Below, piece after piece: positions 1 through 64,000 of a stretch of DNA of 64,000 nt (its first letter is position 1; each line of letters opens with the position of its first letter). A program made the position numbers and the translations under genes. The stretch is from Pantoea rwandensis. GTDB lineage: Bacteria > Pseudomonadota > Gammaproteobacteria > Enterobacterales > Enterobacteriaceae. The notes under the pieces were generated by a model, which was given only the letters and a program-made list of their open reading frames with translations, had not been told where the DNA came from and made no database searches. The DNA lies in assembly GCF_000759475.1 (NCBI RefSeq), contig NZ_CP009454.1, positions 434,001 to 498,000 of the forward strand, written 5' to 3'.

Positions 1-256
1 GCTGTCACCGGTTGGCATTGATGCCAAAAATGGCGCCAGCAGTTTCCATCCACACGAAGCGGCGATCGCCCGCGCCATGGCGCAGCAGGCTTCGCGCACC
101 TTTTTACTGGCGGATCACAGCAAGCTGGGGGTGATCAGTCGCACGGTATATGCGCCGATTGGAGACGTGGATTTGCTGATTTGCAACAGCGGCCCCGCCA
201 AACCCGGCGCATTAGCCGCGCTCCAACAGGCGCTGCCACAGGTACAGGTGGTTTAA
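1..256 (+). CDS. DeoR-family transcriptional regulator, C-terminal end (partial)
   Basis: An open frame enters from the left edge (first full codon at base 2) and stops at TAA 254-256, giving the last 84 residues of a protein. The stretch with ADHSKLG and VDLLIC resembles the C-terminal sugar-phosphate sensing domain of DeoR-type repressors (a NagB/RpiA-like fold), where an ADHSKF/LG motif is typical. The N-terminal helix-turn-helix is outside the window, so family assignment rests on this domain only. Its stop overlaps that of the convergent fdhD gene by a few bases. The regulated pathway cannot be judged from here. Confidence 0.6.
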
Positions 257-1098
257 ATCAGGCGCTGTGGATGGCTATACACCGTAGCGCGTCCCGGTTT
301 ACTAAATCCTATCAGCGTTAAATGACAACGCTCGGCGACCTCAACGGCAAGTTGGGTCGCAGCAGATACCGCAAATAAAATCTCAACGCCGCACATCGCT
401 GATTTCTGCACCATCTCATAACTGGCGCGGCTGGAGACTAACACAGCACCTTGTTGCCACGGCTGCTGGCTGCGATGCCCCAGCAGTTTATCCAGCGCCA
501 CATGGCGGCCCACGTCTTCGCAGCCACCGAGCAATTCCCCCTGCGGCGACATCCATGCCGCCGCGTGCGTGCATCCGGTGAGATTACCGATGGGTTGGTA
601 ATTGCGCAGTTGCGCCAGCCCGCTATCGAGGTTCGCCAGATCGAAGGTTTGGGTAAACGGCAGCGGCTGCAGCGGTTTTCCAATCTGGTCGAGCTGTTCC
701 ACGCCGCACACGCCACAGCCGGTGCGCCCCGCCATGGCACGGCGCTGCTCTTTCAGTGCCATAAAGCGGCGGCTGGAGAGTTCGATCTGCACTTCGATAC
801 CGTTGCAGCCGGGCACCACATCCATGCCGAAGATCTCATCAGGCTTCTCAATAATGCCTTCTGAGAGTGAGAAACCGAGCGCAAACGCCTCGAGATCGTT
901 GGGCGTGGCCATCATCACCACATGGGAAATGCCGTTATACACCAGCGCGATTGGCACCTCTTGTGCCAGCCAGTCGGTTTCAGACGTGCTGATATCACGC
1001 CGCTGACGCACCTGCGCCTGCACTGCGCCTGAGATCTCAATCACACTCTGATGACTTTCCTGTGCTTTGACTTTCACTTTGCTCGCCTCGGACAACAA
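253..1098 (-). CDS. fdhD: FdhD, sulfurtransferase for formate dehydrogenase maturation
   Basis: FdhD moves sulfur from the IscS cysteine desulfurase onto the bis-MGD molybdenum cofactor, a step needed for active formate dehydrogenase. The 281-residue product has the diagnostic [13 protein letters not shown] segment with the CxxC pair that carries the persulfide, and the conserved C-terminal stretch from [15 protein letters not shown] onward. It is nearly the length of the E. coli protein. The start is uncertain. The longest frame begins at a TTG (1096-1098), but a GTG at 1075-1077 with GAGG eight bases upstream is a better initiation site and would drop seven residues. It is divergent from fdoG, as in E. 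coli, so both promoters lie in the 240-bp gap. Confidence 0.95.
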
Positions 1099-1340
1099 CC
1101 ATATTAAAGCAGTGGTATTATTCTGCTGCTATTCTCACACTGTTAGTTGGGTCATTGTGAACCTCGGCCCAACGCATCACAAAAAAATTTTTGCCCGTCA
1201 TTCGGATGGTGACAAGGCAGCAAGCCCCTTCAAGTCGGGAGCTTACACCCGTAAGCGACAGAAACGAATGGGTGAAGGTCATGCAGCGACCATTTGAATG
1301 ACGCAGGCAAATTGTAGCAATGTCGACTCAAGGATTATTC

Positions 1341-4300
1341 ATGAACGTCAGCCGAAGAAAATTCTTCAAAATCTGTGCTGGCGGTATGGCAGGGACATCG
1401 GCAGCACTCCTCGGCTTTACGCCAGAGGTGGCGCTGGCGGAAACGCGACAGTACAAGCTGCTGCGTGCCCGCGAAACCCGCAACACCTGCACTTACTGCT
1501 CAGTGGGCTGTGGCTTATTAATGTATAGCCTCGGTGACGGCGCGAAAAACGCCAAAGAGACCATTTTCCACATTGAAGGCGATCCAGACCATCCGGTGAG
1601 CCGCGGTGCATTGTGCCCGAAAGGCGCTGGCCTGCTGGATTTTGTCCACAGTGAAAGCCGTCTGCACTACCCCGAATACCGCGCGCCAGGTTCGGATAAA
1701 TGGCAGCGTATCAGTTGGGATGACGCCTTTGATCGTATCGCTAAACTGCTGAAAGCGGATCGCGACGCCAACTTTATCGCGCAAAACGCTGCAGGCGTTA
1801 CCGTGAACCGCTGGCTCTCATCAGGCATGCTGTGCGCCTCCGCGTCCAGCAATGAAACCGGCTATTTAACCCAGAAATTTACCCGATCGCTCGGCATGTT
1901 AGCGGTCGACAACCAGGCACGCGTTTGACACGGACCAACGGTAGCAAGTCTTGCTCCAACATTTGGTCGCGGTGCGATGACCAACCACTGGGTCGACATC
2001 CGTAATGCCAATCTGATCGTTGTGATGGGCGGTAACGCCGCTGAAGCGCATCCTGTGGGGTTCCGCTGGGCGATGGAAGCCAAGATTCACAACAAAGCCA
2101 AATTGATTGTTATCGATCCGCGCTTCACACGTACGGCATCGGTGGCAGACTTTTACACGCCGATTCGTTCCGGCACCGACATTGCTTTCCTGTCGGGCGT
2201 GTTGCTGTGGCTGATGCAAAATGACAAAATCCAGCATGAATATGTGCAGGCGTACACCAACGCCAGCCTGATTGTGCGCGAGGACTATCATTTTGATGAC
2301 GGCTTGTTCAGCGGCTACGACGAAGCCAATCGCAAATATGACAAAACCAGCTGGAATTACGAGCTGGGCGATGACGGTTTTGCCAAACGCGATGACAGCC
2401 TGCAACACCCACGCTGCGTGTGGAATCTGCTGAAACAGCACGTTAGCCGTTACACGCCAGAAATGGTGTCACGTATTTGTGGCACACCAAAAGACGATTT
2501 CCTGCATGTCTGCGAGCTGATCGGTGAAACCAGCGCGCGCGATCGCACCACCTCATTCCTGTATGCACTGGGCTGGACGCAACACTCGGTCGGTGCGCAA
2601 AACATCCGCACCATGGCGATGATCCAGCTGTTGCTCGGCAACATGGGCATGGCGGGCGGCGGCGTCAATGCGCTGCGCGGACACTCCAATATTCAGGGGC
2701 TCACCGATCTCGGCCTGCTGTCGCAAAGTTTGCCAGGTTATATGACGCTGCCGTCGGAGAAACAGACCGATCTGCAAACCTATCTCGCGGCCAATACGCC
2801 GAAACCGACGCTACCCGGCCAGGTGAACTACTGGGGTAACTACCCGAAATTCTTTGTCAGCATGATGAAAGCCTTCTTTGGCGACAAAGCGCAGGCCGAG
2901 AATAGCTGGGGCTTCGACTGGCTGCCGAAGTGGGACAAGGGCTACGACGTTTTGCAGTACTTCGAGATGATGTCGCAGGGGAAAGTGAACGGCTATTTAT
3001 GCCAGGGCTTTAACCCGGTTGCGTCGTTCCCGAACAAACGCAAAGTGATCGATTCGCTGTCGAAACTGAAATTCCTGGTGACCATCGACCCGCTCAACAC
3101 CGAAACCTCGACCTTCTGGCAAAACCACGGCGAGTTCAACGATGTTGATCCGGCGAAGATTCAGACCGAAGTGTTCCGCCTGCCCTCCACCTGCTTTGCC
3201 GAAGAGAATGGCTCTATCGTCAACTCCGGACGCTGGCTGCAGTGGCACTTTAAAGGTCAGGATGCGCCGGGCGAAGCGCTGAATGACGGTGAAATCCTCT
3301 CCGGTATCTACAGCCGTCTGCGCAAAATGTACGCCAGCGAAGGCGGTGCCTTGCCGGAGCAGGTGCTGAACATGACATGGAACTACCAGACGCCTGATAA
3401 CCCGGCTTCGGAAGAAGTGGCGATGGAGAGCAACGGCAAAGCGCTGGCGGATGTGTTCGATGACAAAGGCACGTTGCAGGTGAAAAAAGGCCAGCAGCTC
3501 AGCAGTTTTGCCCAGTTGAAAGATGACGGCAGCACCAGCAGCGGCTGCTGGATTTTCGCCGGTAGCTGGACGCCAGATGGCAACCAGATGGCGCGGCGTG
3601 ATAACACCGATCCGAGTGGATTGGGCAATACGCTGAACTGGAGTTGGGCATGGCCGCTCAATCGCCGCATCCTCTACAACCGTGCATCGGCCGATCCACA
3701 GGGCAACCCGTGGGATCCGAAACGGCAAATCCTCAAATGGGATGGCAGCAAATGGGGCGGTATGGATATTCCGGACTACAGCACCGCCGCACCGGGCAGC
3801 AACGTCGGGCCGTTTATCATGCAGCCAGAAGGCATGGGCCGCTTGTTCGCACTCGATAAAATGGCCGAAGGTCCGTTCCCGGAACATTACGAGCCGTTTG
3901 AAACGCCACTCGGCACGAATCCACTGCATCCGAACGTCATTTCGAACCCGGCAGCACGCGTGTTCAAAGACGATCTGGCGGCGATGGGGAAAGCCGAGCA
4001 GTTCCCGTATGTCGGCACCACGTATCGTCTCACCGAGCATTTCCACTACTGGACCAAACACGCGTTGCTCAATGCCATCGCGCAGCCGGAGCAGTTTGTG
4101 GAGATTGGTGAGAAGCTGGCCAACAAGCTGGGCATCGTGCAGGGCGATACGGTGAAAGTGAGCTCCAATCGCGGTTTTATCAAAGCCAAAGCGGTGGTCA
4201 CCAAACGCCTGCGCCCACTCGATGTGGATGGCAAAACCGTCGATACCGTCGGCATTCCGATTCACTGGGGCTATCAGGGCATTGCGAAGAAAGGCTTTAT

Positions 4301-4388
4301 CGCCAATACCCTGACGCCGTTTGTCGGTGATGCCAACACGCAAACGCCAGAGTTCAAGGCGTTCCTGGTTAACGTTGAGAAGGTGTAG
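1341..4388 (+). CDS. fdoG: Formate dehydrogenase-O, alpha subunit (selenocysteine-containing)
   Basis: This is the large catalytic subunit of the periplasm-facing, membrane-bound formate dehydrogenase, which oxidises formate to CO2 at a bis-MGD molybdenum centre. An in-frame TGA at 1926-1928 encodes selenocysteine at residue 196, the position expected for FdnG/FdoG; reading through gives 1015 residues, full length for the family. The N-terminus carries a twin-arginine signal (SRRKFF at residues 4-9, then a hydrophobic stretch ending ALA). A CxxCxxxC segment (TCTYCSVGCG) binds the 4Fe-4S cluster. Start chosen at ATG 1341, preceded by AAGGA; an in-frame ATG at 1320 would put residues ahead of the Tat motif. 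First gene of fdoGHI-fdhE. Not a pseudogene: the recoding hairpin is present just downstream of the TGA. Confidence 0.97.
1926..1957 (+). promoter_or_regulatory. UGA selenocysteine codon and bacterial SECIS hairpin
   Basis: TGA (1926-1928) is followed after 11 bases by a hairpin at 1940-1957. It has a GG/CC base, a bulged T at 1942, an AGCA/TGCT upper stem and a five-base loop AGTCT. A bulged U plus a short GU-containing loop is what SelB recognises in the E. coli fdhF and fdnG SECIS elements. The codon context matches the fdnG/fdoG type, and the protein continues in frame with the conserved sequence after the Sec residue. Confidence 0.93.
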
Positions 4389-4398
4389 GAGAACGTAG

Positions 4399-5298
4399 AT
4401 GGCTTATCAATCACAAGACATTATCCGCCGCTCCGCCACCAATGGTTTCACGCCTGCCCCGCAGGCGCGTAATCATCAGCAGGAGGTGGCGAAGCTGATC
4501 GACGTGACCACCTGCATCGGTTGCAAAGCCTGCCAGGTGGCGTGTTCAGAGTGGAACGACATCCGCGATGAGGTTGGGCATAACGTTGGGGTGTATGACA
4601 ACCCAGCGGATCTGACCGCTAAATCCTGGACGGTGATGCGCTTCTCAGAAGTGGAGGAGAACGGCAAGTTAGAGTGGCTTATCCGCAAGGATGGCTGCAT
4701 GCACTGCGCCGATCCCGGCTGCCTGAAAGCCTGTCCGTCCGAAGGCGCGATTATTCAGTACGCCAACGGCATCGTCGATTTTCAGTCCGAGCAGTGCATT
4801 GGCTGCGGCTACTGCATTGCCGGCTGTCCGTTCGACGTGCCGCGCCTGAATAAAGACGACAACCGCGTGTATAAATGCACGCTGTGCGTCGATCGTGTCA
4901 ATGTGGGTCAGGAACCGGCGTGTGTGAAAACCTGCCCGACCGGCGCCATCCATTTCGGTAGTAAAACCGATATGCAGGCGCTGGCGGCAGAACGCGTGGC
5001 GGAGTTGAATACGCGCGGCTATGGCAATGCGGGCTTGTATGATCCGGAAGGCGTCGGCGGCACGCATGTCATGTATGTGCTGCACCATGCCAACAAACCG
5101 CAGCTGTATCACGGTTTGCCGGAAAACCCGAGTATCAGTCCGGCGGTCACTTTCTGGAAAGGCATCTGGAAACCGCTGGCGGCGATCGGTTTCGCCGCCA
5201 CCTTCGCTGCCTCGGTATTCCACTATGTCGGCGTCGGGCCGAACCGGGTGGAAGAGGATGAGGACGAGAACCTGCACGAAAAAGAGGAGCGCGAATGA
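4399..5298 (+). CDS. fdoH: Formate dehydrogenase-O, beta (iron-sulfur) subunit
   Basis: Electron-transfer subunit of 299 residues linking FdoG to the cytochrome b subunit. Four cysteine clusters of ferredoxin type are visible ([44 protein letters not shown]...CVKTCP), enough for four 4Fe-4S centres. A single hydrophobic helix near the C-terminus (about residues 255-280) anchors it, followed by an acidic tail. It starts 10 bases after fdoG with a GGAG ribosome-binding site and overlaps fdoI by 4 bases, so the two are translationally coupled. Length and motifs match E. coli FdoH. Confidence 0.96.
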
Positions 5299-5939
5299 TG
5301 AAAAAGCGCGATCGTCTGGTGCGCTACAGCGCACCGGAACGCATCAATCACTGGATTGTGGCGTTCTGTTTTGTTCTGGCAGCCCTGAGCGGACTGGGTT
5401 TCTTCTTCCCATCCTTTAACTGGCTGATGCACGTGCTGGGTACGCCACAACTGGCGCGCATCCTGCATCCGTTTGTCGGTGTAGTGATGTTCGCCGCTTT
5501 TCTGATCATGTTTTTGCGCTACTGGAAACAGAATCTGATCAATCGCGAAGACCTGATCTGGGCGAAAAACATCAATAAGATCGTGCGCAATGAAGAGGTG
5601 GGTGATACCGGCAAATACAACTTCGGGCAGAAGTGTGTGTTCTGGGCTGCTATCATCAGCTTAGTCTTGCTGCTGGCGAGCGGAATTGTTATCTGGCGTC
5701 CTTACTTCGCCGTGGCCTTTGCGATTCCGCTGATTCGCGCCGCTTTGGTGGTGCATTCGGTCTCAGCTGTGGCATTGATCGTGGTGATTATGGTGCACAT
5801 TTATGCGGCCCTGTGGGTCAAAGGCACCATTACTGCCATGGTTGAGGGCTGGGTGCCGGCCGCGTGGGCAAAGAAACATCATCCACGCTGGTATCGTGAG
5901 CAGCGCCAACGCCAAACACAACAGGAAAAACGTCCCTGA
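5295..5939 (+). CDS. fdoI: Formate dehydrogenase-O, gamma (cytochrome b556) subunit
   Basis: Integral membrane cytochrome b subunit (214 residues) that passes electrons from FdoH to the quinone pool. Four hydrophobic helices are apparent, with histidines in membrane positions (INHW near the N-terminus, [19 protein letters not shown]) as expected for two b hemes and a quinone site. Two adjacent ATG codons (5295 and 5298) could start it; AGGAGC upstream favours either. It overlaps fdoH by 4 bases, and its stop overlaps the fdhE start by one base (TGATG). Confidence 0.95.
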
Positions 5940-6865
5940 TGAGTATTCGCATTATCCCGCAGGACCAGCTGGAGAAAGGCGAAAAAAACACGGCGGAACA
6001 GGTTCCGCCGTTACTTTTCCCTCGGCTGAAAAATCTGTACAGCCGCCGTGCAGCGCGTTTACGTGAGCTGGCAGCGAAGAATCCGCTGGGCGATTATCTG
6101 CGCTTTGCTGCAGTGATCGCGCAGGCGCAAGACATCGTGCTGTACGATCATCCGCTGCAACTCGATTTGCGCCAGCGTTTGGCCGAAAGCGCCGAACAGG
6201 GCAAACCTCCGCTTGATATTCACACCTATCCCCGCGATGCCCACTGGCAGCGTCTGCTGCATTCGCTGATTGCCGAGCTGAAGCCCGAGATGAGCGGCCA
6301 GGCATTAGCGGTGCTGGAGAACCTGGAAAAAGCCTCTTCTTCCGAGCTGGAAGGCCTGGCCAGCGCGCTACTGGAGAGTGATTTTGCGCAGGTCAGCAGC
6401 GATAAAGCCCCGTTTATTTGGGCAGCGCTTTCGATCTATTGGGCGCAAATGGCAGCGCTGATCCCTGGCAAAGCCCGCGCAGAATACGGCGAGCATCGTC
6501 AATTCTGCCCGGTATGCGCCAGCGTGCCGGTGACCAGCGTGGTGCATATGGATGTGGGCCAGCAGGGGCTGCGTTATCTACACTGTAATTTGTGTGAAAG
6601 TGAATGGTATGTGGTGCGCAGCAAGTGCTCCAACTGCGAGCAAACGCGCGACCTGCACTACTGGTCACTCGACAGCGAAAAAGCCGCGGTGAAAGCCGAA
6701 AGCTGTGGTGACTGTGGCACCTATCTGAAGATGTTGTATCAGGAGAAGGATCCGGCGGTGGAACCGGTGGCCGATGATTTGGCCTCGCTGGTGCTGGATG
6801 CGCGTATGGAGCAAGAAGGCTTTGCGCGCAGCAGCCTGAATCCGTTTATGTTTCCTGGGGATTGA
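5939..6865 (+). CDS. fdhE: FdhE, formate dehydrogenase accessory protein
   Basis: Cytoplasmic rubredoxin-like protein (308 residues) needed for activity of the Tat-exported formate dehydrogenases. In E. coli it interacts with the catalytic subunits before export. The C-terminal half contains the paired cysteine motifs CPVC, CNLC, CSNC and CGDC that bind iron; all four are intact. It is last in the fdoGHI-fdhE operon, starting at the fdoI stop. Confidence 0.95.
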
Positions 6866-6890
6866 GCAAATTGCCGCTGTCCTACGAACT

Positions 6891-6956
6891 GTCGCGGCAC
6901 GATTTATCGCGCTGTTTTTGAGCCATACAACAACGTGCGATAAATCGCGCCGCTAC
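6891..6956. repeat. REP-like inverted repeat (family member 1)
   Basis: Two arms in opposite orientation: GTCGCGGCACGATTTATCGC (from 6891) and the reverse complement of GTAGCGGCGCGATTTATCGC (6937-6956), separated by about 25 bases. The same unit recurs near 24.1 kb and, more degenerate, near 57.5 kb. Intergenic position between fdhE and yibF and the palindromic layout are typical of REP/BIME elements. It may stabilise the 3' end of the fdo transcript; no T-tract follows, so it is not a standard terminator. Confidence 0.7.
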
Positions 6957-6994
6957 AATTTGTGTACCTATCACTGTCGCAAAGGAAACGCCTG

Positions 6995-7606
6995 ATGAAA
7001 CTGATTGGCAGCTACACCAGCCCTTTTGTCCGCAAAATTTCGGTGATCCTGTTGGAAAAAGGCCTGGTGTTCGAATTTGTTAACCAGTCGCCTTGGGTGG
7101 AAGACAGCCACGTGCCGCACTACAACCCGCTGGGCAAAGTACCTGCACTGGTCGACGATAACCATCTCACCTGGTTTGATTCTTCGATTATCGCCCAGGT
7201 CATTGAGCTACGCGGTGACGCCCCTGCTCTGTTGCCGGATGACGCCCTGCTCGCTCTGCAGGTACGTCAGCTGGAAAAGCTCGCCGATGGCATCAACGAT
7301 GCCGCCGTGATGATTGTGCGCGAACAAATGCGCCCCGGCGATCAGCAATCCGAAGAAGTGCTAATGCGTAATCGTGAGAAAATTTTGCGAGGGTTGGATG
7401 CGCTGGAAACGGCAGCGGCTCAGGGTGAACTGCTGAACAGCGGTACGCTCAATCTGGCCGATATCGCCACTGGCTGCATGATTGGTTATCTCAACTTCCG
7501 TCGGGTGCTGCCTAACTGGTGCGTGAACCGCCCGGCCTTGATCAAGCTGGCCGATACGTTGTTTGCGCGGGAGAGTTTTGCCCGCACCGTTCCGCCTTCC
7601 AGCTAA
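6995..7606 (+). CDS. yibF: YibF, glutathione S-transferase-like protein
   Basis: A 203-residue cytosolic protein with an N-terminal thioredoxin-like GST domain ([15 protein letters not shown], where the S/T region binds the glutathione thiol) and an all-helical C-terminal domain ending [14 protein letters not shown]. Close to E. coli YibF along its whole length. The substrate is not known. Start chosen at ATG 6995, which has AAAGGAAA upstream and matches the family N-terminus; the frame is open further upstream. It lies directly before selA, as in E. coli, and may be cotranscribed with selAB. Confidence 0.92.
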
Positions 7607-7619
7607 GCTAAGCCACCCG

Positions 7620-8999
7620 ATGAAAACACTGTATTCACAACTGCCGGCTATCGACAGCCTGCTGCGCGATCCCGCGATGCAGCCGCTGCTGCTGCAATCG
7701 GGCACTGCGTTTACCACCCGTCAGCTGCGCGCCATGCAGCAAGAAGCACGCACGCATATTCAACAGCATCAAACTTTACCCGGCTGGCATCTTAACTGGC
7801 CAGAGGAAGCGCAGCGCCGCGCGCAACAGCAGCAGCAAAGCGCGCTGCGTCCGGTGTTCAATCTCACTGGCACCGTGCTGCACACCAACCTGGGCCGTGC
7901 GCAGTTAAGCGCGCGCGCGATTGAGGCAGTCACTGCCTGCTTGCGCCAGCCGGTCACGCTGGAATATGCGCTGGATGATGCGTCACGTGGCCATCGCGAT
8001 CGTGCGGTGAGTGCGCTGCTGTGTGAACTGACGGGGGCTGAAGCGGCCTGTATCGTGAATAACAATGCCGCCGCCGTGTTGCTGATGCTGGCAGCACTGG
8101 CGCCAGGTCGCGAAGTGATTGTCTCACGCGGTGAGCTGGTCGAAATCGGCGGTGCGTTCCGCATCCCTGATGTGATGCGCCAGGCGGGCTGCCAGCTGGT
8201 TGAAGTCGGCACCACTAATCGCACCCATCTGAAAGATTATCGTGCTGGCATCAGCGACAACAGCGGTTTGTTGATGAAGGTGCATACCAGCAACTACCAG
8301 ATTCAGGGCTTCACCCATGCGGTTGCGGAAGCCGAGCTGGTGGCGTTGGCGGCACAACATCAGCTGCCGGTGATCACTGATTTAGGCAGCGGTTCACTCA
8401 TCGACATGACCGCTTTTCATTTGCCCGCCGAGCCGATGCCGCAACAGCTGATTGCCGCCGGTGTGGATCTGGTGAGTTTTTCCGGCGATAAACTGCTGGG
8501 CGGTCCGCAAGCAGGGATTATCGTCGGCAAACAGGCGCTTATCGATCGGCTGCAACAGCATCCGCTTAAGCGTGCTTTACGCGTGGATAAGATGACGCTG
8601 GCCGCGCTGGAAGCCACCTTGCAGCTTTACCGCCAACCGGAAACTTTGCGCGAAGCGCTGCCCACGCTGCGTTTGTTGACGCGATCGCCACACGAGATTT
8701 TGCAGCAGGCCGAACGACTGATGCCTGCGCTGGAACACGCTTATGGCGCTGATTTTTCCCTTAATATCGCCGCCTGTTCGTCGCAAATCGGCAGCGGTTC
8801 ATTACCCGTTGAGCGCTTACCGAGTTTTGCCATCACGTTTAGCCCACGTGAATCTCACGGCAGCTCGCTGGATGCACTGGCGCAACGCTGGCGTGCATTA
8901 TCACAACCGGTGATTGGCCGCATCCAGGAAGGAAGACTGTGGCTGGATTTGCGCTGCCTTGAAGATGAAGCGGCGCTGATACGGACCTTAACCACATGA
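7620..8999 (+). CDS. selA: Selenocysteine synthase (L-seryl-tRNA(Sec) selenium transferase)
   Basis: PLP enzyme that converts Ser-tRNA(Sec) to Sec-tRNA(Sec) using selenophosphate. The 459-residue product is of normal length. The PLP-lysine motif [13 protein letters not shown] is intact, and the N-terminal segment ([17 protein letters not shown]) is characteristic of the family. Start at ATG 7620, about 14 bases after the yibF stop. It overlaps selB by 4 bases (ATGA), the usual selAB coupling. Its substrate tRNA is selC at 28150 and its visible client is fdoG. Confidence 0.97.
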
Positions 9000-10846
9000 T
9001 TATCGCCACCGCTGGACACGTCGATCACGGTAAAACTGCGCTGTTACAGGCGCTCACCGGTGTCGATGCCGATCGCTTGCCAGAAGAGAAACGGCGCGGC
9101 ATGACTATTGATCTCGGCTACGCCTACTGGCCGCAACCGGATGGCCGCGTTGTGGGCTTTATCGATGTGCCCGGACACGAGAAATTCCTCGCCAATATGC
9201 TGGCGGGCATCGGCGGTATTCATCATGCCTTATTGGTGGTGGCGTGCGATGACGGTGTGATGCCGCAAACACGTGAGCATTTGCAACTACTGAGTCTGGC
9301 CGGGCAACCTCCACTTAGCGTTGCCTTGACCAAAGCAGATCGCGTGGACGCCGTACGCATCGCCGAAGTGCAGCACCAGGTGGCGGAGTTAACGCAGCAA
9401 CTGGGCTGGCTGGCGGTACCGCAGTTTGTCACCAGTAGCACCACCCAGCAAGGCATCGACACGCTGCGCCAGCATTTGGGTCAACTATGCGCACCGGCTA
9501 TCGACACGCACCGCCGCTTTCGCCTCGCCATTGATCGTGCATTTACCCTCAAAGGCAGCGGATTAGTGGTCACCGGCACCGCCCTTTCGGGTGAAGTCAG
9601 CGTGGGCGACACCTTATGGCTCAGCAGCCTCAATCGACCCGTACGCGTGCGTTCTCTGCATGCGCAGAATCAGTCAGTCACACGTGCGCAGGCCGGAGAA
9701 CGCATCGCATTGAATATCGTTGGCGATGTGGAGAAAGACCAGATTGCGCGCGGTGACTGGCTGCTGGCACAACCACAACCCTCGGGCACCCTGCGACTGA
9801 TCGTGGCGCTGCGTTTGCTACAGCCGTTAAAAAATCCCTCGCAGCCAGTCCATCTTCACCATGCCGCCAGCCATGTGACTGGCAGACTGAATCTGATTGC
9901 GGGCGAACTGGCGGAACTGGTGCTCAACGAGCCGCTGTGGCTGGCGGAAAACGATCGGCTGATTATCCGCGACAGCAATGCACAGCTCACGCTCGGTGGC
10001 GGACGGGTGCTGCTGCTGAACAGCAAGAAACGCGGCAAGCGCCATCCTGATTATCTTGGCTGGCTGCAACAGCTGGCGGCAGCGGAAGCCGATGAAGAGA
10101 GTTTGCAGGCGCACCTGGCACAGCAACCCATCGACATGGCCGAGCTGAGTTGGGCACGCCAGCTGAGTGACGATGCACTCAACAACCTGCTGGACAGCGT
10201 GGCGCCCGTGAGACTCGGCAGCGCCATCATGGCTGCGGAACAGGCCAATGACTGGCAGCAGCGACTGCTGGCAGCGCTCACCGCGTTTCATCAGCAGCAC
10301 CCTGAAGTGCCGGGCATTGGTCGCGATCGCTTGCGTCGCGTGGCTCTTCCCCACCAACCGCCGGAACAGGTTCTCGCACTGATCGATCGGCTGCTTTCAC
10401 AAGGCCAGTTGCAGCACCGCCAAGGCTGGCTGCATTTGCCTGATTTTGAACCTCGCTTCAATCCCCAGGAAGAAACGCTGTGGCAGCAGGTCGACCCACT
10501 GTTCAGCGACCAGCCGCTATGGGTACGCGACATTGCACTGGCGACCCAGCAAGATGAAGAAACCATTCGCAGCCTGCTGCTCACCGCCGCGCGCCTCGGT
10601 CATATTACGGCGATCGTCCGCGATCGCTACTACCGCAGCGACCAGATCCAGATCTTCGCCGATCTGATTCGCCAGCGTGACGCCAACGGTGGCAGCACCA
10701 GCGCCGCCGATTTCCGCAACCAACTCGGCACCGGACGAAAAATCGCGGTACAGATTCTGGAATTCTTCGACCGCAGCGGCTTCACCCGCCGTCGCGGTAA
10801 CGATCACCTGTTGCGCGACGCCCGCCTGTTCGACACCCGCACTTAA
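8996..10846 (+). CDS. selB: Selenocysteine-specific elongation factor SelB
   Basis: GTPase of 616 residues that delivers Sec-tRNA(Sec) to UGA codons by binding the SECIS hairpin. The N-terminal EF-Tu-like GTPase domain shows GHVDHGKT (G1), DVPGHEKF (G3) and TKAD (G4). Beta-barrel domains follow, then a C-terminal half made of winged-helix repeats that bind mRNA (last ones around residues 500-616, with [21 protein letters not shown]). Length is as in E. coli (614). Start overlaps selA. Confidence 0.97.
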
Positions 10847-10922
10847 TCCTTCGCGTTGCTTCGCAGTTCTCACTGTAACTGCGCTGCAACGCCGATTCCG
10901 CATTGCTCAAAAATGTGCCAGG

Positions 10923-10943
10923 ATGTAATAATATTTCTTACAT
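10923..10943. promoter_or_regulatory. Candidate ParD operator palindrome
   Basis: ATGTAA (10923-10928) and TTACAT (10938-10943) form a 6-bp inverted repeat around an AT-rich 9-bp centre, 10 bases before the antitoxin start. Type II antitoxins usually bind such palindromes over their own promoter. The AT-rich centre also contains possible -10 sequence. Confidence 0.5.
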
Positions 10944-10952
10944 TGGGACACG

Positions 10953-11240
10953 ATGATGGCACGTACCATGACAATCGATTTAGGTGATGAACTGCGCGAG
11001 TTTGTTGAATCTCTGGTGGCGTCCGGTGACTACCGAACCCAAAGCGAAGTGGTGCGCGACTCGCTGCGTTTACTGCGGGAGAAGCAGGCGGCGTCGAGAC
11101 TAGAGGCGCTGAAAGAATTGGTAAGGCAAGGATTCGAGAGCGGTCCTGGTAAAGAGTGGGACCATGAAGATTTTCTGAGACGAGCAAAAGCCAGGGTGGG
11201 CATGTATGAAAAGGAAGATCACGATAAAACCGGAAGCTGA
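10953..11240 (+). CDS. ParD-like antitoxin (ribbon-helix-helix)
   Basis: A 95-residue protein. Its N-terminal half (MTIDLGDELREFVESLVASGDYRTQSEVVRDSLRLL) is the ribbon-helix-helix domain of ParD/CC2985-type antitoxins, which binds DNA as a dimer. The C-terminal half is charged and probably wraps around the toxin. Two ATG codons (10953 and 10956) are possible; the second has better spacing to GGGA. It overlaps the toxin gene by 35 bases, so the two are cotranslated, and is probably autoregulated through the palindrome just upstream. Confidence 0.85.
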   Translation: MMARTMTIDLGDELREFVESLVASGDYRTQSEVVRDSLRLLREKQAASRLEALKELVRQGFESGPGKEWDHEDFLRRAKARVGMYEKEDHDKTGS

Positions 11241-11496
11241 TGACGATTTGATGAAAATCTGGATATACGGATATTGGAATTTTGGAGAACAGCTCGCAGA
11301 CGATTATAACCTTAAGTTGTCTCAGCTCTTCGATAAAATTGCCCTGTTCGACCTTGGGCGAAAACGACCGGATTTAGGTTATCAAATCTACTCACTTCCC
11401 TTTGGCCAGCATATTGTGATTTACCGTGCTGAAATTGATGAGATCTTTATAGGTCGAATCTTGCATCACTCCCAGGAAGTCAGTGCCGAATTTTAA
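11206..11496 (+). CDS. ParE-like toxin (RelE/ParE superfamily)
   Basis: A 96-residue basic protein (MKRKITIKPEADDDLMKIW...) with the compact ParE fold pattern: N-terminal strand, helix pair, and a C-terminal sheet with the YSLPFGQHIVIYRAEIDEIFIGRILHHSQE stretch typical of ParE. Known ParE proteins poison DNA gyrase, although some members act otherwise. Its reading frame is more AT-rich than the flanking genes, consistent with horizontal acquisition into the selB-glyS gap. It is followed by the hairpin at 11504-11525. Confidence 0.85.
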   Translation: MKRKITIKPEADDDLMKIWIYGYWNFGEQLADDYNLKLSQLFDKIALFDLGRKRPDLGYQIYSLPFGQHIVIYRAEIDEIFIGRILHHSQEVSAEF

Positions 11497-11501
11497 AAAC
11501 A

Positions 11502-11525
11502 AAAAGGGACGATTTCTCGTCCCTT
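11502..11525 (-). terminator. Rho-independent terminator of glyQS (possibly bidirectional)
   Basis: AAGGGACGA (11504-11512) pairs with TCGTCCCTT (11517-11525) around TTTC. Read on the minus strand the hairpin is followed by TTTTTGTTTTT, a good U-tract, about 20 bases beyond the glyS stop. On the plus strand it could also end the parDE transcript, though the T-run there is weak. Confidence 0.85.
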
Positions 11526-11546
11526 CGGTTCACTTCAGTACATCAC

Positions 11547-13616
11547 TTACTGCAGCAGTGAAATATCGGCTACCTGCAGGAACAGTGCGCGCAGTTGCGC
11601 CAGCAGCGTCAGGCGGTTAATACGCACTTCCGCTTCATCGGCGTTAACCATCACGTTGTCGAAGAAGTTATCGACCGCTTCGCGCAGCTGCGCCAGTTCC
11701 ACCAGCGCATCCTGATAACGGCCTTCCGCGAAGTACGGCTGCAGTTTGTCACCCAGCGCCGTCACGAAGGTCGCCAGCTGGATCTCGGCGTTCTCTTTCA
11801 ACAACGATGCCTGCACGCTGTCGTTCAGGGTTTCGGTCGCTTTTGCCAGGATGTTAGATACACGCTTGTTAGCCGCAGCCAGCGACGATGCCGCTTCCAG
11901 AGTACGGAAGTGGGAAACCGCTTTCATGCGCGCATCGAAGTCCGCCGGGCGGGTTGGACGACGCGCCAACACGGCCTGGATGGTGTCAACGCTGTGGCCT
12001 TCTTCCTGATACCAGGTACGGAAACGACCCAGCATGAAGTCGATCACTTCATCCACCACTTTGCCGTTGCTCAGCTTGCTGCCGTAGAGACGCACCGCTT
12101 CCTCGGTCAGGGTTTGCAGATCGAGGGGCAGGTTCTTCTCAACGATAATACGCAGCACACCCAGCGCAGCACGGCGCAGTGCGAACGGGTCTTTATCGCC
12201 TTTCGGATGCTGACCAATGCCGAAGATGCCCGCAAGGGTATCCATCTTGTCGGCAATCGCGACAGCACAAGCCACGAGGTTCGATGGCAGCGCATCACCG
12301 GCAAAGCGCGGCTGATACTGCTCGTTCAGCGCCACCGCGACATCTTCGGCTTCGCCATCATGGCGTGCATAGTGCATGCCCATCACGCCCTGCGTATCGG
12401 TGAACTCGAAGACCATGTTGGTCATCAGGTCACACTTCGACAGCAGACCCGCGCGGGTGGCGTGGTTCACATCGGCACCAATCTGAGCGGCAATCCAGCC
12501 GGCCAGCGCCTGAATGCGGTCGGTTTTGTCTCGCAGCGTACCCAGCTCTTTCTGGAACAGCACGGTTTCCAGACGCGGCAGATTATCTTCAAGACGCTTT
12601 TTACGGTCAGTGTTGAAGAAGAACTCGGCATCGGCCAGACGCGGGCGCACCACCTTCTCGTTACCGGAGATGATTTGCTGCGGATCTTTCGATTCGATGT
12701 TGGTGACGAAGATAAAGTTTGGCAGCAGTTTGCCGTCAGCGGAGTACACCGGGAAGTACTTCTGGTCGCCCTTCATGGTGTAAACCAGCGCTTCGGAAGG
12801 CACTGCGAGGAACTTCTCTTCGAATTTAGCCGTCAGCACCACTGGCCATTCCACCAGCGAGGCCACTTCTTCCAGCAGGCTGTCGCTCAGATCGGCGATA
12901 CCGCCCAACTGCTGCGCCGCCGCTTCCGCATCCGCTTTGATTTTGGCTTTACGGGTCGCAAAATCAGCCACCACTTTGCCGCGCTCCAGCAGCAATTGCG
13001 GATACTGATCGGCGTTGTCGAGGGTGAACTCTGGCTCGCCCATAAAGCGGTGGCCGCGAATCACGCGATCGGACTGAATACCGAGAATCGTCGCCGGGAT
13101 CAACTCATCACCCAACAGCAGCGTCACAGTATGTACCGGACGCACGAACTGCACGTCGCTTGCACCCCAGCGCATCAGTTTTGGAATCGGCAGCTTGCTT
13201 AGCGCGGTTGCCACCATCGCGGGCAGCAGTGCCTGAGCACTTTCGCCTTTCACCGAAGCACGGTGCACCAGCCATTCGCCTTTATCAGTGCTCAGACGCT
13301 CAGCCTGATCCACGGTGATGCCGTTACCGCGCGCCCAACCTTCGGCGGCTTTGGTGGCATTGCCATCGGCATCAAACGCGGCAGCAATCGCGGGGCCACG
13401 TTTTTCCACTTCACGATCGGCCTGCGCTGTGGCCAATTGGGCCACTTTCAGCGCCAGACGGCGTGGAGAGGCAAACCAGCTCACCTCGCCATGTGCTAAA
13501 CCGGCGCTGTCCAGTTCTGCGGTAAAGTGCGCAGCAAAGGCTTCTGCCAGGCTACGCAGGGCTTTCGGAGGCAACTCTTCGGTGCCAATTTCCACCAGGA
13601 AAGTTTTATCGGTCAT
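11547..13616 (-). CDS. glyS: Glycyl-tRNA synthetase, beta subunit
   Basis: Large subunit (689 residues, same as E. coli) of the alpha2beta2 glycyl-tRNA synthetase. It carries tRNA-binding and anticodon-recognition regions; the N-terminus [21 protein letters not shown] is highly conserved in the family. It lies 9 bases after glyQ on the same strand and is followed by a strong terminator. Core translation gene, no irregularity seen. Confidence 0.98.
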
Positions 13617-13625
13617 GGCTGCCTC

Positions 13626-14537
13626 TTACTTGTTCTTATTGCACATTGGGAAACCGAGCGCCTCACGAGACGCGTAATAGGCTTCCGCCACGGCTTTCGT
13701 CAGGGTGCGGATACGCAGGATATAGCGCTGACGCTCGGTCACCGAGATCGCCTTGCGTGCATCCAGCAGATTAAAGCTGTGTGCCGCTTTCAAGATGCGC
13801 TCATAAGCTGGCAACGGCAGGGGTTTTTCCAGCGCCAGCAGCTGCTGCGCTTCTTTCTCGTACTGCTCGAAGCAGGAGAACAGGAAGTCCACATCCGCGT
13901 ATTCAAAGTTATAGGTCGACTGTTCGACTTCGTTCTGATGGAACACTTCACCGTAGGTGGTTTGGCCAAATGGGCCGTCGCTCCACACCAGATCGTAAAC
14001 ACTGTCGACGCCCTGGATGTACATCGCCAGACGCTCAAGTCCGTAAGTGATCTCACCCGTCACTGGCTTACACTCCATGCCGCCCACTTGCTGGAAGTAA
14101 GTGAACTGCGTCACTTCCATGCCGTTGAGCCACACTTCCCAACCCAGTCCCCAGGCACCCAGCGTCGGGTTTTCCCAGTTATCTTCCACGAAGCGAATAT
14201 CGTGCACGGTCGGATCCAGGCCCAGCTCTTGCAGTGAACCCAGATACAGCTCCTGCAGATTGTCCGGGTTAGGTTTGATCATCACCTGGAACTGATAGTA
14301 GTGCTGTAAACGGTTCGGGTTTTCACCGTAGCGACCATCGGTAGGACGGCGTGAAGGCTGCACATAGGCGGTAGCCATCGGCTCTGGGCCAATGGCGCGC
14401 AGGCAGGTCATTGGGTGTGAAGTGCCAGCGCCCACTTCCATGTCCAGCGGCTGGACGATGGTGCAGCCCTGACGCGCCCAGTAATCCTGCAAGGTCAGGA
14501 TCAGGCCCTGAAAGGTCTTGGTATCAAACTTTTGCAT
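13626..14537 (-). CDS. glyQ: Glycyl-tRNA synthetase, alpha subunit
   Basis: Catalytic subunit (303 residues, full length) that forms glycyl-adenylate. The N-terminal [17 protein letters not shown] and the class II motif region ([19 protein letters not shown]) are conserved. First gene of glyQS. A plausible sigma-70 promoter is at 14578-14605. In E. coli K-12, glyQ is close to wecH; here almost 10 kb of catabolic genes stand between the two. Confidence 0.98.
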
Positions 14538-14577
14538 GTTGAGTACGCGATAAGGGTCGATTAAAAAAGAGTGCGAC

Positions 14578-14605
14578 AGTATACCCTTTGACCGCGGATT
14601 GTGCA
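14578..14605 (-). promoter_or_regulatory. Candidate glyQ promoter
   Basis: On the minus strand TGCACA and TATACT are separated by 16 bases, about 40 bases before the glyQ start. The -10 is near consensus, the -35 weak. No T-box or other riboregulator was seen. Confidence 0.45.
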
Positions 14606-14674
14606 GCCGGAAATCCTGGCGTGCCGGGGAGTGGTTTTGCCACGGTTTAAGCGACTAAAACCTTGAGATAAGAA

Positions 14675-14688
14675 AATCGTATACGATT
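14675..14688. promoter_or_regulatory. Palindromic operator 1 of the catabolic island
   Basis: AATCGTATACGATT is a perfect 14-bp palindrome. Its core TCGTATACGA recurs at 14835-14844. Short palindromes with a TAC/GTA centre are typical sites of FCD-type GntR regulators, one of which is encoded at 22170. The centre-to-centre distance to operator 2 is 158 bp, close to fifteen helical turns. Confidence 0.65.
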
Positions 14689-14832
14689 CAATCCGACACC
14701 TCCACGAACGCATCATCACTTAATTTAATCCTTAAATTTCATAAAAATAACCACACTATAATCAAATCCTATTAAGTGACACGCATCACCTTTTCGACCC
14801 AATGGTCAAATATCGCACATTGACACTTGTAT

Positions 14833-14846
14833 AATCGTATACGAAA
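14833..14846. promoter_or_regulatory. Palindromic operator 2, overlapping the island promoter
   Basis: The TCGTATACGA core at 14835-14844 lies directly after a TTGACA (14820-14825) and covers a TATAAT (14830-14835), 35 bases before the first gene of the island. A repressor bound here would block RNA polymerase. Assignment to the GntR protein of the same cluster is inference. Confidence 0.65.
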
Positions 14847-14879
14847 TTGCGGTGAAACAGTTTTGCTTGGAATTTCACC

Positions 14880-15272
14880 ATGAAGACCGCGATTGCTTAT
14901 CCAGGAATGAACGCCAGTGACCGCCCAATGGGCCCGGCTCCGCTTTCCGCCGCCGTACTGCACGAACCGATGCTGTTTATCTCCGGCCAGGTGGCGATTG
15001 ACCCCTACAGCGGTGAGATCAAGGGCAATGACATCGCCAGCCAGACGCGTCAGGTATTGAAAAACGTCGGCGACCTGCTGAGCGAAGCACAAATGACCTT
15101 CGATAACGTGGTGCGCGTGACGATCTATCTCACCGACCTCAGCACCTTCAGTGAGATGAACGCGGCTTACAGCGAGTTCTTCCAGTTCCCGTTCCCGGCA
15201 CGAGCCACCGTTGGCATTCAACTTAACCATCCTGACCTGCTGGTCGAGATGGAAGTCACGGCGATGCGCTAA
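14880..15272 (+). CDS. RidA/YjgF-family enamine/imine deaminase
   Basis: A 130-residue member of the Rid (YjgF/YER057c/UK114) family. These trimers hydrolyse reactive enamine or imine intermediates formed by PLP or flavin enzymes. The conserved arginine (FPARATVG) and the following acidic residue (LLVEMEVTAM) are present, as is the N-terminal LFISGQVAIDPYSG pattern, so an active deaminase is likely. First gene of the catabolic island, downstream of the palindromic operators; its stop overlaps the next start by one base. Its place at the head of the operon suggests the pathway forms an imine; the substrate is not known. Confidence 0.85.
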   Translation: MKTAIAYPGMNASDRPMGPAPLSAAVLHEPMLFISGQVAIDPYSGEIKGNDIASQTRQVLKNVGDLLSEAQMTFDNVVRVTIYLTDLSTFSEMNAAYSEFFQFPFPARATVGIQLNHPDLLVEMEVTAMR

Positions 15273-16243
15273 TGCATATTCATATCGAAAACGACGCCAG
15301 CGCACCGCAGGCCTTGCATCTGAGCATGCTGCATCTGCAACAGCAGTTGGATGCCCATCCGCAACTGCGCGGTCACTTTACCCTGAGCGAAAACAGCCAT
15401 GTCGCGCATACCGCAGATTTCCTCGCCACCAGCGACATTCTGTGGAGCGGACGCAAGCTGGCGCTCGATACCTTCAGCGCACCACGCCTCGGCTGGGTGC
15501 AGGTGATGTCCGCCGGCGTCGAGCAGTGGCTGACACATCTGCCGCAGGGCGTGACGCTGACCAATGCGTCCGGCGTGCACGGCGATAAAGGTGCCGAGTT
15601 CATTTTGATGGCCGCGCTGATGTTCAACTTTGGCATTCCCGGTTTTCTGCAGGATCAGGCCCAACGCCTGTGGCGTCCCACCTTCGGCGGCTGCGCGCGT
15701 GGCAAAACGGTCTTGCTGCTCGGCGTCGGCGGTATCGGTACAGCGGCAGCGAAACTGCTGACCGCGCAGGGCTACCGCGTGATTGGCGTGACGCGCAGCG
15801 GCCAGTGCGATGCCGACGTAGCGCGTTGTATTCGCATTGATGCGATGGACGATGTTCTGCCGCAGGTGGATGTCCTGGTCTCAACGCTGCCGCTCACGCC
15901 CCAGACAGACAGGTTGTTTGACCGCCGCCGTCTCGATCTGCTGCCTGCCCGTGCTGGCATCGTGATTGTCGGTCGTGCCGCCGTGTTCGACTACACCGCG
16001 ATGCGCGAAAAACTGTGCGCCGGTGAACTGGCCGGTGCGGTTCTGGATGTTTATCCGCAAGAGCCGCTGCCAGTGGACGATGCGCTGTGGAGCACGCCGG
16101 GCGTGGTGATGACACCGCACTGCAGCCTGGACGATCACAGTGCCTACCTTGAGGGCTGCCTTGAGGTGTTTATCGATAACCTGGTGCGTTTTCGCAGTGG
16201 CCATCCGCTGCGCAACCAGGTTGATGTTGCAAGAGGTTATTGA
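15272..16243 (+). CDS. D-isomer-specific 2-hydroxyacid dehydrogenase family protein
   Basis: A 323-residue NAD(P)-dependent dehydrogenase with a Rossmann motif LGVGGIGTAAAKLL near residue 150. The catalytic triad of the family appears intact: arginine in VGRAAVFD, glutamate in VYPQEPLP, histidine in MTPHCSL. The arginine after the second strand (GVTRSG) suggests preference for NADP(H), as in GhrA. It would interconvert a 2-keto acid and a D-2-hydroxy acid. Coupled to the RidA gene by a one-base overlap (TAATG). The true substrate cannot be told from sequence. Confidence 0.8.
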   Translation: MHIHIENDASAPQALHLSMLHLQQQLDAHPQLRGHFTLSENSHVAHTADFLATSDILWSGRKLALDTFSAPRLGWVQVMSAGVEQWLTHLPQGVTLTNASGVHGDKGAEFILMAALMFNFGIPGFLQDQAQRLWRPTFGGCARGKTVLLLGVGGIGTAAAKLLTAQGYRVIGVTRSGQCDADVARCIRIDAMDDVLPQVDVLVSTLPLTPQTDRLFDRRRLDLLPARAGIVIVGRAAVFDYTAMREKLCAGELAGAVLDVYPQEPLPVDDALWSTPGVVMTPHCSLDDHSAYLEGCLEVFIDNLVRFRSGHPLRNQVDVARGY

Positions 16244-16329
16244 AGTCGCAGTACCTATAAAAGCCGTAAGACGTTCATAAAACTCAAGGTCATCGCTTAC
16301 ACATTCACCAGCACCAGGGGAACCTTATT

Positions 16330-17226
16330 ATGAAATTTGCACGCATCGCATTACTGATCTCTGGCATCACCGGCACGCTGTTAGCGGGCCTCTCCAGCGC
16401 CCATGCCGCCAGCACCGACCCGATTACGCCAACCGCCAGCGATTTTGCGGCGATGGCGCAGTGCAAGGCGCTGCAGACCAAATACCCGTCACTCAAAGGC
16501 AAAGATCTGGTGGTAGGCCTGGGTGGCTATACCAAAGGCTTCGAAGCCCCTTCTGAAAAAGACCCAAGCATTATTGAAGGTCTCGATCCTTCGCTGTTCG
16601 AACGTATCAGCAGCTGCCTTGGGGCGAAACACAGTTATCAGACCGGTTCGTTCAACGTGCTGCTGACCTCCATCTCCAGCGGTCGTGCCGATATCGGGCC
16701 GATGCTGTATGTCACCGATGAACGTCTGAAGCAGATCGCTTTCGTCGCCTCCATGCAGGTGCAGGATGGTTCGATTCTGGCGAAGGGCAACCCGAAAAAA
16801 ATTATCACTGTGGATGACCTGTGCGGCAAAACTGTGGCCGCCGCTGCCGGTTCTTACGAAGCCAACAAACTGGTACCTGAGCAGAGCGCCAAATGCACCG
16901 CCGCCGGTAAGCCAGAAGTCAGCATGCTGATGGTACAGAACACTGACAACAGCATTCAGGCGGTGAAAAGCGGTCGCGCCGACATTTATCTGACTGAAGC
17001 CGGTTCCGCCATCGCCATCGCCAAAGCCGACAAAACGCTGGAAAGCGGCTTTACCGTTGACCTGCCGATCATGGTTGGCTTCCCTATCGCTAAAGACAAC
17101 ACCACGCTGCGCAGTGCAGTGATGGATGCGATGAAAGTGATTCAGGAGAGCGGTGCGCAGAAAAAATTGCTGGATTACTGGGGTCAGGGCAGCGCTGCTG
17201 AACGCCCGGTTGTTGCACGTGGTTAA
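16330..17226 (+). CDS. ABC transporter substrate-binding protein, polar amino acid type (family 3)
   Basis: A 298-residue periplasmic protein. A Sec signal peptide is evident (MKFARIALLISG... cleaved near SSAHAA). The mature part has the bilobal binding-protein pattern with the ISSGRADIGPMLYVTDERLKQI segment typical of amino acid binding proteins. It lies 85 bases after the dehydrogenase gene and is followed by a strong hairpin (17249-17276), a common arrangement giving more binding protein than membrane subunits. The partner is the fused permease/ATPase downstream. Confidence 0.88.
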   Translation: MKFARIALLISGITGTLLAGLSSAHAASTDPITPTASDFAAMAQCKALQTKYPSLKGKDLVVGLGGYTKGFEAPSEKDPSIIEGLDPSLFERISSCLGAKHSYQTGSFNVLLTSISSGRADIGPMLYVTDERLKQIAFVASMQVQDGSILAKGNPKKIITVDDLCGKTVAAAAGSYEANKLVPEQSAKCTAAGKPEVSMLMVQNTDNSIQAVKSGRADIYLTEAGSAIAIAKADKTLESGFTVDLPIMVGFPIAKDNTTLRSAVMDAMKVIQESGAQKKLLDYWGQGSAAERPVVARG

Positions 17227-17248
17227 TGCATAAACTCAGTCGGATCAA

Positions 17249-17276
17249 TTGGGTTGCTGCATCACGGGCAACCCAA
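17249..17276 (+). other. Intra-operon stem-loop after the binding-protein gene
   Basis: TTGGGTTGC (17249-17257) pairs perfectly with GCAACCCAA (17268-17276) around a 10-base loop. No U-tract follows, so it is more likely a 3'-protective or attenuating hairpin than a full terminator. It separates the binding-protein gene from the permease gene. Confidence 0.7.
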
Positions 17277-17302
17277 GCGATCGCATTGAGGGAGATAACG
17301 CC

Positions 17303-18829
17303 TTGGATGATTTTCTTAAGTACCTGACCTTCCCTTACCTGTGGGAAGGGGCCGTCATCGCTGTTCAGCTGCTGGTCGGCGCATTAGCGGGCGGCATCCT
17401 GATTGGCTTTTTCCTGGCGTTGGCCAGCACCTCAAAGCACTGGTTTATCCGCGTGCCGGTGAAAACGTACATCTATCTGCTGCGCGGCACGCCGGTGCTG
17501 CTGCAACTGATTCTGCTCTACAACGTACTGCCAGAGTTCGGCCTGCGTTTCAGCCCGTTCACCAGTGCCCTGCTGGCGTTGATGATTAATGAAACCGCCT
17601 TCTGCGCCGAGATTATTCGCGGCGGCATTATGTCCACCGATCGCGATCAGAGCATGGCAGCGCAGGCCTTTGGCTATTCGCGCACCAAAGAGATGATCCA
17701 CGTGGTGATTCCGCAAGCGCTGCGCGCCATTCTGCCGACCATGGGCAATGAAACCGTCGGCCTGCTGAAATCGACCTCGCTGGCTTCCGTCGTGGGCGTG
17801 AATGAGCTGACGATGCGCGGCCAGGCCATTGTGTCGCAGAACTTCCTGTTCATTCCGGTACTGGTGGCCTCGGGCGGTATTTACCTGATTCTCTCTACGC
17901 TGCTGGCGGGTGGTCAGTGGTGGCTGGAGAAATTCTATAACCTCGACGAACGTGCCCGCCGTGCCCGTGCGCGCCTGGCAAAACTGCCGCCAGAAGCGGA
18001 CGTGATGTCGATGCAGTTGCCGAAACGTCGCTGGGATACGCAAACCGCCGCGCCGGTGCTGGAAGTAGACAACCTGTGCGTCGAATACGCCGGAAAAGCG
18101 GTGCTGAAATCCCTGTCGCTGACCGTGCGTCGTGGCGAAGTCGTGGTGCTGCTCGGTCGTTCCGGTTCCGGTAAAAGTACCCTGCTGAAATCGATTCTGG
18201 CGCTGACGCCACGCAGTAGCGGCACCATCCAGACCGAAGGCCACTTTATGGGCAGCGATGAAAACGGCCGCCCTCTGGCTGCGCGTCATCTGCCCGCTAA
18301 CCGCGCCAAATCCGGCATCGGTATCGTGTTCCAGCACTTCGCGCTGTTCGATCACCTCACCGCGCTGGAAAACGTGATGAGTATTCTGCTGCGAGTGCAG
18401 GGTGCCCAACCCGAAATCGCCCGCGCTAAAGCAATGCGTGCCCTGAAGATGGTCGGATTGCAGGATTTCGCCGCCTCACTGCCGCATGAGTTGTCCGGCG
18501 GGCAGAAACAGCGTGTCGGCATCGCCCGTGCGCTGGCAGCAGAACCACAAATCCTGCTGTTCGATGAGCCGACCTCGGCGCTCGATCCTGAGCTGGTACG
18601 TGAAGTGAACCAGACTATGCGCAGCCTGGCGCAAACCGGCATCACCATGATCATCAGCACACATGATATTGCCTTTGCGGCGGGCGTGGCCGATCGCGTG
18701 GTGTTCCTGCAGAACGGGGCGCTGATTGAAGAAGGTCCACCGTCGATTTTGCAGAATCCAAAAACGCCGGCTTTTGCCACCTTCCTTGAACATGAAAATG
18801 CCGCGGAGGCTCAGCATGCCAATGCATGA
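17303..18829 (+). CDS. ABC transporter permease fused to ATPase, amino acid type
   Basis: One polypeptide (508 residues from the chosen start) joins a HisM-type permease with an ATPase. The first 230 or so residues have several membrane helices and the EAA-like loop (AAQAFGYSRTKEMIHVVIPQALRAILP). From about residue 250 there is a complete ABC domain: Walker A GRSGSGKST, signature LSGGQKQR, Walker B ILLFDEPTSALD and the H-loop STHD. TTG 17303 is preferred as start because GAGGGAG lies 8 bases upstream; the frame is open earlier but without a site. Such permease-ATPase fusions are uncommon; two copies would make the whole translocator. The 3' end overlaps the next gene by 14 bases. Confidence 0.87.
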   Translation: MDDFLKYLTFPYLWEGAVIAVQLLVGALAGGILIGFFLALASTSKHWFIRVPVKTYIYLLRGTPVLLQLILLYNVLPEFGLRFSPFTSALLALMINETAFCAEIIRGGIMSTDRDQSMAAQAFGYSRTKEMIHVVIPQALRAILPTMGNETVGLLKSTSLASVVGVNELTMRGQAIVSQNFLFIPVLVASGGIYLILSTLLAGGQWWLEKFYNLDERARRARARLAKLPPEADVMSMQLPKRRWDTQTAAPVLEVDNLCVEYAGKAVLKSLSLTVRRGEVVVLLGRSGSGKSTLLKSILALTPRSSGTIQTEGHFMGSDENGRPLAARHLPANRAKSGIGIVFQHFALFDHLTALENVMSILLRVQGAQPEIARAKAMRALKMVGLQDFAASLPHELSGGQKQRVGIARALAAEPQILLFDEPTSALDPELVREVNQTMRSLAQTGITMIISTHDIAFAAGVADRVVFLQNGALIEEGPPSILQNPKTPAFATFLEHENAAEAQHANA

Positions 18830-19856
18830 TCTTGCCGCTCTTGAACGTCTGGGCGATGCGCTGTTCCGCTATATGCAGGGGCAGCCCGCCGATGCGCTCG
18901 CTGACGAACCGGATGCTAACCAGCAAGCGCTGCGCCGTTTTCGCTTGCTGCCGCGTGTACTGCAGGGCAATGAGGCGATCAGCACCCAGACCACCCTCCT
19001 CAATGAAAACTGGTCTGCTCCGCTCGGCGTCGGTGCCTTTGCGGGGGATCGCATCTTCCATGAAGAGGGATTGCTGCCGATAGCCCGCGCCTGCAAACGT
19101 CTGCAACTGCCGCTGGTGATCTCCGAAGAGACGGTCACGCCGCTGGAGCAGATTGGCGCAGAGTACGATCGCTGCTGGCTACAGCTGCGCGCGGCGGGCG
19201 ATGTTGGGCGTATCAAAGCTTTGATCGATCAGGCTGCACAAGCCGGATTCAAAAATATCGTTCTCACCGTGCTGGCACCGGTGCATCCGGTGCCGGGATT
19301 ACAGCCAGGCGGCTTCTCAATTGGTGAAGCGCTCAAACAGCGCGGCTGGCACACCGTCGGCGGCACGCAACCGGGCGTTGAACCCTTGCCGGCCTTTCCG
19401 GTGTGGCGCTGGCAGGAAATTGACGAGGTGGCCGCAAACTGCGCTGCGCGTCAACTGCCGCTGTGGCTAAAAGGCATTTTGCATCATGACGATGCGGCAC
19501 CGGCGGCACAGCACGGTGTGAGCGGCATCATCGCCTCGAATATTGGCCTGCGCCAAAGCGCGCGCTGGTCCACACCGGTCGATCAGCTCGCCGATTTACA
19601 GGCGGTCACTCGTCTGCCGCTGCTGCTGGATGGCGGCGTGCGCTGCGGCAGTGACGCGGTGGTGGCGCGCTGCCTGGGGGCTTCACTGTCACTCAGCGTG
19701 CGACCGATCATCAGCGCCCTGGTGGCCGGTGGCGAGAGCGCAGTGTTCGATCTGCTCTCCGGCTGGATCAATGAGATCACGGCTATCAGCCACTGGTGCG
19801 GTGTCAGCGACATGGCTGCGCTCAATGGCAGTTTTGTCACGGAGGTACGCAGCTGA
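18816..19856 (+). CDS. FMN-dependent alpha-hydroxyacid dehydrogenase-like protein lacking the catalytic histidine
   Basis: A 346-residue TIM-barrel protein of the lactate oxidase/glycolate oxidase family. Family landmarks are the substrate-side APLGVGAF segment, LPLWLKGILHHDDA (residues about 214-226, with the FMN lysine), and LLLDGGVRCGSDAV near residue 280. In active members the SNHGGRQ motif supplies the proton-abstracting histidine; here it reads SNIGLRQ (241-247), so the histidine is isoleucine. The flavin site may remain, but normal 2-hydroxyacid oxidation is unlikely. It may do different chemistry or be a binding protein. Start ATG 18816 with GGAGG six bases upstream; overlaps the transporter gene by 14 bases. 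Confidence 0.75.
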   Translation: MPMHDLAALERLGDALFRYMQGQPADALADEPDANQQALRRFRLLPRVLQGNEAISTQTTLLNENWSAPLGVGAFAGDRIFHEEGLLPIARACKRLQLPLVISEETVTPLEQIGAEYDRCWLQLRAAGDVGRIKALIDQAAQAGFKNIVLTVLAPVHPVPGLQPGGFSIGEALKQRGWHTVGGTQPGVEPLPAFPVWRWQEIDEVAANCAARQLPLWLKGILHHDDAAPAAQHGVSGIIASNIGLRQSARWSTPVDQLADLQAVTRLPLLLDGGVRCGSDAVVARCLGASLSLSVRPIISALVAGGESAVFDLLSGWINEITAISHWCGVSDMAALNGSFVTEVRS

Positions 19857-20779
19857 TGCACTCGTTAATCTTCAATCAGGGCGATGCCAGCGAATCACGC
19901 ATCTATTACTGCGCCCACTACCTGGCCGACAGCCTCGGCTTGTTTGCCGCTGAGCAGTTGCAGGTGAGCTTCACCACCAGCGCATCGGGCGGCCATACCG
20001 TGCAAGGCGGGCAAGTGCCGGCGGTGTTGAGCCGCGAAGCGGACCTCACGCTGGGCGGACCGATGGTGGTGATGAAGCATTACCAACAGCACGGCGCTGA
20101 GTTGCAGTGCTTTTGCGCTTCGGTCGCCGCCAACCCGTGGTTTCTGGCGGCAGCGCAGGCTCAACCCGGTTTTCAGCTCAGTGATTTGCGCGGTAAACGC
20201 GTGCTGGATGTCGGTAACGTCGGCACCGCCACGCTGACCTTCCGCTGGCTACTGTCCCAGCATGGTTTGCTGGATCAGGTGGAGTTGATTGCCGGTAGTG
20301 GCGATCAGGCACGGGATTTCGCGGCCGTCGCCAGCGGTGAAGCGGACTATGCGCTGCACGCCATGCATATGCTGGCACCGGCGATTGCCGCCGGACAGCT
20401 GAGCAGCATCAGTAGCCTCGCTTTACTGTGCGGCAAGGTGCCGTGGAGCGCCTACATTGCGCGGGCCGATGTCCTCACTGAGAAAGCCGCTGCGTTTGCT
20501 GCCTTCTCGCGCGCCATCGAACAGGCACTGGCGTGGATCGCCACGCATGATGCCGCAGCACTGGCGGCACAGGTGCAGCACAGTTATCCCGATTATCCGC
20601 TTGATGCGCTAGTCACCGGTTTAGCCGCTTATCAGCAAGCCCACGTCTTCGCGCCCAACGGCCGGATTCCAGCAGTTGAATTTGACCACTTCAGCCAGTT
20701 GCTGAGCGCTATCGGCTGGCTGGATCCCTCTCAGCCCGTTCCCTATCGCGAGCTGGTGACGCAAGCAGGAGCAGAGTGA
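19856..20779 (+). CDS. NMT1/THI5-like binding-protein-fold protein without signal peptide
   Basis: A 307-residue protein with the pattern of SsuA/TauA/THI5-type type II periplasmic binding folds (DSLGLFAAEQL near the start, LSDLRGKRVLDVGNVGTATLTFRWLL in the middle, then an alpha/beta second lobe). Unlike transporter components, it begins MHSLIFNQGDASES with no signal peptide or lipobox, and no further ABC subunits are nearby. It may act in the cytosol as a ligand-binding or catalytic protein. The start overlaps the preceding stop by one base, with GGAGG upstream. Function is not recognised. Confidence 0.65.
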   Translation: MHSLIFNQGDASESRIYYCAHYLADSLGLFAAEQLQVSFTTSASGGHTVQGGQVPAVLSREADLTLGGPMVVMKHYQQHGAELQCFCASVAANPWFLAAAQAQPGFQLSDLRGKRVLDVGNVGTATLTFRWLLSQHGLLDQVELIAGSGDQARDFAAVASGEADYALHAMHMLAPAIAAGQLSSISSLALLCGKVPWSAYIARADVLTEKAAAFAAFSRAIEQALAWIATHDAAALAAQVQHSYPDYPLDALVTGLAAYQQAHVFAPNGRIPAVEFDHFSQLLSAIGWLDPSQPVPYRELVTQAGAE

Positions 20780-22155
20780 TGAAACAATTAATTATCAACG
20801 GTTTGGTGGTGACAGAAACCCGCGCTGCACCCGCCGATGTGCTGATTGAAAATGGCAAAATCAGCGGTTTGCTGATGCCGGGTGCCCTCACTGACGGCGT
20901 CGATGAAATCATTGATGCGCAAGGTTTAATCATCGTGCCTGGCGCGATTGATGTGCACACCCATTTCACCGGTTCGCATGATTTTCCGGAGCAGGAATTG
21001 CGCGAAGGCACGCGCGGTGCGGCCGCACACGGCGTCACTACCATCGTTGAAATGCCACACTCGCTGCCGCCTGCCACCAGCCTCGCCAACTTCACCGCTA
21101 AGCAGCGCTGGCTGGCGGACAACTGCTCGGTGGATTACGCCATGTGGGCCGGACTGGATGGCCGCAACGTGCACGAACTGGCGGCGCTGGATCAGGCCGG
21201 TGCCCTGGCGTTCAAAGCGTTCCTGTGCAGCGGCGCACCCAACGGCGAAGCCACTGACGAGAAAGGCTTACCGCGCCTCGACGATGATGGTTTGCTGCGT
21301 GCGATGCGTGAACTGGCCACCTTTGACGGCTTGATTGGCGTGCACGCTGAGAACCACGACATCTTGATCGGTGCCGGTAGCGAACTGCGCCGCGCTGGAC
21401 GCAAAGATACCCGCGCGCATGCGCTGGCCGGGCCAGAAATCGCCGAAATCGAAGCCGTGGGTCGCGTCTTAGCGGTAGCGGAAGAGACCGGCGCACGCTG
21501 CCACATCGTGCACGTCAGCTCCGCACGCGCCGCCGAAACCATTGTTGCTGCTAAAGGCAAGGTGCGCGCCAGTTTTGAAACCTGTCCGCACTATCTGATT
21601 CTGGATGAAGACGATCTGGTACGCATCGGACCGAATGCGCGCTGTGGCCCGCCGATCCGCCCACGCCCGGTGGTCGATGCGCTGTGGCAGGTGCTGCTGC
21701 GCGGTGACGTCGACATGATCGCCTCGGACCACTGCCCCTACACCCCGGCACAGAAACAAGCCGGTGAAGCCAGCATCTGGGACGCGGGTATGGGACTAAC
21801 CGGCGTTGAAACATTAAGTCCGATGTTCTTCAGCGCGGCGCATATCGATCGCGGTCTGGCCCTCACGGAATTTGCCCGCATGACCGCCAGCGGCCCCGCC
21901 AAAGCCTTCCAGCTGTGGGGCAAAAAAGGCGCGATTGCACCCGGCTTCGATGCCGATTTGGTGTTTATCGATGCGCAGCAAAGCTGGACCGTGGAGGGGG
22001 AAAAATTCCAGGGACTTGGCAAGTGGAGCGCATTTGAAGGGATGCGCTGTCAGGGTAAAGTGGTGCGCACACTTATTCGTGGTGTCACGGTATTCCAGGA
22101 TGACCAGATGCAGGTTGAACCCGGCTTTGGTCAGTTCGTGACCCGGCAGGTATAA
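20779..22155 (+). CDS. Allantoinase/dihydropyrimidinase-like cyclic amidohydrolase
   Basis: A 458-residue amidohydrolase, nearest in pattern to AllB. Dinuclear-metal ligands are visible: DVHTHF (H60, H62), the lysine to be carboxylated in FKAFLC (K146), GVHAEN (H189), HIVHVSS (H245) and SDHC (D317). It should open a cyclic amide such as a hydantoin, dihydropyrimidine or allantoin. None of the other usual allantoin genes (allC, allD, gcl, glxR) is near, so the substrate may be another ring. Start ATG 20779 overlaps the previous stop by one base and follows AGGAG. Confidence 0.82.
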   Translation: MKQLIINGLVVTETRAAPADVLIENGKISGLLMPGALTDGVDEIIDAQGLIIVPGAIDVHTHFTGSHDFPEQELREGTRGAAAHGVTTIVEMPHSLPPATSLANFTAKQRWLADNCSVDYAMWAGLDGRNVHELAALDQAGALAFKAFLCSGAPNGEATDEKGLPRLDDDGLLRAMRELATFDGLIGVHAENHDILIGAGSELRRAGRKDTRAHALAGPEIAEIEAVGRVLAVAEETGARCHIVHVSSARAAETIVAAKGKVRASFETCPHYLILDEDDLVRIGPNARCGPPIRPRPVVDALWQVLLRGDVDMIASDHCPYTPAQKQAGEASIWDAGMGLTGVETLSPMFFSAAHIDRGLALTEFARMTASGPAKAFQLWGKKGAIAPGFDADLVFIDAQQSWTVEGEKFQGLGKWSAFEGMRCQGKVVRTLIRGVTVFQDDQMQVEPGFGQFVTRQV

Positions 22156-22169
22156 ACAGGACAATCACC

Positions 22170-22931
22170 ATGGCAGGAAAATCATCCACCCCAAGCCGTA
22201 AAAGCAGCGCACCGCTGGCGCAGGAAGCCGCCACAGACGGCAACTGGCAAGCTGCGCGTCCGCGCACGCTGGTCGATCATGCGGTAGACGCCATTCTCAG
22301 CGCCGCCTCGCGCGGATTGATTTTACCCGGTGACCGCATCGCTGAACCGGATCTGGTCGCAAAACTCGGCATGAGTCGCGTGCCGATTCGTGAAGCGCTG
22401 CGCATTCTCGAAAGCCAGGGCATCGTCACCAGCGAGCCGTATAAAGGCATTCGTTTGATGGAGATCTCCCATCAGCGGCTGGAGCAGATTATCGATGTGC
22501 GTATCCCGCTGGAGACGCTGGCCTGTCGCCGCGCCATTGAAGCAGGTCGTAATGGCACTGAGCAACTGACGCAGCTTTATAAGGGCGTGGCACAGATGCA
22601 AACCATGATGCAAAACGACGATGTGTATGGCTTTGCCTCGGCGGACACCGATTTCCATCGCACGCTGTGCAGCTTCGCCCACAACCCGGTATTGAGCAAT
22701 TTGTGGGAGTCGATCGCACGCCAGCTGACGGTGATTTTCGGCCTTTCCACCATGGGCAAATCGATGAGCGACATCATTGAAGAGCACCAGCGGCTGATCA
22801 ACGTGTTCGCCGAGGGCGATATCGCGCAGATGACCGATGAGATTGAAAACCACATCCGCATTCAGGCACTGGATGTGGATTACGAGACCTTGATTACGCA
22901 GCGCCGACAGCAGCGTTCCGCTGTGGGCTGA
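22170..22931 (+). CDS. GntR-family (FCD) transcriptional regulator of the island
   Basis: A 253-residue protein with a low-complexity first 30 residues, a winged helix-turn-helix (DRIAEPDLVAKLGMSRVPIREALRILESQGIV) and an all-helical FCD ligand-binding domain with histidines (TDFHRTLC, EEHQRLI, NHIRIQ) that usually bind a metal. It lies within the catabolic operon, 14 bases after the amidohydrolase gene. It most likely recognises the two TCGTATACGA palindromes 7.4 kb upstream and responds to a carboxylate intermediate of the pathway; that link is inference. Confidence 0.85.
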   Translation: MAGKSSTPSRKSSAPLAQEAATDGNWQAARPRTLVDHAVDAILSAASRGLILPGDRIAEPDLVAKLGMSRVPIREALRILESQGIVTSEPYKGIRLMEISHQRLEQIIDVRIPLETLACRRAIEAGRNGTEQLTQLYKGVAQMQTMMQNDDVYGFASADTDFHRTLCSFAHNPVLSNLWESIARQLTVIFGLSTMGKSMSDIIEEHQRLINVFAEGDIAQMTDEIENHIRIQALDVDYETLITQRRQQRSAVG

Positions 22932-22967
22932 TGCTTTATTGATTGCCTTTACACCAGGAAAACCACG

Positions 22968-24083
22968 ATGAAGATCACCAACGTTGAAGCGTTTTATCTG
23001 CGTCTGCCGGTTATTGAGCAGCGCACCGATAGCTCGCAGGATGCACTGCTAATCAAAATCACCACCGATGCGGGCATCACCGGTTGGGGTGAAGTGGATG
23101 GCAGCCCGTATGTCACCAAAGCCATTATCGAAGCGCCCTATTCGCACACCATGGTCACCGGACTGAAATCGCTGCTGATCGGCGAGAACCCGCTGGAGAC
23201 CGGCCGCCTGTGGAAGAAGATGCACAAAGCCACCATTTACTACGGGCGCAGCGGTGCAGTGCTGCAGGCGATGGCAGGGATTGATATCGCCCTGTGGGAC
23301 ATCAAAGGCAAAGCTCTGGGCAAACCAATTGTTGAGCTGCTGGGCGGCGCGATGCGCGACAAGATGCGCGTTTACTCCTCCAACATGTTCCAGTACAGCG
23401 TAGAAGAAACGGTGGCGCGCGCGCAGCACGCCATCGATACCGGCCACACTGGCGTGAAATTTGGCTGGGAGCCGTTTGGCACCGATGAAGCGCTGGATCT
23501 GCGCTATCTGGAAGCGCTACGTACGGCGATGGGTGACAAAGTGGATCTGATGCTGGATGTGGGTCATGTCTGGGATGCGAAAACCACCGTGCGCCGCAGC
23601 CAGCGCTATGAACATCTCAATTTGTTCTGGATCGAAGAGCCGCTGCACCCGGACAACTATGCCGGTTATGGTCAGGTCTCTGCTGCCTGTCAGCAGCACA
23701 TCGCCGCCGGTGAGCAAGAGTGTTCGGTGGTGGGTTTCCAGCGCCTGATTGATGAAGGCGGCATCGATATCGTGCAAATTGACCTGACGCGCACCGGCTT
23801 TACTCAGGCGATGGAGATCGCCAGCTACGCGCATAGCCGTGGTCGTAAAGTGTGTAACCACAACTTCACCACCGACATCAACACCGCCGCCTCGCTGCAC
23901 TTCCTGTGTGCGATTGAGAACGCGCTGGTGATGGAGTATTGCGTGGAGCCAGGTGAGATCAGCCGTTCGCTGGCGAAAAATCCAGTGCGCATCGCCGATG
24001 GTTACGCGTGGTTGCCGAGCGAGCCAGGTTTAGGTGTGGAGCCGAACGAAGCGGTGATCGAGAAGTTCCTCGTACGCGACTAA
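22968..24083 (+). CDS. Mandelate racemase/dehydratase-type enolase superfamily enzyme
   Basis: A 371-residue protein with an N-terminal capping domain and a TIM barrel. Metal ligands D197 (MLDVG), E223 (WIEEPL) and E249 (AAGEQE) and the Asp272-His298 dyad (VQIDL, VCNHNF) are present, so abstraction of a proton next to a carboxylate is expected. The usual KxK motif on the second barrel strand reads K164-F-G166, so the second lysine is absent, which argues against a racemase and for a dehydratase with one-sided chemistry. Last gene of the island, 36 bases after the regulator, followed by repeats and a terminator. Substrate unknown. Confidence 0.8.
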   Translation: MKITNVEAFYLRLPVIEQRTDSSQDALLIKITTDAGITGWGEVDGSPYVTKAIIEAPYSHTMVTGLKSLLIGENPLETGRLWKKMHKATIYYGRSGAVLQAMAGIDIALWDIKGKALGKPIVELLGGAMRDKMRVYSSNMFQYSVEETVARAQHAIDTGHTGVKFGWEPFGTDEALDLRYLEALRTAMGDKVDLMLDVGHVWDAKTTVRRSQRYEHLNLFWIEEPLHPDNYAGYGQVSAACQQHIAAGEQECSVVGFQRLIDEGGIDIVQIDLTRTGFTQAMEIASYAHSRGRKVCNHNFTTDINTAASLHFLCAIENALVMEYCVEPGEISRSLAKNPVRIADGYAWLPSEPGLGVEPNEAVIEKFLVRD

Positions 24084-24103
24084 GCCACCACAAGGCACAC
24101 ACC

Positions 24104-24163
24104 GGGTAGCGGCGCGATTTAACCAATGCTCAGCACACGCTCGGTAGCAGCGCGATTTATCGC
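24104..24163. repeat. REP-like repeats in direct orientation (family member 2)
   Basis: Two copies of the GGTAGCGGCGCGATTT unit follow each other in the same direction: 24105-24120 (GGTAGCGGCGCGATTT) and 24143-24163 (GGTAGCAGCGCGATTTATCGC). They match the arms of the inverted repeat at 6891-6956. They stand between the enolase gene and its terminator. Confidence 0.65.
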
Positions 24164-24185
24164 TCATCAGTTTTATTCGCAAAAG

Positions 24186-24214
24186 CGGCCACGGTTACAC
24201 GTGGCCGTTTTTTT
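24186..24214 (+). terminator. Rho-independent terminator of the catabolic island
   Basis: CGGCCACG (24186-24193) pairs with CGTGGCCG (24200-24207), followed by seven T. It ends the plus-strand transcript that begins near 14.85 kb. The remaining bases up to wecH at 24396 hold no gene that I can support; the wecH promoter should lie there. Confidence 0.9.
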
Positions 24215-24395
24215 CATTTGGGTGAGCATGCCGGCGTGCAGGCATGAGCACCACGGCTATTGCCGGGCTCTCCTCACGCTGCCACCAGACAGCGTCACCC
24301 GTAACAGAGTGATCCGAATTTCAGTCCCAAAGGTTGTTGACGCACCGCGCTGTGACTACCCTTCTTCGCACGGACGTATTGCCGACGAGGAAGCC

Positions 24396-25391
24396 ATGTC
24401 GCAAAAAATACACTGGATCGACAACTTACGTGCGGTTGCCTGCCTGATGGTGATCGTCATTCACACCACCACCTGGTACATCACCGGGCCAGTGGCCGTC
24501 ACGGGGTTCAGCTGGGATGTGGCGAACCTGCTCAACTCCGCGTCGCGCGTCTGTGTGCCGCTGTTTTTTATGATCTCAGGCTATCTGTTTTTTGGGGAAC
24601 GCAGCGCGCAAGGGCGGCATCTGCTGCGCATCGTACTGTGTTTACTGTTCTACAGCGCCGTAGCGCTGGCCTATATCACCTGGCTGACGCCGATCAGCGA
24701 AGGCCGCTCGTTGCTGAAATTGCTGCAAAAACCGGTGTTCTATCACCTGTGGTTTTTCTTCGCCATCATCGGCATCTACCTGCTGTCACCACTGATTCAG
24801 GTGAAAAGCGTGCAACCGCGCTACGTGGCGCTTTTGGTGATCGTGCTGGCGGTGCTGGCGAATCCCAACACCGTGAGTCAATCGCTGGGCCCCTTCCACT
24901 GGCTGCCGGTCAATCTCTACGTCAGTGGCGACAGCATCTATTACCTGCTGTATGCGCTACTGGGACGGGCGATTGGCTGCATGGAAACCGATAAACGTGG
25001 CATCAGCTGGCTGGCGGGATTGGGGTTTATCGTCTGCTGGATGGGGATTACGCTCGGGACCAAACAGATGCTGAAAATCAACGGCGCCTTCAACGATACC
25101 TGGTATCTCTACTGCGGTCCGCTGGTGTTTATTGCCGCCATTAGTTTGTTGGTGCTGTTCAAGAATGTACTGAACAGCCGCACGCTACCGATGCTGGCAA
25201 CAATTTCGCGCTACTCACTGCCGATTTATGGCTTCCATGCACTGTTTATTCATTTCTTGCGCACCAACCATTACGACAACATGGCACGTCCGTGGCTGGA
25301 TCTGCCGTGGGTATTTGGCATCACGCTGATTGGCAGCTTGTTGCTGGCCGTGCTGCTAAAACGCGTGGACAAATATCATCTGGTGAGCTGA
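24396..25391 (+). CDS. wecH: WecH-type O-acetyltransferase (acyltransferase 3 family)
   Basis: A 331-residue inner-membrane protein with about ten hydrophobic helices. It is close to E. coli WecH (YiaH), which O-acetylates enterobacterial common antigen. The N-terminal WIDNLRAVACLMVIVIHTTTW holds the conserved histidine of the acyltransferase 3 family, and SRVCVPLFFMISGYLFFGERSAQ is nearly identical to E. coli. Start at ATG 24396 with GAGGAA upstream gives exactly the E. coli length; the frame is open further upstream but does not look coding. Its 3' end overlaps the convergent GlxA-type gene by 16 bases. Confidence 0.93.
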   Translation: MSQKIHWIDNLRAVACLMVIVIHTTTWYITGPVAVTGFSWDVANLLNSASRVCVPLFFMISGYLFFGERSAQGRHLLRIVLCLLFYSAVALAYITWLTPISEGRSLLKLLQKPVFYHLWFFFAIIGIYLLSPLIQVKSVQPRYVALLVIVLAVLANPNTVSQSLGPFHWLPVNLYVSGDSIYYLLYALLGRAIGCMETDKRGISWLAGLGFIVCWMGITLGTKQMLKINGAFNDTWYLYCGPLVFIAAISLLVLFKNVLNSRTLPMLATISRYSLPIYGFHALFIHFLRTNHYDNMARPWLDLPWVFGITLIGSLLLAVLLKRVDKYHLVS

Positions 25392-26311
25392 TCGTCCCAG
25401 CGCTGATGCGCGCGACGCAGCTGGCGTGCCGAGGAGAATCCCGCCGCCAGCGCCGCTTTCTCAGCGGCTTCACCCTGCTGCTGGCGCTGGCGCGCAATCA
25501 CCAAACGCAGCTGTTCATGGTATTCACGCACGCTGATGCCGAGATGCTGGCGGAACAGGCGCGTTAAGTGACGTTCACTGACGTGTGCACGCTCGGCCAG
25601 CATGGTGAGCGACCAATCGTGTTCGGGATGGGCAATCATCACGTCCTGCGCGCGGTGAATTGCCGGATGCAGGTGATTGCGATAGCGCAGCCACGGCGAC
25701 AGTTGTGGATCGTCACCGGAACGCCGGAACCATACCACCATTTCCCGCGCCACTTTCAGCGCCTGCGGTGCACCGCACAGTCGATTGATCAGATGCAATG
25801 CCAGATCGATGCCCGCCGTGATGCCCGCGCTGGTCCAGATGCCATGATCTTCCACGAACACGCGGTTATCTTTCACTAACGCAGCCGGTGCGGCGGCTTT
25901 CAGGCGCGGTAACACATCGTGGTGAGTGGTGCACTGGACACCATTTAACAATCCAGCCTGCGCCGAGAGCAGTGCACCGGAACAGATGCAGACTAATGTG
26001 ATGCGTTTAGACTGGATGGCGGACTGTTGTGAGCGTAGCCAGTCGCGCGCGGCAGCAGCAGGTGCCGTATCGAACCAGACTTTGGAGTCATTCACGCCGG
26101 GTACCACCAGCAGGCTGTTATCGGGCAGGCTATCGGGCATCGGCGCGATATCCGCGATCGTCATGCTGGTGGAGCAGCGCACGCTGGCTTGCGGGCCGAT
26201 GTAGTGCAAGGCAAAAAAGCCATCCGCCAGTTGCAGGGTTTCCGCCGGGCCAGTGAGGTCGAGCGCCATCACGCCAGGAAGAACCAGAAAATAGACGGGC
26301 TGCGGCATCAA
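25376..26311 (-). CDS. GlxA-family AraC-type regulator with DJ-1/PfpI domain
   Basis: A 311-residue regulator. Residues 1-180 form a DJ-1/PfpI-like domain (nucleophile-elbow region LVCICSGALLSAQAGLLNG), probably a ligand sensor. The last 100 residues hold two AraC helix-turn-helix motifs (WSLTMLAERAHVSERHLTRLFRQHLG and a degenerate second one). Family members control choline, carnitine or other amine catabolism in many bacteria, but the target here is not known. No DJ-1 target gene is adjacent. The gene converges on wecH. Confidence 0.85.
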   Translation of the reverse strand: MMPQPVYFLVLPGVMALDLTGPAETLQLADGFFALHYIGPQASVRCSTSMTIADIAPMPDSLPDNSLLVVPGVNDSKVWFDTAPAAAARDWLRSQQSAIQSKRITLVCICSGALLSAQAGLLNGVQCTTHHDVLPRLKAAAPAALVKDNRVFVEDHGIWTSAGITAGIDLALHLINRLCGAPQALKVAREMVVWFRRSGDDPQLSPWLRYRNHLHPAIHRAQDVMIAHPEHDWSLTMLAERAHVSERHLTRLFRQHLGISVREYHEQLRLVIARQRQQQGEAAEKAALAAGFSSARQLRRAHQRWDDQLTR

Positions 26312-26539
26312 AGTCTCCAGATGGGATGATGTGTTTAGCTCTCCACCTCGGCATGGCAGAGGAGAGCCGTTCGCGGGCTGAGGTCACTTTGCTGCTGTCT
26401 CAGCCTTTTTGGCTATCCTCTCCTGCTGATCACGGGCGAGTGCCAGGGACAATTCAGGCCATACAACATAGCCTGAATGGCTCATCATAGCCGAATAAAA
26501 GTCAAAGCCACGACCGAATCCGGCCATCACCCAACCGAA

Positions 26540-27982
26540 TCAGGACATCAGCGGTTGGAGCTGCTGATACAGCTGCGCAAACTTCTCGCGCTGCGGCTGA
26601 TAAGCCTGATAACGAGCCGCATCGGGTTGATGCCGCTGCACCAACTCTGGCGCGGGCCACTCGCTCTGTGGATCGATGGCCAGCTGCGCCAGACGTGCCG
26701 CCCCCAGCGCCGGTCCCACTTCGCCGCCGTGGCAATAATCCAGGGTTAATCCGCTGATATCCGCCAGCATTTGCCGCCAGTAAGCACTGCGCGCGCCGCC
26801 GCCAATCAGCATCACCGTTTGGGGTTGCACCCCGCACTCGTGCACCGCTTCCATGCCTTCAGCCAGCGCAAAGCCGACCCCGGCCAGCACCGCGCGTGCC
26901 AGCTCAGGGCGTCCATGCTGATGAGTTAAACCAAAGAAGGCGCCCTGCGCCTGCGGATTGTTATGCGGAGTGCGTTCACCGGAGAGATAAGGCAGGAACC
27001 AGATCGGTGCGGCTTCACGGCTGGCTTTTTCCGCTTCCGCCAGCAGCTCAGGCACGTCTTTACAGCCGGTGAGCGCGGCGGCCCAGTCAAGGCAGGATGC
27101 GGCACTCAGCATCACCGACATCAAATGCCAGCGGTTGGGTAGCGCATGGCAAAAACTGTGTACCGCACGCTGCGGGTTGCTGAGGTAACCGTCGCTGACC
27201 AGGAAATAGACGCCAGAAGTGCCGAGCGACAGCATGCCCTGGCCCGGCGCCACCATACCGACACCCACTGCGCCCGCGGCGTTATCCCCGCCGCCCGCCA
27301 CGATCGGCACCGCGTTCATCTTCCAGCGTGCGGCAACGTCAGGTGATAAGGTTCCGGTGATCTGGTTGCCTTCATAAAGTGCAGGCATCTGGTTGCGGTT
27401 GAGATCGCAGGCGCTGAGCATGACATCGCTCCAGTCGCGCTTTGCCACGTCGAGCCACATTGTGCCCGCTGCATCGGACATGTCGCTGGCGAAGTCGCCG
27501 CTCATACACCAGCGCAGGTAATCCTTGGGCAGCAGGACTTTCGCCACCTTCCCGAACACCTCCGGTTCGTGTTGCTGCACCCATAGCAGCTTGGGTGCGG
27601 TAAAGCCCGGCATCATCAGGTTGCCGGTGATTTGACGAGAGTCCGGTACGCGCTGTTCCAGCTCATGACACTGCTCGCTGCTGCGCCCGTCGTTCCACAG
27701 GATGGCGGGACGCAACACCTGATTTTTGGCATCCAGCAAGGTGGCGCCGTGCATCTGGCCGCTCAGGCCAATCGCGTTCACCTCGCTGAGATCGTGCTGC
27801 TGTGCCAGTGCCTGCATCGCCCTATCCGTAGCCTTCCACCAGCTCTCGGGATCCTGCTCGCTCCACAACGGCTGCGGGCGCGACACCTGCAACGGCGACG
27901 TCTCCACCGCGATGACCTGACCTTGCGCATCCAGCAAAACCACTTTGACACCAGAGGTGCCTAAATCAATCCCGATAACCAT
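26540..27982 (-). CDS. xylB: Xylulokinase
   Basis: FGGY-family kinase of 480 residues that phosphorylates D-xylulose to xylulose 5-phosphate. It matches E. coli XylB closely: N-terminal MVIGIDLGTSGVKVVLLD (ATP-binding), GQMHGATLLD, LPKDYLRWCMSG, the catalytic region around MWLDVAKRDW and GGGDNAAGAVGVG. In E. coli xylA precedes xylB; here no xylose isomerase is beside it and selC lies 170 bases upstream. It may serve D-arabitol/xylulose catabolism or work with a distant xylA. Confidence 0.93.
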   Translation of the reverse strand: MVIGIDLGTSGVKVVLLDAQGQVIAVETSPLQVSRPQPLWSEQDPESWWKATDRAMQALAQQHDLSEVNAIGLSGQMHGATLLDAKNQVLRPAILWNDGRSSEQCHELEQRVPDSRQITGNLMMPGFTAPKLLWVQQHEPEVFGKVAKVLLPKDYLRWCMSGDFASDMSDAAGTMWLDVAKRDWSDVMLSACDLNRNQMPALYEGNQITGTLSPDVAARWKMNAVPIVAGGGDNAAGAVGVGMVAPGQGMLSLGTSGVYFLVSDGYLSNPQRAVHSFCHALPNRWHLMSVMLSAASCLDWAAALTGCKDVPELLAEAEKASREAAPIWFLPYLSGERTPHNNPQAQGAFFGLTHQHGRPELARAVLAGVGFALAEGMEAVHECGVQPQTVMLIGGGARSAYWRQMLADISGLTLDYCHGGEVGPALGAARLAQLAIDPQSEWPAPELVQRHQPDAARYQAYQPQREKFAQLYQQLQPLMS

Positions 27983-28149
27983 GTTCAGCTCCTGATGCAG
28001 TGAGAAATCATAACTGTAGCTTTAGGTGAAGGATTACATCACCTCTGCACGGCGACGCGTCATACCAGAGCGTGAGAACGTGCTGTAGCGCACGAGTAAG
28101 ATCAAGATTTTGCGATGGGTTGTGGCTATAATTGCGCGGCATCTTTAAA

Positions 28150-28244
28150 GGAAGATCGTCGTCTCCGGTGAGGCGGCCGGATTTCAAATCCGGTTGGGGC
28201 CGCCAGCGGTCCCGGGCAGGTTCGACTCCTGTGATCTTCCGCCA
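28150..28244 (+). tRNA. selC: tRNA-Sec (anticodon TCA)
   Basis: A 95-nt tRNA nearly identical to E. coli selC: long 8-bp acceptor stem (GGAAGATC with GATCTTCC), a large variable arm, the G-TTCGA T-loop and an encoded 3' GCCA. The anticodon stem CCGGA/TCCGG holds the loop TTTCAAA with TCA at 28184-28186, reading UGA. A TATAAT at 28127-28132, 17 bases ahead of the mature 5' end, is a probable -10. It supplies the Sec-tRNA for SelA, SelB and the fdoG UGA. Confidence 0.98.
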
Positions 28245-28409
28245 CTAGTTCCCCCATCTCACACCAATGCATAAAAAGTGACTTAGGCAACCTGTAAGTC
28301 TTCATTACAAGTTGGAAAGATTAAGCCAAAAGCGGCACAGCAAGGCTGGCACTTTACTTCTGCACGGTTCTCCGCCACTTTGCACTAAGATAAATTTTCG
28401 GAACCCCCC

Positions 28410-29261
28410 ATGCTCATCCATCCCACCGACAACCTCACCTTCTCCGGCGATCCGCGTGCAGATGAGCTGCGCAAAAAACTGCTGCAACCCAATGCCCCCA
28501 AAGTGATCGCGGCGGCGTTGTCCAAGCAGTTGGATCGCGAAAGCCGCACTCACAGCCATGCCGCCGGGCAACTTTATTGCCTGAAGCAGGGCATGATGAC
28601 GGTCAACACGCCGTCGGGCATCTTCGCCAATCCACCGCGCCTGGTGGGTTGGATTCCGCCACACTTCGAACACGCGATTATCGGGCCAGGCCGTGTACTT
28701 GGCTGGACGGTGTTAGTGGATGAAGCACTCAGCGCCCCCTTGCCTAAACATCCCGTACTGCTCTCCTGCCCTTCGGTGCTGGAACCGCTGGCTGAGCGGC
28801 TGGCAAGTTTGTCGCCGGATAGCTGGGGCAGCGATCGCTACAACCGATTATGCGATGTTTTTCTTGATGAGTTATATGAGTCGACCGAGCATGCCCTGAC
28901 ATTGCCGCTCCCCGAAGAGCCGCGTCTGCGGCAGATTGCGCGCCTGCTGATGGACAATCCGGCGGACACGCGCACCGCACCCGAACTGGCACAGTGGGCG
29001 GGACTCAGTCCACGCAGTCTAAGCCGTCATTGGGCCAGCGCAGTGGGCATGAGCTTGTCGCGCTATCGCCAGGTCTCGCGACTGTTGAAATCACTGGAAG
29101 GACTGGCCGACGGCAAAAGTGTGCAGCAGGTGGCGTGGCAGGTCGGCTTTGATAGCGTGAGCAGTTACATCAGCGCGTTTCGCAGCGCCTTTGGTTCCAC
29201 GCCCGGCAAATATTTTACGCCGCCTGACGCGTCTGCGGTTGCAGTATCAGAAGGCTCGTAG
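28410..29261 (+). CDS. AraC-family transcriptional regulator (cupin type)
   Basis: A 283-residue regulator with an N-terminal cupin-like domain (RTHSHAAGQLYCLKQGMMTVNTPSG) and a C-terminal AraC DNA-binding domain (TAPELAQWAGLSPRSLSRHWASAVGMSLSRYRQVSRLLKSLEGLADGKSVQQVAWQVGFDSVSSYISAFRSAFG). The layout resembles NimR-type proteins, which often control an adjacent exporter, but none is next to it. Target unknown. It overlaps the convergent short AraC gene by 47 bases. Confidence 0.85.
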   Translation: MLIHPTDNLTFSGDPRADELRKKLLQPNAPKVIAAALSKQLDRESRTHSHAAGQLYCLKQGMMTVNTPSGIFANPPRLVGWIPPHFEHAIIGPGRVLGWTVLVDEALSAPLPKHPVLLSCPSVLEPLAERLASLSPDSWGSDRYNRLCDVFLDELYESTEHALTLPLPEEPRLRQIARLLMDNPADTRTAPELAQWAGLSPRSLSRHWASAVGMSLSRYRQVSRLLKSLEGLADGKSVQQVAWQVGFDSVSSYISAFRSAFGSTPGKYFTPPDASAVAVSEGS

Positions 29262-29613
29262 GCCCATCGATCGCTGGCAGGCTGTGATGATATTTGCGAC
29301 GAAACGCCCCGGGCGGCAGATCGTACATGCGACGGAAGGTGCGGCACCATGTCTGTTGAGACTCAAAGCCATACTTAATCGCGATCTCCATCAGCGGCAT
29401 ATGGCCGTTCATCAAGGCAATCGCCGACGCCGTGAGTTTTCGTTCACGAATATAACTGCCCAGCGCAATACCAGTATGGTGGCGGAACATACGTTGCAGA
29501 TGCCACTGCGAGTAACCAGCCCGACGCGCCACGGTCTCCAGCGTCAGTCGCTGTTCTATGTTGTCTTCGATCCAGAGCATCAGTTGATGCATACAGGCTG
29601 CCTGAATATCCAT
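29215..29613 (-). CDS. Short AraC/MarA-SoxS-type transcriptional regulator
   Basis: A 132-residue protein made essentially of one AraC DNA-binding domain with two helix-turn-helix motifs (TLETVARRAGYSQWHLQRMFRHHTGIALGSYIRERKL and PLMEIAIKYGFESQQTWCRTFRRMYDLPPGAFR), as in MarA, SoxS and RamA, so it is probably controlled by its level rather than a ligand. ATG 29613 is the start because AGGAGG lies just upstream; an upstream in-frame start lacks one. The 3' end overlaps the facing AraC gene. Confidence 0.82.
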   Translation of the reverse strand: MDIQAACMHQLMLWIEDNIEQRLTLETVARRAGYSQWHLQRMFRHHTGIALGSYIRERKLTASAIALMNGHMPLMEIAIKYGFESQQTWCRTFRRMYDLPPGAFRRKYHHSLPAIDGPTSLLILQPQTRQAA

Positions 29614-29756
29614 CTTTCCTCCTGATGGCGGATTAAAAATCATCAGCATTATAAAAAAGCCTCAGCTGGCCATGTTTAGCGTTAAAGCCAATAAATAACG
29701 ATATCTCGCCAAACTTGCGCACGTATCATTCGAGCTCAGCGCTTGCAGCTGGAACT

Positions 29757-29783
29757 ATCATGTAATATTGTAAGTTACATGAT
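29757..29783. promoter_or_regulatory. Large palindromic operator before the DUF1360 gene
   Basis: ATCATGTAA (29757-29765) and TTACATGAT (29775-29783) are perfect 9-bp arms around a 9-bp centre. The site ends 21 bases before the start of the membrane protein gene, so it probably overlaps its promoter. Candidate binders are the adjacent Rrf2 or AraC-type regulators; none is proven. Confidence 0.6.
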
Positions 29784-29804
29784 AAATGCCTGACAGGAGA
29801 ATGT

Positions 29805-30182
29805 ATGAATAGTTGGATCACTTCAGACGTGGGAACTTGTGTCGCGATAGCCCTGGCAGCGGCCAGTATCGCGATGACCCTCACCCAAACCGAGTTGTTT
29901 GCCGGCCTGCGCGCATGGACCGCCAAAAAGCACGCGCTACTCGGCCATCTGTTCCACTGCTTTTACTGCATGAGCCATTGGACGGTGCTCGCGGGCATGG
30001 TGATTTATCGCCCTGCGCTATTGCACAGCGATATGGCACTCGTTGATTGGGTGATGACGGCGTTCATTACCTTAACCCTGACCACCTTTATCAACGGTCT
30101 GATGTTCAAGGTGTTCCAGGCAGCAGTCACCACGCATGTGATGAAGCACAATGCGCAGATCACTTTGCAGAAGCAGGATTGA
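29805..30182 (+). CDS. DUF1360-family small membrane protein
   Basis: A 125-residue protein with two or three hydrophobic segments (residues about 8-25, 50-65 and 78-100) and the CFYCMSHW motif (CxxCxxxW) that marks DUF1360 proteins. The molecular function of the family is not known; the cysteine pair facing a helix suggests a metal or redox role. It is controlled by a likely palindromic operator just upstream and converges on the Rrf2 gene three bases away. Confidence 0.75.
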   Translation: MNSWITSDVGTCVAIALAAASIAMTLTQTELFAGLRAWTAKKHALLGHLFHCFYCMSHWTVLAGMVIYRPALLHSDMALVDWVMTAFITLTLTTFINGLMFKVFQAAVTTHVMKHNAQITLQKQD

Positions 30183-30184
30183 GG

Positions 30185-30649
30185 TTATTCACTGCACAGC
30201 GGATGGGGCTCAGATTCCAGCCCCAGTTTTGCCATTTTCTTGAGGTAATCATCGGCAATATCAGCCACGGTGATGTGGCTAAAACGTTGAAGCAGCAGCA
30301 CTTCCGCTTCATTGAGCGCCTGATCCAGACGCTCATCGACCGCATGTTCAACTAAACACGGCGAAGGATCGGCAGCAGGCCCGATGCTGAACAGCGCAGG
30401 CGACCCAATCGCCTGATACACATCCAGTAGCGTAATCGCGCTGAGTTCCACCCGCAGCTCCCAACCGCCGCCGTGCCCCTTCTCCGACACCACATAGCCT
30501 TTTTCGCGCAGGCCGGACATCATGCGGCGTACCACCACCGGATTGGTGCCCAACATCTTCGCCATCGCTTCCGAGGTGGCGCGTTTAACGTGCCGATCAA
30601 GATGAATTAAAGCGTGCAGTGAGCGGGACATTCGGTTGTCGCGGGGCAT
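30185..30649 (-). CDS. Rrf2-family transcriptional regulator
   Basis: A 154-residue protein with the Rrf2 winged helix-turn-helix (ALIHLDRHVKRATSEAMAKMLGTNPVVVRRMMSGLREKGYVVSEKGHGGGWELRV). The three-cysteine cluster of IscR/NsrR-type members is not complete (one cysteine in PSPCLVEHAV and one in the tail), so it resembles the cluster-less YwnA type. The start has AGAGGA upstream. A likely autoregulatory palindrome overlaps its ribosome-binding region (30661-30681). Confidence 0.85.
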   Translation of the reverse strand: MPRDNRMSRSLHALIHLDRHVKRATSEAMAKMLGTNPVVVRRMMSGLREKGYVVSEKGHGGGWELRVELSAITLLDVYQAIGSPALFSIGPAADPSPCLVEHAVDERLDQALNEAEVLLLQRFSHITVADIADDYLKKMAKLGLESEPHPLCSE

Positions 30650-30660
30650 GGATCATTCCT

Positions 30661-30681
30661 CTAAAGTTCACGACACTTTAG
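30661..30681. promoter_or_regulatory. Candidate autoregulatory site of the Rrf2 regulator
   Basis: CTAAAGT (30661-30667) and ACTTTAG (30675-30681) form an inverted repeat with a 7-bp spacer, 12 bases upstream of the regulator start. The ACTTTAG sequence is unlike the ATCATGTAA palindrome, which argues against one protein binding both sites. Confidence 0.5.
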
Positions 30682-30725
30682 CAAAGCCACCCGGTAGCAA
30701 CAATTTATCCTGTCTGAATGATCCC

Positions 30726-31718
30726 TTAGATAGTCGCTCCCATCGAGAGTCGATAATGCAGATTGACCTGTTCGATAGTCGGCTGCTGGTTAATCTTCTT
30801 CAGCACAATCTCGGTGGCGACTTTACCCATCTCAAAACGTGGCGTGATCACGCTGGCTAAACGCGGCGTGGTGGCCTGACCAATCTCCAGCCCGTGAAAA
30901 CCGGCAATCGCCATCGTCTGTGGCACGGCAATCCCGGCGGCCTGACACTCCTGCAATACGCCGACAGCTAAATCATCATTGGTGCAGAGAATCGCGTCCA
31001 TTTCCGGATAGAGCTGGCGTGCCAGCGTCATCATGCCCGTACCAATCGAGACTGAAGAGACCTTGTTCGGCACAATTCTTCCCGCCGGGAAGCCCGCCGC
31101 TTCCACCGCATCACGATAACCCGCAAAGCGCTGCTCATCGCGGCGATCGGACATCGAACCAAAATAGATCACGCGCTGTTTGCCGCTGGCCAGCAGCATC
31201 GAGGTCATATCGTAACCGGCGCGATAGTTGTCAAAACCGACGTTGATCCGCCCGCTGGCCTCCGTCAGCCCCATCACTTCCGCCACCGGAATATTGGCGG
31301 CATTGAGGTATTTCTCGGCGCGCACCGTGTGCACCGATTCGGTGAGGATCAGCCCTTTGATGTTAAACGCCAGCACCGTGGCGATCTGCTCCTCTTCACG
31401 CTGGGCATTGTAGTCGTAGTTGACCACCAGCGTCTGATAGCCGTGTGCGCTGGTGACTGACTCAATGCCCGCCAGCAGATCGGCAAAAATTTGGTTATTA
31501 AACGAGGGCACCAGCACGCCGATGCGCGGCGGGTTTTGTTTGGTTGAGCTGGAGTTGTCGCTATCGGGGACGTAGCCGATTTCAGCCATGACGCTGGCGA
31601 TTTTCTCCGCCGTTTCCGTTTTAACCTTTTCCGGAGTACGTAAATAACGGCTCACCGTCATTTTGGTGACGCCCGCCAGGGTAGCAATATCGTCCAGAGT
31701 GATGCGCTGCGTTTTCAT
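30726..31718 (-). CDS. LacI-family regulator of GntR/IdnR type
   Basis: A 330-residue repressor. The N-terminal helix-turn-helix (ITLDDIATLAGVTKMTVSRYLRTPEKVKTETAEKI) and the effector domain (IGVLVPSFNNQIFADLLAGIESVTSAHGYQTLV...CTNDDLAVGVLQECQAAGIAVPQTMAIAGFHGLEIGQ) follow E. coli GntR, the gluconate repressor, over the whole length, though not closely enough to claim the same ligand. It is divergent from the sugar porter at 32122 and is the natural candidate to regulate it. Confidence 0.82.
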   Translation of the reverse strand: MKTQRITLDDIATLAGVTKMTVSRYLRTPEKVKTETAEKIASVMAEIGYVPDSDNSSSTKQNPPRIGVLVPSFNNQIFADLLAGIESVTSAHGYQTLVVNYDYNAQREEEQIATVLAFNIKGLILTESVHTVRAEKYLNAANIPVAEVMGLTEASGRINVGFDNYRAGYDMTSMLLASGKQRVIYFGSMSDRRDEQRFAGYRDAVEAAGFPAGRIVPNKVSSVSIGTGMMTLARQLYPEMDAILCTNDDLAVGVLQECQAAGIAVPQTMAIAGFHGLEIGQATTPRLASVITPRFEMGKVATEIVLKKINQQPTIEQVNLHYRLSMGATI

Positions 31719-32121
31719 TGCGACGTCCGCAAAGATGGCCTGTCAATCAACGTATTATGCCCGTTGCCCGACAAAAAATGAAACCCACGCTTAACCGCTC
31801 TCAGAAAGAGAAATCAGGGTTGCATTACAGAATAAAAATTTCACACCGTTGCAAGAAAAAACAAGAAACGTCATGTGGCGCCAATCATGCCTGATAAAAA
31901 ACCTATCATTTCAGCCAAATATGGCCCTGCCGTGAATATTGCCATCAGCAATTTTCGCAACACCCTTCACACTTCCTGGAAAAAATGATCCAAAAACCAT
32001 CATTTAGAACATATATTCCAAAGCGATGACCTTGAGTGAACAACGCTGAACATCGATAACCTACACCACTCCTCTTTCTGAACACGTAACGTTCAGGCCG
32101 TAGAGACAAGGGGCTATAACA
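31719..32121. other. Intergenic region between the LacI gene and the sugar porter
   Basis: About 400 bases, AT-rich in the middle, holding the divergent promoters of both genes. I see no convincing GntR-type operator, CRP site or small gene. A GGGGC with poor spacing and AAGGGGCTATAACA precede the porter start. Confidence 0.4.
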
Positions 32122-33585
32122 ATGGATACCAGGCAAAAACGCTACAACATGAAGTATGTCATTCTCTGCTGTACCGTCGCGGCATTTGGCGGACTGCTGA
32201 TGGGCTATGACTCTTCTATTATCTCCGGTGCAATCGAACCTTTAAGTGAATATTTCCAGTTAACCCCGGCTGAAACCGGCTGGGCCGTTTCCAACATTCT
32301 GCTGGGTAGCTTAGTGGGATGCTTTATCGCCCCCCGCCTGAGCGACAAACTCGGACGCAAAAAATCGCTCGCCATTACCGCGCTGCTGTTCACCGTTTCG
32401 GTGATCGGAACGGCGATCGCCCACAACTTCACGGTATTTGTGCTGTTCCGTATCATTGGTGGACTGGCGATTGGCCTTGCCTCGGTGATTTCGCCGATTT
32501 ACCTCGCGGAACTGTCGCCGTCGAAGTTTCGCGGCCGTACCACTGCACTCTATGCGGTATGCTGTGTCGGTGGACAATCGGTGGTGTTACTGACCAACTA
32601 CTTCATCACCAAATCGACGCTGCCCGAGGTGATGATCAACATGGGCTGGCGTTACATTCTGGCTACGGCACTGGTGCCCTGTGCGCTGTTCATCTTCTTC
32701 ATCGCCTTTATCCCGGAATCTCCGCGCTGGAACGTGCTCAAGGGCAAATACGATGAAGCGCTGGATACGCTGACCAAAATTTCCAATCGCGAGCATGCCG
32801 AGAGCGTGTTCAATGAAATCAAACACTCGTTCTCAGACAAAACTGCACACCAACATAAATCGCGCCTGCGTCTGGATAAAACCACCATTCCGCTGCTGGT
32901 GATCGGTATCGGTCTGGCGGTCGGTAACCAAATCAGCGGCATTAACGTGATTCAATACTTCGGCCCGACATTGCTGAAGAACGTGGCGGGCAGCACCGAT
33001 TCAGCATTGCTACAGACCTTCTGGCTGTCGATTTGTCAGTTTATTGGCGTGCTGGCGGGCATGATGGTGATTGATAAAATTGGCCGTCGTAAGCTGCTGC
33101 TGCTGGGGGCCATCACCTCCTGCATCTGCCTCGCTTACTCGTTCATCGCCTTCTATTATCACCTGCCGGGTATGCTGGCGGTGGTGGGTCTGTTTGCCTA
33201 TATGATTTTCTTCGGCATGACCTGGGGCCAGATCGTCTGGACCGTGCTGGGCGAAATCTTCCCTACCGAAATTCGTTCGATTTGCGTCGGGATTTCCATC
33301 TGTGCCATGTCGCTGGCGAACTTTGTGATCAGCAGTACCTTCCCGATCATGAACAGCAGCCCGATGCTGCTGGATCTGTTCCACGGTGGCTTCCCTCTGC
33401 TGCTGTTCGCGATTTTCTCTCTGGGAATGTACTTCTTTACCTTCCGCTACCTGCCAGAGACCGCGGGCGTGTCGCTGGAGAAAATTCATGGGCTGGTGCT
33501 GGAGAAGTTTAACGTCGAAGCGGAACTGCCGCAGAGCACCTCGTCGGCCAAGTCCAGCGAGTCGTTTGATATTTCACGGCATTAA
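32122..33585 (+). CDS. MFS sugar porter (SP family, sugar:H+ symporter)
   Basis: A 487-residue transporter with 12 predicted helices. Signature motifs of sugar porters are present: GGLLMGYDSSIISGA in helix 1, DKLGRKKSL between helices 2 and 3, SPKFRGR-like SPSKFRGRTTAL, PESPRWNV after helix 6, the GRRKLLLLG repeat and PETAGVSLEKI near the C-terminus. Such proteins import pentoses, hexoses or inositol; which one is not clear. It is divergent from the GntR/IdnR-like LacI gene and convergent with the ROK gene. Confidence 0.9.
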   Translation: MDTRQKRYNMKYVILCCTVAAFGGLLMGYDSSIISGAIEPLSEYFQLTPAETGWAVSNILLGSLVGCFIAPRLSDKLGRKKSLAITALLFTVSVIGTAIAHNFTVFVLFRIIGGLAIGLASVISPIYLAELSPSKFRGRTTALYAVCCVGGQSVVLLTNYFITKSTLPEVMINMGWRYILATALVPCALFIFFIAFIPESPRWNVLKGKYDEALDTLTKISNREHAESVFNEIKHSFSDKTAHQHKSRLRLDKTTIPLLVIGIGLAVGNQISGINVIQYFGPTLLKNVAGSTDSALLQTFWLSICQFIGVLAGMMVIDKIGRRKLLLLGAITSCICLAYSFIAFYYHLPGMLAVVGLFAYMIFFGMTWGQIVWTVLGEIFPTEIRSICVGISICAMSLANFVISSTFPIMNSSPMLLDLFHGGFPLLLFAIFSLGMYFFTFRYLPETAGVSLEKIHGLVLEKFNVEAELPQSTSSAKSSESFDISRH

Positions 33586-33606
33586 GAGGGTGTGATGAGC
33601 GCGCGC

Positions 33607-34740
33607 CTAAGAGATGGCGCGCTCATATTGCTCAATCACCGCCAGCGCCAAACCGTTGGCAGGATCAATACGCTGCGGCAGGAAATGCAGCTGCGTGTGG
33701 GAGAAGGTAAAGGCCAGCGTGCTGGCCTGCGCCGTTTCTTCAACCGCCTGGATAAAGGCAGGATGCGTATTCCACGGCCCATCAATAATGATGCTCGCCG
33801 GGTTCACCAGCTGCATCACATGGCTCAGGGCGTGGCCCAAATGTTGACCGGTTAACGCCATCACCTCACTCGCGATCTGCGGTTCACTGGCGGCGTTCTG
33901 CCAGCGCAGACCTGTTTTTCGCTGCCCCAACTGCTGTTGAATCGCGGGCTGACTGATCAGCGTTTCCAGGCAGCCTGAACGTCCACAGCTACAACGCAAC
34001 CCTTTGGGTTGCACCTGCAAATGACCAATCTCCCCGGCGGTCCAGCTGCTGCCGACAAACACTTCGCCCTGCTCTACCAGCGAGCCGCCAACCCCTTCAC
34101 CGATACGCAGATAAAAATGGCTCTGTGCTCTATCCAGATCGAGTTGCTCCACCGAGAGCAGCGCAGCGGCTTTGACGTTATGCATAATGCGCAGCGGCAA
34201 ACGGCAGGCGCTGACCAGCGGCGCCAAAACATCGACATCCTGCCAGCCAAGATGGGCGGAAAAGTGCACCCGGCCACGCTGTGGATCGATGATACCGGGA
34301 AAGCCCACGGCGATGCCCAGCAGTTCAGGATGCGCGGCGTGCAAGGTCTGGCACACTTCCTCCAGCTCATGCAGCAGCTGCTCAGGATCGGAGGTCGCCG
34401 TTTGCCAGGTTTGTTCCGCAATCACCTGCGAGAAATAATCACAGACGCGCCAGTGAATGGCATTGCGCTCCACCATGATGCCGGCGCTTTTTAGCTTTTC
34501 CGCGCGTAGCGAAATTTCGATTTTTGGGCGTCCGGCCGCTGCCACGCTCACCGGGCCGAGTTCGTGAATCAGGCCCTGCGCCAGCAGATCATCCACAATC
34601 AGGGAAACGGTGTTTTTACTCAGCTGCAGCGCCAGCGCGATATCCTGGCGGGAAGTAATACGCGTGCTACGCAGTTGCGTCATCACGCGCTTAAGGTTGT
34701 TTAATCGAAGTAATGCGGGGCCTTTACCGGCTACTTTCAT
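33607..34740 (-). CDS. ROK-family transcriptional regulator (NagC/XylR type)
   Basis: A 377-residue protein with an N-terminal winged helix-turn-helix (TRITSRQDIALALQLSKNTVSLIVDDLLAQGLI) and a ROK domain with the zinc-binding cysteine motif CSCGRSGCLE and the ELGHLQV-like GEIGHLQVQP sugar-site region. NagC-type regulators bind a sugar or sugar phosphate. Start ATG 34740 has AGGTGG seven bases upstream; an in-frame ATG overlapping the dnaC stop is also possible. It lies 16 bases after dnaC and faces the sugar porter gene, so the two may form a regulator-transporter pair. Confidence 0.85.
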   Translation of the reverse strand: MKVAGKGPALLRLNNLKRVMTQLRSTRITSRQDIALALQLSKNTVSLIVDDLLAQGLIHELGPVSVAAAGRPKIEISLRAEKLKSAGIMVERNAIHWRVCDYFSQVIAEQTWQTATSDPEQLLHELEEVCQTLHAAHPELLGIAVGFPGIIDPQRGRVHFSAHLGWQDVDVLAPLVSACRLPLRIMHNVKAAALLSVEQLDLDRAQSHFYLRIGEGVGGSLVEQGEVFVGSSWTAGEIGHLQVQPKGLRCSCGRSGCLETLISQPAIQQQLGQRKTGLRWQNAASEPQIASEVMALTGQHLGHALSHVMQLVNPASIIIDGPWNTHPAFIQAVEETAQASTLAFTFSHTQLHFLPQRIDPANGLALAVIEQYERAIS

Positions 34741-34756
34741 CGCGCGCCCACCTGAC

Positions 34757-35497
34757 TCAATACTCATCACCGCGTACACGGCTGCGATAGCTTTCCCAAT
34801 CGAAGCGCACCCATAAACTGGTGCCGAGACGCATACGATCCATCACGCGCTCACCTAATAAGCCGTTCATTCCCGCCGGGTCCAGATTCGACAACATGCC
34901 GGTTGGGCGTTTTGACGATGAGCGACGATCGACAATCTGGTTGATGATCACTTTTTCGTAGCGGGATTCGCTCTGCATGCCGATCTCATCGATCACCAGC
35001 AGATCCACATGGCTGAGATCCTGCAGCAAGCGCTCTTCAGTGATGTCGCTACCACCGCTGAAGGTGCCTTTCATGCTCGACATCAAATCGGCCACGGTGA
35101 CAATCAATACGCTTTTGCCACGCAGAATGAGGTCGTTACCAATGGCGGCGGCCAGATGGTTTTTTCCGGTGCCAGGGCGGCCAGAAAACACGAAGCTGGC
35201 GATGCTGTTGTCGAACCCGGCGGCATACTCCCGCGCCAGCGCGAGTGCTTTGCGCTGACCATCATTCTCGACACGATAGTTATCAAACGAGCAGTTCATG
35301 TGCAGCTCACGGATACCAGAACGCCCCATGATGCGCTGCATTTTCATGGCGCGGTTTTCGCGCACGATGGCTTCAGAGCGCAGACGGCCCTGCTCCTGAT
35401 TCCACGCCAGCAGCTCTTCACCGTTTTTAAATTTCGGCTGCACATCCGCAGGCATAAATTTTTTCAGGCGACTGAAAAGATCGTTCGGCGTTTTCAT
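34757..35497 (-). CDS. dnaC: DnaC, helicase loader
   Basis: AAA+ ATPase of 246 residues that loads the DnaB helicase at origins and restart sites. Walker A (SGRPGTGKNHLAAA), Walker B (LLVIDEIG) and the C-terminal arginine finger region (GERVMDRMRLGT) are all present. ATG 35497 overlaps the dnaT stop (TGATG), with GAGGTGAG upstream. The dnaT-dnaC order is the enterobacterial one. Confidence 0.95.
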   Translation of the reverse strand: MKTPNDLFSRLKKFMPADVQPKFKNGEELLAWNQEQGRLRSEAIVRENRAMKMQRIMGRSGIRELHMNCSFDNYRVENDGQRKALALAREYAAGFDNSIASFVFSGRPGTGKNHLAAAIGNDLILRGKSVLIVTVADLMSSMKGTFSGGSDITEERLLQDLSHVDLLVIDEIGMQSESRYEKVIINQIVDRRSSSKRPTGMLSNLDPAGMNGLLGERVMDRMRLGTSLWVRFDWESYRSRVRGDEY

Positions 35498-36033
35498 CAC
35501 TCACCTCGGAATCCATCGGGAATATCATATTGAGTATTGCTGATCTGGGTGATATCGCGCTTGGGCTGACCACCGTTGGCAGCGCGGTTCATTTGTACGC
35601 TGCGCGCCAGTTTCTGCTGCCACTGCACATGATGGAACAGTCGGCCTTCGGCCTGCCAGTAAGCCACAAAGGTGGCCAATTCGGCCGCCGTTACCGGTTC
35701 ACTCAGCGCCACACCCCAGATGGCGGCCTGTCGCTGAAAATCATGATCCGGCTGCCAGCCCGCGTACATGGCAAACTTGCCCACCGGTGTGGCAATCGGT
35801 GCCGCATCGGTATGGAACAGGCTGTCATCCAGCGTGACATCATTTGGCTGCTGCGCTGCGGCTTCCAGCGCCAGCAACTGTGCCAGACGCTGCGGTGTCA
35901 GCGCATAAAAAGCGGGCGCATTGTTGTACAGCACCGCCAGCACGCCGTTATCGGCCTGCTGCAACACGGCAAGCGGATCCTTGCAAAAGCCATCCAGCCC
36001 CACCAGCGTTGAAGATAAGATTTTAACTGACAT
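35497..36033 (-). CDS. dnaT: DnaT, primosomal protein 1
   Basis: A 178-residue primosome component that assists DnaC during replication restart. The N-terminal [30 protein letters not shown] and the C-terminal [23 protein letters not shown] single-strand DNA-binding region agree with E. coli DnaT, with a divergent middle, as is usual. It is coupled to dnaC by a one-base overlap. Confidence 0.93.
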
Positions 36034-36125
36034 GAAGAAACCTGACGTTGACCAACCCGGAGCGCCTATAGGTTTAGCGCTAAGCGGTCAGTGTACCTGT
36101 TTTAACGCGATGGATCGCGCAGGAT

Positions 36126-36818
36126 TTAGAAGCTGGCGCTGACGCCAAGGCTGTAAATAAACTGTTCACCGCTGATCACCGCACCGGTTTGCGAGAAGGA
36201 GGCGAAAGCCGCCATATTTTGCCCAAACGGCACATTGGCCCCCACGCTGACATCGACCCAGTTGCTTTCATGGCCGATCTCCTCGGGGCGATCGCGCAGC
36301 GATGACGCATTTTCATCACTCAATTGATGGCTGTAGCTAACCTGTGCCCAGGGTGAAATCCAGTCAAGGGTGGAATCAACGCGCCAGCCCAGTGAGGCAA
36401 TATGCCCGGCGTGATCACCATCGACAAATTCACACTTCGGGCAGCTCACTCGCGAATCATCCACCGCGAATTGCGCCACCGGACCGGTGCGCAGCGTCGC
36501 ACTCATCGGCATCTGCCAGCCTGCCGAATAGCGGTTAGCAAATGGGGCATTCCCCACGCTGGCTTTTTCACTGTGCAACACCATGGCGCTCTCATCCGGT
36601 GAATTCAGCGCGGCATCCATCAGGCTGATGTCACGATCTTCTGTCAACATCAGGTGATTACTGGAAATCTTTTCAGCAAGTATCGCATTGTAATCCGGCA
36701 CATAATCCGCGCCCGATTCATCCCAGGCGTAAGCCGGCACCGCCGTAAATAACAGCCACACACTGCCAAAAGCCAGCATGAGATTGTGCTGGCCTGTCCG
36801 CTGACTTTTCTGCAACAT
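36126..36818 (-). CDS. Small autotransporter-like outer-membrane beta-barrel protein
   Basis: A 230-residue secreted protein. A signal peptide ends near AVPAYA. The body has alternating strands (IASLGWRVDSTLDWISPWAQVSYSHQ, SNWVDVSVGANVPFGQNMAAFASFSQTG, FIYSLGVSASF) and a C-terminal phenylalanine, both marks of outer-membrane barrels, with similarity in style to the barrel of EstA-type autotransporters. A CPKC pair sits in the middle. It occupies the place of yjjA upstream of dnaT but does not look like YjjA. It is too short for a whole autotransporter; function unknown. Confidence 0.6.
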   Translation of the reverse strand: MLQKSQRTGQHNLMLAFGSVWLLFTAVPAYAWDESGADYVPDYNAILAEKISSNHLMLTEDRDISLMDAALNSPDESAMVLHSEKASVGNAPFANRYSAGWQMPMSATLRTGPVAQFAVDDSRVSCPKCEFVDGDHAGHIASLGWRVDSTLDWISPWAQVSYSHQLSDENASSLRDRPEEIGHESNWVDVSVGANVPFGQNMAAFASFSQTGAVISGEQFIYSLGVSASF

Positions 36819-36960
36819 GAAAGACTCCTGACGAGCCAGAAAGGAAACGGGCGTTAAGATTCAGGTTTATTGATTATCGGCACCCATTGATTAACTATTA
36901 ATCGATTCTGTAATACGTCAAGGGATTAACTGTATTTTCCTCATGCTTAGGGAGAGTAAT

Positions 36961-37521
36961 ATGCAACGTTGTGGCTGGGTAACACAGGATCCGCTCTATC
37001 TGGCGTACCACGATAATGAGTGGGGCGTGCCGCAAACTGATAAGCGAGCCTTATTTGAAATGATCTGCCTTGAGGGGCAACAGGCGGGTTTATCGTGGAT
37101 CACCGTGCTCAAAAAACGTGAGAACTATCGTCGCGCGTTCCACGAATTTGATCCTCAGGCCGTGGCGTTGATGGATGAGGCAGACATGCTGCGCTTGCTG
37201 CAGGACAGCGGATTAATCCGTCATCGCGGCAAGCTGGAGGCGATCATCAATAACGCCAAAGCCATGCTGGCGCTGGAAGCGGAAGGCGAAGACTTTTCAC
37301 GCTTTGTCTGGTCATTTGTCGATAATCAGCCGATTTTGCACCGTTTCGCCGATTACAAGCTGGCGCCCACCACCTCCGAGCCTGCCATTGCGCTCTCTAA
37401 AGCGTTAAAGAAGCGTGGTTTTAAATTTGTCGGTCCGACAACCTGCCATTCATTTTTGCAGGCGTGCGGGCTGATTAACGATCATCAAACCAGCTGTTTC
37501 TGCCATCCCGATAATCTTTAA
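36961..37521 (+). CDS. tag: 3-methyladenine DNA glycosylase I
   Basis: Base-excision repair enzyme (186 residues, as in E. coli) that removes 3-methyladenine. The zinc-snap residues are present: C4 (MQRCGW), H17 (AYHDNEWG) and the His/Cys pair in the C-terminal HQTSCFCH. FEMICLEGQQAGLSWITVLKKRENYRRAF is the conserved helix-hairpin region. ATG 36961 follows AGGGAG. Confidence 0.96.
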   Translation: MQRCGWVTQDPLYLAYHDNEWGVPQTDKRALFEMICLEGQQAGLSWITVLKKRENYRRAFHEFDPQAVALMDEADMLRLLQDSGLIRHRGKLEAIINNAKAMLALEAEGEDFSRFVWSFVDNQPILHRFADYKLAPTTSEPAIALSKALKKRGFKFVGPTTCHSFLQACGLINDHQTSCFCHPDNL

Positions 37522-37631
37522 AGCAAATCTTTACACTTTAAGACTGACCCTCACGCATTTCCCCATTATTGAACGGCATAATAGTGCCGTTTTGGGGCAT
37601 TTTCCCCGTGTGACTTTGTGAGGGATTTTCA

Positions 37632-38294
37632 ATGAAAAAGCGTAGTTTGACGCTGGCCTTGTTACTTAGCGGCAGCGTTGTGCTGTCAGGTTGTACCACC
37701 AATCCTTATACCGGCGAATCGCAGGCAGGGAAATCCGGCATCGGCGCGGGCTTAGGTGCCGTGCTGGGTGCAGGCGTTGGCGTGTTGTCATCATCGAAGA
37801 AAGATCGCGGCAAAGGTGCGTTGATTGGTGCCGCGTCAGGGGCTGCCGTTGGCGGTGGCGTCGGGTATTACATGGATGTGCAGGAAGCGAAGCTGCGCGA
37901 TAAAATGCGCGGTACCGGCGTTAGCGTGACGCGTCAGGGCGATAACATCGTGCTGAATATGCCGAATAACGTCACCTTTGACTCCAACAGCAGCAACCTG
38001 AAACCGGCAGGCGCCAATACGTTAACAGGTGTCGCGATGGTGCTGAAAGAGTATCCTAAAACTGCTGTCAATGTGGTGGGCTTCACCGACAGCACCGGTA
38101 CACGCGCGCTGAATATGCGTCTGTCGCAACAACGTGCGGATAGCGTGGCCAGCGGCCTGATTCTGCAAGGCGTAGCCCAGAACCGTCTGCGCACGCAGGG
38201 CATGGGCCCGGATAATCCAGTGGCCAGCAACAGCACCGAAGCGGGTAAAGCACAAAACCGCCGCGTCGAGATCACGCTGAGTCCACAGGGTTAA
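37632..38294 (+). CDS. yiaD: YiaD, OmpA-family lipoprotein
   Basis: A 220-residue outer-membrane lipoprotein. The lipobox VLSGC puts the lipidated cysteine at residue 21. A glycine-rich hydrophobic segment (residues 36-80, GAGLGAVLGAGVGVL...GAASGAAVGGGVGYY) comes next, then the OmpA peptidoglycan-binding domain (NVTFDSNSSNLKPAGANTL...VVGFTDSTGTRALNMRLSQQRADSV...NRRVEI). E. coli YiaD suppresses a temperature-sensitive BamD. Ends in a strong terminator. Confidence 0.95.
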   Translation: MKKRSLTLALLLSGSVVLSGCTTNPYTGESQAGKSGIGAGLGAVLGAGVGVLSSSKKDRGKGALIGAASGAAVGGGVGYYMDVQEAKLRDKMRGTGVSVTRQGDNIVLNMPNNVTFDSNSSNLKPAGANTLTGVAMVLKEYPKTAVNVVGFTDSTGTRALNMRLSQQRADSVASGLILQGVAQNRLRTQGMGPDNPVASNSTEAGKAQNRRVEITLSPQG

Positions 38295-38302
38295 TCCCGC
38301 TC

Positions 38303-38330
38303 GCCGATCTGTTTCTGCAGATCGGCTTTT
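38303..38330 (+). terminator. Rho-independent terminator of yiaD
   Basis: GCCGATCTG (38303-38311) pairs with CAGATCGGC (38318-38326) around a six-base loop, followed by TTTT, nine bases after the stop. Confidence 0.88.
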
Positions 38331-38423
38331 CCGCACGTTTTTACACCGCAATTGACGCTTTTTGTATCAGATAACGCTCTATAATCGTCAACCAATAGAG
38401 GCGTGAAATACTTTATGCTAGCG

Positions 38424-38440
38424 TGATCAAAATTTGATCA
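38424..38440. promoter_or_regulatory. Operator palindrome directly before the LacI gene
   Basis: TGATCAAA and TTTGATCA form a perfect 17-bp palindrome with a central A, ending 15 bases before the ATG of the LacI-type gene. LacI proteins bind such odd-centred palindromes, so autorepression is likely. A TATAAT (38380-38385) upstream is a possible -10. Confidence 0.65.
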
Positions 38441-38455
38441 GTGGAAAACGTCATC

Positions 38456-39460
38456 ATGTCGCTCAAAGCCATTGCCGCTGCCCTCGGCCTCTCTGTTACC
38501 ACCGTGAGTCGTGCGCTAAATGGCTATGACGATGTTGCGGCCGCCACGCGTAAACGAATTGAAGAAGAAGCCACTTCACGCGGCTATCGTCCGAATGATG
38601 CCGCACGCCGTCTGAAAACCGGCCGCGCCAATGCCGTCGGGCTGGTTTTCCCGGTCAGCACCGCCTCTTTGAATGATAGTTACTACAGTGAAATGCTGTT
38701 GACGCTGGATCAGCGCCTTGCTCAGCATGACATTGATCTGATGATTCTGCCGGATAAACCGCAGGATAAGCACCGCACGCTGATGCGCTTGCTGCGCAGT
38801 GGCGCGCTGGATGCGCTGATTCTCACCCATACCCAACCGCATGATATCCGTCTGCAGCGTTTGCAGCAGAAAGGCTATCGCTTTCTCACGCTGGGCCGCA
38901 GCCAGCTGCCGCAACCTTATGCCTGGTTTGATTACGATAATCATGCAGGTACCTTGCTGGCCGCTGAACACTGCCTGCAACAAGGGCTGACGCGGCTTGC
39001 CTATCTTGGCGGCAACGAGCCCTGCACGTATATCCTCGATCGTCGCCACGGCTTTATCGATGCCCTCACACAGCATCAACCGCCTATCGCGCCGACGATG
39101 CTGGCCGCGCTACCGATGACGCGTCGTGCCGGTTATCAGCAAACGCAGCGCTGGCTGGCGCAGGATATCGCGCCTCAAGCCATCATCACGGATTGTGCGC
39201 CGCTGGGTGAAGGCGCGGCCATCGCGCTGCAGCAGGCCGACCGTTTAAGCGGTGCGCGGGCGATCCCACTGTACGTCTATGATGGCTTGCCGCATGACTC
39301 CATTATCGATCAGCCGGTGAACGCGATTCTGCAACTATCGCAGCAGCGCATTGGCGAACGCGTGGCCGAGATGGTGCTGCAACTGCTGGAAGGTGCACCG
39401 CTCGAGGAACTCCAGACGCTGTGGCAACCGATGTTGCGCCTCACTTCTGATGCACAATGA
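38456..39460 (+). CDS. LacI-family regulator, first of a tandem pair
   Basis: A 334-residue repressor with an N-terminal helix-turn-helix (SLKAIAAALGLSVTTVSRALNGYDDVAAATRKRIEEEA) and a periplasmic-binding-like effector domain. It starts at ATG 38456, with GTG 38441 as an alternative inside the operator region. It lies 58 bases ahead of the PtxS-like gene in the same direction but is only distantly similar to it. The effector is unknown; its position at the head of the 2-ketogluconate cluster suggests a sugar acid. Confidence 0.8.
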   Translation: MSLKAIAAALGLSVTTVSRALNGYDDVAAATRKRIEEEATSRGYRPNDAARRLKTGRANAVGLVFPVSTASLNDSYYSEMLLTLDQRLAQHDIDLMILPDKPQDKHRTLMRLLRSGALDALILTHTQPHDIRLQRLQQKGYRFLTLGRSQLPQPYAWFDYDNHAGTLLAAEHCLQQGLTRLAYLGGNEPCTYILDRRHGFIDALTQHQPPIAPTMLAALPMTRRAGYQQTQRWLAQDIAPQAIITDCAPLGEGAAIALQQADRLSGARAIPLYVYDGLPHDSIIDQPVNAILQLSQQRIGERVAEMVLQLLEGAPLEELQTLWQPMLRLTSDAQ

Positions 39461-39518
39461 TTGCGTGTGCGCCGTGCTGTGGTAGTCTTCGCCTGATTTT
39501 ATTATTCAGGTGTACGCA

Positions 39519-40544
39519 ATGAAAACCAGGCCGCCACGAGCCACAATCAGTGACGTTGCCCGTACGGCAAAAACCGGTAAAACCAGCGTTTCCCGCTATC
39601 TCAATGGCGAAGTGAATCTGCTTTCGCCCGATCTCAAAGCCCGTATTGAACAGGCGATTGCCGATCTTGATTATCGTCCCAGCCAGATGGCGCGCGGACT
39701 GAAGCGTGGCCGCACGCGGCTGATTGGCCTGATTATCGCGGATATTACCAATCCCTATTCAGTGGATGTTCTGAGCGGCATTGAAGCGGCCTGTCGCGCG
39801 CAGGGTTTTACGCTGCTGATGTGTAACACCAATAACGAAGTCGATCGTGAACAGTATTATCTGCAATTGCTCAGCAGTTATCAGGTCGAGGGGATCGTGG
39901 TCAATGCGGTGGGGATGCACGAAGAGGTGTTGAAACGCCTGCAGCAGTCGATGTTGCCGATGGTGTTGATCGACCGCAAAATTCCTGACTTCGCCTGCGA
40001 TGTGGTTGGCCTGAATAATCCCGAAGCCGCGCAAATTGCCACCCAGCACCTGCTGGATAATGGTTACGATGCGCTGCTGTTCCTCAGCGAACCGTTGGGC
40101 AGCGTCAACACCCGCCGTGAACGCCTTGGCGCCTTCTATGACACCAGCAAAGCCCATGCCGGGGTGATGGCGGAAAACGCCGAAGTGCCCTTGCACCAGC
40201 CAGAGCAGCTGGAGCAGGTACTGCGGGCATTCCAGCAACGCCACAGTGACAAACGCTGCGCGGTGATGGCCGCCAACGGTGCCCTGACCTTGCAGGTGGC
40301 GCGCGCCTTGCAGCGGCTCGAACAGCGCTGGGGGGAAACCATCGGCCTGCTCGGTTTTGATGAGCTGGAGTGGGCCGCACTGGCAGGCGTGGGCATCACC
40401 ACCCTGAAACAGCCCACCTGGCAAATTGGTTATGCGGCGCTGGAACAGGTGATCGCGCGCATTGACGGCAACGAACAGCCGATTAGCGAGCAGGTTTTCC
40501 CCGGCGAGTTGATTGTGCGCGGCTCAAGCCAGCCGCTGCGCTAA
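39519..40544 (+). CDS. ptxS: PtxS-type LacI repressor of the 2-ketogluconate operon
   Basis: A 341-residue LacI-family protein (ATISDVARTAKTGKTSVSRYLNGEVNLLSPDLKARIEQAIADLDYRPSQMARGLKRGRTRLIGLIIADITNPYS) like PtxS of Pseudomonas, which represses the kgu operon and is released by 2-ketogluconate. It stands just upstream of kguE, with a perfect 14-bp palindrome between them. The gene symbol is by resemblance and context. Confidence 0.8.
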   Translation: MKTRPPRATISDVARTAKTGKTSVSRYLNGEVNLLSPDLKARIEQAIADLDYRPSQMARGLKRGRTRLIGLIIADITNPYSVDVLSGIEAACRAQGFTLLMCNTNNEVDREQYYLQLLSSYQVEGIVVNAVGMHEEVLKRLQQSMLPMVLIDRKIPDFACDVVGLNNPEAAQIATQHLLDNGYDALLFLSEPLGSVNTRRERLGAFYDTSKAHAGVMAENAEVPLHQPEQLEQVLRAFQQRHSDKRCAVMAANGALTLQVARALQRLEQRWGETIGLLGFDELEWAALAGVGITTLKQPTWQIGYAALEQVIARIDGNEQPISEQVFPGELIVRGSSQPLR

Positions 40545-40606
40545 TTCCCCTTTCTCTGGCTCACTTCGTGAGCAGGATCATAATTCCACACTCTCTTCCT
40601 TTCATT

Positions 40607-40620
40607 TGGAACCGGTTCCA
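40607..40620. promoter_or_regulatory. PtxS-type operator before kguE
   Basis: TGGAACCGGTTCCA is a perfect palindrome centred on CCGG, about 80 bases before kguE. The described Pseudomonas PtxS site is of the form TGAAACCGGTTTCA (from memory), which differs only in one symmetrical base pair. Confidence 0.82.
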
Positions 40621-40700
40621 TTTAGGTTTTTTTTAAGACATCGATTTTAAGACAACGGGCGGCTCTGACCGCATCCTTCCCAGTTCAATGGAGAGACAAC

Positions 40701-41450
40701 ATGGCACATCCCGAAATCATCGTGGTCACCGCCGCCTACGGCACGCACAAAGTCGCTGAGTTAGGTGGCCAGACTGCGCTGCTGCCGCTGATCAAAGCCG
40801 CTGGCGCGGATGGTGTGGAAATCCGTCGTGAGCTATTCAGTGAAGACGACCTGCTGCAGTTGCATTCGCTGAATAAAGCCATTGCTCAACAGCAACTCAG
40901 CGCCAGCTATTCGGTACCAGAAGCCCTGTGGCTAGAGGACGGCTCGCTCAACCCTCGTTTGGGACAGTTCCTGCTGGAAGCGGAGCAGATGGGCGCTAAG
41001 CGCTTGAAAATCGCCCTCGGTCACTTTGTCGATCTCAGCGACGCTTCGCTGGTTGAGGTATTGGCCGCATCGCCAGTGACCGTGGTGGTGGAAAATGATC
41101 AAACGCCAGACAGCAAACTGGCCCCGATGCAAACCTTCTTCCATCGTACCTGTGATGCCGCCTTGCCGCTGGATATGACCTTCGACATGGGTAACTGGCA
41201 GTGGACCGGTGAAGACGCCATGCAGGCCGCAGCTCAGCTCAGTCGTTACGTCAGCTACATTCACGTTAAAGCCGCAGTGCCGCATGGCGAGAGCTTCCGT
41301 GCAGTAGCACTGGACGAAACCGACGGCAGCTGGCGCGTATTGCTTCAAGCACTGCCTGCTGATGCGCCGCGCGGCATCGAGTTCCCGCTCGAAGGTGAAG
41401 ACCTGCTGGCCGTGACACGCCATTACGTTGATCTGCTGCGTGCAGTATAA
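40701..41450 (+). CDS. kguE: KguE-type sugar phosphate isomerase/epimerase-fold protein
   Basis: A 249-residue TIM-barrel protein of the xylose isomerase-like family. The acidic metal-binding positions (DGVEIRRELF, VVVENDQTP, TFDMGNWQW, GIEFPLEGED) are present. In Pseudomonas KguE is part of 2-ketogluconate use, but its exact step is not settled. First structural gene after the PtxS operator; GGAGAG precedes the ATG and kguK follows 10 bases after its stop. Confidence 0.85.
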   Translation: MAHPEIIVVTAAYGTHKVAELGGQTALLPLIKAAGADGVEIRRELFSEDDLLQLHSLNKAIAQQQLSASYSVPEALWLEDGSLNPRLGQFLLEAEQMGAKRLKIALGHFVDLSDASLVEVLAASPVTVVVENDQTPDSKLAPMQTFFHRTCDAALPLDMTFDMGNWQWTGEDAMQAAAQLSRYVSYIHVKAAVPHGESFRAVALDETDGSWRVLLQALPADAPRGIEFPLEGEDLLAVTRHYVDLLRAV

Positions 41451-41460
41451 GGAGCCGATG

Positions 41461-42399
41461 ATGAAGCAACTGGATGTGGTCACGATTGGCGAAGCGATGG
41501 CGATGTTTATCGCTCAGCAAAGTGGGGATCTCGCCGCCGCAGAGGGCTTCGTCAAACGTATTGCCGGTGCCGAACTGAATGTGGCCATCGGACTGGCGCG
41601 TCTCGGTTTGCAGGTCGGTTGGGTCAGCCGTGTCGGCGATGACAGTTTCGGCCGTTTTACCCTGCAACAGCTGGAGAAAGAGAAGGTCGATCACCACTGT
41701 GTGACCACGGATAGCCGCTATCGCACCGGTTTTCAGCTCAAGTCGCGCGTTGATGACGGTTCCGATCCTGAAGTGGAATATTTCCGCGCAGGCTCCGCTG
41801 CCAGCCATCTCTCGCCGCAGGATTTTGATGCGGATTACTTCGGCGGCGCGCGTCACCTGCACCTGAGCGGCGTGGCCGCCGCTATCTCCGACAGCTCGCT
41901 TGAGTTGACCAAACATGCGGCCAAAGAGATGCGTTCGCGCGGCAAAACCATCTCCTTCGATCCGAATTTGCGCCCGGTGTTATGGCGCAGCGAGGAGGAG
42001 ATGCGTAAGCAGCTGAATCTGCTGGCAGAGTACGCAGACTGGGTGCTGCCGGGTGAGAAAGAGGGGTTCATTCTGACCGGCTATCGTCAGCCAGAAGCCA
42101 TCGCCGATTTCTATCTGGATAAAGGTGCACGGGCGGTGGTGATCAAAACCGGCTGCGACGGCGCCTGGTACAAAACCGCCGACGGTGAAAAGGGCAATGT
42201 CGCTCCGATTCTCGTCGATAACGTGGTGGATACCGTGGGCGCGGGCGATGGTTTTGCCGTGGGCCTGATCAGCGCACTGCTGGAAGGCAAATCGCTGCCG
42301 CAGGCGATTCTGCGCGGTAACAAGATTGGTTCGCTGGCGATTCAGGTCGCGGGCGACAGTGAAGGGCTGCCGACGCGCGCAGCGCTGGGCGATTTTTAA
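41461..42399 (+). CDS. kguK: 2-ketogluconate kinase (PfkB family)
   Basis: A 312-residue PfkB-type sugar kinase. The N-terminal VTIGEAMAMF and the C-terminal anion-hole motif DTVGAGDGFAVGL, with the catalytic aspartate, are intact. In this context it phosphorylates 2-ketogluconate to 2-keto-6-phosphogluconate; the close relative KdgK acts on 2-keto-3-deoxygluconate, so the call leans on neighbours. ATG 41461 is favoured over ATG 41458 by spacing from AAGGAG. Confidence 0.87.
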   Translation: MKQLDVVTIGEAMAMFIAQQSGDLAAAEGFVKRIAGAELNVAIGLARLGLQVGWVSRVGDDSFGRFTLQQLEKEKVDHHCVTTDSRYRTGFQLKSRVDDGSDPEVEYFRAGSAASHLSPQDFDADYFGGARHLHLSGVAAAISDSSLELTKHAAKEMRSRGKTISFDPNLRPVLWRSEEEMRKQLNLLAEYADWVLPGEKEGFILTGYRQPEAIADFYLDKGARAVVIKTGCDGAWYKTADGEKGNVAPILVDNVVDTVGAGDGFAVGLISALLEGKSLPQAILRGNKIGSLAIQVAGDSEGLPTRAALGDF

Positions 42400-42405
42400 T
42401 CAAGC

Positions 42406-42425
42406 GGTTGCCTTCATTGGCAACC
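42406..42425 (+). other. Stem-loop between kguK and kguT
   Basis: GGTTGCC (42406-42412) pairs with GGCAACC (42419-42425) around six bases. No U-tract. A comparable hairpin (GGGCGAC/GTCGCCC, 43844-43861) lies between kguT and ghrB, also without a U-tract. Both may set the relative mRNA levels inside the operon. Confidence 0.5.
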
Positions 42426-42540
42426 CAGCAGTTAGGGTACGCATTGATGTGTACCTGGTGAAACAGTCTGTCTCTACACAACCCGAATATTTCGAGGCGC
42501 ATCCATTGAATGTGCCCGCCTCAAAACAGAGGAGTCACCC

Positions 42541-43821
42541 ATGAAATCGCAGACAATCGCGCCAAAACGCTGGTGGTTTATCATGCCCATCGTGTTTATC
42601 ACCTACAGTCTGGCGTATCTGGACCGGGCGAACTTTAGCTTCGCCTCTGCCGCAGGGATTAATGACGATCTCGGCATCACCAAAGGCATGTCATCGCTGC
42701 TGGGTGCCCTGTTCTTCCTTGGCTATTTCTTCTTCCAGATCCCCGGCGCGGTGTATGCCGAACGCCGCAGCGTGAAGAAGCTGATTTTCTGGTGCCTGAT
42801 TTTGTGGGGCGGCTGTGCCTCGTTAACCGGCGTGGTGAGCAACATTCCAATGCTGGCCGCGATTCGTTTTGTGCTCGGCGTGGTGGAAGCAGCGGTGATG
42901 CCGGCAATGCTGATTTACATCAGCAACTGGTTCACCAAATCGGAACGCTCGCGCGCCAACACCTTCTTGATCCTCGGCAATCCGGTCACGGTACTGTGGA
43001 TGTCGGTGGTTTCCGGCTATCTGATTAATGCCTTCGGCTGGCGTGAAATGTTTATCTTCGAAGGTATCCCGGCGGTGATCTGGGCCGTGGCCTGGTGGTT
43101 CCTGGTGCAGGACAAGCCAGCACAGGCCAAATGGATGAGCGACGAAGAGAAATCTGCCCTGCAGGCGCAGTTGCAGAAAGAGCAGGAAGGCATCAAAGCG
43201 GTGCGCAACTATGGCGAAGCCTTCCGTAATCGCAACGTGATCATTCTGTGCATGCAATATTTTGCCTGGAGCATTGGCGTGTACGGTTTCGTACTGTGGC
43301 TGCCTTCGATTCTGCGCAACGGCACGCAGATGGGCATGGTAGAAGCGGGCTGGCTGTCGGCGGTGCCTTATCTGGTGGCGACCATTGCGATGGTCGTGGT
43401 GTCGTGGGCATCTGACAAAATGCAGAACCGTAAGCGGTTTGTCTGGCCACTGCTGCTGATTGGGGCGCTGGCGTTCCTTGGCTCCTATCTGGTCGGCTCC
43501 AGCCACTTCTGGCTGTCGTATGCCTTGCTGGTGATTGCCGGTGGTGCCATGTATGCCCCTTACGGCCCGTTCTTCGCCCTGATTACTGAAATGCTGCCAC
43601 GCAATGTTGCCGGCGGTGCCATGGCACTGATTAACAGCATGGGCGCACTCGGTTCCTTCATCGGATCGTGGATTGTAGGCTATCTTAATGGCGCGACCGG
43701 CAGTCCTGCCGCCTCTTACATCTTTATGGGTGCCGCGCTGCTGGTGTCGGTGTGGCTGACGTTAATCGTCAAACCCGCCGAGAACAAGACAGCACCGATT
43801 CATGGGGCGAAGCACGCCTGA
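42541..43821 (+). CDS. kguT: 2-ketogluconate transporter (MFS, anion:cation symporter type)
   Basis: A 426-residue, 12-helix transporter. Helix 1 ends with SLAYLDRANFSFA, where the DRxN motif is the mark of the GudP/ExuT/KguT organic anion group; PGAVYAERRSVKK comes between helices 2 and 3, and WFTKSERSRANTF is also typical. The substrate, 2-ketogluconate, is assigned from the surrounding kgu genes. Starts at ATG 42541 with GAGG upstream. Confidence 0.87.
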   Translation: MKSQTIAPKRWWFIMPIVFITYSLAYLDRANFSFASAAGINDDLGITKGMSSLLGALFFLGYFFFQIPGAVYAERRSVKKLIFWCLILWGGCASLTGVVSNIPMLAAIRFVLGVVEAAVMPAMLIYISNWFTKSERSRANTFLILGNPVTVLWMSVVSGYLINAFGWREMFIFEGIPAVIWAVAWWFLVQDKPAQAKWMSDEEKSALQAQLQKEQEGIKAVRNYGEAFRNRNVIILCMQYFAWSIGVYGFVLWLPSILRNGTQMGMVEAGWLSAVPYLVATIAMVVVSWASDKMQNRKRFVWPLLLIGALAFLGSYLVGSSHFWLSYALLVIAGGAMYAPYGPFFALITEMLPRNVAGGAMALINSMGALGSFIGSWIVGYLNGATGSPAASYIFMGAALLVSVWLTLIVKPAENKTAPIHGAKHA

Positions 43822-43887
43822 AAGCGTAAGAAATGACTTTTCCGGGCGACTCAGGTCGCCCGTCACACGTTCTACAGGGAGCAAATG

Positions 43888-44862
43888 ATGAAACCTGCTG
43901 TGATTCTTTATAAGAGCCTGCCAGACGATCTGCGCGCTAAACTGGATGCCCATTTTACCGTCACCGAAGTGCATGACGTTTCCCCCGAAACCGTGCAACA
44001 GCATGCCGCACAGTTTGCGCAAGCCGAGGGTTTGCTCGGCTCAGGCGGTAAAGTCAATGGTGATCTGCTGGCAAAGATGCCCGCATTGCGCGCCTGCTCT
44101 ACCGTTTCCGTGGGCTATGACAATTTCGATGTTGAAGCACTGAACCAGTGCAATGTACTGCTGATGCACACGCCAACGGTTCTGACCGAAACCGTGGCCG
44201 ATACCATGATGGCACTGGTGCTGAGCACCGCCCGTCGCGTCACCGAATTGGATCAATGGGTTAAAGGGGGTGAGTGGAAGAAAAGCATCGGGCCAGAGCA
44301 TTTTGGTATCGATGTGCATCACAAAACGCTGGGTATTCTCGGCATGGGACGTATCGGCCTGGCGCTGGCGCAGCGTGCGCACTTCGGCTTCGGCATGAAT
44401 ATTCTTTACAACGCACGACGTCAGCATGAAGAGGCGGAAACCCGCTTCGGTGCACGCGCCTGCGATCTTGAAACGCTGCTGAAAGAGAGTGATTTTGTTT
44501 GCATCAGCCTGCCGCTGACTGAGCAGACACATCATATGATTGGCGCTGCGCAGCTCAAGATGATGAAATCCAGCGCCATCCTGATTAATGCCGGTCGTGG
44601 TCCCGTGGTAGATCAAGAGGCGCTGACCGCCGCACTGAAAGACGGCACGATTCACGCTGCCGGTCTGGATGTGTTTGAAGTGGAGCCGGTGCCCGCTGAT
44701 GCGGAGATCCTCAAGCTGCCGAACGTTGTGGCGCTGCCGCACATCGGTTCAGCCACTCATGAAACGCGTTACGGCATGGCGCGTGATGCGGTGGACAATC
44801 TGATTGCTGCGCTGAGCGGCAAAGTCGAGAAAAACTGCGTTAACCCGCAAATCCAGGCCTAA
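43888..44862 (+). CDS. ghrB: 2-ketogluconate/glyoxylate/hydroxypyruvate reductase
   Basis: A 324-residue D-2-hydroxyacid dehydrogenase with the length of E. coli GhrB and close similarity throughout ([62 protein letters not shown]). Catalytic Arg (NAGRGPVVD), Glu (DVFEVEP) and His (LPHIGSAT) are present. In the kgu operon this role is named KguD and reduces 2-keto-6-phosphogluconate; GhrB reduces 2-ketogluconate, glyoxylate and hydroxypyruvate. ATG 43888 has better spacing from AGGGAG than ATG 43885. Confidence 0.9.
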
Positions 44863-44944
44863 GCTTGCTGCTTTAGCCATTGCGCCTGCCCGTGGCGGGC
44901 GCTATGGTGGTTGCCCATTCCCGATTACAATGTTTTAACTTCCT

Positions 44945-46195
44945 ATGTCCTTTTCTCAGTTCGGCGACAAATTTACTCAACATTCCGGCATCTCACGTCT
45001 GATGGAAGACATGGGTGAAGGCCTGCGCACGCCTGGCACCATTATGCTCGGCGGCGGCAACCCGGCGCAGATCCCGGCCATCAATGACTACTTCAATCAG
45101 TTACTGCTACAGATGCATCAGGATGGCAAACTGAGCGAAGCACTGTGCAACTACGATGGTCCGCGCGGCAAAACGCTGCTGCTGGATGCGCTGGCGAACA
45201 TGCTGCGTGAAGAGCTGGGCTGGCCGATCACCGCGCAAAATATTGCGCTGACGAATGGCAGCCAGAGCGCGTTCTTCTATCTGTTCAACCTGTTTGCTGG
45301 CCGTCGCGCTGACGGCAGTAAAAAGCGCGTGCTGTTCCCGCTGGCGCCGGAATATCTCGGTTACGCCGATGCCGGACTGGAAGAAGATCTGTTTGTTTCC
45401 GCCAGGCCAAACATTGAGCTGCTGCCCGAGGGCCAGTTCAAGTATCACGTTGATTTCGACCATCTGCCGCTGAATGAGGACGTGGGCCTGATTTGCGTGT
45501 CGCGCCCGACCAACCCAACCGGCAACGTGATCACCGATGACGAGCTGATGCAGTTGGATGCGCTGGCACAGCAGCATGGCGTGCCTCTCCTGATCGATAA
45601 CGCCTACGGAGTGCCCTTCCCCGGCATTATCTTCAGCGAAGCCCGTCCGCTGTGGAACCCAAATACCATTCTGTGTATGAGCCTGTCGAAACTTGGCCTG
45701 CCGGGTGCACGTTGCGGCATTATCGTTGCCGATGAAAGCACGATTAGCGCGATTGGTAACATGAACGGCATCATCAGCTTAGCGCCAGGCAGCATCGGCC
45801 CGGCGATTGCCACTGAAATGATTGTGCGCGGTGATTTGCTGCGTCTGTCGGAAGAGGTGATCAAGCCGTTTTATCAGGCCAAGGTAAGCGAGACGATTGC
45901 CATTCTGCGCCGCTATCTGCCGGAAGATCGCTGCCTGATCCACAAACCCGAAGGCGCGATTTTCCTTTGGTTGTGGTTCCGCGATCTGCCGATCAGCACC
46001 GAAGCGTTGTATCAGCGCCTGAAAGCGCGCGGCGTGCTGATGGTGCCGGGCCACTTCTTCTTCCCCGGTCTGGAACAGGAATGGCCGCATACGCATCAGT
46101 GCATGCGCATGAACTATGTGCCGGACGCGGAGAAAATTGAACGCGCGGTGCAGATTCTGGCGGAAGAGCTGGAAATGATAGCTAACGAGGCTTAA
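44945..46195 (+). CDS. avtA: Valine-pyruvate aminotransferase
   Basis: PLP aminotransferase (416 residues, E. coli 417) that makes alanine from pyruvate using valine and related amino acids. The N-terminal MSFSQFGDKFTQHSGISRLMEDMGEGL is nearly invariant in AvtA. The PLP region is clear: SRPTNPTGNVI, LLIDNAYGVPFPG, and the Schiff-base lysine in MSLSKLGLPGARCGI. Convergent with the MocR gene, overlapping by four bases at the stop codons. Confidence 0.95.
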   Translation: MSFSQFGDKFTQHSGISRLMEDMGEGLRTPGTIMLGGGNPAQIPAINDYFNQLLLQMHQDGKLSEALCNYDGPRGKTLLLDALANMLREELGWPITAQNIALTNGSQSAFFYLFNLFAGRRADGSKKRVLFPLAPEYLGYADAGLEEDLFVSARPNIELLPEGQFKYHVDFDHLPLNEDVGLICVSRPTNPTGNVITDDELMQLDALAQQHGVPLLIDNAYGVPFPGIIFSEARPLWNPNTILCMSLSKLGLPGARCGIIVADESTISAIGNMNGIISLAPGSIGPAIATEMIVRGDLLRLSEEVIKPFYQAKVSETIAILRRYLPEDRCLIHKPEGAIFLWLWFRDLPISTEALYQRLKARGVLMVPGHFFFPGLEQEWPHTHQCMRMNYVPDAEKIERAVQILAEELEMIANEA

Positions 46196-47640
46196 TCCGC
46201 CGTTAATGACAGCTGGCACCACTCTGCCAGCTGTTTGATCGCCTGCTCCACTTCCGCATTCCAGCCAAAACCGGCATTCAGCCGGAAACAGTGATCGTAG
46301 CGATGATCGGTGGCAAAGATGTGCCCTGGCGCGATGCCGATGCCCGCGTTACGCGCCTTCAGAAACAGTGCGCGCACGTTTAACGACTGAATTGGCATTT
46401 CCACCCACAACACATAGCCGCCTTCCGGATCCGATACACGCGTACCCGCAGGGAAATAACGCAACACTGCCTGGCGCATATGGTGGATTTGATTCTTCAG
46501 CTCACGACGCAATTTGCGCAGATGCGCATCGTAGCCGCCGCTGCGCAGCAGTTCGGCAATCGCCGCTTGTGACAGCACCGAGGTGCCCATGCTGGTGGTG
46601 TATTTCAGCGAGGCGATTTTGCGCATGTAATTACTGCTGTGCACCCAGCCAATGCGGATACCGGGCGCCACCGTTTTCGAGAAGCCGCTGCACAGAATGG
46701 CATTCGGGCTGAAGGCGCGCATCGGGAACGGACGGCGATCGCCAAAGGCCGTATCACCAAAGATATCGTCCTCAATAATCACCACATCATTCTCATCGGC
46801 CTGACGCGCAATATAAGCCTTCTGCTCGTTGGGAATGCTTTTCCCCAGCGGATTATTGATGTTGTTGATGGTGAGATAGGCCTGCACCGCTTTACGCTGA
46901 AACAGCGCGGTGAGCTTGCTGACGTTAACATAACCTTCCGGCCCGGCTTCCACTTCAATCACGCGCAGATTGAGGTTATGCAGCATCTGCAACAGCACGA
47001 AGTAGCACGGCGATTCCACTGCCACGATATCACCGGGGCGGGTCGTGGCGCGCAGAGCCAGTGAGATAGCTTCGATGCAGCCGTTGGTGATCAGGATGTC
47101 ATCAGCGCTGATATTGCAGCCATAATCCACCGCGCGGCGTGCAATCTCGGCTTTGAGCGGCGCATAGCCGGTGCCTTTCACCGTGTTTCCGAGCAGCGCC
47201 GGTTTGCTGTAGCCCATCTGGCGCATCAGCAATCCAATTTTCTTGACCGGATAGAGCGAGATATCGCCATTGGCCAGATCCAGCCGCACACGACAATCGG
47301 AGCCCAGCATCGCCAGATGCAGCTCGGTTTGCTCATCCAGCGGGGCGACTTCACGCGGCTGTTCGCTGTGGATGGCTGCGGGTAACGCCCTGGGAACCTG
47401 ACGGGGTGCAACAAAAAAGCCGGACTTGGGACGCGCCACCGCATAGTGTTCATCCTCCAGCGTCCGTAATGTTTTCAGGGCGGTGGTCATGCTGACGCTG
47501 TACTGTGTCGCTAGTGTACGTACCGACGGTAAACGGCTATCGGGCGGCAACGATCCGCTGTGAATCGCCTGCTTTATCTGCTCTGCAATCTGACGGTAAC
47601 GACTACTCTGACTCTCCTGTTCACCCGTTCCATCCGCCAT
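46192..47640 (-). CDS. MocR/GntR-type regulator with aminotransferase domain
   Basis: A 482-residue regulator from the preferred start (ATG 47640, preceded by GGTGGAA); an in-frame ATG at 47679 adds 13 residues. The N-terminus is a GntR winged helix (RYRQIAEQIKQAIHSGSLPPDSRLPSVRTLATQYSVSMTTALKTL). The rest is a fold-type I aminotransferase domain with the PLP lysine in CSGFSKTVAPGIRIGW, as in PdxR, GabR and YdcR. MocR proteins sense PLP adducts of amines or amino acids. It is divergent from the biosynthetic cluster at 47823, so it is the best candidate for its regulator, perhaps sensing the amino acid product or precursor. Confidence 0.87.
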   Translation of the reverse strand: MADGTGEQESQSSRYRQIAEQIKQAIHSGSLPPDSRLPSVRTLATQYSVSMTTALKTLRTLEDEHYAVARPKSGFFVAPRQVPRALPAAIHSEQPREVAPLDEQTELHLAMLGSDCRVRLDLANGDISLYPVKKIGLLMRQMGYSKPALLGNTVKGTGYAPLKAEIARRAVDYGCNISADDILITNGCIEAISLALRATTRPGDIVAVESPCYFVLLQMLHNLNLRVIEVEAGPEGYVNVSKLTALFQRKAVQAYLTINNINNPLGKSIPNEQKAYIARQADENDVVIIEDDIFGDTAFGDRRPFPMRAFSPNAILCSGFSKTVAPGIRIGWVHSSNYMRKIASLKYTTSMGTSVLSQAAIAELLRSGGYDAHLRKLRRELKNQIHHMRQAVLRYFPAGTRVSDPEGGYVLWVEMPIQSLNVRALFLKARNAGIGIAPGHIFATDHRYDHCFRLNAGFGWNAEVEQAIKQLAEWCQLSLTAD

Positions 47641-47822
47641 CTGTTCCACCCTATATCGTGCTGATCTGTGCGTATCCATCAGATTACATTCAAAGTACTT
47701 TAGGCTGCATCTGTTTATTCAGCCTCAGACATTCATTCCGTTGCAACTTCGTGGCCCCTTTTCCTGCACGTTGCCGCCAGCACGGTAACGGCGATTTTAT
47801 TAGCCAAAGGATGAAGTGAAAA

Positions 47823-49289
47823 ATGAATAATCTGTCCACCATGATGAGAGAAATTGAAGGTTATCTCACGCCCGCGATCATCGATTCTGCTCAACGCTGT
47901 TCTCAACGCTTACTTGCCGCCCTGCCCGATAGCAAAAATCCCGCGAACAATCGCGTGCTGCTCGCCTATGGCGGCGGGAAAGACAGCAGCTATATGGTGG
48001 CGTATGTGCGCTACATTCAGGGGTTGATCTGGCAGCAGCAGGGCAGCACCTTCCAGCTGCGCATCAGCACCAATCGTCACGCGGCGATGAACGACAGCGT
48101 GATGGAGAATATCGACCGGGTATATCGTGCACTGCACATTCCGGGGGATGACTTTACCGAATGCCTGGTGACCGATGGCCTGCAAATCCGCCACTTCGAA
48201 CGCCATTTGCCAATGCCCGATAGCGTGCGTCAGCAGAATCGCAACGATGTGCTGATGAATGGCCATCGCTTCCGTGCCGATGCGCGTTCCACTTTCTGTA
48301 ACGCCTGCAACCTCAGCATGGTGAACTCGTTTGGCCTTGCCGCGCATTACGAGGGCGGCGTGGATGTGATCATCACCGGTGATTCGCCGCAGGAGCAAAC
48401 CGCTTACCTCGCCTGGGCTCGTCATCTTTCACGCCTGTTTGATGCGCCCGTTGCCGACAAATCACGCGGCTTTAGCGGCTTCCTGCAAACCCTCGATGGC
48501 GTGGCAGAACGCTATTTCGCCGACATTTACGGCGCCGATCAGGTTACCCCGGCCCATCGCATCACCTGGCAGCTGGCGCGCGATCCGCTGTTCTTCAACA
48601 TCTATCAGGACACCGCCTATGAAGCCGGTGCGCACTGGTCACTGCTCACTGAATTTATGCACTTCCGCTTTGATGAGCTGATGTTCAGCTTCTCTGAATC
48701 GGACTGCGGCAACCCGACGTTAATGGCACATATTCGCGGTCTGCGAGCGGAGACGCTGATGCAGCGTAGCTACGCCGAAGGCATTCGCGAATATGTGCGC
48801 TTTGCGCTCGGCCTGATGGAGAAGAAAGATTTCCCGCCGCAACTGATTGCGGAAATGGCGGCGCGTTATCAGGACGATGCGGCGATTGAACGTGCTCGCC
48901 AGCGTGCAGCACAGTTTGCCGAACAGGCCTTTGGCCTCAACGAAACCCAGCTGGTGTGCATGATCTATTCGCCGTTTATCGCGCAGGGCCACCAGCTCAA
49001 CGTCTGGCTGCAACAGCTCAACCAGGCACCCAATGAGCAGGCGGTGCGGGCGCTGCTGTGTGGCGATAGCGATGACCTGCTGCTGACTCAGCAGCTTGAG
49101 CACCTCTCCGGCCTGACCATTGCGCAGATGCGCCAGTGCTGGCGCAGTGCGCAGGTTAATACATTGCTGGATGGTACGCGCGGCGATGCGCTCTCACGCG
49201 TGCTGCGTTTCGATCCGCACAAAGCAGTGATTCAGGTCAACAACGGTGCCTTGCAAGACATCGTTACTGAAGTGATCTCCGGGCGATAA
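47823..49289 (+). CDS. PP-loop ATPase, probable amide-forming or thiolating enzyme of a biosynthetic cluster
   Basis: A 488-residue protein. RVLLAYGGGKDSSYMVAY (residues 44-61) is a PP-loop ATP pyrophosphatase motif, with GGGKDSS in place of the common SGGxDSS. A CxxC pair follows at C159/C162 (STFCNACN), as in zinc-binding or sulfur-handling PP-loop proteins. The remaining 250 residues, with many helices, do not resemble a family that I recognise. PP-loop proteins adenylate a carbonyl or nucleobase before amidation or thiolation. With a separate class II amidotransferase two genes on, it could be the synthetase half of a split amidotransferase. First gene of the cluster; AAGGATGAAG upstream. 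Confidence 0.72.
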   Translation: MNNLSTMMREIEGYLTPAIIDSAQRCSQRLLAALPDSKNPANNRVLLAYGGGKDSSYMVAYVRYIQGLIWQQQGSTFQLRISTNRHAAMNDSVMENIDRVYRALHIPGDDFTECLVTDGLQIRHFERHLPMPDSVRQQNRNDVLMNGHRFRADARSTFCNACNLSMVNSFGLAAHYEGGVDVIITGDSPQEQTAYLAWARHLSRLFDAPVADKSRGFSGFLQTLDGVAERYFADIYGADQVTPAHRITWQLARDPLFFNIYQDTAYEAGAHWSLLTEFMHFRFDELMFSFSESDCGNPTLMAHIRGLRAETLMQRSYAEGIREYVRFALGLMEKKDFPPQLIAEMAARYQDDAAIERARQRAAQFAEQAFGLNETQLVCMIYSPFIAQGHQLNVWLQQLNQAPNEQAVRALLCGDSDDLLLTQQLEHLSGLTIAQMRQCWRSAQVNTLLDGTRGDALSRVLRFDPHKAVIQVNNGALQDIVTEVISGR

Positions 49290-49306
49290 CCCGGTAAGGC
49301 GACGCG

Positions 49307-50584
49307 ATGAGAAAGATTTTCCTGCAGATTGGTGCCACGCGTGACGGGCAAAATCCGTACTGTGCGGTGGCAAAACGCGAGGGCTATTTTACCGTGCTGG
49401 CGGAGATGGGCGACTTTGTCGACTATCAAAGCTTAAGCATTCAGCTGCCGTTCGATCTGATTGTGCGTCTCGATCGCCCGGAAAATCCGTGGGATGTGTT
49501 ACAAGCCTGCCTGCGAGCGGGCTTACTGGAACATCCTCAGGTGGTACTGGCGGGCTTTGAAGCCTACAACACCAGCGCCGGTCGCGTGCGTGAACTGCTG
49601 GCCGGGCCGGATGCCGGCCCGAGCTTTATTCCGCCGGATAAGTACGCGCAGCGCATGGCTCTGCGTAAAGCCTGGCCGCGCTTCCCACAGCCGGAGTTTC
49701 GCTTCTTTGCCTCACCACTGAGCATTCGTGACGCGCGTGATGCGCTGCTGTTTCCCTGCGTGATCAAACCGGTGGATGGCGGCGGCGGATTAGGGATCTG
49801 GCTGGTGGAAGAGGCCAGCCAGCTCGATGCGGTAATCGGCAAGCTGGTGGAGACCATGAACTACGGCGGACGCGGCTTCAGCGGTTTTATCGTCGAAAGC
49901 TGGCTACCGGGCGACGAATATTCACTACAAGGTGTGGTGGATAACGGACACGCGGTGGCGCTGACCTGCTGCCAGAAGGTGATCGAGCACCACATAGATG
50001 CCGAAGGCTGTATCAGCTTTTACGAATCCGGCCATGTGGCGATGGCCGCGCAACAGCTGCCTGCGGCCTTTGCCAGTTTGATGAGCTTTTGCTGTGAGAC
50101 CTTTGGCTATCGCCAGGGTGCCTTCCACATCGATTTCATTATGGTGAACGGTGAACCGCACTTCCTGGAAATGGGTTTCCGTTTGTCGGGCATGGGCGTG
50201 GTGAATCTGGTCGAGGAAGTCACCGGTATCAACTGGGCAGAGGTGGCGTTTCAGATTGAAGCCGGGCGCGGTTTGCCTGTGCTGCACTTCCCGGAGCAAC
50301 CCCAGGCTATTGGCCGCCTGCGCCTGCGTCAGCGCCTGCAATTCGACGCTGCGGAGCGCTGGATCGCTGAACATCAGCGCGGTCAGCTACTGCCACCGCT
50401 CAATCTGCCCGCGCTTGCCGTCTCGCCGCGATCCTCGTTGTATGCCGATCTCACTCGCCATGCCGGTATTCTCGCCACCTTCCGTCTCGCGGCAGACAGC
50501 CGGGACGATGTGCTGGCCGTTTTCCAGCAGATTCTCGACGTTCCGTCTTTAGCCACCCGGAGAGATCTTCTATGTGCAGAATGA
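49307..50584 (+). CDS. ATP-grasp carboxylate-amine ligase
   Basis: A 425-residue ATP-grasp enzyme. The central domain shows the ATP-binding IKPVDGGGGLG (153-163) and the C-terminal metal site HIDF (274-277) with EMGFRLSG (288-295). The asparagine usual in the last motif (ExNxR) is glycine, but the glutamate and arginine remain. Such ligases join an acyl phosphate to an amine, as in dipeptide and antibiotic synthesis (for example in BacD or DdaF). It starts 17 bases after the PP-loop gene and overlaps the amidotransferase gene by 13 bases. Confidence 0.82.
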   Translation: MRKIFLQIGATRDGQNPYCAVAKREGYFTVLAEMGDFVDYQSLSIQLPFDLIVRLDRPENPWDVLQACLRAGLLEHPQVVLAGFEAYNTSAGRVRELLAGPDAGPSFIPPDKYAQRMALRKAWPRFPQPEFRFFASPLSIRDARDALLFPCVIKPVDGGGGLGIWLVEEASQLDAVIGKLVETMNYGGRGFSGFIVESWLPGDEYSLQGVVDNGHAVALTCCQKVIEHHIDAEGCISFYESGHVAMAAQQLPAAFASLMSFCCETFGYRQGAFHIDFIMVNGEPHFLEMGFRLSGMGVVNLVEEVTGINWAEVAFQIEAGRGLPVLHFPEQPQAIGRLRLRQRLQFDAAERWIAEHQRGQLLPPLNLPALAVSPRSSLYADLTRHAGILATFRLAADSRDDVLAVFQQILDVPSLATRRDLLCAE

Positions 50585-51282
50585 TTCTGGCATATGGCCA
50601 GTTTGATGCAGCCGCGGTACTGGACGCCGCTCGCGCGATGAGCTGCGGCGAAACCGCGACCCATGAGGGCCCGATTAAACAGCACCCGAATGGCTGGGGC
50701 TGTTTGTGGCTGGATCAGGGAAAGATGCGCACCCTGCATGGCACAGGCACTTTTGCGGATGCGCTGCCCGGCATTGATGTGGATGCTCTGCGTCATAGCC
50801 GTTTTCTGGCGGTGCATGTGCGCCACGCCACGCTGAGCAAAAATCATGGCATCGAGTTTTCTCATCCGCTGTGGCGTACCAGCGGTGCTACACAGTGGTA
50901 CATGATGCACAACGGCTTTTTACCCACGGTTTATGCGCAACTGGGCATGGCGGAATCGCGCTTTGACTCCGCCGAATACCTGGAATACATCGTCGATCAG
51001 GTGACGCCTGCCGATTTTACCCGTGACTACCTGCGCAGCAAGATGGCGCGCGTGGCACCGGGCGGCAGTGCGGCTAATGCGATTTTTGTCACCCGGGATA
51101 AAGCCTGGGCGTGGCAGTGGCATCCCGATGACACCCCTTATCCTGACTATTTCACGTTGCACCATTATCAAAACAACAGCACCACTTTTATCTCTTCTGA
51201 ACCTATTGCTGCACTGGGCACGGCGTCTGACTGGCGTCGCATGAACAACCATGAACTTCATGAATTTCCACTTGGGGAGTGA
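50572..51282 (+). CDS. Class II glutamine amidotransferase (Ntn hydrolase)
   Basis: A 236-residue stand-alone class II glutaminase. The nucleophile is Cys2, exposed on removal of Met1 (MCRMILAYG). HPNGWGCLWLD, HVRHATLSKNHGIEFSHPL and WYMMHNG match the conserved glutamine-binding residues (Asn-Gly-Trp-Gly, the Arg-His-Ala loop and His-Asn-Gly oxyanion hole). It would release ammonia from glutamine for a partner enzyme, most likely the PP-loop ATPase or ATP-grasp ligase of the cluster. No synthetase domain is fused to it. Confidence 0.86.
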   Translation: MCRMILAYGQFDAAAVLDAARAMSCGETATHEGPIKQHPNGWGCLWLDQGKMRTLHGTGTFADALPGIDVDALRHSRFLAVHVRHATLSKNHGIEFSHPLWRTSGATQWYMMHNGFLPTVYAQLGMAESRFDSAEYLEYIVDQVTPADFTRDYLRSKMARVAPGGSAANAIFVTRDKAWAWQWHPDDTPYPDYFTLHHYQNNSTTFISSEPIAALGTASDWRRMNNHELHEFPLGE

Positions 51283-51287
51283 TCAGC

Positions 51288-52088
51288 ATGGCCATTTTCA
51301 ATCAGATACGCGTTATCCATCCAAAAATGTTCGTCGAAAGCACCTGGCTGGATGACATCGTGACCGCGCGCGTGCCGCTGTTGGTGCTGCGCAATTTCCT
51401 GACGCCTGAAGTGCGTGAAGCGGTGGTGGACGATCTGCAACAGTGCCGCGATCACGTGCGCGTCTCGCGCTATCCGAATGGCGCACTGACCACGCTCGGC
51501 CCCTATCTGGCTAAACACACTCGCGCACCAGAAAATTACTTCACCGAGCTGCGCGACATCCAGCCTGCTCTGCCACCGTCACTGCACTGCCTGCGCGATC
51601 AGGTTTACAACTGGGTGAAGCACTCATTGCGTCTGGAGAGTCTGCACACTGCCCGCGAGCCGGAGTTGGGCGATTATGCGGGTTCGATTGTGCGCTTTCA
51701 TGCCAACGGCGTCGCCAATCCACTGCATAACGACAACATCGTACGCGATGCCGCGGGCAGTGGTTTGGCCGTCACCAACATCCTGCACCAACTGAGCTGT
51801 GTGGTCTGTTTGCAGGAGTGTCACGCGGGCGGGGAACTGCGGATATTCAACAAGAAGTGGCATCCGGTGGATGAGCGCTTCAAAACGCCAGGTGAACTCG
51901 GCTATCAGACTGGCGTCATTGAGCAAAGCGAGGCGTGTGAGTTCTCCCCACGCAGCGGCGATATCTATCTGTTTAATCCTGCGTTTTATCACGAGATTGA
52001 TCGCGTGGAAGGCGACACGCGCATCACCATGGGCTTTTTCTTTGGCCTGACCGACAAAAAAATGAAGCACGCCATTGCCTGGAGTTAA
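51288..52088 (+). CDS. Fe(II)/2-oxoglutarate-dependent oxygenase
   Basis: A 266-residue double-stranded beta-helix enzyme. The facial triad is visible: H147 and D149 (PLHNDNI), H235 (PAFYHEID), and R245 (GDTRITMG) to bind 2-oxoglutarate. These enzymes hydroxylate, desaturate, epoxidise or halogenate; the H-x-D (not H-x-G) triad argues against halogenation. ATG 51288 is preferred over GTG 51279 because GGGGAG is correctly spaced. It probably tailors the amino acid made by the cluster. Confidence 0.84.
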   Translation: MAIFNQIRVIHPKMFVESTWLDDIVTARVPLLVLRNFLTPEVREAVVDDLQQCRDHVRVSRYPNGALTTLGPYLAKHTRAPENYFTELRDIQPALPPSLHCLRDQVYNWVKHSLRLESLHTAREPELGDYAGSIVRFHANGVANPLHNDNIVRDAAGSGLAVTNILHQLSCVVCLQECHAGGELRIFNKKWHPVDERFKTPGELGYQTGVIEQSEACEFSPRSGDIYLFNPAFYHEIDRVEGDTRITMGFFFGLTDKKMKHAIAWS

Positions 52089-52115
52089 TGCCGGGCCTTC
52101 GACGAGGAGAGGAAG

Positions 52116-52616
52116 ATGAATACCTTTGAAAAAATCACCGCCCTGCTTGATCAACACCACGCGGACTATCGCGTGGTGGAGCATGAGGCCATCGGCCAGA
52201 CCGATGTGATCAGCAGCATTCGCGGCAACGATCTCAATCAGGCGGCCAAAGCGATGGTGCTGGAAGTCACGATGCCGGACGGCGCCGATGCGCGCTACCT
52301 GCTGGCGATTGTACCAGGTGATTGCAAGATCAACTTCAAAAGTGCCGCGCGCGCCATTGGCGGCAAGAAGTCGAGCTTTGCCGCGCCAGAGAAAGCGCAG
52401 GATCTGACGCAGTGTGTGATGGGCGCGGTGCCGCCCTTTAGTTTTGATGACCGACTGGCGTTGCGCGTCGATACGCGCCTGCGTGATGTCGGCACGCTGT
52501 GGTTTAACGCCGGTGCGCTGGAACGTTCCGTGGCGCTGAATGTGGATGATTTTTTTCGTGTTGTCGGCGATGACTGTTGTGCAGACATTGCCACTCCGAT
52601 GACGGCGACTGCCTGA
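52116..52616 (+). CDS. YbaK/ProX-type aminoacyl-tRNA deacylase
   Basis: A 166-residue protein of the YbaK/EbsC editing family (a central KAMVLEVTM...LLAIVPGDCKINFKSAARAIGGKKSSFAAPEKAQDLT, with the conserved lysine and GxxP-like VMGAVPPFSF). Members hydrolyse mischarged tRNA such as Cys-tRNA(Pro) or Ala-tRNA(Pro). Inside a biosynthetic operon this suggests protection against charging of the product, an amino acid analogue, on tRNA. Starts 27 bases after the oxygenase gene with GAGGAGAGG upstream. Confidence 0.82.
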   Translation: MNTFEKITALLDQHHADYRVVEHEAIGQTDVISSIRGNDLNQAAKAMVLEVTMPDGADARYLLAIVPGDCKINFKSAARAIGGKKSSFAAPEKAQDLTQCVMGAVPPFSFDDRLALRVDTRLRDVGTLWFNAGALERSVALNVDDFFRVVGDDCCADIATPMTATA

Positions 52617-52639
52617 AACGGCTGCAGTAAGGAACGAGT

Positions 52640-53545
52640 ATGTCAGTAAAAGATATGATGTTAGCCCTGTGCGTGGTGGTGGTGTGGGGCGTGAATTTCG
52701 TGGTGATCAAACTGGGCCTGCACGATATGCCGCCGTTTCTGCTGGCGGGATTGCGTTTTGCGTTAGTGGCGTTTCCGGCGATCTTCTTTGTGAAGCGGCC
52801 GCAGATCCCTTTGCGCTGGCTGATTGTGTACGGCATGACCATCAGCTTTGGTCAGTTCGCTTTCTTGTTTCTGGCGATCAAACTCGGCATGCCAGCAGGA
52901 CTGGCCTCTCTGGTGTTACAGGCGCAGGCGTTCTTTACGCTGCTGCTGGGGGCTTTATTGCTGGCGGAAAAACTGCGCTGGAACCACATCGCCGGGATTT
53001 TGGTGGCGACACTTGGCATGTTTATGCTGGCAACAGCGGGCATGGAGGGGCAAACCACTGCTGGGATTACGCTGACCACCATGATGCTGACGCTGGCGGC
53101 GGCGCTGTCGTGGGGACTGGGCAATATCACCAACAAGATCATATTGCGTAACCGTAAGGTGCCGGTAATGTCGCTGGTGGTGTGGAGTGCACTGGTGCCG
53201 ATCGTGCCCTTTTTCGCCTGCTCATGGTGGTTCGATGGCGAGGCAGCGATCGTCACCAGTCTGCTGCATATCTCGTTGCAGACTCTACTGGCGCTGATTT
53301 ATCTCGCGTTTATTGCCACCATTGTCGGCTATGCGATCTGGGGCAATCTGCTCGGTCGCTATGAGACCTGGCGTGTTGCGCCGCTGTCACTGCTGGTGCC
53401 AGTGGTGGGCATCCTCAGTGCCGCGCTGGTGCTCGACGAGACCTTGTCAGCGCAGGAGATTCTCGGCGCATCGGTGATTATACTCGGCCTGCTGGTAAAC
53501 GTGTTTGGCGGGATGGTAAGCCAGCGATTATGGGTGCGCACCTGA
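52640..53545 (+). CDS. EamA/RhaT-family amino acid exporter
   Basis: A 301-residue, ten-helix exporter (two EamA repeats) close to E. coli EamA (YdeD), which exports O-acetylserine and cysteine: N-terminal LALCVVVVWGVNFVVIKLGLHDMPPFLLAGLRF and C-terminal LLGRYETWRVAPLSLLVPVVGILSAALVLDE are highly alike. Last gene of the cluster, so it probably expels the product. AAGGAACGAG precedes the ATG. Downstream, its probable terminator has been split by an IS element. Confidence 0.88.
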   Translation: MSVKDMMLALCVVVVWGVNFVVIKLGLHDMPPFLLAGLRFALVAFPAIFFVKRPQIPLRWLIVYGMTISFGQFAFLFLAIKLGMPAGLASLVLQAQAFFTLLLGALLLAEKLRWNHIAGILVATLGMFMLATAGMEGQTTAGITLTTMMLTLAAALSWGLGNITNKIILRNRKVPVMSLVVWSALVPIVPFFACSWWFDGEAAIVTSLLHISLQTLLALIYLAFIATIVGYAIWGNLLGRYETWRVAPLSLLVPVVGILSAALVLDETLSAQEILGASVIILGLLVNVFGGMVSQRLWVRT

Positions 53546-53564
53546 TCGACAGAAACAAAAACGC

Positions 53565-53576
53565 CGCATTTCTGCG
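53565..53576. repeat. IS target-site duplication, left copy
   Basis: CGCATTTCTGCG, repeated exactly at 54998-55009 on the other side of the IS. Twelve bases fits the 11-13 bp duplications made by IS4-family elements. The joined original site has outward arms AAAACGCCGCA and TGCGGCGTTTT around TTTC, a hairpin terminator. Confidence 0.9.
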
Positions 53577-54997
53577 TAATGCTTGTCAGTTAAGATCTTA
53601 ATGGAGGCCGCAACGGATAACGTTGCGGCTTCTTTTTTACCGCCCTTGGGTAATGCCGCACTCTTCTTTCTGGCAGCACCAGCCCTGGCGCCATCGCCAT
53701 TACCTCTTCCATTATCCGCGGTATTTTTCCCGGTGAGATGCCCGGTAGCAGGCTCAGATGACTTCTCAGATACAGTGCGGACTGCTTAAAACTCATCTGA
53801 TAAGGTTCCACGCCTTTCAGGCTGTACGCCATCTGCGCCATCATGAACCTCAGAAGGTTATAGGCTAGGACCACGCCCCACAGCTCCTGACGCACAAGTT
53901 CTGGCTTTTTGCTTCTCAGCGTCAGCTCATTATTCAGCAGGTGTTGTTTCATCTCGCGGAACCCATGCTCTATTTCCCAGCGATGGCCGTATAAATCCAC
54001 GACATCTGCTTTGGGATACCTCAGGGGATCGCACATGGATGTCAGGATTTGAACCGTTTTTCCGTTGAGTTCTTTGCTGATAAGCCTTGCCGTCAGCGTG
54101 TCCGCAGCTCCCTGCCATTTTTTCTTCGCCTGCGGCGACAGCTTTAATTCCACCAACGCCTGCCCGGCCCCTAAGCTACGGACTATACGGTACTGTGCTC
54201 CTTTGCGCAGCGGCAGCATCCAGTGTCTTTCCGTTCCCGCTGACTGCCAGGCGTGCAGCAGACCCAGCGCGTAAAAACCTTTATCAAAGAGGGTCAGAGA
54301 GTGGTCGGGGGTCTGTGGGATAAGCTGAGCGGCAAGATCGGCTTCGCCGGCAGCTGAGACGCTGTCGAACGCTGCTGCTGACAGCAGGTGACTGGTGACT
54401 TCCATCTGACAGACCATTCGCACCTGCGGCCACTCAGAGCACTTATTAATATTGGCCGTTCGCCCGAAGGCGGCATCATTCTCTGGTGTGTCAGGGGTAC
54501 GCCATACGGTGCCATCCACCGCCATCAGAGTCAGTCCGTTCCAGTGCGACAGCGGTGTCTTTTCAAACCACAGGCGCTGCGTTTTCTCAAACATTAACCG
54601 GATAACATCTTCTCCAAATCGCTGCCGGGCCTGCACAACCGCGCTGGGCGCAACAAAGGGCCTTTTCCCCGGCAGAAGGATATCCAGGTGTGAGACGAGC
54701 TGAGTCATCGAATGGGAGCGAAAAAGTGCCATGCCCGTCACTGCCCAGACCATCATTTCCATCGACAACCTGCGCTTACGTAACGTTACTGTCCCGGTAT
54801 CCGCGAGACACTCGTCAATAAGTTCAGGAGAAAGGAGATCAGAAAGCGTCGAGAACTCCTGAGGAGTAAAGTTATGAACAATATCGAGAGCCTGACTGAG
54901 AAGCATAAAAAAATCCGTAATCCCTGAGAGATTACGGATTCTTGCAGAACTGTTGGATCGTTCAACCGATCATTTTTGTCTTAACTGATCGGCATTA
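53577..54997 (-). mobile_element. IS4-family insertion sequence, complete
   Basis: The element is 1421 bp, with terminal inverted repeats TAATGCTTGTCAGTTAAGA at the left end and TAATGCCGATCAGTTAAGA (read inward) at the right, and flanked by an exact 12-bp direct duplication. It holds one intact transposase gene on the minus strand. Intact ends, gene and duplication mean a recent, probably still active copy. Confidence 0.92.
53590..54906 (-). CDS. IS4-family transposase
   Basis: A 438-residue DDE transposase, in the size range of IS4 InsG (442) and clearly related to it: [61 protein letters not shown] (first Asp), [14 protein letters not shown] (second Asp) and [40 protein letters not shown] with the Y-(2)-R-(3)-E-(6)-K signature and catalytic Glu. 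The frame is complete, so the protein should be functional. Confidence 0.95.
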
Positions 54998-55009
54998 CGC
55001 ATTTCTGCG
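54998..55009. repeat. IS target-site duplication, right copy
   Basis: Exact copy of the 12 bases at 53565-53576. The following GCGTTTTCTTC completes the right half of the disrupted terminator that would have served both the exporter gene and ibpA. Confidence 0.9.
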
Positions 55010-55034
55010 GCGTTTTCTTCTCAACACAATATCC

Positions 55035-55451
55035 TTAATTCAGGATTTCAATGCGACGCGGTTTCGCCTCTTCTGGAACGATGCGCTCCAGATCGATGCT
55101 CAGCAGGCCCAGTTCGAGACGCGCATCACGCACCACGATGTGATCGGCCAGTTGGAATTTGCGCTCAAAGTTACGTTCGGCGATACCCTGATACAGGTAT
55201 TTGCGCTCCGGTTGCTCTTCGGGGTGCGCACCGCGAATAATCAGCACATTGTCGTGTGAGGTGATATCTAACTCGCTCTGGGCAAAGCCCGCAACGGCAA
55301 TGGTGATGCGATAGTGGTTTTCATCCACCAGCTCAACATTGTAAGGAGGATAGCCACCATTGGCCTGGTTCTGATTGGACTCAAGCAGACTAAACAGACG
55401 GTCGAAACCAATAGCAGAACGATAAAGCGGAGTAAGATCAAAGTTACGCAT
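55035..55451 (-). CDS. ibpA: IbpA, small heat shock protein
   Basis: Small holdase chaperone of 138 residues (E. coli 137) that binds inclusion bodies and aggregates. The alpha-crystallin domain ([40 protein letters not shown]...[23 protein letters not shown]) and the C-terminal IEI/L motif (RRIEILN) are present. ATG 55451 with CAGGAG upstream gives the family N-terminus [23 protein letters not shown]. No ibpB follows; instead an IS stands downstream. It has heat-shock promoter and thermometer sequences. Confidence 0.96.
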
Positions 55452-55553
55452 AAAAAGACTCCTGAAAATCAGCAAGTTTTGGCAACCTTCCACCATGGAC
55501 AGGTTGTGCGGCCCGCTGCTGTCCCTGTCGGCGACAGCAAGGCGACCCTGTAG
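55452..55553 (-). promoter_or_regulatory. ROSE-type RNA thermometer in the ibpA leader
   Basis: Reading the minus strand, the leader of about 100 bases ends ACTTGCTGATTTTCAGGAG shortly before ATG. The TTGCTG stretch can pair with CAGGAG and mask the ribosome-binding site, the arrangement conserved in ROSE elements of small heat shock genes. Additional self-complementary GC-rich parts (GCTGTCGCCGACAGGGACAGC region) precede it. Confidence 0.75.
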
Positions 55554-55555
55554 TA

Positions 55556-55584
55556 AAAATGGGTGCACTTTGATCGCTTTCAAG
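55556..55584 (-). promoter_or_regulatory. Sigma-32 (heat shock) promoter of ibpA
   Basis: On the minus strand CTTGAAA and ACCCATTT are separated by about 14 bases, agreeing with the sigma-32 consensus (CTTGAAA, N13-15, CCCCATNT). It lies about 105-130 bases before the ibpA start, so the transcript includes the thermometer leader. Confidence 0.8.
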
Positions 55585-55728
55585 GGCATTCCGCATTTTC
55601 TTGCGGCAATTTTGACGAAATAGCATACACTCAGAAATTCTTCGCCTGCATCGCATGACATCGCCACAGAGCTTTGCTGCAGCAGGAGACACACTCCAGC
55701 CAGAAGTGATGGCTGTAGGGATGATGAA

Positions 55729-56076
55729 ATGAAAATGATGAAAAGCTTTCCGCTCACCGGCCTGCTGGTCTGTAGCGTCTTGACTACTTCGGGTTGCTCC
55801 AGCGTCATGTCTCACACTGGCGCCAGCCAGGGCTATTATCCCGGCACACGCGCCAGCGCAGATATGATTGCCGATGAAAATACCAGCTGGGCGATTAAGC
55901 CGCTGGCGGTGATCGATCTGCCCTTCTCCGCCGTACTGGATACGATTCTGTTGCCGTGGGATTACTTCCGCACTGACAAAGATTCGGCGCATGACCGTGT
56001 GCTGCAAAGCGAAAAATTGGCTGGCACTGACGCCAGCCTGGCAACCGCAGCGGCTATGCCACCGACGTCGCATTGA
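55729..56076 (+). CDS. yidQ: YidQ, DUF1375-type lipoprotein
   Basis: A 115-residue lipoprotein with a lipobox ending TTSGC (Cys23) and the conserved [10 protein letters not shown]...[12 protein letters not shown] and [19 protein letters not shown] segments. Its role is unknown; YidQ is divergent from ibpA in E. coli too. The 3' end overlaps the end of the convergent yidR gene by 23 bases. Confidence 0.9.
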
Positions 56077-57316
56077 CGCGGAACAGCTGACGCCAGCCAT
56101 CCACATCTCGCATATAGGCTACCTGCTTGCCGTCCGGTGACCATACCACCGCATCACCGGAAGGCGGCTGCTCGCTGCGTTTTGTTAAGCGTGTACAGTG
56201 CCCGGTCGCTACCTCACAACGCATCACGCTGTTATCGCAAATAAAGGCGATCGCCTCGCCTGAGGGTTGCCAGCTGAATGCCGACTGAATACTGCTGCTG
56301 AGCTGCGTAATCTGGCGCGCTTCGCCCCCGTTGGGCGACACACTCCACAGCTGCACAACACCCTGTTGATCCGCCATCAGGAAGGCGATGGCGCTACCAT
56401 CCGGCGATGCGCGCAACCAGTGGCGGGGCTGCAATGCTAATCCTTTACTGTGAGTGATGCGGCGCTGCTGCACGCCGGCAGGCGGTGCAGGCAGTTTTTC
56501 CGTCGTGCCCTGCAAGGGTATTGCGCCGGGTTTAGCGTAATCACTCAGCGCCTCGGGCAAATCCACCACAAACACTTCCGGCACTTTCTCGCCGTTGGCA
56601 GCACGTGTATCGCCGATAAATGCTAGCGACCAGCGCTGCCAGCTGCCATCGGTTTTCTGATAGCCACGATCGCCGATCCAGCCCTCTTCATAAGCGCGGT
56701 CAATCTGATCGCTGCCCGGCTGCGGATCGCGCGTGGTCTGGCTCACCAGCACGCAGTAATGGCTGCCATCGTATTCACGCGGATGCTGTTTAGGCGGACA
56801 CACCGGATGCAGCGGTACGGCCACGCCGACATTACGCAAATCCTCACGCGCATCTTTCTCATGCATCACATGGTCGTTATAGGTAAAGCTGAGACGCGAT
56901 CCGTCTGGACTGAATACATGGACATGCGAGCCGCCACGCAATGCGCCGGGCGTATAAGGTGCGGTGATGTCGCAGGCATCGAGATTTTCCGCATTACCCT
57001 GCTGCACGATGACGCCGCGACGATGATGGAAATCGTAATGCCAGTGCGCATCGGGATGCTCCGGGCCATGAATACACACATAGCGCGGCGGCAGATCCGG
57101 GCTGACGGTGACCACGCCGACATGCGCGCCGTCGCGTGCCTGATAGAGCACCTCCACCACACCGCTTTCGACGTTGACACGTTCGATGGTCAGACTGGTA
57201 AAGGACGCGCCCGACGGACGGACATCAAACGCCAGCCACTGGCTGTCAGCGGTCCAGACGTTGATATTGGTGAGCTGATGATGACGCTGTGCAAAGGTGA
57301 GTTGTTTTTCTGACAT
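56054..57316 (-). CDS. yidR: YidR, DUF3748 beta-propeller-like protein
   Basis: A 420-residue protein with TolB/WD-like repeats (WLAFDVRPSGASFTSL, HVHVFSPDGSRLSFTYND, HWLRASPDGSAIAFLMAD, FSWQPSGEAIAFICD, VVWSPDGKQVAYMRD), suggesting a six-bladed propeller. It is close to E. coli YidR in length and order. The function is not known; no signal peptide is evident. Upstream, the gap to dgoT holds a REP-like repeat. Confidence 0.88.
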   Translation of the reverse strand: MSEKQLTFAQRHHQLTNINVWTADSQWLAFDVRPSGASFTSLTIERVNVESGVVEVLYQARDGAHVGVVTVSPDLPPRYVCIHGPEHPDAHWHYDFHHRRGVIVQQGNAENLDACDITAPYTPGALRGGSHVHVFSPDGSRLSFTYNDHVMHEKDAREDLRNVGVAVPLHPVCPPKQHPREYDGSHYCVLVSQTTRDPQPGSDQIDRAYEEGWIGDRGYQKTDGSWQRWSLAFIGDTRAANGEKVPEVFVVDLPEALSDYAKPGAIPLQGTTEKLPAPPAGVQQRRITHSKGLALQPRHWLRASPDGSAIAFLMADQQGVVQLWSVSPNGGEARQITQLSSSIQSAFSWQPSGEAIAFICDNSVMRCEVATGHCTRLTKRSEQPPSGDAVVWSPDGKQVAYMRDVDGWRQLFRVNATSVA

Positions 57317-57498
57317 GAGGCAACCTTACATCCAACAGTTGCCGAACAAAGTACGCGATTATCGGGTGAGGTGCAGCAGGCGTGGCGCAATAATTTGCGA
57401 GCGGTTGGCGCGATGCAATACGCATCGATGCGTTAGAAATGAGTGACAGATTGCAGAATAAAGCACTAACGGATTGCGCGACTAAACGCGGGCAGACG

Positions 57499-57556
57499 CG
57501 CCATAAATGATGCCGCTACGCATCATGTATGTCCGTAGCGGCAGGTTTTATCGCGC
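57499..57556. repeat. Degenerate REP-like inverted repeat (family member 3)
   Basis: GCGCCATAAATGATGCCGCTACG (about 57499-57520) faces CCGTAGCGGCAGGTTTTATCGCGC (57533-57556). The CCGCTAC/GTAGCGG core and TTTATCGCG match the units near 6.9 and 24.1 kb with several changes. It stands just beyond the dgoT stop and may end or protect the dgo transcript. Confidence 0.55.
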
Positions 57557-57564
57557 GTTATCGA

Positions 57565-58857
57565 TCACCCTACGCGCTTCACATCCCCGACCAGCAGGAT
57601 GTACGACAGCGCACCGACCAACGCCACGGCAGAGATATACACAAGCGCCGGGGCAAAGCCGTAGTCCTGCGCCAGGTAGCCCACTACCAGCGGCACCGTG
57701 ATGCCACCTAATCCACCGATAAAGTTGAACATCCCACCGGTCAAACCAATCAGGCGAACCGGCGCCAGCGACGACACCAGCGACCAGGTAATAGAGGCGA
57801 AGCCGTTGCCGAAGAACGCGATGGCCATCAGCGTCATGATCCACACCGGATCGTTGGTGTAGTTAGCCCCCATGATGCAGGTAGAGATCAGCAATCCGCA
57901 GATAATCGGCGTTTTACGCGCAAAACCAAGGGAACGCCCGCTGCGCACCAGACGATCGGCCACGATGCCAGAAAGAATCACACCAAAGAAGGCGGCCAGG
58001 AACGGCACGGTCGTCATAAAACCGGCCGTGAGCGCAGAGATGTGTTTTTCCTGCGTCAGATAGTTCGGGAACCAGGTCAGGAAGAACCACAGCGTAGATG
58101 TCACCGCGAACTGGCCAAGATACACGCCGCACAGTTTGCGATGGAACACCAGCTTCCAGTCGGCAGCGGTGAGTTTGGTGCGCGTTTTTTTCGCCGCGGG
58201 TGCATCGCCGTCCACCATCGCCCCCCCTTCACGGATATAGTCCAGTTCCGCCTGGTTGATGCCTTTGCTCTGGCTTGGGGCTTGATAGAACTTGATCCAC
58301 ACCAGCGACCAGATGATGCCGATAGCGCCTGTGATGATGAACACCCAGTGCCAGCTCAACAGTTCCTGAATCCAGATCAGCAACGGTGTAAGAAAGGCGA
58401 GACCGACAAACTGACCGGAGGTATAAAAGCCCACGGCAGAGGCGCGCTCCTGCTCCGGGAACCAGCTGGTGACCAGGCGATTGTTGGTCGGGAACGCGGG
58501 CGCTTCAAAGATGCCGGTAATGGCACGCAAGCCAATCAGCGATAATAATCCGCTGGCAAAACCCTGGAATAACGTGGCGACCGACCAGCCGAAGATGGCA
58601 ATAAAATAGGTCAGGCGGGAACCGACGCGATCGAGGAACCAGCCGCCGGGGATCTGGCACAGCGTATATAACCAGGCAAAGGCAGAGAAGACATATCCCA
58701 TCTCCGCTTTACTGATGCCGAACTCTTCCTGAATATGCGCAGAGGCCACCGCTAAATTAGCGCGGTCGACATAGCAAATCACCACCGTAATAAAAATCAT
58801 CAGCAGCGTAATATAACGGCGCCGGGTTGGTTTGGCCTGAACAGCAGAGAGATCCAT
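57565..58857 (-). CDS. dgoT: D-galactonate transporter (MFS)
   Basis: A 430-residue, 12-helix proton-coupled transporter of the anion:cation symporter family. [38 protein letters not shown] holds the DRxN motif near helix 1, and [16 protein letters not shown] lies between helices 2 and 3. Last gene of dgoRKADT, about 300 bases after dgoD. That gap holds no gene that I can support; a weak internal promoter is possible. Confidence 0.93.
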
Positions 58858-59153
58858 GGTGTGTCTCCGTAATCATATTTGTAGTTCAGGCGTGACGATG
58901 CCCGCCGCTACAAATGCAGGGTAAGGATAGTGAAGGTAAAACCGCACAGGCGGTAAATGTCATCTGCCGGGATAAGGCTGAGCGAGGCCCTATGCCTTAT
59001 TTCACCGGCATATCTTTATCTAAAAGATGTTATAAATTCTTATACCCTAAATAATTCGACGTGCAGAAAGGTGGCAAGGGAATATATTCCCAGCAGCTTA
59101 CTTAAGGTGAGTAAGCACAGCCAACGCATCTGTAGCTTAAATTATGACGGGTA

Positions 59154-60302
59154 TTACCACTCAGCGACCGATCCGTCTGGGAAACGCCATAATGGATTGC
59201 GCCAGTCCGGTGCATTTTTACTTCTTTCAATCACCAGCTCTTCGTTAATTTCCACACCGAGACCCGGTTTATTCAGTGGATAGAAGTGACCATCATCCAT
59301 TTTGAAATCATCTTTATTGATGACGTAATCCAGCAGTTCAGCACCCTGATTATAGTGAATGCCCATGCTCTGCTCCTGGAACACCGCGTTGCGTGACACG
59401 AAATCGACGTGCAGGCAGGCAGCCAGCGCGATGGGGCCGAGCGGGCAGTGTGGTGCCAGCGCCACATCGTAAGACTCTGCCATCGCGGCAATTTTGTAGC
59501 ATTCGGTGATACCGCCCGCATGCGACAGATCCGGTTGCAGAATCGCCAGGCCACCCGCTTCCAGCACACGCTTGAACTCGAAGCGCGAGAACATACGTTC
59601 GCCTGCGGCAATCGGAATATGGGTTTGCGCCGCCAGGCGCGGATAATATTCCGCCTGTTCCGCCAGCACCGGTTCTTCAATAAACAGCGGACGATACGGC
59701 TCCAGCTCTTTGATCAGCACTTTCGCCATTGGCGCACTGACGCGGCCGTGGAAATCGAGACCGAACTCAATCTCTTTGCCAAAGGCTTCGCGAATCTGTG
59801 CCACGGTATTCACCGCTGCATCCACTTTGCGCGAGTTGTCGATAATGCCCATCTCTTCGCAGCCATTCAGCTTGAAGGTGTCGAAGCCAATCTTGCGCAG
59901 TTTCTTGATGCCATCGACGACTTCTTCCGGGCGATCGCCGCCTACCCAGCTATACGCCTTGATGCTGTCACGCACCAGACCACCAAGCAACTGATACACT
60001 GGCACACCCAGCGCTTTGCCTTTGATATCCCACAATGCCTGGTCGATACCGGCGATGGCGCTCATCAAAATCGGACCGCCGCGATAGAATCCACCGCGAT
60101 ACATCACCTGCCACAAATCGTTGATGCGTGCCGGGTCCTGACCAATCAGATATTCCGACAGCTCATGCACGGCCGCTTCGACGCTGCGTGCGCGCCCTTC
60201 AATCACCGGTTCGCCCCAGCCAACGATGCCTTCATCGGTTTCGATTTTCAGGAACATCCAGCGCGGCGGCAGGCGATAAGTGGTCAGTTTGGTAATTTTC
60301 AT
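59154..60302 (-). CDS. dgoD: D-galactonate dehydratase
   Basis: Enolase-superfamily enzyme (382 residues, same as E. coli) that dehydrates D-galactonate to 2-keto-3-deoxygalactonate. [10 protein letters not shown] (second barrel strand), [21 protein letters not shown] (metal ligands Asp, Glu, Glu) and HCPLGPIAL (catalytic histidine) are intact. It overlaps dgoA by four bases. Confidence 0.96.
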
Positions 60303-60916
60303 CGTACAGCATCCTTATAAGCAGCAATAAATGCGCGAGCTTTTTCCACAGTGCGCGACAGCGGCTGGCCGGCGCGATAGAGATCGCTGCCCAAACCTGC
60401 GCCAATGCAGCCTGCGGCCAAAAATTCATGCAGGTTTTCTGGCGTCACGCCGCCCACCGCAAACACCGGCACTTCCGGCGGCAGCACCGCTTTCAAAGCC
60501 TTGATGTAGCCCGGACCAAACGCCGACGATGGGAAGATTTTCAGCGCCTGGGCACCCGCCTGCAGTGCGGTGAAGGCTTCGGTAGCAGTGGCGCAACCTG
60601 CAGCAACAATCATCCCTTGCGCCACGGCCTGACGGATCACGGCCGCATCGGTATTCGGCGTCACTACCAGCTTACTGTTAAGCGTGGCCAGCTCATCGAC
60701 CTGCGCCGGATGCAACACGGTGCCCGCACCGATCAACGCTTTATCGCCGAAAGTCTGCACCATCGCGCCGATGCTTTTGGCCCATTCCGGTGAATTCAGC
60801 GGGATCTCGATGGCATCGAAACCCGCTTCAATCAGGGCACCCACGTGCGCTTCGGCCTCGTCTGGCGTGATGCCACGCAGGATGGCGATCAATGGCAATT
60901 TAGTGTGCCAGGTCAT
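60299..60916 (-). CDS. dgoA: 2-dehydro-3-deoxy-6-phosphogalactonate aldolase
   Basis: Class I KDPG-type aldolase of 205 residues (same as E. coli) that splits KDPGal into pyruvate and glyceraldehyde 3-phosphate. [12 protein letters not shown] with the catalytic glutamate region, and the Schiff-base lysine in [17 protein letters not shown], are present. ATG 60916 with AAGGAG eight bases before it is the start; a TTG at 60922 is too near the site. It overlaps dgoK by 17 bases. Confidence 0.95.
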
Positions 60917-61775
60917 ATGCAATACTCCTTATTCCATGCTGGAACGCGCGGTCGCCTTCCAGGGTAACTGAATCCATGCCGATAAATTGCAGCGCCTGCT
61001 GATAACGCTGCGCCAGCGCATTTCCAGCAATAATGATGATCGGTTGGCTGCGATCCGCGTGTTGCGCCATCAACGCCACTTCATGACCAATCAGCAGGCC
61101 GGATAGGAAATCGCTGATATGGCGGCGATCGCGTGCGCCCAATACATGAGAAGCACGCACTTCGAACAGCCGGGAAAGGATCGATGCGTCGTGGCTGCCG
61201 ACCGCTAAGCCCTCACGGAAAGCGGCCGGATTCTCTTCCTGCTCGGGTAAACCCGCACCAATCAGCGACTGTTTCAGCAGCAGATGATGCAGTTCACCCG
61301 TCATCACCGTGCGAAAGTCCTGCACACACTGCTGCTCCACCTGCACCCATTTGGCATGCGTGCCAGGCATCACATACTGCGTGGCGGGTTGCAGCGCTAA
61401 GGCGCCTAGCAATTGCGTTTCTTCACCGCGCATCACGTTGTAGTTGTCAGCACGTTCGACACTCAATCCCGGCACGACCCATGCTTTGTCTTCAACGCGG
61501 GTCAGGCGGCTGCTGAGTTGGTCCAACGCCACCGGACAGGCCAGATAAGGCACTGCAAGCCAGCCTGCATTGCTACCGACCATGCCCGCCATCACCACCG
61601 GCACGTCATTCACTGGCCAGCCATCTGTCACACTGGCAAATACCTCCGCGGGCGTGCGTCCGCCAAGACGCGTGACGCCCGCTTCTGACCGGCGCTCATC
61701 AACGCAGTTGCCCTGCTGATAATGCCAGGCACGCAGATTAGTTGAGCCCCAATCAATCGCGATATAGCTGGTCAC
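60900..61775 (-). CDS. dgoK: 2-dehydro-3-deoxygalactonokinase
   Basis: Kinase (291 residues, E. coli 292) that phosphorylates 2-keto-3-deoxygalactonate. The N-terminal ATP-binding motif YIAIDWGSTNLRAWH and MPGTHAKWVQV region are typical of the family. It starts at GTG, overlapping the dgoR stop (GTGA), so it is coupled to the regulator. Confidence 0.94.
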   Translation of the reverse strand: MTSYIAIDWGSTNLRAWHYQQGNCVDERRSEAGVTRLGGRTPAEVFASVTDGWPVNDVPVVMAGMVGSNAGWLAVPYLACPVALDQLSSRLTRVEDKAWVVPGLSVERADNYNVMRGEETQLLGALALQPATQYVMPGTHAKWVQVEQQCVQDFRTVMTGELHHLLLKQSLIGAGLPEQEENPAAFREGLAVGSHDASILSRLFEVRASHVLGARDRRHISDFLSGLLIGHEVALMAQHADRSQPIIIIAGNALAQRYQQALQFIGMDSVTLEGDRAFQHGIRSIAYDLAH

Positions 61776-62470
61776 ATAATCTCCTTGAGTCGGGCAGTGG
61801 AGCTGGCGATCATCGCTTTCGCCGCCTGCTCCGCCGCATCGCCATCCTGGTGTCGGATAGCATCAAATAGCGCTTTGTGTTCGGCTAAGGTGCGCGGCAT
61901 GTTGCCGGAATCCGCCATGTAGGTTTTCGCAAACACCGCTTTCTGTAACTGGCTGATCGCCACGTTAAGCTGCTGCAATACCGGATTGTGCACCGAAGCT
62001 AGCACCGCTTCGTGGTAGCGGATATCCGCCTCATTGAATGCTTCCCGATCGAGATGATGAGCAACCATGTCGTTATAAGCCTGCTCAATCGCCGCCAAAT
62101 CGTTGGAGGTCGCGCGTTCCGCCGACCAGCGCGCAATCTGCGGCTCCACCAGCACGCGCACTTCACTCATGGCGGCAATCAGTCTGGGATCTTGATCGTG
62201 CGCCAGTGCCCATTGCAGGACATCGCTGTCGAGGTAATTCCACTGATTGCGCGGCGTCACAAAGGCGCCACGGTAACGCTTCATCTCCATCAACCGCTTT
62301 GCCATCAGCGAGCGAAATACTTCGCGGATGATGTTGCGCGAGGTGCCAAACCGTTCACACAACTCGGCTTCGGCTGGCAACGCAGCGCCCGGCACATACT
62401 TCCCTGCTACAATTTCTTCACCCAGCGTCAGGATGATGCGCTCGGTTTTGCTTAATTGTTCTTGCGTCAT
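61772..62470 (-). CDS. dgoR: DgoR, GntR-family (FCD) repressor of the galactonate operon
   Basis: A 232-residue repressor with a GntR winged helix (VPGAALPAEAELCERFGTSRNIIREVFRSLMAKRLMEMKRYRGAFV) and an FCD effector domain. E. coli DgoR represses the operon and is released by D-galactonate. First gene of dgoRKADT. Two DgoR-type palindromes stand about 90-120 bases upstream. Confidence 0.94.
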   Translation of the reverse strand: MTQEQLSKTERIILTLGEEIVAGKYVPGAALPAEAELCERFGTSRNIIREVFRSLMAKRLMEMKRYRGAFVTPRNQWNYLDSDVLQWALAHDQDPRLIAAMSEVRVLVEPQIARWSAERATSNDLAAIEQAYNDMVAHHLDREAFNEADIRYHEAVLASVHNPVLQQLNVAISQLQKAVFAKTYMADSGNMPRTLAEHKALFDAIRHQDGDAAEQAAKAMIASSTARLKEIM

Positions 62471-62558
62471 GATGTTCCATTCAGTGAAAGACGGTAGCCC
62501 ATCAGATTACTGCTTTCGTGTGGTGAAACCCAACTGACACCTTAATCTGCGATGCCGA

Positions 62559-62590
62559 TTGTAGTACTAAAAATATTGGTTGTACTACAA
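62559..62590. promoter_or_regulatory. Tandem DgoR operators
   Basis: TTGTAGTACTA (62559-62569) and TTGTACTACAA (62580-62590) fit the TTGTA(G/C)TACA(A/T) sites known for E. coli DgoR (from memory), the first with one changed base. Their starts are 21 bases apart, two helical turns, so two dimers could sit on one face of the DNA. Confidence 0.8.
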
Positions 62591-62612
62591 TCTGGATCAC
62601 ATAATAGACAAT

Positions 62613-62657
62613 CCATGGGCGCATAATTGAGCTCCGACGCAATCGAGCTGCGCATGG
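62613..62657. other. Hairpin-forming element in the dgoR-yidA gap
   Basis: CCATGGGCGCA (62613-62623) and TGCGCATGG (62649-62657) pair, and AGCTC (62630-62634) with GAGCT (62645-62649) extends the stem inside it, with one bulge on the left. No T-tract follows. It could be part of a small RNA or a relic of a mobile repeat; neither is shown. Confidence 0.4.
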
Positions 62658-62683
62658 GTTGGGGCCTTGCCTATAAAGGATCA

Positions 62684-62850
62684 GTGCGTACTCGGCAGAA
62701 ACTGAGAAGCTCGCTCGTTGGGTGATCATTCATGGTGTAGCAATGCGTACTGTGCGGAAACTGGACTGACCGTTCGCTGGTTCATCATTTGTGGAGTATG
62801 CATACACGTAAACCGGAACGATCATTCGTTGTGTCGGCATTGATGGTGAC
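62684..62850. repeat. Degenerate tandem repeats of about 55-59 bp
   Basis: Three units begin near 62684 (GTGCGTACT), 62743 (ATGCGTACT) and 62798 (ATGCATACA). Each continues with an AAACTG or AAACCG block, a CGTTCG or ATTCGTT block and an ATCATT or CATTGATGG block in the same order. Identity between units is roughly 60%, by eye. No open frame runs through the repeats convincingly. Confidence 0.5.
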
Positions 62851-62915
62851 CGATGGGCATTTGCAGGATGAGTTCAGAGAGGCGGACAGCTGCGCGCTGC
62901 CCGCAAAAGAATGGA

Positions 62916-63725
62916 TTACAGCACCAGCTCTTCAATGGCATGCGCGACGCCATCTTCCATATTGGTTTTGGTCACGAATTGCGCAATGTTTTTGACTGAA
63001 TCAATGGCATTACCCATCGCGACGCCAGTTCCCGCGTACTCAATCATCGCCAGGTCGTTTTCCTGATCGCCAATCGCCATCACTTCCGACTGATGCAGGC
63101 CGAGTTTGTCCGCCAGCATTTTCACGCCGTAGCCTTTATTGACCAGTGGATTGAGAATTTCGAGGTAGTACGGTGCACTTTTCAGGATGGTGTAGCTGTC
63201 ACGCGCACGCGCAGGCAGGCCAGCAATCGCTTTATCCAGCAAATGTGGCTTGTCGATCATCATCAGTTTCGGGAAGCGTGTGGCCGGGTCCATCTCTTCC
63301 ACCGCGCGGTAGCGTACCGGAATGCCGGTCAGGCTGGCTTCATGGATGGTGTATTCGCTGATGTCTTTATTTGGCGTGTAGAGGAAAGATTTGTCGAACG
63401 CCTGGAAATGCACACCGAGGTCGCGCGCCAGCTGCTCAAGGTAGAGATAGTCATCAAAACTGAGCGTCTGTTCAGCCACCACGTCGCCGCTGTCCGCGCT
63501 GTGCACCAGCGCACCATTGTTACTGATGCAATACTGGCCGGGCTGCTGCATATCCAGTTCCATCAGGTAGCGCTCGACACCCACAAATGGACGGCCAGTC
63601 GCCAGCACGATAGAGACACCTTTATCGCGTGCACGACCAATGGCCGATTTCACCGCCGCCGTCACTTCGTGCTGCGGGTTAAGCAGCGTGCCGTCCATAT
63701 CGATCGCAATCAATTTTATCGCCAT
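62916..63725 (-). CDS. yidA: YidA, HAD-family sugar phosphatase
   Basis: Cof-type HAD phosphatase of 269 residues (E. coli 270). Motif I IAIDMDGTLL holds the aspartyl nucleophile and acid/base; motif II is VLATGRP, motif III the lysine near GVKMLADKL, and motif IV GDQENDLAMIEYAG. It dephosphorylates sugar phosphates with broad specificity. In E. coli it is the next gene after the dgo operon and before gyrB, as here except for gyrB. Confidence 0.95.
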   Translation of the reverse strand: MAIKLIAIDMDGTLLNPQHEVTAAVKSAIGRARDKGVSIVLATGRPFVGVERYLMELDMQQPGQYCISNNGALVHSADSGDVVAEQTLSFDDYLYLEQLARDLGVHFQAFDKSFLYTPNKDISEYTIHEASLTGIPVRYRAVEEMDPATRFPKLMMIDKPHLLDKAIAGLPARARDSYTILKSAPYYLEILNPLVNKGYGVKMLADKLGLHQSEVMAIGDQENDLAMIEYAGTGVAMGNAIDSVKNIAQFVTKTNMEDGVAHAIEELVL

Positions 63726-63867
63726 AACATCCTCGGTTAAGTCAGAGTTTGTTTAATGCTAGCGCGATTCAGCTCACATTGACCAGTTAATCGGCAACGG
63801 AGGGGGAGGTTAGTTTGTGTTGTCGCTTCCACGTCAGCACTTAGACCTTTTACAATCGGGAGGCGAC

Positions 63868-63916
63868 TTGACTATATAAGCTATTGCTTATAAATTTGTA
63901 TAAGCAATCACTTATA
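63868..63916 (+). promoter_or_regulatory. Promoter with two tandem antitoxin-type operators
   Basis: TATAAGC-N4-GCTTATA (63875-63892) is a perfect palindrome. A second copy TATAAGC-N4-ACTTATA (63899-63916), 24 bases on, has one mismatch. TTGACT (63868-63873) with TATAAA or TAAATT 15-17 bases later makes a promoter that the first operator covers. This suits autoregulation by a HigA-like antitoxin encoded beyond the window. Confidence 0.75.
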
Positions 63917-63929
63917 TGGAGATTGCGTA

Positions 63930-64000
63930 ATGTGGCAGGTCCAATTAACCGAACCGTTTGAGGAGTGGTTGCTCCAGCAAGATAGCGGCTTAAGAAAACG
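63930..64000 (+). CDS. RelE/HigB (Gp49-like) toxin, N-terminal part
   Basis: The ATG at 63930 with GGAG nine bases upstream opens a frame of 23 codons to the window edge: MWQVQLTEPFEEWLLQQDSG and further. An N-terminal MWxVxxTxxFxxWL pattern is typical of HigB/Gp49-type toxins, whose gene precedes the antitoxin gene. Position after tandem operators supports this. The rest lies outside, so intactness cannot be judged. Confidence 0.65.
   Translation, partial: MWQVQLTEPFEEWLLQQDSGLRK

Follow-up and report, generated by a model that had tools for sequence, protein, structure and literature searches.

Background

Compact operons that include a PP-loop protein are known from 6-thioguanine biosynthesis. 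The sections of the reports that deal with the ycfA-D operon of Erwinia and the tgsA-F operon of Staphylococcus describe compact gene sets with a PP-loop sulfur transferase, TgsB having been modelled on TtuA, and a small membrane exporter in the tgs operon (PMC7994395, PMC6225789). In Pantoea, the dapdiamide/herbicolin I cluster produces an amino-acid-derived antibiotic with the help of the amide ligase DdaF. According to the part of that report concerned with the cluster, it comprises nine genes, is plasmid-borne in the two strains described and occurs in few genomes (PMC9641835).

Here we describe a near-core, carrier-free cluster in this biocontrol genus whose product is probably a small amino-acid metabolite that has so far gone unrecognised. 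The family of its key enzyme is widespread and is reached by no Pfam or NCBIfam model. Because an EamA exporter and a tRNA deacylase accompany the modifying enzymes, the class of the product can be guessed and tested. The cluster would also hint that EamA exporters and YbaK-type deacylases have a concrete part in handling toxic amino acids.

Organization of the cluster

The window analyzed is a stretch of 64,000 nucleotides from Pantoea rwandensis. Its ORF list contains six co-directional genes, here called A to F (47823-53545, plus strand), divergent from the gene of a MocR-type regulator (46192..47679, minus strand). The original prediction had described six tightly packed genes divergent from a MocR regulator, and all seven ORFs were found at the positions given here. 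A and B are separated by 17 bases, B and C overlap by 13, D and E are 27 apart and E and F 23. The spacing between C and D is 5 bases if D starts at the ATG at 51288, or a 4-base overlap if it starts at the GTG at 51279; gaps of 5-27 bases or overlaps thus hold throughout. The ATG is the more likely start because it is preceded by GGGGAG and because the homologues in alignment A3 begin there.

Pfam cut-offs are exceeded by the regulator (GntR and aminotransferase I/II), B (ATP-grasp), C (GATase_4), D (WelO5-type 2OG oxygenase), E (tRNA_edit) and F (EamA). The families originally named are therefore upheld by Pfam for MocR and B-F, and by the GGGKDSS motif and predicted fold for A. The regulator combines a GntR winged helix-turn-helix with a class I/II aminotransferase domain (PF00392 and PF00155), is syntenic in Pantoea and Hafnia, and stays under the threshold of each named MocR subfamily listed by NCBIfam. 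An alignment of 23 intergenic regions (12 of the 23 rows listed) revealed a conserved 30-bp block (47681..47710) with the palindrome AAAGTACTTT (47692-47701). The block, which has diverged in Hafnia, is a candidate MocR operator or promoter element.

Outside the module, 3' of F, lies an IS4-family element (53577..54997, minus strand), recognized by its transposase ORF and bounded by comparison with loci L002, L003 and L006. Its insertion point is a putative terminator hairpin as read in L002.

Distribution and conservation

Of 61 Pantoea genomes, 51 carry A, and in 47 of those 51 it is full length. All seven genes keep their order at 17 of the 25 loci compared, one of them in Hafnia at a different site. 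The cluster is a conserved chromosomal module, inherited as a unit. Four of the five comparisons made give dN/dS values of 0.04-0.19 for every one of the six genes; the one with Hafnia has a saturated dS. The order kept in other genomes and the low dN/dS argue that the gene set is not a chance assembly.

In wider samples A is rare (3/198 genomes of the family and 3/295 of the order, its own genome counted). It occurs sporadically in Hafnia, Serratia, Salmonella and Pseudomonas, and the cluster has decayed in insect symbionts. An origin on a plasmid or phage was rejected on scans of plasmid records and viruses. Among 72,556 plasmid records A has a single relative (Methylobacter), B has only remote matches in 69 records (21-27% in the 30 of 69 listed), C one relative (Embleya) and D three remote ones, and the viral scan returned no relative of A. 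No DNA match to A-C was found in the E. coli genomes searched.

These patterns bear on another reading, in which the product of the operon is no weapon but serves housekeeping or signalling, as a stress thiol or a cofactor-like amino acid might, and EamA and E take care of spill-over. A near-core position in the genus, purifying selection and the many Pseudomonas in which A is accompanied by MocR alone would fit such a role. The rarity in family and order, the sporadic occurrence elsewhere, the decay in insect symbionts and the presence of an exporter and an extra deacylase inside the operon speak against it, and we consider it unlikely.

Altogether 595 homologues of A were found, and the best 120 of the 595 share 46-98% identity. 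The family crosses phyla, and in Pseudomonas and Methylobacter its partners are different genes. A is grouped with asparagine synthetase and glutamate mutase in Methylobacter and in 8 of the 20 Pseudomonas loci compared, these eight being the ones whose A shares at least 40% identity. This neighborhood points to an asparagine-like substrate. Pseudomonas loci L035-L039 hold only a degenerate A and MocR.

Protein A and the transferred atom

A (47823..49289, plus strand; 488 aa) matched no Pfam or NCBIfam model at E 0.01, reached no curated tRNA-thiolase model in NCBIfam, and as a profile gave only chance matches to PDB sequences. It is called a PP-loop enzyme because the GGGKDSS motif is invariant in all 30 sequences of alignment A1 and because the structural neighbours of its predicted fold are PP-loop enzymes; a C-terminal GR is also invariant in that alignment. 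C159, C162 and C295 form a TtcA-like CxxC...C triad, kept in every member of the compared set that has an intact PP-loop, and their placement suggests the cluster ligands of thiolases. In the same sequence set, PP-loop and triad cysteines are not always lost together, which lowers our estimate for sulfur transfer. From its sequence, A most resembles Fe-S-dependent thiolases and looks like a relative, as yet undescribed, of enzymes that transfer sulfur.

The best structural match of the predicted fold is an amidotransferase, and by fold and profile A may be related to the N-acetyl sugar amidotransferases. A and C might form a split glutamine-dependent amidotransferase, comparable to AsnB or GMP synthetase, that places an amide, amidine or nitrile on an amino acid without any sulfur; a small-amino-acid pathway would remain at the core. 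Several results make this rather doubtful. The eight Pseudomonas sets and the Methylobacter set contain no match to C, and asparagine synthetase A is present instead. The cysteine triad also weighs against it, as do the profile matches, which are weaker for WbuX (Prob 41) and QueC (55) than for TtcA (86). Single E. coli sequences, run against a set of A sequences that differed slightly from the one used for these profiles, scored near 1 for AsnB and NadE and 27 for GuaA. Sulfur transfer by A is a tentative proposal, and nitrogen transfer a somewhat more tentative one.

Proteins B to F

B (49307..50584, plus strand) is an ATP-grasp ligase by Pfam and structure alignments. Its fold and ATP-grasp core are common to the L-amino acid ligases BL00235, BacD/YwfE and RizA. 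It is nearest to this group, shares 14-20% identity with the solved members in structure alignments and reaches no named ligase cut-off in NCBIfam. C (50572..51282, plus strand) is a stand-alone class II glutaminase (Ntn amidohydrolase; PF13230 at 26.3 bits, cut-off 23). Its active site is complete, with Cys2, Arg84, Asn114-Gly115 and Asp132, which presumably have the roles of their counterparts in class II glutaminases, invariant in all 25 sequences.

Instead of supplying ammonia, C could remove a protecting group, as EgtC and butirosin biosynthesis exemplify. B would add a gamma-glutamyl or other aminoacyl mask, A and D would act, and an EgtC-like C would unmask the product before export by F, again with a small amino acid as the core. 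The L-amino-acid-ligase fold of B fits this scheme, as does a C that is unfused to any synthetase and overlaps B. The ATP-grasp genes that stand without C in the Pseudomonas sets do not, and we regard masking as improbable.

D (51288..52088, plus strand) is an Fe(II)/2-oxoglutarate oxygenase (PF22814, WelO5-type, 72.6 bits; alignment A3) of the same family as the WelO5 halogenases and the isoleucine dioxygenase HilA; against the hilA profile it scores 34 bits, far under the cut-off of 500. In the numbering of the 269-aa ORF that starts at the GTG, the HxD...H triad and the 2OG-binding arginine (H150, D152, H238, R248) are invariant in 25 of 25 sequences. WelO5 halogenases carry HxG, with glycine replacing the iron-binding aspartate. 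The invariant Asp152 rules out a halogenase of this type, and with its HxD motif D reads as a hydroxylase of the WelO5/HilA group. A phage-defence reading was likewise discarded, PADLOC having given only a CRISPR-associated 2OG match for D (32.8 bits).

E (52116..52616, plus strand) is a YbaK/ProX-type aminoacyl-tRNA deacylase (PF04073 at 74.4 bits, cut-off 25.5). YbaK is among the related solved structures, and the genome encodes two further, diverged relatives. At 56 bits E lies under the YbaK equivalog cut-off (153.25), and on this score it is a subtype separate from the YbaK Cys-tRNA(Pro) deacylase. F (52640..53545, plus strand; Pfam EamA) is 63% identical over 291 residues to E. coli b1533, the cysteine/O-acetylserine exporter EamA, and its next relative in the genome has 30%. 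F falls short of the NCBIfam EamA equivalog cut-off (407 bits versus 472); by identity it is an EamA orthologue, which makes a product of about cysteine or asparagine size probable.

Proposed pathway

It is likely that the cluster serves the biosynthesis and export of a small amino acid. The fuller proposal is that a small modified amino acid, or a dipeptide of it, is made from what is most likely an Asx-type precursor and exported by the operon, probably against competitors; this proposal is evenly balanced, and an Asx-type (asparagine/aspartate) substrate taken by itself falls a little short of that. The original prediction of a modified amino acid or dipeptide pathway stands in its families, its operon and plausible genes for self-protection (E) and export (F); the antimetabolite role and the order and nature of the steps are hypothetical.

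In this pathway D would hydroxylate the amino acid, probably at C3. A would adenylate a carbonyl, probably that of a side-chain amide, and swap its oxygen; its TtcA-like cysteine triad makes sulfur, which would give a thioamide, a slightly likelier replacement than nitrogen. C, with its complete active site, may free ammonia from glutamine or trim a gamma-glutamyl group, and B, as its fold indicates, would join an amino acid via its carboxylate to an amine. E would hydrolyse tRNA mischarged with the product, thus protecting the producer, and F would export the product. MocR may regulate the operon, perhaps via the operator-like block.

A more far-reaching and rather improbable version takes A as an undescribed cross-phylum Fe-S PP-loop family that exchanges oxygen for sulfur in the side-chain amide of free beta-substituted asparagines, yielding antimetabolites of a thio-asparagine type. 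Two assembly lines would then surround one key step, a Pantoea branch with the hydroxylase and a Pseudomonas/Methylobacter branch with glutamate mutase and asparagine synthetase.

Relationship to described systems

The original prediction did not recognise the gene combination as a described pathway, and no description of it was found in full-text searches of open-licence PMC papers, several of which were directed at comparators. Of the candidates considered, the PNP-1 cluster of P. ananatis (PMC4010436), the phosphonate clusters of Pantoea ananatis (PMC9933511) and mangotoxin (PMC13185094) do not correspond to the present set in the relevant parts of those reports, and the corresponding part of the 2010 survey of tRNA-synthetase-like proteins (PMC2922099) does not include it either.

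Like A, the Fe-S PP-loop thiolases TtcA, TtuA and NcsA have a PP-loop, a CxxC and a third cysteine, and of the three family profiles compared, TtcA, QueC and WbuX, that of TtcA is the nearest to A. A is approximately 170-190 residues longer than the NcsA, TtuA and TtcA chains compared (298-311 residues) and, unlike them, has a ligase, a glutaminase and an exporter as operon neighbours. The expected distinction from dapdiamide is seen in B, which matches the DdaF profile weakly, at 34 bits against a cut-off of 840; in addition, the cluster description in PMC9641835 names no PP-loop protein. The ycf and tgs sets, as described in the sections cited above, share with the present cluster a compact operon with a PP-loop protein. 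They differ in their NUDIX hydrolases, in a PLP-type enzyme that mobilises sulfur or acts as a desulfurase, and in a purine product. Pfam and NCBIfam place neither a NUDIX nor a PLP sulfur-mobilising or desulfurase gene among the six genes, which sets the cluster apart from the ycf 6-thioguanine genes as anticipated; it has instead an ATP-grasp ligase, a glutaminase, a 2OG oxygenase and a tRNA deacylase.

Organization of the operon and its flanks

Six co-directional genes (A to F, 47823-53545) encode a PP-loop ATPase, an ATP-grasp ligase, a class II glutaminase, an Fe(II)/2OG oxygenase, a YbaK-type deacylase and an EamA exporter. Together they are a genuine, conserved small-molecule operon that seems not to have been described before. 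All seven ORFs of the original prediction were recovered at the same positions in an ORF check of the window, including the divergent MocR regulator gene (46192-47679, minus strand), which is separated from A by 143 bases. The predicted families also proved right in Pfam and NCBIfam searches, in which protein A itself matched no model at E 0.01. Spacing is tight as described, with 17, -13, 5, 27 and 23 bases for A-B, B-C, C-D, D-E and E-F (the C-D gap is counted from the ATG of D at 51288).

In the MocR-A intergenic region, positions 47681-47710 form a 30-bp block that includes the palindrome AAAGTACTTT. The block is conserved in most of the 23 aligned loci (12 rows printed) and has diverged in Hafnia. 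An IS4-family element with a target duplication of approximately 12 bp follows F (53577-54997) and is absent from the three relatives compared (L002, L003, L006). It splits what reads in L002 as a terminator hairpin with a T-run (GCCGCATTTCTGCGGCG), located between the operon and a downstream small-heat-shock-like gene. The insertion may have changed termination.

Conservation across genomes

Scanning genome contigs with A as the query yielded 25 loci. In 17 of them, mocR and A-F are near-full-length and in the same order (L002-L004, L006-L009, L011-L013, L015, L017, L019, L021, L023-L025). Apparent frameshifts break one or two genes in L005, L010, L014, L016 and L018. The set is decayed in the insect-symbiont loci L020, L022 and L026 (Pantoea sp. 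Eser, Ca. P. persica and the Plautia stali symbiont), which is to be expected if the function is useful among competitors. Compared with four Pantoea-type loci, A-F have dN/dS values of 0.04-0.19; in the comparison with Hafnia dS is saturated. Hafnia psychrotolerans (L021) has the whole set (A 68% identical), but avtA, ghrB and ibp, which flank it in Pantoea, are not beside it there; the set therefore seems to move as one unit. The records of L002, L003 and L007 bear the names Enterobacter cancerogenus, Erwinia sp. and Enterobacter ludwigii; the loci are Pantoea-like and fully syntenic, and these labels seem to be wrong.

Within the genus, 51 of 61 genomes carry A. The gene is uninterrupted and full length in 47 of them and split or partial in G1133, G1136, G1144 and G1147. 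With the window's own genome counted each time, A was found in three genomes of a single genus among the 295 of the order sample, in 3/198 of the family sample (three genera) and in 7/398 of the phylum sample (two genera). Protein searches listed A, C and D on contigs of equal length, an indirect sign of linkage, in Serratia proteamaculans, Serratia liquefaciens, Pseudomonas sp. LB3P31, Paramixta manurensis and [Pantoea] beijingensis. Their locus tags are nearly consecutive in the last two (PMPD1_0026, 0024, 0023; ED28_03290, 03300, 03305). Salmonella enterica records contain A, C and D, although location on one contig is not evident from the lists. In Streptomyces, protein P0303 is a piece of an ATP-grasp domain fused to oxygenase D. 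The fusion may be an assembly artefact; it suggests that B-like and D genes are adjacent there too.

Other gene sets around A

Relatives of A were found at E 0.001 in 238 of 298 sampled Pseudomonas genomes, many of them weak. Gene context was studied in 20 Pseudomonas loci chosen among the stronger matches and in five loci from the phylum sample. Ten listed Pseudomonas matches are at least 40% identical to A, and all eight of these that were fetched (L057-L063, L075) have asparagine synthetase A, a luciferase-like flavin monooxygenase, a B12-binding protein, ATP-grasp 1, A, the glutamate mutase subunit MutE, ATP-grasp 2, a PanB-like protein and MocR, L062 by construction since the neighbour probes were drawn from it. 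An MFS gene is present in six of the eight. ATP-grasp 2 resembles the dapdiamide amide ligase DdaF (200 bits, cut-off 840). This looks like a second, undescribed gene set. The PanB paralogue is possibly a resistant copy of the target, which hints at pantothenate biosynthesis as that target.

The remaining 12 Pseudomonas loci (L064-L074, L076; A 33-39%) have MocR beside A in 11 cases. Apart from one PanB hit in L074, the other L062 probes were not found beside A, and the neighbours are of housekeeping type, among them a DinG-like helicase and phosphoglucomutase. The five phylum-sample loci (L035-L039, wider stretches of L030-L034) contain a degenerate A with MocR. In these Pseudomonas loci (L030-L039) A is apparently a pseudo-enzyme with altered PP-loop and cysteines, the rest recognisable and MocR adjoining, which suggests a regulatory or binding role. 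The PP-loop and the cysteines are not always lost together in relatives of A.

On a Methylobacter plasmid, A (42%) neighbours an asparagine synthetase A-like protein, a B12-binding protein, MutE, an EamA exporter and a MocR-like gene, with PanB approximately 7 kb away.

Proposed chemistry and product

The Pantoea operon likely makes and exports a modified amino acid. A small product is argued for by EamA, which is common to the Pantoea and Methylobacter sets and is annotated in E. coli as a cysteine/O-acetylserine exporter. An antimetabolite role is plausible; a housekeeping metabolite is the rival reading of the product. Of the dedicated enzymes beside A elsewhere, glutamate mutase would supply 3-methylaspartate and asparagine synthetase an asparagine-type amide, and from these expected products a beta-substituted asparagine would be the simplest common substrate of A. 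In Pantoea, D could convert ordinary asparagine to the hydroxy form for A.

Sulfur transfer by A is our tentative assignment, at somewhat less than even chances; the imperfect joint loss of PP-loop and cysteines counts slightly against it. The rival readings of the chemistry are nitrogen transfer by A together with C, and protecting-group chemistry by B and C; both include the core small-amino-acid reading, and the confidences therefore do not sum to one. That A founds a family of PP-loop sulfur-exchange enzymes acting on beta-substituted asparagines is an unlikely extension of the sulfur-transfer assignment.

Comparison with known systems

The original prediction did not recognise a described pathway, and no paper describing the combination A-F was found in the open-licence PMC literature. 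Dapdiamide clusters also have an amide ligase (PMC9641835), but B falls below the DdaF cut-off. The 6-thioguanine operons (ycf, tgs) share a PP-loop sulfur transferase with the Pantoea operon, and tgs also a small exporter; they differ in having NUDIX and sulfur-mobilising genes, which the Pantoea operon lacks (PMC7994395, PMC6225789).
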